DNA of 22,186 nt. It comes from a virus. Positions 1-22,186 of the stretch are shown here, in pieces. The stretch lies in the IMG/VR virus record IMGVR_UViG_3300031788_000446, positions 1 through 22,186 of that record; one strand, written 5' to 3'. Made by a program: the position numbers and the translations under genes. Position 1 is the first letter of the stretch, and each line of letters begins with the position of its first letter. The notes beneath the pieces are model-generated. The model ran no database searches and was not told where the DNA came from. It saw only the letters and a list, made by a program, of their open reading frames with translations.

Positions 1-29
1 ACTCTCTAAGAGCTTTTTATACGATTAAA

Positions 30-368
30 ATGTTGCTTTTGAGCATTGGTATTTTATTTTTTCATCTTAGATTCTATGGGGACAACCCAATAGCTTTGAT
101 GCTTAATGGCAACTATAGAATATCTTTTGGCCTAATAGCACTAAGTATGACAGTATTAGGTGTGTTGAATATCTTATTCAAGAAGTATATGGCAGGTTTA
201 GCTTTCGCTCTTGGCAACCTAATGATATTTAGTATGCTGTCTGTTGACGCTTTATCGCACGGAGTATGGACAATCGCCGCTATATCGTATTTTATGGATA
301 TGCTTGCGAATGCGTGGCTGTATTTCAAATTACGTTTTGACAATATTAATTTAAATCTAAAATATTAA
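30..368 (+). CDS. small integral membrane protein, unknown function, possibly 5'-partial
   Basis: The 112-residue product is strongly hydrophobic, with three or four likely membrane segments (about residues 1-16, 30-50, 54-73 and 78-98) and a short charged tail. I recognise no family. The reading frame is open back to the left edge of the window, so the real start may lie upstream and ATG 30 may be internal. It ends with TAA just before the promoter of the Nudix gene. A membrane location is inferred from hydrophobicity alone. Confidence 0.55.
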   Translation: MLLLSIGILFFHLRFYGDNPIALMLNGNYRISFGLIALSMTVLGVLNILFKKYMAGLAFALGNLMIFSMLSVDALSHGVWTIAAISYFMDMLANAWLYFKLRFDNINLNLKY

Positions 369-371
369 CGC

Positions 372-399
372 TTGACGTTCGGATAAAAAATAGTACAGT
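372..399 (+). promoter_or_regulatory. sigma70-like promoter of the Nudix gene, leaderless
   Basis: TTGACG (372-377), a 16-base spacer, then TACAGT (394-399). Seven bases separate the -10 box from ATG 407, so transcription should start at or next to the A of the start codon. The same layout recurs through the window. Confidence 0.7.
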
Positions 400-406
400 C
401 GAGAAA

Positions 407-847
407 ATGAAACGCCGCCTAGGAAAAACTGCCGCTGTAATCCTCACCCGAGGAGGTCTATTTTGTTTGTCTCAGCGCACGAATACTGAAATGTTTAGTG
501 GTTATTGGCAGTATCCCGGTGGTCGCGAGGATTCTCCAGAGGAAACGCATCTGCAAATTGCTTTGCGAGAATTGAAAGAAGAGACTGGTCTTACGCCGCA
601 TCCCGCTCGCCTTAATGAACTTGGCAATAACATCTACGATACGGATTGCGAGAGTTGTGTTTTGTTTCATTTAGAATTACATCCCGGCGAGGAGCCTCAG
701 TGGATTGAAAAGCACAAACATAATTCGTGGCGCTGGTTTCCGTTTGGGATGATTAAGGGGTTACAGTTGATTGAAGGTACGTACGCTTTTGTCGAAAAAG
801 TTTACCTTGACAAAAATAAAAATACCTGTAAAACTTGCAGAAGTTAA
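407..847 (+). CDS. Nudix hydrolase (MutT-like)
   Basis: The 146-residue protein has the Nudix fold signature. A WQYPGG stretch leads into the Nudix box at about residues 38-62, with RELKEETGL carrying the metal-binding glutamates. The loop between the box glycine and its first glutamate is one residue longer than the strict consensus. The family hydrolyses nucleoside diphosphates linked to another moiety (dNTPs, ADP-ribose, NAD, caps); the substrate cannot be read from the sequence. The tail is lysine- and cysteine-rich. The start is set by the leaderless promoter ending at 399, and there is no Shine-Dalgarno site. The tRNA promoter lies inside its 3' end. The window's other NAD/ADP-ribose genes make an ADP-ribose-type substrate attractive, but that is inference. 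Confidence 0.88.
   Translation: MKRRLGKTAAVILTRGGLFCLSQRTNTEMFSGYWQYPGGREDSPEETHLQIALRELKEETGLTPHPARLNELGNNIYDTDCESCVLFHLELHPGEEPQWIEKHKHNSWRWFPFGMIKGLQLIEGTYAFVEKVYLDKNKNTCKTCRS
807..834 (+). promoter_or_regulatory. promoter of the tRNA gene
   Basis: TTGACA (807-812), a 16-base spacer, then TAAAAC (829-834), all inside the 3' end of the Nudix gene. The predicted start near 841 gives about 8 bases of 5' leader before the mature tRNA at 849, which would need RNase P removal. Confidence 0.65.
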
Positions 848-848
848 T

Positions 849-923
849 GCTTCGTTCGTATAATCGGTAATACACGAGTCTCTAAAACTCAGAATTAGGA
901 TTCGAATTCCTAACGAAGCACCA
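849..923 (+). tRNA. tRNA with anticodon CUA, predicted amber (UAG) suppressor
   Basis: A full cloverleaf can be drawn by hand. The acceptor stem GCTTCGT (849-855) pairs perfectly with ACGAAGC (913-919), followed by discriminator A920 and encoded CCA (921-923). The D stem is GTAT (858-861) with ATAC (870-873), with GG in the loop. The anticodon stem has 4 bp, GAGT with ACTC, plus a C-A mismatch at its base. The 7-base loop CTCTAAA (880-886) has U33, then anticodon CUA (882-884), then A37. The T stem TAGGA (896-900) pairs with TCCTA (908-912) around TTCGAAT. CUA pairs with the stop codon UAG. The amino acid cannot be assigned by eye. The HNH start codon lies 2 bases after the CCA. Confidence 0.87.
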
Positions 924-925
924 AT

Positions 926-1258
926 ATGGCGTGGAAATTATCAAAGCGACAAATCAGAGAAAGATTTCGTAAACACGTTTACGAACGTGATGGACACAAA
1001 TGTAAAATTTGTATGGTGCCTATTACTGAATGCCAAAATTTGGAAGTTCACCATATTACAGACCGAAATGAAATATTTGGAGGAGGTTACGTTAAGGAAA
1101 ACGGGATAACACTTTGTCCAAAACACCATGATAAAGCTGAGGATTTTCATCGTAACAAGCCGGTAGATGAAGGATTTTACCCTAATGACCTGTATGCTTT
1201 AATAGGTTCTACTCGTGCCAAAGCTGAGGAAGCGGCTAGAAAAGAACTTGATGAATAG
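926..1258 (+). CDS. HNH endonuclease-like protein
   Basis: This 110-residue protein has a compact HNH (His-Cys) core: ERDGHKCKIC with C26 and C29, VHH at residues 41-43, N59, and LCPKHH with C64, H67 and H68. The four cysteine/histidine ligands would hold a structural zinc and H42/H43 would bind the catalytic metal. Free-standing HNH nucleases are common in large phages as homing elements. The ATG is only 2 bases after the tRNA CCA end, so tRNA 3' processing would leave an almost leaderless mRNA. The gene ends in TAG, the codon read by the adjacent tRNA; readthrough would add only three residues before TAA. The last codons overlap the next gene. Confidence 0.8.
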   Translation: MAWKLSKRQIRERFRKHVYERDGHKCKICMVPITECQNLEVHHITDRNEIFGGGYVKENGITLCPKHHDKAEDFHRNKPVDEGFYPNDLYALIGSTRAKAEEAARKELDE

Positions 1259-1544
1259 CTACGCTAAACCAATCTCCAACATCCTCTTGAACGATTTTAA
1301 GGGAGCGATGAAGAAACGCAAACTGACCATAGAAAATTGTGGCGTCGAGCCTGAATTGCTAGGTTTTCTGGTAAAAGGAATGGTCGATAAAACGTTTGAC
1401 CGCAAGTGGATGCTGAAATTTCTCAATAGCGAATTGGACAGAACGGTGCAGAGGATTGAAGATGGTGAGCCAGCGTTCGAAAAGCCTATGACGATGGATG
1501 AATTAAAAAATCTGTTGACAAATTTAGAAACCATTGTAAAGTAG
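1251..1544 (+). CDS. hypothetical protein, 97 residues
   Basis: I do not recognise this protein. The ATG at 1251 overlaps the end of the HNH gene (its TAG is 1256-1258), which suggests translational coupling; an in-frame start at 1215 would run deeper into the HNH gene and is less likely. The product looks helical and charged, without cysteines for metal binding beyond a single one. It ends in TAG followed at once by TGA, so amber suppression would add a single residue. A perfect TTGACA promoter for the downstream RNA is embedded in its last ten codons. Confidence 0.65.
   Translation: MNSYAKPISNILLNDFKGAMKKRKLTIENCGVEPELLGFLVKGMVDKTFDRKWMLKFLNSELDRTVQRIEDGEPAFEKPMTMDELKNLLTNLETIVK
1515..1542 (+). 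promoter_or_regulatory. promoter of the structured RNA
   Basis: TTGACA (1515-1520), a 16-base spacer, then TAAAGT (1537-1542). The predicted start near 1548-1549 coincides with the first base of the long closing helix of the downstream RNA. This argues that the RNA is a primary transcript with its 5' end at 1548. Confidence 0.75.
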
Positions 1545-1547
1545 TGA

Positions 1548-1919
1548 TAGTTCTTTTAAATCAGTAAGCGACTCTACGCGCATTGCAGTTACCAGTTGTC
1601 CGTACGAAACTGAGAGCCCTGTAAGGTGAGAAAGTTCGCGTAACCAGACGAGACGATAGGAGAGCATAAATGCAAACGGGCCGAAATCAGTCATTAACAA
1701 AGCTGACGTAGAGGTTGCTGTAATACGTTACAGTGGATAAACCGGGATGCTCGCTAATACTACAAGTTAGGTTCAACTCAAACAGATTCAATAGTAATCG
1801 TCCTAAATGCGAATCGGGTTGAGGCGGCAGTGTTGGCAAACTGCGGGCTTCGAAAGAAGTTCAGTCAAATGTAGGGATAAAGCAGGAACGCGGCTACGGC
1901 TGCTGATTTAAAAGAACTA
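1548..1919 (+). ncRNA. rnpB-like: structured RNA of about 370 nt, RNase P RNA-like (divergent)
   Basis: This is the only long gene-free stretch in the window. Its ends form a perfect 17-bp helix (1548-1564 with 1903-1919), matching P1 of RNase P RNA. CTCTAC (1572-1577) pairs with GTAGGG (1871-1876), as P2. TTGCAG (1583-1588) with CTGTAA (1619-1624), plus an inner CAGTT/AACTG, forms a P3-like hairpin with an internal loop. GAGAAAGUUCGCGU (1628-1641) resembles conserved region I and pairs with AACGCGGCU (1887-1895), as P4, including a single bulged U (1635) like the universal bulged U of P4. The 3' segment AAAUG...CAGGAACGCGGCU resembles conserved region V. A GAAA-capped hairpin (1848-1859) sits where P18 would be. 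The length fits (E. coli about 377 nt). The specificity domain is not clearly recognisable and sequence identity is low. RNase P RNA cuts 5' leaders from pre-tRNA. A different structured RNA remains possible. Confidence 0.62.
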
Positions 1920-1926
1920 ACACCTT

Positions 1927-2421
1927 ATGAGTTTAAAAACCATCGCATTACCTAGATACGTACTTGAAGACCCTGCGTTCAGCAGCGTTATTTCAGATAC
2001 GTCTGCAATTATTTCTTGTTATGCTTGGTTCGATGGGCTTCCTTTGAAGCTCGAACATCTCAATATTGAATATCGTAAAATTCCTTTTCTACGTTGTATG
2101 TTTATGGAGGAAGAGAAGAGTTTTACATATCCAGATGAGGAACTCTATGGAGCGGTACGCGGAAAGACTGTGAAAGCAATTAGTGATGCGGACGCTGATG
2201 AAATTATCAGTTTCGTTGATAATTGTATAGCGATTGGCGTTGATAGGTTTGTCGTTCACTGTAGCGCAGGCGTTTCTCGCAGCCCCTCTATCGCTTTAGC
2301 TTTGCACGAAATATACGGAGCGAAGCTGCCTAAAGACTTTTACGAAACAGGTCTGCCGAAGCCTCATATCGTCGCCGCTCTGAAAGCATCATACGGGAGG
2401 AAACATGGTCAGATTTGTTAA
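1927..2421 (+). CDS. dual-specificity (tyrosine-type) protein phosphatase
   Basis: The 164-residue protein carries the cysteine-phosphatase signature HCSAGVSRSPS, with C112 as the nucleophile and R118 binding phosphate. The preceding VDRFVVH strand and helices are typical of the DSP/PTP fold. It should hydrolyse phosphotyrosine or phosphoserine/threonine in proteins; some members act on RNA 5' ends or other phosphate esters. It starts 8 bases after the closing helix of the structured RNA and has no clear ribosome-binding site of its own, so it may share that transcript. Its 3' end carries the strong GGGAGG ribosome-binding site of the macro-domain gene and overlaps it by 17 bases. Confidence 0.85.
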   Translation: MSLKTIALPRYVLEDPAFSSVISDTSAIISCYAWFDGLPLKLEHLNIEYRKIPFLRCMFMEEEKSFTYPDEELYGAVRGKTVKAISDADADEIISFVDNCIAIGVDRFVVHCSAGVSRSPSIALALHEIYGAKLPKDFYETGLPKPHIVAALKASYGRKHGQIC

Positions 2422-2902
2422 CGGAGATATGTTCGAACACCAACATGATTGCTATGTTAATACAATTAATTGTGTTGGCGCGATGGGCGCGGGTATTGCT
2501 TTAGAATTTAAGAACAGGCATCCACAAATGTACAAAGAGTACAAAAGGCTTTGTAACGAAGGAGAAATAGCGGTTGGTGACTGTTGGATTTACAAAGAGG
2601 GCGAATATTACCTAGCAAATTTAGCTGTAAAAAACAATTTTCGCCATCGGATTCGTTTGCCGTGGGCTAAGATTTCCATACGGAATCTGATAAATTCTAT
2701 AACGGATGGTCGGCTACCTGTTCATAGCGTGGCACTTCCACGTATCGGCTCTAAGAATGGAGGGAGAGGAGCGGAGTTTACGCAGTGGGGTGATTACTGG
2801 CCCGCTGATTCGGAAGCTGGATACAAAGAACTTTTGCAACCGTTTTTGCTTGCAGAATTAAAAAAGTGTCCTAAAGTGGAATTCACAATATATCACAGAT
2901 GA
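2405..2902 (+). CDS. macro domain protein, DarG/ALC1-like ADP-ribosyl hydrolase
   Basis: This 165-residue single macro domain opens with NGD (residues 6-8). The ADP-ribose-binding segment NTINCVGAMGAGIALEF spans residues 19-35 and the phosphate loop is LPRIGSKNGG. The NCVG.MG.GIA.EFK pattern is that of the DarG/TARG1-type branch, whose members remove ADP-ribose from DNA bases or from acidic residues. The start is supported by a strong GGGAGGAAAC ribosome-binding site overlapping the phosphatase gene. It is coupled to the next gene by an ATGA overlap. In this window it could reverse marks made by the phage PARP at 11807, or counter a host DarT-type toxin; no DarT gene is present. The substrate is inferred. 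Confidence 0.85.
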   Translation: MVRFVNGDMFEHQHDCYVNTINCVGAMGAGIALEFKNRHPQMYKEYKRLCNEGEIAVGDCWIYKEGEYYLANLAVKNNFRHRIRLPWAKISIRNLINSITDGRLPVHSVALPRIGSKNGGRGAEFTQWGDYWPADSEAGYKELLQPFLLAELKKCPKVEFTIYHR

Positions 2903-4143
2903 ATAAGCTCAACAAACAGGTCCACATTTTCGGAGGCGGTACATTCTCATATGTTCGTACGCACCTTGCTCTGGCCGCACCAGCGTTCGGAAGCACGGCA
3001 AGGAGTATTGTCAACCTTTTTGAGTCAGAGGTCAAATACAGAAATTTGACCGCTGTTTTGCATTTAACCAAAATGGCAGATGCCAGTTCCAAGCTCGTGA
3101 CAAATGATAACGTTGCGGAACGTGTGAAAGAAGTTATCGCCAATCCTCTCACGAAGATTGTTTTCTTTAACGTAGCTATGGTGGATTTCGAAGGAACTCT
3201 TGGGATAAGTAACAGCGGTAAATATGAACCTCGATTGGGTTCTGATAGCAATTATCTTATGGATTTGCGCCCCACCGCGAAGGTCGTAAATAGTATCCGT
3301 AAGACCCGCAAAGATATTTTCCTCGTATCTTTCAAGACCACCAGTGGTGCTAGTAGGGAAGAAATGTACCTAAAAGGGTTGAAGCTTCTTAAAACTTCTA
3401 GCTCTAACCTTGTGTTGGTCAACGACGTAAAAACATGCTGGAACATGGTCATTACCCCCGAGGAAGCAGCATACCATGAAACTCAAGACAGAGATGAAGT
3501 TTTGGCTGGCCTTGTTGAAATGGCGTGGCTCCGTAGCCACTTGACGTTTACACAGTCAACCGTTGTCGCTGGCGAAGCAGTGCCTTGGAATTCTCCAGAA
3601 GTACCTTCGTCACTTCGTAACGTAGTCGATTATTGTATCTCACGAAGGGCTTACAAGCCATTCAATAACTCTACGGTCGGACACTTCGCTGTCAAGGTAA
3701 ACGATAATACATTCCTTACCAGTATCCGTAAGAGTAACTTTAATGATTTGGATAAGGTTGGCCTTGTAAAGGTCGTAACCGATGGTCCCGATACTGTTAT
3801 TGCTTATGGCGCGAAGCCTTCTGTTGGTGGGCAGTCGCAACGCAGAGTATTTAGAGAGCATGAAGGTATGGATTGTATCGTACACTTCCATTCTCCGCTC
3901 AAGTCTGACGCTCCTGATGCAATTCCTATTCGCTCACAGCGCGAAGTGGAGTGCGGTAGCCACGAGTGCGGTAAGAATACCTCAAGCGGCTTGGCGCAGT
4001 TTGGTAACTTGAAAGCTGTCTATCTTGATAGGCACGGTCCTAACATCGTGTTCAATCGCGATATAGACCCGCAGGAGGTTATCAATTTCATCGACCGTAA
4101 CTTCGAGTTGGAAAAGAAGACCGGAGGATACAACCTCATATGA
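2899..4143 (+). CDS. CoaB (DFP)-like domain fused to a class II aldolase-like domain
   Basis: The 414-residue protein has two parts. The N-terminal half resembles the phosphopantothenoylcysteine synthetase (DFP/CoaB) fold: HIFGGGTFSYVR near residues 8-20 matches the GGT...VR nucleotide loop, VAMVDF matches the strand usually reading AVSDF, and later come LVSFKTTSG and LVLVNDVKT. The C-terminal part (from about residue 235) resembles class II aldolase/adducin proteins, with zinc-type histidines HFH (329, 331) and H379 in DRHGPNIVF. CoaB joins cysteine to phosphopantothenate; class II aldolases or epimerases act on sugar phosphates. The fused function is unknown to me. ATGA overlaps link it on both sides to the macro-domain and histidine-phosphatase genes. 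Confidence 0.7.
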   Translation: MNKLNKQVHIFGGGTFSYVRTHLALAAPAFGSTARSIVNLFESEVKYRNLTAVLHLTKMADASSKLVTNDNVAERVKEVIANPLTKIVFFNVAMVDFEGTLGISNSGKYEPRLGSDSNYLMDLRPTAKVVNSIRKTRKDIFLVSFKTTSGASREEMYLKGLKLLKTSSSNLVLVNDVKTCWNMVITPEEAAYHETQDRDEVLAGLVEMAWLRSHLTFTQSTVVAGEAVPWNSPEVPSSLRNVVDYCISRRAYKPFNNSTVGHFAVKVNDNTFLTSIRKSNFNDLDKVGLVKVVTDGPDTVIAYGAKPSVGGQSQRRVFREHEGMDCIVHFHSPLKSDAPDAIPIRSQREVECGSHECGKNTSSGLAQFGNLKAVYLDRHGPNIVFNRDIDPQEVINFIDRNFELEKKTGGYNLI

Positions 4144-4832
4144 AAATCCTATTAGTACGTCACGGCGAGTCCGAAGCTAACCAGAACAAACTGGTTCACA
4201 CTACAACTGCGGACCATGCTATCGGTCTATCTTGTAAGGGAGAAGACCAAGCGTTTGAAGCGGGTCGGTTTCTTCGTGACTTCTTTATGATTAGGGGTAA
4301 CTATGACCCGTACCATCCAAGAGATTTTATAAATAGCTATGACCATATTCGTATGTGGGTTAGCCCATATAAGCGAGCCCGTCAAACCGCCGAGCTAATA
4401 CGTTCAAAATGTAGCCGTATTAATGATGTCCGCGAGAACATTCATCTGGTTGAGCAACAGTTTGGATTGTTCGATGGTATGTCTCACGAAGGTCAGCTTA
4501 GTGAAATCCAACATAAATACCCAAATGAGTACGCTCATTACAAAAAGCAGGAAGACTTCGAGGGTAGGTTTTGGGCGCGTATGCCATTGGGTGAGAGTCG
4601 CTTCGATGTAGCATTACGAGTCCATCAGTGTTTCGGCACGTTTCACCGTGACGCTAAGAAGCATGATATTAATACAATCGTGGTGGTCGCCCATGGTTTG
4701 AGTATTAGGGCATTTGTAATGCAATGGTTGCACCTATCTCCTGAATGGTTTGAAAAAGAACCAAATCCCAAGAATTGCAGCATCCGTCTGATTGAGGATG
4801 GAGAAGATAGGGGATACATATATAACCCATGA
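4140..4832 (+). CDS. histidine phosphatase superfamily protein (phosphoglycerate mutase-like)
   Basis: The 230-residue protein begins MKILLVRHGESEAN, with the catalytic RHG(E) motif at residues 7-10. SPYKRARQTAELI holds the second conserved arginine and VVAHGLSIRAF holds the second catalytic histidine (H185). These residues form the phosphohistidine pocket. Family members dephosphorylate small molecules (sugar phosphates, alpha-ribazole phosphate) or proteins; the substrate cannot be deduced. It starts by ATGA overlap with the previous gene, with GGAGG about 13 bases upstream, and ends by ATGA overlap with the next. Confidence 0.9.
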   Translation: MKILLVRHGESEANQNKLVHTTTADHAIGLSCKGEDQAFEAGRFLRDFFMIRGNYDPYHPRDFINSYDHIRMWVSPYKRARQTAELIRSKCSRINDVRENIHLVEQQFGLFDGMSHEGQLSEIQHKYPNEYAHYKKQEDFEGRFWARMPLGESRFDVALRVHQCFGTFHRDAKKHDINTIVVVAHGLSIRAFVMQWLHLSPEWFEKEPNPKNCSIRLIEDGEDRGYIYNP

Positions 4833-5500
4833 AAAGATTCTTCGTAGTAATTCATATTCAAGACGTTCTTCAAGTTATGAAGAATATACAAATTTCCGTT
4901 GATGCGAAAGCTGATGGTGTTTTTCTTATTCATCATACTCGTAAGTTTACGACGCTTTTAGAAATTGCGGAAGCGGTACACCAGAAATATCCCGACCTTT
5001 GGATAGGTATCAATATGCTCGACCTGCCGACAGGAAAAGCTTTCACTAAAGTTCCTGCATGGGTACAGGGTTTATGGTGCGACGATGGCGGAATTGAAGA
5101 GAACGAAGACGGAACATTCGATTCTCTACGAGCGGAATTATATGACCGTGTTCGTATCAACTCAGGATGGCGCGGAGAATATTTTGGAGGCTTCGCATTC
5201 AAGTACCAAAAGCCTGTTAAAAATCTATTACAGGGCGCAAATATAGCTGCGCATTTCATGGATGTCGTTACGACTAGTGGCGATGGAACAGGCATTGCTG
5301 CGGAGTTAGATAAGATTAAAAAAATTTACGAAGGTGCATTCTTACGCGCTCATATTGGAATCGCAAGTGGTATTACGCCTGACAATATTGAGCAGTACCT
5401 ACCATGGGTTGATGATTTCTTAGTTGCGACAGGTATAAGTTCCGATTGTTTTAATCTGGACCCTTCGAAGGTTGCTTTACTTAGGAGTAAAATTCAATAA
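4829..5500 (+). CDS. TIM-barrel protein, BtpA/SgcQ-like
   Basis: The 223-residue protein reads as a beta/alpha barrel. Strand-like stretches VFLIHH, WIGINML, GLWCDDGG and DVVTTSGDGTG precede a C-terminal phosphate-binding pattern, IASGITPDNIEQYLPWVDDFLVATGIS. This order is typical of BtpA/SgcQ proteins and is also seen in phosphoribosylanthranilate isomerase (TrpF) barrels. The activity is unknown; a phosphorylated sugar or nucleotide-like ligand is likely from the phosphate loop. It lies inside the 1927-6175 operon with an ATGA overlap at its 5' end. A second TIM-barrel gene (8631), TrpC-like, lies downstream in the window. Confidence 0.6.
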   Translation: MKRFFVVIHIQDVLQVMKNIQISVDAKADGVFLIHHTRKFTTLLEIAEAVHQKYPDLWIGINMLDLPTGKAFTKVPAWVQGLWCDDGGIEENEDGTFDSLRAELYDRVRINSGWRGEYFGGFAFKYQKPVKNLLQGANIAAHFMDVVTTSGDGTGIAAELDKIKKIYEGAFLRAHIGIASGITPDNIEQYLPWVDDFLVATGISSDCFNLDPSKVALLRSKIQ

Positions 5501-5501
5501 T

Positions 5502-5891
5502 ATGTTATCATACAATATTTTCTTAGATGATGAACGTCCCATGGACAAAACTACTTGGGTAACATTCCCCGAGGGTATGTGGGTGGTCGCACGCAATTTC
5601 GAAGATTTCGTAAGTACCATTGAAGCGATGGGCCTTCCTGAGTTTATTTCGTTTGACCATGACCTTGCTGACGAGCATTATCAAGAAGGCGCAAAGTCAA
5701 ACTATACACAATTCAATTATGACAACATTACTGAAAAAACAGGAATGTGTTGCGCGAAGTGGCTTATAGAGTATTGTATAGACCATGATTTAGACCCTCC
5801 TAAGTGGCAATGCCACACGAAGAACCCATGCGGAGCAGACAATATTAATGGGTTGTTGAAGAATTATGCTGAATTCAGGAGCAAGAAATGA
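5502..5891 (+). CDS. cyclic-phosphate-processing receiver-like (cREC) domain protein
   Basis: The 129-residue protein has a receiver-like fold: FLDDERPM (acidic pair at residues 9-10), then ISFDHDLAD at 49-57, then CHTKNPCGADNI near 104-115. That order (LDDER, SFDHDL, HxxNPxG) is the pattern I know from the cyclic-phosphate processing receiver domain, a family proposed to act on 2',3'-cyclic phosphates in RNA repair contexts. I chose ATG 5502, two bases after the previous stop, over an in-frame TTG at 5472 inside the upstream gene; the first ten residues of the longer form match nothing in the family pattern. AGGAG at 5483-5487 is rather far upstream. It ends by ATGA overlap with the next gene. 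Confidence 0.72.
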   Translation: MLSYNIFLDDERPMDKTTWVTFPEGMWVVARNFEDFVSTIEAMGLPEFISFDHDLADEHYQEGAKSNYTQFNYDNITEKTGMCCAKWLIEYCIDHDLDPPKWQCHTKNPCGADNINGLLKNYAEFRSKK

Positions 5892-6175
5892 ATAAAGACA
5901 CAATCGAAATTAAACGTGCCGAGAAAATACCGCACGGATATTGGCTTTTAAGTGGTGCGCCAACAGATGGTTGTAATGATGTTTTAAATGCTATCGTAGA
6001 GTGGTCGCGAGACAAGAACGTGACTGTTTATCGTCATGTACTGCGTCATTCTTATGAGAGCTATGAAAAGTATAAGGGCGAAATATATGACCTAAATATT
6101 CCCGAAGTTCCGCCTGCAAAGATAGATTACTGCGACTTGGTATTCTATTGTGATATTTACTATCAGGAAAAATAA
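5888..6175 (+). CDS. hypothetical protein, 95 residues
   Basis: I do not recognise this protein. It is mixed in composition and tyrosine-rich near the end, with no signal peptide or membrane segment. An AGGAG ribosome-binding site (5877-5881) and an ATGA overlap with the receiver-like gene support the start. It is the last gene of the tightly coupled operon beginning at 1927. Confidence 0.7.
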   Translation: MNKDTIEIKRAEKIPHGYWLLSGAPTDGCNDVLNAIVEWSRDKNVTVYRHVLRHSYESYEKYKGEIYDLNIPEVPPAKIDYCDLVFYCDIYYQEK

Positions 6176-6186
6176 ATCTACGTCTT

Positions 6187-6582
6187 ATGATTAAAGCGAC
6201 CCAAGAAGAGTACGATACCCTTTCCGAGAATGCTAAGATGGTACTAGCTATGTACTCTAATGACGACGGACAGTATATTGATATTTCGGACGCTTTCAAA
6301 TTCGTTGGCCGCTGTATGGAAAATACTGGATTGGCAGCAGAGCGTGAAGACCAACCCGACCGCTTGTACGGTGTGCAAGAGGGTCTAATGGAGCTTGAGG
6401 ATAAGGGGTGGGTCGAGCAGACGAACATGGACGAGTATACCATAAGAAAATCCCTTGACTTCCCTATAAAAACCTCTACAGTCGAGGGATGTTCAACGCA
6501 ACCGGAAAACTCATCTACAACCCAACTCCTATGCGGGCTAATTTCAAGGCTCGCAAGGAAGTTTCGTGGGCGTGCAAGCTGA
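6187..6582 (+). CDS. hypothetical protein, 131 residues, overlapping the 2H phosphoesterase gene
   Basis: Residues 1-95 are acidic and look like a small helical (possibly winged-helix-like) domain, with SENAKMVLAMYSNDDGQYIDISDAF followed by LMELEDKGWVEQ. This part resembles proteins that measure a short helical bundle and a wing, but I cannot name a family. The last ~31 residues are read in the same DNA as the start of the 2H phosphoesterase and its promoter; they are serine/arginine-rich and probably are not a conserved domain. The start lies 11 bases after the previous stop, without a strong ribosome-binding site. Confidence 0.6.
   Translation: MIKATQEEYDTLSENAKMVLAMYSNDDGQYIDISDAFKFVGRCMENTGLAAEREDQPDRLYGVQEGLMELEDKGWVEQTNMDEYTIRKSLDFPIKTSTVEGCSTQPENSSTTQLLCGLISRLARKFRGRAS
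6455..6482 (+). promoter_or_regulatory. leaderless promoter of the 2H phosphoesterase gene
   Basis: TTGACT (6455-6460), a 16-base spacer, then TACAGT (6477-6482), the same -10 box as at the Nudix gene. Six bases separate it from ATG 6489. It lies inside the upstream ORF and decides the start of the nested downstream gene. Confidence 0.7.
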
Positions 6583-6947
6583 CCGCGCCCGACTCGATAA
6601 TTCAATATTATCAAGCTTGGGTGCGGCGTGAATTGCGTGTTAATTTGAACACCCCAATCTGGCAAGCTCACGTCACCGTATGCAAATACGAGCGCCCTAA
6701 GAACGAATCTGTTTGGCGAAAATATCAAGGGGAAGTGATTCCTTTTGAGTATGACCCGGAGATTCGTAGCAGCGATATTTATTTTTGGCTTGTGGTGAAA
6801 TGCCCTCGTCTTGAAGAAATTCGCGTAGAGCTTGGCTTGCCTCCTCGTCCTCGTTGCCCATTCCATATTACTATTGGAAATCTCAAGAACGTTTCGCCAA
6901 TCAAAACTAAACCCGTACCCTTCAAGGTCTTCCCTTGGGAGCAATAA
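6489..6947 (+). CDS. 2H phosphoesterase superfamily protein (LigT-like)
   Basis: The 152-residue protein carries two H-x-T motifs, HVTV at residues 61-64 and HITIG at 126-130. They are the catalytic pair of the 2H fold and sit at the expected ends of the bilobed domain. Known members open 2',3'-cyclic nucleotide ends of RNA, hydrolyse ADP-ribose 1'',2''-cyclic phosphate, or (phage Acb1) degrade the cyclic oligonucleotides of CBASS defence. Which of these applies cannot be told from the motifs. Its own promoter, with the -10 box 6 bases upstream, supports the ATG at 6489. A cyclic-phosphate receiver-like gene lies 600 bases upstream, so an RNA-end or cyclic-nucleotide role is plausible. Confidence 0.8.
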   Translation: MFNATGKLIYNPTPMRANFKARKEVSWACKLTAPDSIIQYYQAWVRRELRVNLNTPIWQAHVTVCKYERPKNESVWRKYQGEVIPFEYDPEIRSSDIYFWLVVKCPRLEEIRVELGLPPRPRCPFHITIGNLKNVSPIKTKPVPFKVFPWEQ

Positions 6948-6951
6948 AAGC

Positions 6952-6979
6952 TTGACTCCCGAGGAAAACATTGTATTTT
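6952..6979 (+). promoter_or_regulatory. leaderless promoter
   Basis: TTGACT (6952-6957), a 16-base spacer, then TATTTT (6974-6979). Six bases separate it from ATG 6986. The -10 box is weaker than the others in the window. Confidence 0.55.
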
Positions 6980-6985
6980 CAAATT

Positions 6986-7432
6986 ATGTTTAAATTCCTA
7001 TTTTCAAAACCTGAACCCGAAGAGATTCGTATTCCTTTTGTTTCCATACCGGAATCCTTGGAAACGATGCGTAATAAGCTTGAATCGAAAAGGCTAAAAC
7101 AACAAATTTTAATAGAGAAACACAATAGAAAAAAAGAAACTGAATTCGAGCCTCTTCATAAATTATTAAGGGAATTTCAATCTATTTATAGAGGCTCCGT
7201 GGCAGGTAAATCCCCATGCTATTCGTACGGACATGCAGAATTTAAAATATCATTTGGCTCAAAACTTGAATATACTTTTTCTAAAGGTATGCTTTTTGAT
7301 GTTTATGAATATACTTACAGCAGCCGAGGGGGAGTATGCAGGCTTAGGTTGAATCAGCATTGTTATGCCGAAACCGCCGAAGAAATCATGCAAAATTTTA
7401 TTGAAATGCTTGTACAAGTAGAAGATAAATAA
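6986..7432 (+). CDS. hypothetical protein, 148 residues
   Basis: I do not recognise this protein. The N-terminal half is basic and helical, probably a short coiled coil (about residues 25-60). The C-terminal half alternates in a beta-like way, with CYSYGHAEFKISFGSKLEYTF followed by GGVCRLRLNQHCYAETAEE. The start at 6986 is set by the leaderless promoter; a frame start at 6971 would put the first codons inside the -10 box. The stop codon overlaps the next start as TAATG. The last ~28 bases recur almost exactly at 9209-9237. Confidence 0.65.
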   Translation: MFKFLFSKPEPEEIRIPFVSIPESLETMRNKLESKRLKQQILIEKHNRKKETEFEPLHKLLREFQSIYRGSVAGKSPCYSYGHAEFKISFGSKLEYTFSKGMLFDVYEYTYSSRGGVCRLRLNQHCYAETAEEIMQNFIEMLVQVEDK

Positions 7433-7857
7433 TGGGCATTAAAACTCTTTCATCTGATTCCTTAATGCTGATTCGTTATTGCGTTGATAACGAGAAAGCT
7501 AGGCTAACGCGTCTTCATTGGGATACTATTGGTTTTCTTCCTCCCGCCGATTATAAACCCGGAGCTAATGCAATCGAAACAATCATAAATATAGCACGCT
7601 ATCAAACTAAAATAGACAACGCGATGAAAGAAGTATATCGTGTTTTCGAGGAACAGTTTACACCAGAAGAACACGCTCGCGTTAATAAGAGATATGAAAA
7701 AGACAACTCTGTGGGAAATACTCGTCCCCTGCGTAAGAAACGGAAAGCCTGTCAGGAAAAGGCACCATCAAGAATGGGACAAAGTGGTGCGAAAAATTTC
7801 CGGTGGCCTCACGCTTATGGGAGTCGCTCGCGGCCAGTGGATAAATCCAGAGAATAA
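7432..7857 (+). CDS. hypothetical protein, long 3' overlap with the next gene
   Basis: The 141-residue frame opens at the TAATG junction with the previous gene. Residues 1-88 look like a normal helical domain (SSDSLMLIRYCVDNEKARL, then IETIINIARYQTKIDNAM, then FTPEEHARVNKRYEK). From about residue 89 the frame lies in the +1 frame of the following, better-supported gene and becomes arginine/lysine/proline-rich with low-complexity character. The ancestral protein therefore probably ended near 7700 and lost its stop. The function is unknown. Confidence 0.6.
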   Translation: MGIKTLSSDSLMLIRYCVDNEKARLTRLHWDTIGFLPPADYKPGANAIETIINIARYQTKIDNAMKEVYRVFEEQFTPEEHARVNKRYEKDNSVGNTRPLRKKRKACQEKAPSRMGQSGAKNFRWPHAYGSRSRPVDKSRE

Positions 7858-8011
7858 AGAATTGGTCGCTGAACGTATGATTCCAGTAAGAATTGCATGT
7901 ACCGAGGCTCAGATTAATAGAATCGTGGACTTCACGATTACTCATTATAATCAGGATATGGTGTTTGCGTACGAGATTGCACAAAAAGTAATCTTCCGCG
8001 CCAAGAAATAA
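7694..8011 (+). CDS. conserved-looking hypothetical protein, 105 residues
   Basis: Starting at ATG 7694 the protein reads MKKTTLWEILVPCVRNGKPV, continues through HQEWDKVVRKISGGLTLM and ends in an IPVRIACTEAQINRIVDFT segment and a YNQDMVFAYEIAQKVI strand. I recall this architecture from phage proteins of unknown function but cannot name a family. A longer frame from 7640 exists, but its extra residues fall in the coding region of the previous gene and add nothing family-like. It overlaps the previous frame by 164 bases. Confidence 0.65.
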   Translation: MKKTTLWEILVPCVRNGKPVRKRHHQEWDKVVRKISGGLTLMGVARGQWINPENKELVAERMIPVRIACTEAQINRIVDFTITHYNQDMVFAYEIAQKVIFRAKK

Positions 8012-8013
8012 TT

Positions 8014-8628
8014 ATGAAAATCCAGATAGTAGGCGACGGTTCATTTGGCAGCTTCTTAAAGCGGGAGCTTCCTAACTATGGATTCAATGTTGTAGATGAT
8101 GCTGGTTCTGTTATCTTAGCGGTGCCTATTTCAGCTTATGATGAAGTGGGGCAGAAAAACTCTGGTAAGCATCTAGTTAATGTTTGCAGCGTTCAGAAAC
8201 CAAGCACGGATATTCTTTTGAAGCACTCTGTTAATGTAACTTCTCTTCATCCATTATTTGGTGCGCGGACGCCCGCAGACAAAAGGTTTTCTTTATTAAC
8301 ATATAGTGTTAATAACGGTGATGATACATGGTTTGGGTCGGACGATGAAGAAGAATTTATAATGACGTTTCAATTATTTTCAAAGATTCTTGTCAACGAC
8401 TGGTTAGGTAAACCGTGGACGCCAAAGAGCCACGATATTCATATGAAGCGAACGCATAAGGTCGCTGCTGATGCAGCTAAAATAGCGAAAGTCCTTATTG
8501 CAAACACCGACGATATTCCAGACGAGTATATACCTAATTCATTTAGATTGTTACGTGGCTTTGTAAAGACTCTTGATGACATGCCAACGGGGACAATGGA
8601 ATCTATCATGGCTAACCCCTACATCTAA
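8014..8628 (+). CDS. prephenate dehydrogenase (TyrA)-like NAD(P)-binding protein
   Basis: The 204-residue protein has an N-terminal Rossmann motif, GDGSFGSFL (residues 7-15), then VILAVPISAY, LVNVCSVQKPSTDILL and SLHPLFGARTP. This matches the order of TyrA: the GxGxxG loop, the AVP strand, the D/N-V-x-S-V-K strand and the HPxxG active-site segment. The C-terminal part, HDIHMKRTHKVAADAAK, corresponds to the start of the helical dimerisation domain but is short; full TyrA is about 280-370 residues. TyrA oxidatively decarboxylates prephenate or arogenate using NAD(P). Whether this short phage form has that activity is open. It is 2 bases after the preceding stop and 2 bases before the TrpC-like gene. 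Confidence 0.65.
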   Translation: MKIQIVGDGSFGSFLKRELPNYGFNVVDDAGSVILAVPISAYDEVGQKNSGKHLVNVCSVQKPSTDILLKHSVNVTSLHPLFGARTPADKRFSLLTYSVNNGDDTWFGSDDEEEFIMTFQLFSKILVNDWLGKPWTPKSHDIHMKRTHKVAADAAKIAKVLIANTDDIPDEYIPNSFRLLRGFVKTLDDMPTGTMESIMANPYI

Positions 8629-8630
8629 GT

Positions 8631-9197
8631 ATGATATTTATTGCAGAAGTAAAAACTCTATCTCCCTACGGTTTCGAGTCTAAGAAGTCTTGGGACGAAC
8701 TATTTGAAATCGCTAATGAATATGGCGACTGGATTTCTATTCATGTCGATAGTCGGTGGGGTGGAAGTACGCATCTTTTAAAGCAAGCTCGTAAACTTAC
8801 TACGAAGCCAATCCTTGCGAAGGGCTATCATCTTACGGATACAAAATTAAAATCTAGCTTTGATGCGGGCGCAGATTATTGTTTAGTTGTTAATAGAATA
8901 CCTCCGAAGGAATACGCTTCCAAATGTTTAATAGAGTTGAACGAAGAGGACTGTTTCGAAGAGTTTATAGGTCTTGACGATTCGTTAAAATGTGTTTGTA
9001 ACCGTAGGCAACTATGGAATGGTATGATGATGGATTTCGGAAATTACGAGTTTCGATTTGACATTATGAAGGCTTTAGGCTTATGGACCTGCCAAGCAAG
9101 CAACATAAAAAACAAAATCGACGTATTCCCTAAAGCGGATGCAATTTTGGTAGGTGAACATCTGCCGACATTCGCGCCCAAGTTCAGACAAAAATAA
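8631..9197 (+). CDS. indole-3-glycerol phosphate synthase (TrpC)-like short TIM barrel
   Basis: The 188-residue protein begins MIFIAEVKTLSPYG, matching the IGPS opening IAEIKxxSPS, with K8 in the position of the substrate-binding lysine. It continues with ISIHVDSRWGGSTHLLKQAR, PILAKGYHLTD and DAGADYCLVVNR, again in IGPS order. IGPS is normally about 250 residues; here the middle and C-terminal strands are compressed, ending DAILVGEHL. IGPS closes the indole ring in tryptophan synthesis. It sits directly behind a TyrA-like gene, so both act on, or derive from, aromatic amino acid enzymes. A changed substrate is quite possible given the shortening. Confidence 0.65.
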   Translation: MIFIAEVKTLSPYGFESKKSWDELFEIANEYGDWISIHVDSRWGGSTHLLKQARKLTTKPILAKGYHLTDTKLKSSFDAGADYCLVVNRIPPKEYASKCLIELNEEDCFEEFIGLDDSLKCVCNRRQLWNGMMMDFGNYEFRFDIMKALGLWTCQASNIKNKIDVFPKADAILVGEHLPTFAPKFRQK

Positions 9198-9234
9198 AAA
9201 CCCATTAGTATGCTTGTATAAGTGAAGATAAATA

Positions 9235-9627
9235 ATGAACGCTAAAGAACTTTTAAGCCTAATAGGGTGGAAAAATCAATGTCCTATTTACATAAAAAGG
9301 GACATTAGCGCTTCTCAATGGGGAGGAATGGTAGGTGATAATATCTTGCCTATCCTTATTAAAAGAAATAAAAAAGCGGCGATGCTTCATTCTTTGCTGC
9401 ACGAATGTTTTCACGTAATGATTGAAACTCGAAAACCCTATTTTTCGTTAAGCATCCTTCGAGAGTATCGCGTTGAAAAACAGGTAAGGGATTTTTGTAA
9501 AAAATACGGATTGATTCAGATTCTAAACGAATCCGATAAATGGGTAGAGCGTTTTTCAGGACGTTTTGATATGGTTGAAAATGAATTCTGGCGTCCGTAT
9601 TGTTATGCGGCATGGAGATTTAGATAA
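9235..9627 (+). CDS. HExxH zinc metalloprotease-like protein
   Basis: The 130-residue protein contains HSLLHECFHVMIE, an HExxH motif (H56-E57-C58-F59-H60). A candidate third ligand, glutamate, lies about 17-21 residues later in LREYRVEKQV. The spacing and size resemble ImmA/IrrE-type or other minimal gluzincin-like domains. ImmA-type proteases cleave repressors in mobile elements, but no repressor gene is adjacent. There is no signal peptide. The 28 bases before the ATG are a near copy of the junction at 7406-7434. The identification rests on the motif alone. Confidence 0.5.
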   Translation: MNAKELLSLIGWKNQCPIYIKRDISASQWGGMVGDNILPILIKRNKKAAMLHSLLHECFHVMIETRKPYFSLSILREYRVEKQVRDFCKKYGLIQILNESDKWVERFSGRFDMVENEFWRPYCYAAWRFR

Positions 9628-9634
9628 AAAACCA

Positions 9635-9662
9635 TTGACACAGAAAGAAAGGCCGCTAATAT
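9635..9662 (+). promoter_or_regulatory. promoter of the second HNH gene
   Basis: TTGACA (9635-9640), a 16-base spacer, then TAATAT (9657-9662), the best match to consensus in the window. The start codon (9685) is 22 bases after the -10 box, so unlike its siblings this transcript has a short leader, without a Shine-Dalgarno sequence. Confidence 0.7.
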
Positions 9663-9684
9663 GGACACATAGAAACACAAAAAT

Positions 9685-10344
9685 ATGCAAGAATCCGTTC
9701 TCGATAAACCTATCGTCCTCTGCTTGAACAAAGCGTGGCAAGTGATTGGATACAAGTCTGTTAAGCAGGCTATCTGCGCTATGCATAGCACCGAAAACGG
9801 CGCTGATATGGCCGCACAAGCTGTTGACATCGAATATCCTCAGCTAGAAGATGATGTTTACACTTTTGAGCGCCCGCAGAATATGCGTGCGGTTTCTCTA
9901 AAGGAGTGGATGGAACTTCCTATTCGTCCCTTTGATAATGTTATCAAGTGTGCCCACGGAAAGGTGATTCGCGCTCCTACTGTTGTAGTCGCTGTAAACT
10001 GTACGCGTATGCCTAAGAAGCAGAAGCGTCTTTCAAATTCAGCAATTCACGAGCGAGACGGTCTTGTGTGTCAATACTCAGGAAAGAAGTTAACACGCGA
10101 TACCGCTACCGTTGACCATATTATTCCTAGAGACGTATGGAAGCGCGAAGGTCGCGCTGGTTCGCCTGACGTTTGGACGAACATGGTTACGTGCGAAGCA
10201 GGAATCAACCACGATAAAGGCAACCGCCTCAATGAGGAAGTTGGATTGAAGTTAATTCGTCAACCCAAGGCTCCGATGCCCGTTCCAATCTCCGCGCTCA
10301 TTACCGAGATTCGTCAGCAAGATTGGCGTTGGTTTATCGGCTAG
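9685..10344 (+). CDS. HNH endonuclease
   Basis: The 219-residue protein has an HNH core in its C-terminal half: HERDGLVCQYSGKKL, TVDHIIPRD with catalytic D144-H145, WTNMVTC with N166, and HDKGNR with N180. The first ~115 residues form a separate domain (CLNKAWQVIGYKSVKQAICAM) commonly seen in front of this HNH type. Such proteins in phages are free-standing homing or packaging-linked nucleases. It has its own promoter and ends in TAG, followed at once by an intrinsic terminator. Amber readthrough would translate 15 sense codons through the terminator hairpin before TGA. Confidence 0.82.
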   Translation: MQESVLDKPIVLCLNKAWQVIGYKSVKQAICAMHSTENGADMAAQAVDIEYPQLEDDVYTFERPQNMRAVSLKEWMELPIRPFDNVIKCAHGKVIRAPTVVVAVNCTRMPKKQKRLSNSAIHERDGLVCQYSGKKLTRDTATVDHIIPRDVWKREGRAGSPDVWTNMVTCEAGINHDKGNRLNEEVGLKLIRQPKAPMPVPISALITEIRQQDWRWFIG

Positions 10345-10351
10345 CACGCAG

Positions 10352-10384
10352 AAAAAGGTGTCCTCTTTGGGGACGCCTTTTTTT
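10352..10384 (+). terminator. intrinsic terminator after the HNH gene
   Basis: GGTGTCC (10357-10363) pairs with GGACGCC (10371-10377) around a loop of about 5-7 bases. An A5 tract precedes the stem and seven T residues (10378-10384) follow it. The next promoter's -35 box begins 2 bases after the T run. Confidence 0.85.
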
Positions 10385-10385
10385 G

Positions 10386-10413
10386 TTGACAGATTTATAA
10401 AAGTATATACACT
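10386..10413 (+). promoter_or_regulatory. leaderless promoter
   Basis: TTGACA (10386-10391), a 16-base spacer, then TACACT (10408-10413). Seven bases separate it from ATG 10421. It is placed directly behind the terminator. Confidence 0.75.
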
Positions 10414-10420
10414 CATAATC

Positions 10421-10819
10421 ATGTCAGACATCATTCAAAATGCCGTTTACGTACCATCGCAACGCACCTATTACGTTTCTGCAAATCGTCACGATTTTGT
10501 TGCATTCACTGTAGGAAGCGAGGAACATTTTATCGACGGGGGAACTGATTATTTACGCGCTTCATTTCTTTTGCCGTATAATAAAATCGTTGATTATTCC
10601 TTAACATCCTCAAATACACTAAAAGAAATTCGCGAAAAGCTTTTGTGGGGAACGTACGGTAAAAGTGGTAATAAGCCGTTAAAATGGGTTCCTTTTCGTA
10701 ATCTTTCTGTTGACCATTTAGCCGCAATTATTTGTCACAAAGGCGCTGCGCCAAATGCGATTCGTATGGATGCCGCTGAATATTGGTACGGAGTTAAAAA
10801 AATCTTCTTCATACCGTGA
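10421..10819 (+). CDS. hypothetical protein, 132 residues
   Basis: I cannot name a family. The protein has a beta-rich N-terminus (AVYVPSQRTYYVSANRHDFV) and ends with LKWVPFRNLSVDHLAAII then a short helix and AEYWYGVKKIFF. The start is fixed by the leaderless promoter; an in-frame start at 10358 would lie in the terminator stem. The stop TGA overlaps a possible GTG start of the following gene. Confidence 0.7.
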   Translation: MSDIIQNAVYVPSQRTYYVSANRHDFVAFTVGSEEHFIDGGTDYLRASFLLPYNKIVDYSLTSSNTLKEIREKLLWGTYGKSGNKPLKWVPFRNLSVDHLAAIICHKGAAPNAIRMDAAEYWYGVKKIFFIP

Positions 10820-10845
10820 CCGTTTATACGCAAAGAAGCACTTTA

Positions 10846-11178
10846 ATGAAAAGTAACATGCAAAAAGCAATCATACAGTATTGGGAAGAGTCAGAAGAAG
10901 GGTGGGGTATGCGCCCTGATGGTGCAACGCTGCATAAATCTTTAGAAGATTGCCAAGCTTACATCAAGCACTATTGGACCGTTGTATTAAAACGTAATCG
11001 TGGTAAAGGTGTCCCTCACGAATATTCACGACCAGCAGGAATACCTTCTGAAATTATGATTCCTACAGCAATTTATAAAAAGATTGAGAGTAATGGTGTT
11101 CGTTTGGACGAAGACTTCTTTAAAGGTTATGAAGTTGAATCGTGTCAAGTGTTAAAGAAAATTGAAAATGGAAATTAA
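10846..11178 (+). CDS. hypothetical protein, about 110 residues
   Basis: I do not recognise this protein. It is soluble, with AIIQYWEESEEGWGMRPDGATL then CQAYIKHYWTVVLKRNRGKGVPHEYSRPAG and IMIPTAIYKKIES. Three starts are possible: GTG 10816 overlapping the previous stop, ATG 10846, and ATG 10858. I list 10846; the GTG start would give tight coupling and cannot be excluded. It overlaps the next gene's ATG by 11 bases. Confidence 0.6.
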   Translation: MKSNMQKAIIQYWEESEEGWGMRPDGATLHKSLEDCQAYIKHYWTVVLKRNRGKGVPHEYSRPAGIPSEIMIPTAIYKKIESNGVRLDEDFFKGYEVESCQVLKKIENGN

Positions 11179-11587
11179 TCCTGAAAAAGAATTGGCACGT
11201 ATACGCCAACTCAGCCAAGCCCTTTATAAGGGGTTACTAGAGGGAGAAGTAAAGGATGACGGTACGCGTCTTACTGGTGAAATAATCACGTTACTCAGCA
11301 ATAAGAACTTCTACCGCGACGAATATTTTAAACTACTGGAAGAATTAGAACAAGAGCGCGTTATAGCAAAAAACTCTGTAAGTCGCCAAGCTTGGGAAAG
11401 TGTACAAGCAGAAGTAGAGCGCTTGAGAATCGCTGCCGAAGAATATCGTTCGCTATGGCATGGTAAAATGAAGACTGAGTTGATGTATCATCCTGACATT
11501 GTGTGCGCTAAGTGTTTACATCGTATTTCATGGACGGAGGAAAAAGGATATACGTGTTTGAATCCTAATTGCGAACACAACTTCTAA
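11168..11587 (+). CDS. coiled-coil protein with C-terminal zinc ribbon
   Basis: The 139-residue product (from ATG 11168; a TTG at 11162 is less likely) has a long helical, glutamate-rich middle (about residues 45-105). A C-terminal four-cysteine module follows: CAKC (113, 116), then C130 and C135. The spacing suggests a zinc ribbon, often used for nucleic acid or protein contact. No enzyme domain is visible. Confidence 0.65.
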   Translation: MEINPEKELARIRQLSQALYKGLLEGEVKDDGTRLTGEIITLLSNKNFYRDEYFKLLEELEQERVIAKNSVSRQAWESVQAEVERLRIAAEEYRSLWHGKMKTELMYHPDIVCAKCLHRISWTEEKGYTCLNPNCEHNF

Positions 11588-11591
11588 AAAT

Positions 11592-11765
11592 ATGAATAAA
11601 ACACAATCGCTCGAACAAGATATTAAACAAATCATTGATGGCAATATGAGGCGTAATCCTCAACTCCGCAGTCACATACTTGATGGCAGCGTATCGTTGG
11701 AAGAGTTCGCATTCGCTATGATTACTCAGTGGAAGGCGATGCACGCGATTTCATATCCGGCATAA
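11592..11765 (+). CDS. small hypothetical protein, 57 residues
   Basis: A short frame starting MNKTQSLEQDIKQIIDGN and ending AMHAISYPA then TAA. It is helical and compact, in line with the operon, 4 bases after the previous stop. It ends 41 bases before the PARP start. The reading frame and spacing support it; the function is unknown. Confidence 0.5.
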   Translation: MNKTQSLEQDIKQIIDGNMRRNPQLRSHILDGSVSLEEFAFAMITQWKAMHAISYPA

Positions 11766-11771
11766 TATTTG

Positions 11772-11799
11772 TTGACACAACTCAAAATTCTGCTAAAAC
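11772..11799 (+). promoter_or_regulatory. leaderless promoter of the PARP gene
   Basis: TTGACA (11772-11777), a 16-base spacer, then TAAAAC (11794-11799), the same -10 box as at the tRNA. Seven bases separate it from ATG 11807, which sets the PARP start downstream of the longer in-frame ATG at 11729. Confidence 0.75.
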
Positions 11800-11806
11800 T
11801 ACTCTC

Positions 11807-13069
11807 ATGCCTATCATTGAAACAGTGCGCCTAATCATGGCAGATATTAGCTCCAATCACAATAAACATTGGACGGGGTTCTTGCATGATGATGGTTCCA
11901 TTACGAGCGAGAATGGCAGGGTCGGCGTCACAACCGTTTCCAACACTTGTAGGGGAAGTGGCAAACATGACTTCGACAAGCTCGTGGCTTCAAAGCGTAA
12001 AAAGGGCTACACAGACCTTCGTACCGTTGCAACGAGCGGAGTACAAGTCGTCACTCCCGGCAAGCAAGATTTGCACCAACTAGCCTTGGAACAAATCCAA
12101 ACCTCGTCCCCGCTTTTGACGAAGCTTATTAAGCGTCTGGTCGAAGCGAACGTCCATCAAATTACTAAAGCTACGCAGATTTCTTTCAATAGTTCGTCTG
12201 GTTTGTTTACGACTCCGTTAGGTGTTGTTACTTTGGATGGTATCACTGAGGCTCGTGATATTCTCGCTGACCTTACTGGCTATGTCCAGAAGCACGACTA
12301 TGGCGCTGACTGCATTACGAAGGTAAGTAAATTTCTTAGTATCGTTCCTCAGAATATTGGTATGAAACGTTTGGAAGTTCGTACGTTCATTCCTGATATT
12401 CAATCTATTCAGAAGCAAAATGATATTTTAGACTCTTTGGAAGCGTCGTATCAAGCAATGCAAACTCCAGCCGCCAATGCTGCCGCTCCTAAGAGCGTGG
12501 CCGAAAAAGTTTTCTCGGTCAAGCTTGGCTTGCTGGAAGACCCTCGTGAGCGGGCGCGTATTGAGAAGAAGTATCGTGACACTCGTAAAGACCAACACGT
12601 TTGCAGTCATTTGCGCGTAAAGGAAATCTATTTGGTGCAGATTGAAAGCCAACAGAAAGCCTACGAAATCGGTCGCAAGGTTGGTACTGAAATGGAGCTA
12701 TGGCACGGAACTAAACAAGCGAACCTTTTGAGTATTCTCAAGTCAGGTTTGAAAGTTTCTCCTCCTAGCACAGCGCGAATTGCTGGTAAAATGTTTGGAA
12801 ATGGCGTTTACTTTGCGATTGATAGCACCAAGAGCCTTAACTATAGTTATGGCTATTGGGACGGCAAAACTGAAAAGAATTGTTTTATGTTCTTATGCCC
12901 TGTTTCGCTTGGTAAATATTACGTGCCAGCAGGTTCTTATGAGCACCTTCCGAAGAGTGGCTTCGATTCGACATGGGCGAAGTCTGGTAAGTCGGGGGTT
13001 CGTAATGATGAGATTATTGTTTATAACAACGACCGCTTCGACCTTAAATATCTTGTGGAGTTTGAATAA
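11807..13069 (+). CDS. poly/mono-ADP-ribose polymerase with WGR, PRD and catalytic domains (PARP1-like)
   Basis: From ATG 11807 the protein is 420 residues. Residues about 17-75 form a WGR-like domain (HWTGFLHDDGS, NGRVG in place of WGR, then FDKLVASKRKKGY). A helical PARP regulatory domain follows (about 100-220), containing FLSIVPQNIGMKR, the counterpart of the FYTLIPHxFG motif. The catalytic domain keeps the H-Y-E triad: H300 in LWHGTK, Y335 in GNGVYFAIDSTKSLNYSY and E402 in RNDEIIVY. An E at that position is the residue needed for chain elongation in PARP1. It transfers ADP-ribose from NAD+ to targets, probably when the WGR/PRD senses nucleic acid. There are no zinc fingers. NAD-supply genes lie downstream and a macro domain upstream. 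Confidence 0.92.
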   Translation: MPIIETVRLIMADISSNHNKHWTGFLHDDGSITSENGRVGVTTVSNTCRGSGKHDFDKLVASKRKKGYTDLRTVATSGVQVVTPGKQDLHQLALEQIQTSSPLLTKLIKRLVEANVHQITKATQISFNSSSGLFTTPLGVVTLDGITEARDILADLTGYVQKHDYGADCITKVSKFLSIVPQNIGMKRLEVRTFIPDIQSIQKQNDILDSLEASYQAMQTPAANAAAPKSVAEKVFSVKLGLLEDPRERARIEKKYRDTRKDQHVCSHLRVKEIYLVQIESQQKAYEIGRKVGTEMELWHGTKQANLLSILKSGLKVSPPSTARIAGKMFGNGVYFAIDSTKSLNYSYGYWDGKTEKNCFMFLCPVSLGKYYVPAGSYEHLPKSGFDSTWAKSGKSGVRNDEIIVYNNDRFDLKYLVEFE

Positions 13070-13075
13070 AAACTC

Positions 13076-13103
13076 TTGACTCTCCGAAAAATAAACTTAA
13101 ACT
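13076..13103 (+). promoter_or_regulatory. promoter of the ATPV-repeat protein gene
   Basis: TTGACT (13076-13081), a 16-base spacer, then TAAACT (13098-13103). Ten bases separate it from ATG 13114, giving a leader of about 3-4 bases. Confidence 0.7.
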
Positions 13104-13113
13104 GAAACTACAT

Positions 13114-13740
13114 ATGAAACAACTACCATTAGCAGCCGCCGTAGCCGTCACCGTACAGGCTTTCACCACCGCACAAAAAGAATTTTCCGCACATGATGTT
13201 ACGCGGGAACTTCGTACCCTCGTAAATTCAGGGGAATTGGGAATTATTGACCTTTCCAGAGTGGATGTTGATGGTATTCCGAATACTTATCGTATCGACC
13301 ACAATACTGTCCGGGGATACGTGCGAGCTTCTTTCGGCAGCGTTCCGAATTACGAGCGTGACAATTCTCGTGGCTACGCTCTGTATCGCCCGAAAACCGC
13401 TGATTCTTCCTACTCCGCGACTCCCGTTGCGACTCCCGTTGCGACTCCCGTTGCGACTCCCGTTGCGACTCCCGTTGCGACTCCCGTTGCGACTCCTGTT
13501 CCTACAACCTATACCGCACAGGTCAGCGCTCCTCCGTTTTGCACCGAAATTGCCAGCAAGGTAATAAGCTACGTTAACAATAAGCTTGCTGACGGTATCT
13601 GTCCGACTCTAAAGCAGATTCAGAGCCGTCTCAAGGGATACAGCATCACCTGTAAGGAAATTGCTGACATCCTTCCTACCGCATTATATAAGGTCGCTGT
13701 TAATAGCGATGTCTTTTCTCGGTCCACCGTAAGTCGGTAA
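13114..13740 (+). CDS. two-domain protein with central ATPV tandem repeats
   Basis: The 208-residue protein has an N-terminal helical domain (about residues 1-75: SAHDVTRELRTLVNSGEL, then TYRIDHNTVRGYVRASFG) resembling a winged helix. A linker of seven ATPV repeats follows, then a second helical domain (about 145-208: IASKVISYVNNKLADG, TLKQIQSRLKGYSITCKEIADIL), again helix-turn-helix-like. The whole could be a DNA- or RNA-binding protein with two heads on a flexible proline-rich tether; this is inference from shape. The stop overlaps the next ATG by one base (TAATG). Confidence 0.65.
   Translation: MKQLPLAAAVAVTVQAFTTAQKEFSAHDVTRELRTLVNSGELGIIDLSRVDVDGIPNTYRIDHNTVRGYVRASFGSVPNYERDNSRGYALYRPKTADSSYSATPVATPVATPVATPVATPVATPVATPVPTTYTAQVSAPPFCTEIASKVISYVNNKLADGICPTLKQIQSRLKGYSITCKEIADILPTALYKVAVNSDVFSRSTVSR
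13417..13500 (+). repeat. seven 12-bp tandem repeats encoding ATPV
   Basis: The unit GCGACTCCCGTT occurs seven times without a gap. Six copies are identical and the last differs by one base (CCTGTT). Each unit encodes Ala-Thr-Pro-Val in frame, so gain or loss of copies keeps the reading frame. Confidence 0.97.
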
Positions 13741-14552
13741 TGGCCGCAAAAACTTCATTGCAGTCCTTCGTTGGAGAATACTATGCAAACATACTTCTCC
13801 TCGACCCGAATCTAAATCCTCTAACTACCATTTCGTCCAGAAGGGCGAAATGGTATTTGGATAGGGGTTTGGCTAATTCGCTTGGTCCCGATGGAGTTTA
13901 CAATGAGCGTATCCAATTGACATTCGAGCCGAAGAAAAATTCCTCGAATAAGTTTCTTCAAACAGTTCTTCCTACGCAATGTGTAATGTGTGCGACGAAG
14001 GAGAATCTTACCGTTCATCACGTAATACCTGTTGCGGTTAAGCGATTCTTCCCGAAGGAAGATAAAGACCATACACGCCAATGGTGTGTCCTATTGTGCG
14101 AGAAGCATCACTTAGAAGCCGAGAAAACCTGCCGCCCATTTTATGAGAAAGGTCTTCAAGCAGCAGTACGTGAGGCCCAAGTCAGGCACCACGATAAAAA
14201 TAAACTACTTTTTAAATTAGCTAATGTTTTAAACGCTCAAAACCTTATTACTCAAGCAGTTATAGAGTCGTTGACATCAGAAGAGTTGGGATTATACGGA
14301 GCTTTTCTTCAATCTTTATCAACGCCTCCAGATTCCTTTAAGAGACTCAAGGAATTAATTATGGAATTGCGTGCAGCGCAAAAGAAATCCGTTAAGGCGG
14401 CAAAAGCTGAATGGGGCGCAAGGTATATTATAGAGAACGGTGGCGTTCAAGGCATTAAGGAAATTTATCGTGTAGCGTTCTTAAAGTTGAATCCTGAATT
14501 TTTACCAGAGGGATTTTTAGTAGATTCGGTCGAATTAATATGCACTCAATGA
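13740..14552 (+). CDS. HNH endonuclease with PLMP/RRXRR-like N-terminus
   Basis: The 270-residue protein starts with ILLLDPNLNPLTTISSRRAKWYLDRGLA (about residues 18-45). This resembles the short domain that reads VLD..GxPLMP...RAxxLLxxGxA in RRXRR proteins and IscB. An HNH core follows: CVMC (81, 84), TVHHVIPV with H93/H94, and LLCEKHH (C120, H123, H124). The remainder is helical. No RuvC segments are visible, so it is not an IscB. It is probably a free-standing HNH nuclease. It overlaps the NMNAT gene by ATGA. Confidence 0.78.
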   Translation: MAAKTSLQSFVGEYYANILLLDPNLNPLTTISSRRAKWYLDRGLANSLGPDGVYNERIQLTFEPKKNSSNKFLQTVLPTQCVMCATKENLTVHHVIPVAVKRFFPKEDKDHTRQWCVLLCEKHHLEAEKTCRPFYEKGLQAAVREAQVRHHDKNKLLFKLANVLNAQNLITQAVIESLTSEELGLYGAFLQSLSTPPDSFKRLKELIMELRAAQKKSVKAAKAEWGARYIIENGGVQGIKEIYRVAFLKLNPEFLPEGFLVDSVELICTQ

Positions 14553-15451
14553 CAAACCTAAATACATACGGAGTTATAGTCGGAAGATTTCAGGTACATC
14601 GCATGACAGCGGGGCACTTAGATTTGTTCAATAGGGTATTCGATAAACATCAGATGGTACTCGTCGTGCTTGGATGTTCTCCTAAGCGTCTCGCTCGTAA
14701 GAATGCATTGACATTTGAAATGCGGCGACAAATGATTCAGGAGGAATATCCTCATGCAGATTTGAGGGTTGTGCCGCTGATGGACGTTGGCAACGATGAA
14801 ACTTGGAACCGCAATCTGGACAAAGCTATTCAAGAAGCTATTCCTGATGCGTATCAGAATAACACAATCCTATATGGCTCGCGGGATTCTTTTGTAAAGT
14901 CTTATAAAGGGGCATTTCATGCGGAGGCTTTGGAGTCACGCATTACTGAAACAGGCACCGAAATGCGTGAGCGCGTTCTGAATCGAAAGAATTTTAGCGA
15001 TGACTTCCGTGCTGGACGTATCTCTGGTGCTTATGACCAATACCCTAAGACATGGGCGACTGTTGATACTGCAATTACGAACGATAATTTCGATATGCTG
15101 ATGGTCCGCAAACCGGATTCAAAGGTATGGAGATTCTGTGGAGGGTTTTCAGAACCAGAATCTATCTGTTTCGAAGAAGATGCAATCCGTGAGGTTAAAG
15201 AAGAACTAGGAATAGAAATTTATGAACCGAAATATCTAGGAAGTTTTCTTATTGATGATTGGAGATATAGGGATGATACAGATAAAATCAAGACTCTATT
15301 CTTTCACGCTAAATACAAAAGCGGCACCGTGATAGCTCAAGACGATATAGCGGAAGCTAAATGGTTTAAGCCACATGAACTAACTATTGAAGATATAGCT
15401 CCTGAACATTTACCGTTGTTACGGAGATTCGGGACAGAATTTATGCTTTAA
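14549..15451 (+). CDS. nadM-like: bifunctional NMN adenylyltransferase / Nudix hydrolase
   Basis: The 300-residue protein has an N-terminal nucleotidyltransferase domain with GRFQVHRMTAGH (residues 12-23), the GRFxPxxxGH-type motif that binds ATP. A C-terminal Nudix domain follows, whose box runs from about residue 199 to 222 (EPESICFEEDAIREVKEELG). This arrangement is that of NadM-Nudix enzymes, which make NAD+ from NMN and ATP and hydrolyse ADP-ribose or related compounds. I use ATG 14549, which overlaps the previous TGA as ATGA; ATG 14540 is an alternative. Promoter-like TTGACA-N16-TATACG at 14271-14298 could also serve it. A nicotinamidase follows, beyond a reverse-strand homing endonuclease. 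Confidence 0.92.
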   Translation: MTNLNTYGVIVGRFQVHRMTAGHLDLFNRVFDKHQMVLVVLGCSPKRLARKNALTFEMRRQMIQEEYPHADLRVVPLMDVGNDETWNRNLDKAIQEAIPDAYQNNTILYGSRDSFVKSYKGAFHAEALESRITETGTEMRERVLNRKNFSDDFRAGRISGAYDQYPKTWATVDTAITNDNFDMLMVRKPDSKVWRFCGGFSEPESICFEEDAIREVKEELGIEIYEPKYLGSFLIDDWRYRDDTDKIKTLFFHAKYKSGTVIAQDDIAEAKWFKPHELTIEDIAPEHLPLLRRFGTEFML

Positions 15452-15461
15452 GGAATCTTTT

Positions 15462-16280
15462 TTAGCGCTCTTGTAGAACCCCTAATTTTCTCTGGAGATA
15501 AGGAAGTCCCAATTCGTCAGCACGCCGCTTGATTGCCTCGATGAACTGGCGATTTGTAATCGAAAAATGGGCTAGCCTATAAGTTTTCTTTTCGGGGTTC
15601 TGAGGAACAGATGTGGTTTTATTAGCTATCCAGCAGTGACGACATTTAAGAGATTTTGATAGGTATTGTTGTAGAAACTCTCCGAAGCTTTGAAAGTTTT
15701 CGAGCCACGCAGGATGGCCTACTATATATAAAGAAAAACTATTCCATTTTTTATTCTTATAAAGACTTCCATCCCCGTCGAAGAACCCAATGAATAGAGC
15801 AAACATTAAATCTGGATTTGATATTCCTGAAAGCGTACAGGGGTTGTGCGTTTTATTATTATGTATATTAAATTTTTCTCGAAGCGCTCTAACGATTGAG
15901 CCGTCAGTACATTTGAGGCGGTAGTAATTGTTGCCGACTTTGGAAAGCGTATTTGTGGACTTGACAAATTCTCTAAAGCGTTTAAGATGGTCTAAATCAT
16001 CGCCTGATATAGCTAAAGAAATCCTGTTCTTCGTAAAACTTCCGTCTGCCATCAAAAATCCCAACCAATAATATGCCTCTACAGTTTCTTTCAAAAGTTC
16101 AGACATATCATTATACTTCTCAATCTCACGAGCGAGTTCAAGCTTTTGTGCCTTTTTCTGTATTGCGGACCATTTGCGATTTCGTAGGTTTGCAATTAGA
16201 AACCGTTTATCGGCTGTCGGATACAGCCGCGTTAGTAAACTTAGTTCGTCGTCCGTCCATTGATAGTATTTGCGTTGCAT
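15462..16280 (-). CDS. LAGLIDADG homing endonuclease with Myb/SANT-like N-terminus
   Basis: This is the only reverse-strand gene. From ATG (16280 downward) it is 272 residues. An N-terminal helix-turn-helix-like segment reads YYQWTDDELSLLTRLYP with later NRKWSAIQKKAQKLEL. Two LAGLIDADG motifs follow, WLGFLMADG (72-80) and LFIGFFDGDG (about 162-171), giving a single-chain two-motif nuclease that would cut a long asymmetric site. A longer frame from TTG 16319 would start inside the divergent promoter region. Its stop is 10 bases from the convergent NMNAT gene's stop. It is not inside an intron that I can see, so it looks like a free-standing homing gene inserted between two NAD genes. Confidence 0.88.
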   Translation of the reverse strand: MQRKYYQWTDDELSLLTRLYPTADKRFLIANLRNRKWSAIQKKAQKLELAREIEKYNDMSELLKETVEAYYWLGFLMADGSFTKNRISLAISGDDLDHLKRFREFVKSTNTLSKVGNNYYRLKCTDGSIVRALREKFNIHNNKTHNPCTLSGISNPDLMFALFIGFFDGDGSLYKNKKWNSFSLYIVGHPAWLENFQSFGEFLQQYLSKSLKCRHCWIANKTTSVPQNPEKKTYRLAHFSITNRQFIEAIKRRADELGLPYLQRKLGVLQER

Positions 16281-16285
16281 AAACA

Positions 16286-16314
16286 ATTTTACACCGCAAA
16301 ACGATTTTTGTCTG
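16286..16314 (-). promoter_or_regulatory. possible leaderless promoter of the LAGLIDADG gene
   Basis: Read on the - strand: CAGACA (16314-16309), 17 bases, then TAAAAT (16291-16286), and 5 bases to ATG 16280. The -35 box overlaps that of the divergent nicotinamidase promoter. Confidence 0.4.
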
Positions 16315-16340
16315 GACAAAGTTCAAAAAACCACTAAAAA
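16313..16340 (+). promoter_or_regulatory. promoter of the nicotinamidase gene
   Basis: TGGACA (16313-16318), a 16-base spacer, then TAAAAA (16335-16340). Nine bases separate it from ATG 16350. It is a weaker match than its siblings. The dyad TTGTC-TG-GACAA (16308-16319) places the two divergent -35 boxes back to back. Confidence 0.5.
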
Positions 16341-16349
16341 TAAGCGTAT

Positions 16350-17162
16350 ATGAAAAATATTCAGTTGCTCATTATTGACCCGCAGTTCGACTTCTGCGAC
16401 CCTAAAGGTGCTCTCTACGTAGGAGGAGCCGAGAAAGACCTCGAACGTCTTGCGAAGCTAATCAGCCGTAACAAGGACCGTATTGACGATATTCGCGTCA
16501 CTCTCGATTCTCACCAACCTGTCCACATCGCGCACCCTATTTGTTGGGTGGACGCAGCAGGTAAGCACCCTGACCCTTTCACCATGATTACCGTAGCGGA
16601 CGTTACGGGCACCGCTCCTAAGTGGCGTGCATTCAATCCCGCTTGGCAGACTCGCCAAGTCGCATACGTTAACGCTCTCGCGGCAGGGCAGCGTTATGTT
16701 CTCGTTATTTGGCCCCCGCATTGCCTTATTGGTACGGACGGTCATCGTATCCACCCAATTCTCCAGCCCGCGCTTCGTGAGTGGCAGGACCAGTTCGCGA
16801 TGGTGGATTATGTTACTAAAGGCAGTAATCCTTTTACAGAGCACTATTCGGTCGTCAAGGCTGATGTCATCGACCCCGAAGACCCCAGCACCGATTTGAA
16901 CACGAGCTTTATTAATCGTCTTCAAACCGCTGATGAAATTTGGATTGCTGGTGAGGCGTTGAGTCACTGCGTTGCTAATTCTGTTCGCGACATCGCCGCA
17001 GAGTTTGGTGACGAGCACGTTAAGAAGTTCGTTCTTCTTGAGGACGCTTCGAGTCCCGTAGGCGACCTTCCGGGGAGCACTATGTTTGCTGATATGGCCG
17101 ACTCGTTCGTTAAAGAGCTTGTCGCCAAGGGCATGCGCATTGCAAAAACCACGGATTTTTAA
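16350..17162 (+). CDS. pncA-like: nicotinamidase-like cysteine hydrolase (isochorismatase fold)
   Basis: The 270-residue protein has the catalytic triad of the family: D10 in LLIIDPQFDF, K157 in DYVTKGSNP and C207 in GEALSHCVANSV. The metal-binding region LDSHQPVHIAHP (D53, H55, H59/H62) and WPPHCLIGTDG are as in PncA. It is somewhat longer than typical PncA (about 190-215 residues). It would deaminate nicotinamide to nicotinate, feeding the deamidated NAD salvage route; related isochorismatase activities cannot be excluded. In this window it would recycle the nicotinamide released by the PARP. Its last 12 codons recur in a small ORF downstream. Confidence 0.85.
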   Translation: MKNIQLLIIDPQFDFCDPKGALYVGGAEKDLERLAKLISRNKDRIDDIRVTLDSHQPVHIAHPICWVDAAGKHPDPFTMITVADVTGTAPKWRAFNPAWQTRQVAYVNALAAGQRYVLVIWPPHCLIGTDGHRIHPILQPALREWQDQFAMVDYVTKGSNPFTEHYSVVKADVIDPEDPSTDLNTSFINRLQTADEIWIAGEALSHCVANSVRDIAAEFGDEHVKKFVLLEDASSPVGDLPGSTMFADMADSFVKELVAKGMRIAKTTDF

Positions 17163-17163
17163 T

Positions 17164-17358
17164 ATGAGATTCTGGCCCGGTGATAAAGGATTAATAATTG
17201 AAGGCGATAGCCAAGCAGAATATTGTCAATTGAAAGTTCTAGCAGACGAACTTGAAAAATATTCTATACCGTTTGGAATGAACCCTACAGAATTTTCGGT
17301 TGAACCCGATTCCTTTGCGTCTCATATGATTCAATCAATTCACCTAAAATTAAAATGA
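17164..17358 (+). CDS. small hypothetical protein, 64 residues
   Basis: ATG 17164 lies one base after the nicotinamidase stop. The product reads MRFWPGDKGLIIEGDSQAEY, then a helix (LKVLADELEKYSI) and a polar end. An in-frame start at 17086 would sit inside the nicotinamidase and is unlikely. I see no family. It ends by ATGA overlap with a 21-residue ORF. Confidence 0.6.
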   Translation: MRFWPGDKGLIIEGDSQAEYCQLKVLADELEKYSIPFGMNPTEFSVEPDSFASHMIQSIHLKLK

Positions 17359-17420
17359 CACTATACGAAATCTTTTCGATGCCAAAGGGAATGCGTATTG
17401 CAAAAACCACGGACTTTTAA
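17355..17420 (+). CDS. 21-residue ORF ending in the nicotinamidase C-terminal peptide
   Basis: The frame opens by ATGA overlap with the previous gene and ends KGMRIAKTTDF-stop, the same eleven residues that end the nicotinamidase. The DNA differs from the nicotinamidase end at three third-codon positions, all synonymous (GGC/GGA, CGC/CGT, GAT/GAC). Both copies run straight into TAATATG and the next start codon. It may be a real micropeptide or a remnant of a second nicotinamidase end. Confidence 0.4.
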   Translation: MTLYEIFSMPKGMRIAKTTDF

Positions 17421-17421
17421 T

Positions 17422-17601
17422 ATGAATTACGAATACGGATACAATAAATTTGGTGTTCCATATCGCCGTAAGTCAATGCGTGCCCCACATTTTATCATAA
17501 CTCCTTACGTAGTTATCAGGACAAAGGAACGTCTGCCATGGTGTTTCCGAAACCCGAAACCCGAAATACTAACTAACGAAAACTTCCAACCAATAAACTA
17601 A
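17422..17601 (+). CDS. small hypothetical protein, 59 residues
   Basis: Starts MNYEYGYNKFGVPYRRKSMR at ATG 17422, in the same TAATATG context as the gene at 17164. It is basic and aromatic-rich, with a short hydrophobic strand (FIITPYVVI). The function is unknown. Confidence 0.5.
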   Translation: MNYEYGYNKFGVPYRRKSMRAPHFIITPYVVIRTKERLPWCFRNPKPEILTNENFQPIN

Positions 17602-17607
17602 AAACAT

Positions 17608-17814
17608 ATGGCTAACAAAAATGAATGTACGCTCGGTACTATCGAGTGGAAGACCGATGCATTGGGAGAGTATTGGCGGGCAGAAGTTTTCAATAAGGAA
17701 ACTGGCGACAGATATGGCTATGTTGGTACGTACTATAACCTTGGAGAAAATAAGCAACGAGCTTCTAAAGAAGAACAAGAAATGGAACTACGCAGTTGGG
17801 GATTCATCGAATAA
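17608..17814 (+). CDS. small hypothetical protein, 68 residues
   Basis: The product has a beta-like pattern (TIEWKTDALGEYWRAEVFN, then YGYVGTYYNL) followed by a charged helix. A TAAACT box sits at 17594-17599, but no matching -35 box was seen. The next gene's -35 box starts 4 bases after its stop. I recognise no family. Confidence 0.55.
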   Translation: MANKNECTLGTIEWKTDALGEYWRAEVFNKETGDRYGYVGTYYNLGENKQRASKEEQEMELRSWGFIE

Positions 17815-17817
17815 CTC

Positions 17818-17845
17818 TTGACGGAATATAAAAAACTAATAAACT
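17818..17845 (+). promoter_or_regulatory. leaderless promoter of the VWA-PP2C-kinase cluster
   Basis: TTGACG (17818-17823), a 16-base spacer, then TAAACT (17840-17845). Six bases separate it from ATG 17852. It is the only promoter seen in front of the following gene series, so it probably drives the whole cluster. Confidence 0.75.
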
Positions 17846-17851
17846 AATACT

Positions 17852-18589
17852 ATGCCTAAACTTCTAAATCAACCGGACACAATCGTTCAGCAAACTATCT
17901 CTAACTTCGGATTCTCTGCAAAGCGCCCCGAAGACCTAACCGGCAGCGAATATACAATCGTTGACATCAAAATCGACGCATCTTCTTCTGTTCAAGGATT
18001 CGAAGATGACCTTGAAAAAGCGGTTAAAACTGCTGTCGAAGCTCTCCAAAAGAGTCCTAATGTTGACCGCATCCTGCTTCGTGTTAGCACCTTCGCGAGC
18101 GACATCGTTGAAATCCATGGTTATATTCCATTGGCTGACGTTGACATTGCTAATTACAAGATTCATACTGGCGGTTGTACTGTTCTTTATGATATGGGAT
18201 TGGAGAGTATCGAGTCCATTGGTCAATACGCGACCCAATTAGATAACATGGAATACCGTGTTAACGCGTTGGCAATTTGGATTACAGACGGAGACAACCA
18301 AGGTTCCCGTACTGGTACGCCCGCTAAAATCAAAAGCGCTATTACCGCTGTAAAGGTATCCGAAAAGCTTGAGTCCTTAAAGACAATTCTTATCGGGGTT
18401 GGAGATAACGCTCGCGTGCAGACATACCTTGACAATTTCAAGAATGAAGCTGCTCTTGACCAGTTCGTATGGATTGGTGATGCGACTCCTAATAGTCTGG
18501 CGAAGATGGGCGGTTTCATTAGCCGAAGTGTCTCTTCCAGTAGTCAAGCGCTTGGAACGGGTGGTTTGAGTAAGAATCTTTCTTTTTAA
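17852..18589 (+). CDS. von Willebrand factor A domain protein (TerY-like)
   Basis: The 245-residue protein is a single VWA domain. The metal-ion-dependent adhesion site is visible: D42-A-S-S-S46 in VDIKIDASSS, a threonine in HTGGCTVLYD, and the aspartate of IWITDGDNQG. The remaining strands and helices follow VWA order, including VDRILLRVSTF and TILIGVGDN. VWA domains bind protein ligands through Mg2+. In TerY-P systems a TerY-type VWA protein is encoded with a PP2C phosphatase and a kinase; both are downstream here (19494 and 20977). The gene has its own leaderless promoter. Confidence 0.85.
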   Translation: MPKLLNQPDTIVQQTISNFGFSAKRPEDLTGSEYTIVDIKIDASSSVQGFEDDLEKAVKTAVEALQKSPNVDRILLRVSTFASDIVEIHGYIPLADVDIANYKIHTGGCTVLYDMGLESIESIGQYATQLDNMEYRVNALAIWITDGDNQGSRTGTPAKIKSAITAVKVSEKLESLKTILIGVGDNARVQTYLDNFKNEAALDQFVWIGDATPNSLAKMGGFISRSVSSSSQALGTGGLSKNLSF

Positions 18590-18593
18590 TATT

Positions 18594-18776
18594 GTGAAAC
18601 TCATTGTTAAAGCAACCCTTTATAACGACAATGGAGAAGTCCTTGTCGAGGATAGTGGATGTAAGGTGTTAGATGATGAACATTATATTACCGTTAAGTC
18701 TATACAAGACGCGACCGTGATTCGGGGAAATATTACTTCTGCGGTTCATAGCCTGATGTCGAAAGGAGAAAAATGA
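18594..18776 (+). CDS. small hypothetical protein, 60 residues (GTG start)
   Basis: Starts with GTG 4 bases after the VWA stop. The protein KLIVKATLYNDNGEVLVEDSG is beta-rich. The strong AAAGGAG site of the next gene lies in its 3' end, and it ends by ATGA overlap. The function is unknown. Confidence 0.6.
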   Translation: MKLIVKATLYNDNGEVLVEDSGCKVLDDEHYITVKSIQDATVIRGNITSAVHSLMSKGEK

Positions 18777-19165
18777 TTCCTGAATCTTATTTATTTAAGT
18801 TGTGGAAGGGGACGCACTTCCACAGCGAGTTTGCCTTCGAAGAGTTCCGTAAGGCATACTACGCCAAAAAAATTAATACTGCGGTCAAGCCGGAAGAGAT
18901 TTTGGAAGACTTAGAGACTGCTAAAAAGCTTCTTGAAAAAAGCGCAAATCCGTTTGATGATGCGTGTACTATCGTACGTGATAGTTACGAGAAAACGTTG
19001 TTTCTTACGTCAGAACTTGAGGCCGTTAAGGAAGACGCTCGCGCTCTTTTAGATACGATTCGTAAGGGCGGCTTCGACTGGAACGCTTCATTGCCTCGCA
19101 ATACTCATTGGGAAGAAATGGGTCTTGCATGTCGGAAAATTTCTGATACTCTAAGGAAACTATGA
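18773..19165 (+). CDS. hypothetical protein, 130 residues, helical
   Basis: A mostly helical, charged protein (HSEFAFEEFRKAYYAKK, LEDLETAKKLLEKSA, LTSELEAVKEDARALLDTI) with a WEEMGLACRKISDTLRKL end. A good AAAGGAG ribosome-binding site and ATGA overlaps on both sides support it. It lies within the VWA-PP2C-kinase series. I recognise no family. Confidence 0.7.
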   Translation: MIPESYLFKLWKGTHFHSEFAFEEFRKAYYAKKINTAVKPEEILEDLETAKKLLEKSANPFDDACTIVRDSYEKTLFLTSELEAVKEDARALLDTIRKGGFDWNASLPRNTHWEEMGLACRKISDTLRKL

Positions 19166-19497
19166 GCGGACCAATTAAACCTTCCGAAGTCGTCTCTCTA
19201 AAAGAAAGAGTAACCCCTGAGCAGGTGTTCGAGGCTTTCAATGAGACTATTGCCAAGCATTGGACAGGTCATTCATCGCGTTTCGGACAGGACGAAATTA
19301 TTGCAGCCATCGAATCAAAAATGGTGGAACAAAATATTCGTCGTCGTATTTTTGATGAACATTGGATGGATGTTGAGCCTATCTATCGGGCAGCAGGATG
19401 GGATGTAGAGTATAACAAGCCGGGATACAACGAGAGTTACGAAGCGAACTGGACTTTCGAGAAAAAGAAAGAATCGGGCGACGATTACAACAAATGA
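19162..19497 (+). CDS. hypothetical phage-type protein, 111 residues
   Basis: The protein has VTPEQVFEAFNETIAKHW, then DEIIAAIESKMVEQNIRRRI and an aromatic tail, YRAAGWDVEYNKPGYNESYE. The tail pattern (GWxVEYxKPGYNExYExxxxF) is one I associate with conserved phage proteins of unknown function. It is coupled by ATGA overlaps to the genes on both sides. Confidence 0.7.
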   Translation: MSGPIKPSEVVSLKERVTPEQVFEAFNETIAKHWTGHSSRFGQDEIIAAIESKMVEQNIRRRIFDEHWMDVEPIYRAAGWDVEYNKPGYNESYEANWTFEKKKESGDDYNK

Positions 19498-20315
19498 ATA
19501 CCGACTGTTACTTCGAACAGGGTCACAAGCACGAAATCTGCCAAGATTACAGTATAAGTGGCGAGACGGACAATATCGTGTATGCTGTAGTATCGGACGG
19601 ATGTTCAGATTCTCCCAAGAGCGATGTAGGCGCTCGTATCGTAGCGGAAGCTTTTGTTAAAGCGACCGATTCAATAGTATCTGTTGGGGGTAAGCCTACG
19701 AACGATTTTATTGAAGAATTCACAATCAGTAAAATAAAAACCGTTGGGCGTGAGCTAGGCTTGTCGCTTAGGAGTTTGAACGCAACGTTGGTTGCTGCTG
19801 TATATTCAAAAAAAGAAGATATACTAAGGCTTCATATGTGGGGCGATGGACATATTTTTGTTAAGCGCGGTTACGCGACTAACCACTACAGCGTCAACTA
19901 TCCAAGTGGCGCACCGTTCTATTTAGCGTATCGTATAGGAGACGGACGCGTTGATGAATACATAAAAGAATTCGGAACAAATCTTGGTATCGTTAGAAGC
20001 TATACTGAAATCCTTGCTGGTGAAAACGACGCTGGGGGAATAGCTGGCGGCGAATCTTTTGATGCGAAGGAGAGCTTCTATCAGGAATATTCGAACCCTG
20101 ATATAGATTTTGTTCTTGTGTCTAGTGATGGATTAGATAGTTTTACTGTTGGAACCACGGATGCTCCTTTGAGCGTTGAGAAAGAATTTACAAGTTTTAA
20201 ATCTTTGACTGGAGACTTTGTACAGCGCCGTATGATGCGGTTCCGCAAAGATACCAAAGCTAAAGGCAATACCCACTTTGACGACATTTCAGCAGCGGCA
20301 ATCTCTTTTGTATAA
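19494..20315 (+). CDS. PP2C-type serine/threonine phosphatase
   Basis: The 273-residue protein shows the PP2C acidic motifs in order: CQDYS (D18), VVSDGCSDSPKSDVGAR (D35-G36), SLNATLVAAVY, MWGDGHIFV, LVSSDGLDSF and HFDDISAAAI (D263/D264). These aspartates bind the two metals of the active site. It would remove phosphate from serine/threonine, most simply from targets of the kinase encoded 660 bases downstream. It begins by ATGA overlap and ends by a one-base TAATG overlap. The VWA, PP2C and kinase combination is the core of TerY-P triads described near tellurite-resistance-type stress operons. Confidence 0.88.
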   Translation: MNTDCYFEQGHKHEICQDYSISGETDNIVYAVVSDGCSDSPKSDVGARIVAEAFVKATDSIVSVGGKPTNDFIEEFTISKIKTVGRELGLSLRSLNATLVAAVYSKKEDILRLHMWGDGHIFVKRGYATNHYSVNYPSGAPFYLAYRIGDGRVDEYIKEFGTNLGIVRSYTEILAGENDAGGIAGGESFDAKESFYQEYSNPDIDFVLVSSDGLDSFTVGTTDAPLSVEKEFTSFKSLTGDFVQRRMMRFRKDTKAKGNTHFDDISAAAISFV

Positions 20316-20713
20316 TGCCTAATTCCTACGTATCCAAATCCGAGGTAGAGAAACGACTTTGTATTCACTGCAAACATTGTGTCGTCTATTATACTTTGGG
20401 ACGGGACCGTATAATGTGCGACCTAGTTAAGTCGAAGGTCGATGATTCGGAGGTATATCAAGCTTTTATAAATAGAAACAACCCTTTCGTATGCGGCGGT
20501 CGTAAATGGGAAATCAATCCCGATATTGTTGTTACTTCTTCTGATTTAGAGTCTTATAATTTATGCTCGGAAGACTGGATTGAAAGTTTTATGCCTCAAG
20601 CCCGAGATATAGTTAGTGGAAAAGTAAGTCCTCCTATGTTTAGTTGTGGAGGATTAGAAACAGCTATTAAACGAGCTATATTAGAAAAGGAATTTATAAA
20701 ATATAATGACTAA
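20315..20713 (+). CDS. hypothetical cysteine-rich protein, 132 residues
   Basis: Four cysteines (C16, C19, C22, C35) in LCIHCKHCVVYY...RIMCDL, with H18 and H21 between them, suggest a metal-binding site at the N-terminus. The pattern resembles small CxxCxxC zinc modules in phage proteins. The remainder is unremarkable. Its position between PP2C and kinase genes suggests a co-transcribed accessory, nothing more. Confidence 0.65.
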   Translation: MPNSYVSKSEVEKRLCIHCKHCVVYYTLGRDRIMCDLVKSKVDDSEVYQAFINRNNPFVCGGRKWEINPDIVVTSSDLESYNLCSEDWIESFMPQARDIVSGKVSPPMFSCGGLETAIKRAILEKEFIKYND

Positions 20714-20927
20714 ATACTTTTCTATATATCGTGTTAGAGTACAATATGGACGAGGGGAAATGTTCTCTGTATTTTTAGTAGCTGCCAACTCTCCGATTAA
20801 AGCAAAAAGACTTGCGAGGATGGCAGCACCATTGCCAGCACCTATGGCATGTATTAAATGCGACTCTATTGCTGGAGTTATATCTGCACCAGAGGTTAAA
20901 CACCCACGAGTAATTTGTACGCTATAA
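20706..20927 (+). CDS. small hypothetical protein, 73 residues
   Basis: Overlaps the previous gene by 8 bases. The protein starts MTKYFSIYRVRVQYGRGEMF, then a beta strand and an alanine-rich helix (NSPIKAKRLARMAAPL). It reads like a compact beta-alpha domain. The function is unknown. Confidence 0.6.
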   Translation: MTKYFSIYRVRVQYGRGEMFSVFLVAANSPIKAKRLARMAAPLPAPMACIKCDSIAGVISAPEVKHPRVICTL

Positions 20928-20976
20928 GCGCGAAGAATTTAAAACTCGAAGTTTATTTCTTAGAACACCGAACCGA

Positions 20977-22186
20977 GTGAAAATACTGATAAATAATCAA
21001 AAAATCGAATTACACCAGAACGACTACCTCGCTCAGGGCGGTGAAGCTCAGGTTTTTAAGAAGCATTTGACCGCCTATAAAATTTACCACGACCCATCTA
21101 AAATGATTCCTGTGGGTAAAATTCAGGAATTAAGCCAACTAAAATTACCTAATGTTCTTACGCCCTCAGATGTAATTTATGACATAAAAGGGCAACCAAT
21201 AGGGTTCTCTATGCCCTTCGTTTCGAAAACAGAATACCTTTGTAGACTTTTTACGAAAGGGTTTAGAGATAAGAACGGTATATCTTCGCAAAATATTGCC
21301 GACCTAGTTAAACGGGCGCAAGATACATTGAAAACTATTCACTCTCAGAAGTTTTTAGTGGTAGATTATAACCCCTTCAATTTTTTGACCAACGCAACCT
21401 TTGATGAATATTATCATATTGATACGGATTCTTGGCAAACGCCATCTTACAAAGCTACAGCTATAATGGATTCGATTCGCGACCCTAAAGTATCTGGTAA
21501 TAAGTTTACAGAATCAAGCGACTGGTATAGTTGGGCGATTGTAATGTTCGAGCTATACATGGGTACACACCCTTATAAAGGTCGCCATCCTGATTTCGGT
21601 CGTGATTGGCAAGCAATGATGGATGCGGGCGTAAGCGTGTTTAATAAGAAGTCCTCGCTGCCTCCTAACTGTCAGGACTGGTCCGTAATCCCAAAGGGAC
21701 ATTTAAAATGGTTCGAGAAGGTATTTGAGTATGGCGAACGTATTGCTCCACCTGACCCCGACCAAGTTGTTATTACTACTGGACCAGTACAAACAAAAAT
21801 TATTGCGTCGAATGCAAAATTTGAATTAACCTTATTCCGCCAATATGGCGGGATTATTGGCGCGATTCGTGATATAGATGGTTCTATCTGCGCTTATTGC
21901 GCAACAGGAATCCATATTGGTTCTAAGAAAATAGCCTCATTAACGCCAGCGACAGGTTATACAGAGAAGCGTATTCAACACGATTTTATTCCCGTTCAAG
22001 GGGATTTGCCATACTCTTTGTCCTTTAATAGTTTGACTGGTAAGCTATCGTATATTAACTTTAAAGGCACCGAATCCGCTGTAATAAGTACAAATGGATA
22101 CTTTATAGCTAACCGAAGACTTTATGTTGTTATTCATGGTAGCTTGGTTGAAATGACGTTTTCTAATCTCGGTGCTAAAGTTGTAG
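20977..22186 (+). CDS. protein kinase-like protein of the VWA-PP2C-kinase triad, 3'-partial
   Basis: The frame is open from GTG 20977 to the window end (about 403 residues, incomplete). Kinase features are visible but divergent. The glycine-rich loop is LAQGGEAQVF (residues 18-27). K35 in AYKIY is the ATP lysine and E51 a candidate alpha-C glutamate. VVDYNPFNFL (D130, N135) stands in for the HRDxxxxN catalytic loop, and HIDTDSW (D149/D151) for DFG. SSDWYSWAIVMFELYMGTHPYKG is the F-helix region. From about residue 280 a second, beta-rich domain follows. This is the form of the kinases found with TerY-type VWA and PP2C proteins. GTG is the only plausible start before the previous stop and has no strong ribosome-binding site. 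Confidence 0.8.
   Translation, partial: MKILINNQKIELHQNDYLAQGGEAQVFKKHLTAYKIYHDPSKMIPVGKIQELSQLKLPNVLTPSDVIYDIKGQPIGFSMPFVSKTEYLCRLFTKGFRDKNGISSQNIADLVKRAQDTLKTIHSQKFLVVDYNPFNFLTNATFDEYYHIDTDSWQTPSYKATAIMDSIRDPKVSGNKFTESSDWYSWAIVMFELYMGTHPYKGRHPDFGRDWQAMMDAGVSVFNKKSSLPPNCQDWSVIPKGHLKWFEKVFEYGERIAPPDPDQVVITTGPVQTKIIASNAKFELTLFRQYGGIIGAIRDIDGSICAYCATGIHIGSKKIASLTPATGYTEKRIQHDFIPVQGDLPYSLSFNSLTGKLSYINFKGTESAVISTNGYFIANRRLYVVIHGSLVEMTFSNLGAKVV

Follow-up and report, generated by a model that had tools for sequence, protein, structure and literature searches.

A divergent RNase P RNA predicted in a metagenomic virus contig, and its relatives in phage records

The DNA analyzed here, a metagenomic IMG/VR contig of 22,186 bases (the window), is predicted to encode a divergent RNase P RNA at positions 1548-1919, of a family known so far only from phage records in the data searched; we put the probability of this reading at about 0.87. 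A preliminary description of the window had offered either a phage RNase P ribozyme or a new structured RNA of similar architecture, and the ribozyme is supported by covariation among relatives and by the matches of these relatives to the Rfam RNase P models. Judged from its sequence, the RNA most likely matures phage pre-tRNAs together with the RnpA protein of the host.

The stretch is flanked by ORFs at 1215-1544 and 1927-2421 and is indeed gene-free: no ORF of at least 60 amino acids overlaps it on either strand, and a protein-coding reading was rejected on this ground. A contig of 64,613 bases (G001) holds the entire window with 100% identity over its full length, and a contig of 40,530 bases (G002) holds a copy of the RNA identical to that of the window. 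The folding energy of the RNA is modest (z -2.03; one of 100 shuffled sequences folded equally well), as expected because a nested fold cannot contain the P2/P4 pseudoknot; it is conservation among relatives, not folding energy, that raises the RNA above chance.

The predicted gene extends from P1 to P1 (1548-1919, plus strand, as are all features given here), and its helices are named by comparison with E. coli. The closing helix comprises 17 consecutive Watson-Crick pairs (1548-1564 with 1903-1919), as had been described, followed by a U.G and an A-U pair, for 19 pairs in total (P1 strands 1548-1566 and 1901-1919). Other elements named in the preliminary description are present as well: the P2-like helix (CUCUAC, 1572-1577, preceded by CGA; GUAGGG, 1871-1876); the P4-like helix with a single bulged U (5' strand 1633-1641, in which A1633, G1634 and U1636-U1641 pair with 1888-1895 and U1635 is bulged), which forms a pseudoknot with P2; the CR-I-like segment GAGAAAGUUCG (1628-1638; E. 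coli rnpB counterpart GAGGAAAGUCCG); the J2/4 and CR-V-like segment AUAAAGCAGGAACGCGGCUACGG (1877-1899, aligned to relatives; E. coli rnpB ACAGAACCCGGCUUA); and the GAAA hairpin (CUUC-GAAA-GAAG, 1848-1859), which is P18-like, a hairpin of similar kind being present in one relative (L082). Positions 1578-1627 would correspond to P3 by their position, and this region is larger than in most aligned relatives. P5 was placed in the window by the covariance model described below (AACC, 1642-1645, with GGUU, 1770-1773), its 3' strand being supported also by alignment and pair counts, and is followed by a J5/15-like CAA (1774-1776). The part between the P5 strands (1646-1769) is specificity-domain-like by its position and variable among relatives. 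The segment 1777-1789 contains the 5' strands of P15 (CUC, 1777-1779) and P16 (GAUUC, 1785-1789) with AAACA between them, both helices being supported by covariation, and the segment 1811-1823 contains the 3' strands of P16 (GAAUC, 1811-1815) and P15 (GAG, 1821-1823) with GGU at 1817-1819, a motif that all 28 aligned relatives share without change.

Compared by eye with E. coli rnpB, the CR-I, CR-IV and CR-V segments of the family have the consensus GAGGAAGUUCG, AGCAAC..CAAACAG and ACAGAA...CGGCUA; the first is invariant in the 28 aligned relatives, the window having A at the fourth base, and the second was set beside E. coli AGCAAGGCCAAAUAG. Between the P5 strands, where CR-II and CR-III were sought, the alignment of the 28 relatives has some conserved bases, with the consensus CGUUAA.ACCAC.

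A search with the Rfam RNase P models had been proposed as a check on the stretch, and for the window RNA itself it gave a negative answer: no RNase P match was obtained in 1400-2050, even up to E 10, and none in G001 either. At curated cut-offs, tRNA alone was reported for the whole window, and up to E 10 no plausible other family was found in 1400-2050, where the two models listed were animal lncRNA models (E 0.14 and 1.2). The candidates tmRNA, group I intron, GOLLD and HEARO, all of which presumably have Rfam models, were rejected for lack of an Rfam match (window at the gathering cut-off; 1400-2050 up to E 10). BLASTN of 1400-2100 against 50,697 phage records returned short pieces at chance level only.

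Relatives of the RNA were found across virus contigs. A protein of the window (2899-4143) has 57.5% identity to a stretch of LR756511, the record of a 595-kb uncultured phage, and a script seeking CR-I with a pairing CR-V had its top match, with a score of 11, in the contig of the window itself, and a match in LR756511 scored 10.5 (next best 8). The LR756511 member (minus strand, 224,405) lies in a tRNA-bearing part of that record; its P1, P2 and P4 differ in sequence from those of the window yet pair, and the J2/4 segments in this comparison are AUAAAACAG and AUAAAGCAG. Of the 82 ORFs of G001, 19 have tblastn matches in LR756511. Judged by one protein, a 447-kb relative (G003) and LR756511 are equally close to the window, yet no family member was found in it (best 8.9 bits with the covariance model).

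Scanning 2.9 million virus contigs with patterns for the 3' end yielded 30, 30 and 60 loci, which overlap; a total of 96 loci was examined, 94 from these scans and two from BLAST, and a second copy of the window RNA (L006) stands outside this number. The search pattern represents the last bases of the RNA, and a locus had to show P4 pairing to be accepted. In 68 of the 96 loci, a P4 partner lies within a CR-I-like context; they correspond to 48 distinct cores with that of the window included, and to 49 rows when LR756511 was added. The two non-self matches of the first pattern (L007, L008) look protein-coding and have no Rfam match up to E 0.1, and were rejected. The members include one in DLP6, an isolated Stenotrophomonas phage (KU682439.2; 105,774-106,023), where the feature is unannotated and a tRNA-Arg gene lies directly after it, and one in LR756501, a phage of 735 kb, followed by a hairpin that looks terminator-like by eye. 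Used as BLASTN queries, L082 retrieved LR756501/LR756503, and L089 and L169 retrieved DLP6; DLP6 retrieved itself alone and L113 retrieved nothing.

No accepted P4 partner was present in 28 of the 96 loci, 17 of which were searched with the phage covariance model (R1). Two of these are members cut by the locus end (L124 and L131; 50.9 and 104 bits), two are canonical-type RNase P RNAs (L110, L121), one is doubtful (L155; 25 and 13 bits), and the other 12 gave at most 19 bits or nothing. The remaining 11 loci, whose 3' context is shared with or closely like that of L080 or L085, were taken as chance matches. Contigs of 84,980 bacterial and archaeal species were scanned with two patterns, yielding 0 and 4 matches, none of the four with an acceptable P4 partner, and R1 scored matches in bacterial contigs at up to 21 bits; these scans bear on the family at large and not on window-type RNAs, because the 3' end of the window (AAAGCAG, not RAACAG) fails both patterns.

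Covariation in P2 and P4, the other check that had been proposed, is well borne out: 25 different P2 and 12 different P4 helices occur in 48 members (window included), nearly all of them pairing. P2 forms 288 of 288 pairs (mean 188 and maximum 207 when the 5' and 3' flanks were swapped between members), and P4 forms 285 of 288 over the six pairs counted (swapped mean 228, maximum 245); both counts are favored, since P4 pairing belongs to the acceptance rule and P2 was picked as the best place near the anchor. P1, sought in the same way in the control as in the members, reaches 6 bp or more in all 48 members, against a mean of 30% with swapped flanks. No P2 could be located at the expected place in one further member (L172), which the P1 and P2 count excludes, and in two others (L109, L170) P2 was re-placed by hand after the automatic choice had taken another register. 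The bulged P4 base is U in 47 of 49 rows and C in L098 and L142.

An alignment (MAFFT) was made of 28 of the 49 rows, mostly shorter cores and excluding the window. RNAalifold alone predicted P2, P5, P15 and P16 from this alignment, and for 16 of its 21 pairs one or more sequences have changes in both partners. For P2, P4, P5, P15 and P16 together, 98.3% of 695 cells are paired, vs. 71.1% after shuffling and 27-39% with slid strands; double changes occur in 19 of 25 pairs, the pseudoknot included (shuffled mean 15.0), and the covariation score is 0.678, vs. 0.168 shuffled and at most 0.101 slid. Of the aligned cells, 99.1% are paired in P4 and likewise in P5, which has double changes at all four pairs. 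The P1 closing helix and the P2/P4 pseudoknot, two of the features taken to mark membership among RNase P RNAs, were both found. The covariance model R1, built from the 28 relatives without the window, matches the window at 1597-1899 with 88 bits (E 2.8e-27), a score that comes partly from the last bases, i.e. the search pattern. The fit requires a large insertion between the P5 strands and another after P15 that includes the GAAA hairpin, and it misplaces the 5' P2 strand, setting it near 1600 and not at 1572-1577, while P1 closes the structure outside the matched part.

The Rfam RNase P models match several of the relatives. In locus searches, matches were obtained for three of six loci (E 0.018 to 7e-11) and four of 13 loci (E 7e-7 to 5e-14), below the cut-off. 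Among 32 whole records, 30 of them with a member, RF00010 matches four and RF00373 eight, one of each being G028; at the member's own place, nine of the 30 member-bearing records have an RF00010 or RF00373 match that is significant (per-record E 6e-6 to 3e-17) and below the cut-off, and 21 of the 30 have no Rfam RNase P match at E 0.001. The best match is that of DLP6 (54.7 bits, E 3.3e-17), which covers the full model length and extends from the first P1 base to four bases past the last. Two inconsistencies were noted: the DLP6 match is absent when a 271-base piece is searched alone, and the L091 match (48.9 bits, locus search) is absent from the whole-record search, a first look having given no candidate. 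The gathering cut-offs (RF00010, 100 bits; RF00373, 84 bits) are reached neither by the window nor by the family members (22-55 bits where reported). The family is outside the curated RF00010 and RF00373 as defined, though homologous to them, and it is missed, or scored below cut-off, by Rfam.

The phage model finds E. coli rnpB with 15.3 bits (E 3e-4), in register at the 3' part. When DLP6 and E. coli rnpB were compared by eye, GAGGAAGUUCG was set beside GAGGAAAGUCCG, AGCAAGCCAAACAG beside AGCAAGGCCAAAUAG, UCGGGUUGG beside CCGGGUAGG, and UUAGAUAAAUG...ACAGAA...CGGCUA beside CUAGAUGAAUG...ACAGAACCCGGCUUA. Shared with E. coli rnpB and class A (RF00010) are P1, P2, P4 with its bulged U, P5, the CAA of J5/15, P15 with GGU in L15, P16, and CR-I, CR-IV and CR-V in the same order, as well as, in the window, the P18-type GAAA hairpin. 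The phage RNAs differ from that of E. coli by CGGCUA instead of CGGCUUA in CR-V and by an extra base separating CAGRA from CGGCU (by eye), and from class A by scores under the curated cut-off, by the variability of the stretch that the P5 strands enclose and by the lack (by eye) of a P18-like hairpin in the shortest members. Several short phage members match the archaeal model RF00373 (22-49 bits), and archaeal type A RNAs are described as lacking P13/P14 and P18 in an excerpt of PMC4919922; however, these matches are below the 84-bit cut-off and the only member phage with a known host, DLP6, infects a bacterium. Minimal RNase P RNAs (type P of the archaeon Pyrobaculum; T-type), as partial sources present them, have a similarly small specificity domain, whereas the phage members retain P15/P16, GGU and a P5 whose strands enclose further sequence.

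The tRNA gene that had been noted upstream was confirmed at 849-923 (anticodon CTA, CCA encoded at 921-923; ARAGORN, and Rfam RF00005 with 57.6 bits); it is the nearest tRNA gene and ends 624 bases before the RNA, which lies at one end of the tRNA region of G001 (24 tRNAs by ARAGORN, 27 by Rfam). Of the 68 loci with a P4 partner, 62 have a tRNA gene within 1 kb, in all 62 on the same strand, some loci being identical in core, and the median distance between member and tRNA is 43 bases (66 loci with any tRNA). In a control of 23 of the 28 partnerless loci (L110, L121, L124, L131 and L157 left out), any tRNA was found in one of 23; the contig of one control locus (L153) has a canonical RNase P RNA at another site. 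The promoter TTGACA-N16-TAAAGT of the preliminary description is present at 1515-1542 with 10 of 12 matches, but it is weak taken alone, with two such sites vs. 1.4 expected in shuffles; a promoter-like site just upstream was found in nine of 49 members (window included), compared with a mean of 3.1 (maximum 7) in shuffles and 3.6 (maximum 9) in random stretches. The arrangement suggests that most members may be cotranscribed with tRNAs. As separate observations, tRNAs with anticodon CTA (amber type, labeled Pyl by ARAGORN) are present in the window (849-923), in G003 (L037) and in LR756511 (L055), and TAG is the stop codon of 10 of the 82 predicted G001 ORFs, despite the CTA-anticodon tRNA genes.

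Of the 32 records, one has a predicted RnpA gene (PF00825): G004, of 476 kb, in which a member RNA (L111) is present as well. The gene (440379-440669; L179 1498-1797) encodes 99 amino acids (E 3.4e-13) containing AVDRNRIKRLMKESVR, and adjoins a ClpP-like head maturation protease gene (head maturation protease families). No RnpA gene was found in 29 of the 30 member-bearing records, many of which are fragments; host RnpA is hence the likely partner elsewhere. Genes for tmRNA were also observed in member records (L089/L106, L104, L113, and LR756511 341280-341632; 12 of the 68 loci contain a tmRNA gene), and tRNAs, RNase P RNA and tmRNA thereby occur in the same records.

The phage RNase P RNA would be transcribed with or beside the phage tRNAs and would bind the RnpA of the host, or perhaps the phage's own RnpA in the 476-kb record. 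The GGU of L15 would pair with the 3' CCA of phage pre-tRNAs, as L15 GGU does with the RCCA end of tRNA in bacterial RNase P according to an excerpt of PMC4919922, and RnpA would contact the 5' leader of the pre-tRNA. Catalytic metal ions are predicted to be bound by P4 at the bulged U, the 5' leaders of phage pre-tRNAs would be removed, and the outcome would be a maturation of phage tRNAs that is independent of the RNase P RNA of the host. A wider reading, which we offer tentatively as somewhat short of an even chance, is that many tRNA-rich phages, ranging in size from a T4-like isolate of 168 kb to giants of 735 kb, have a viral RNase P lineage of their own, in at least one record with RNA and protein. 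This lineage would sustain tRNA maturation under overload, degradation or shutdown of host RNase P, and its altered specificity part may favor phage over host pre-tRNAs.

Three other explanations were considered. An RNA that is derived from RNase P RNA might act as a decoy, binding host RnpA or pre-tRNA and slowing host tRNA maturation without cutting; such an RNA would share the RnpA of the host, consistent with the 29 of 30 records without RnpA, and aligned members have a short or variable stretch between the two P5 strands. However, a decoy has no obvious need for P4 and leaves the retention of the catalytic core unexplained, as the bulged base of P4, the GAGGAAGUUCG invariant in 28 relatives, CR-V and GGU are all kept, and the genes lie beside phage tRNAs on the same strand; we consider the decoy improbable. 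A structured phage RNA of another function near tRNAs, GOLLD-like and merely resembling RNase P RNA, would agree with the absence of an Rfam RNase P match in the window, and GOLLD is likewise associated with phages and tRNA genes according to an excerpt of PMC6582537; it would not account for the Rfam RNase P matches of relatives, which are significant and run the whole length of the model, for the RNase P-type pseudoknot with the GGU motif, or for the lack of any plausible other family up to E 10 in the window RNA, and is very improbable.

That the gene is a bacterial rnpB in a mis-binned or chimeric contig is suggested by the origin of the window, a metagenomic record of 22,186 bases, and by its 3' end, which neither of the patterns scanned over bacterial genomes matches. 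Yet the same family is present in the isolated and sequenced phage DLP6 and in the 595- and 735-kb phage records, the scans of 84,980 species gave 0 and 4 matches and none with an acceptable P4 partner, and the window, G001 and G002 agree; we regard this explanation as extremely improbable. The divergent phage RNase P RNA remains the preferred reading.

RNase P RNA was among the first ribozymes found and has been treated as a cellular gene, and the enzyme that acts on the tRNA precursors of phage T4 is the RNase P of the host. That these precursors are RNase P substrates is stated in an excerpt of PMC11143913. If the present reading is true, some phages bring the catalytic core of tRNA maturation along with their tRNAs, the phage members would provide natural experiments on how far RNase P RNA can shrink, and present covariance models would miss or under-score a widespread ribozyme type. 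No description of a phage RNase P RNA was found among the open-license papers searched; most subscription journals and most preprints are outside this scope, so a description elsewhere is possible and the absence is weak evidence. The DLP6 paper contains no occurrence of 'RNase P', 'ribonuclease' or 'ncRNA', and 'RNase P', 'ribonuclease P', 'ribozyme' and 'Rfam' are likewise absent from the main text of the paper on huge phages. RNase P RNA as such is well known; its phage lineage has not been described, as far as the searched open-license papers show. The question is directly testable, DLP6 being a cultured phage.

Other phage RNAs near tRNA genes are GOLLD RNA and the theta ribozymes, whose structures are not known to be related to that of the phage RNase P RNA. 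Their location is similar to that of the family (excerpts of PMC6582537 and PMC10879173), and the theta ribozymes are HDV-like (PMC10879173). Canonical RNase P RNAs were observed in IMG/VR contigs G028 (37855-38155; L181 7856-8156), among genes matching phage families, G031 (32834-33193) and G034 (30898-31198), and also in G032, where the RNA is in two pieces about 400 bases apart, as if interrupted; with 149-188 bits they differ from the phage family in being above the cut-off and less divergent. A GIY-YIG homing endonuclease ORF (PF01541, E 3.5e-11) was observed inside the RNase P RNA gene at L104 2094-2729 (also in L098 and L105), placed after the CAAACAG segment and before the CR-V part, an insert that may be spliced out or may simply be tolerated; with this ORF inside it, the gene is about 800 bases long, and the RNase P RNA gene of L142 is similar in length. 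Finally, the window encodes a possible NAD/ADP-ribose gene set (2405-2902, 11729-13069, 14540-15451 and 16350-17162), comprising a macro domain, a PARP with regulatory domain (E 2.9e-29), a cytidyltransferase-Nudix fusion and a weak isochorismatase match, and further on in G001 there is what we take, by eye from its motif, to be a NADAR-like protein.
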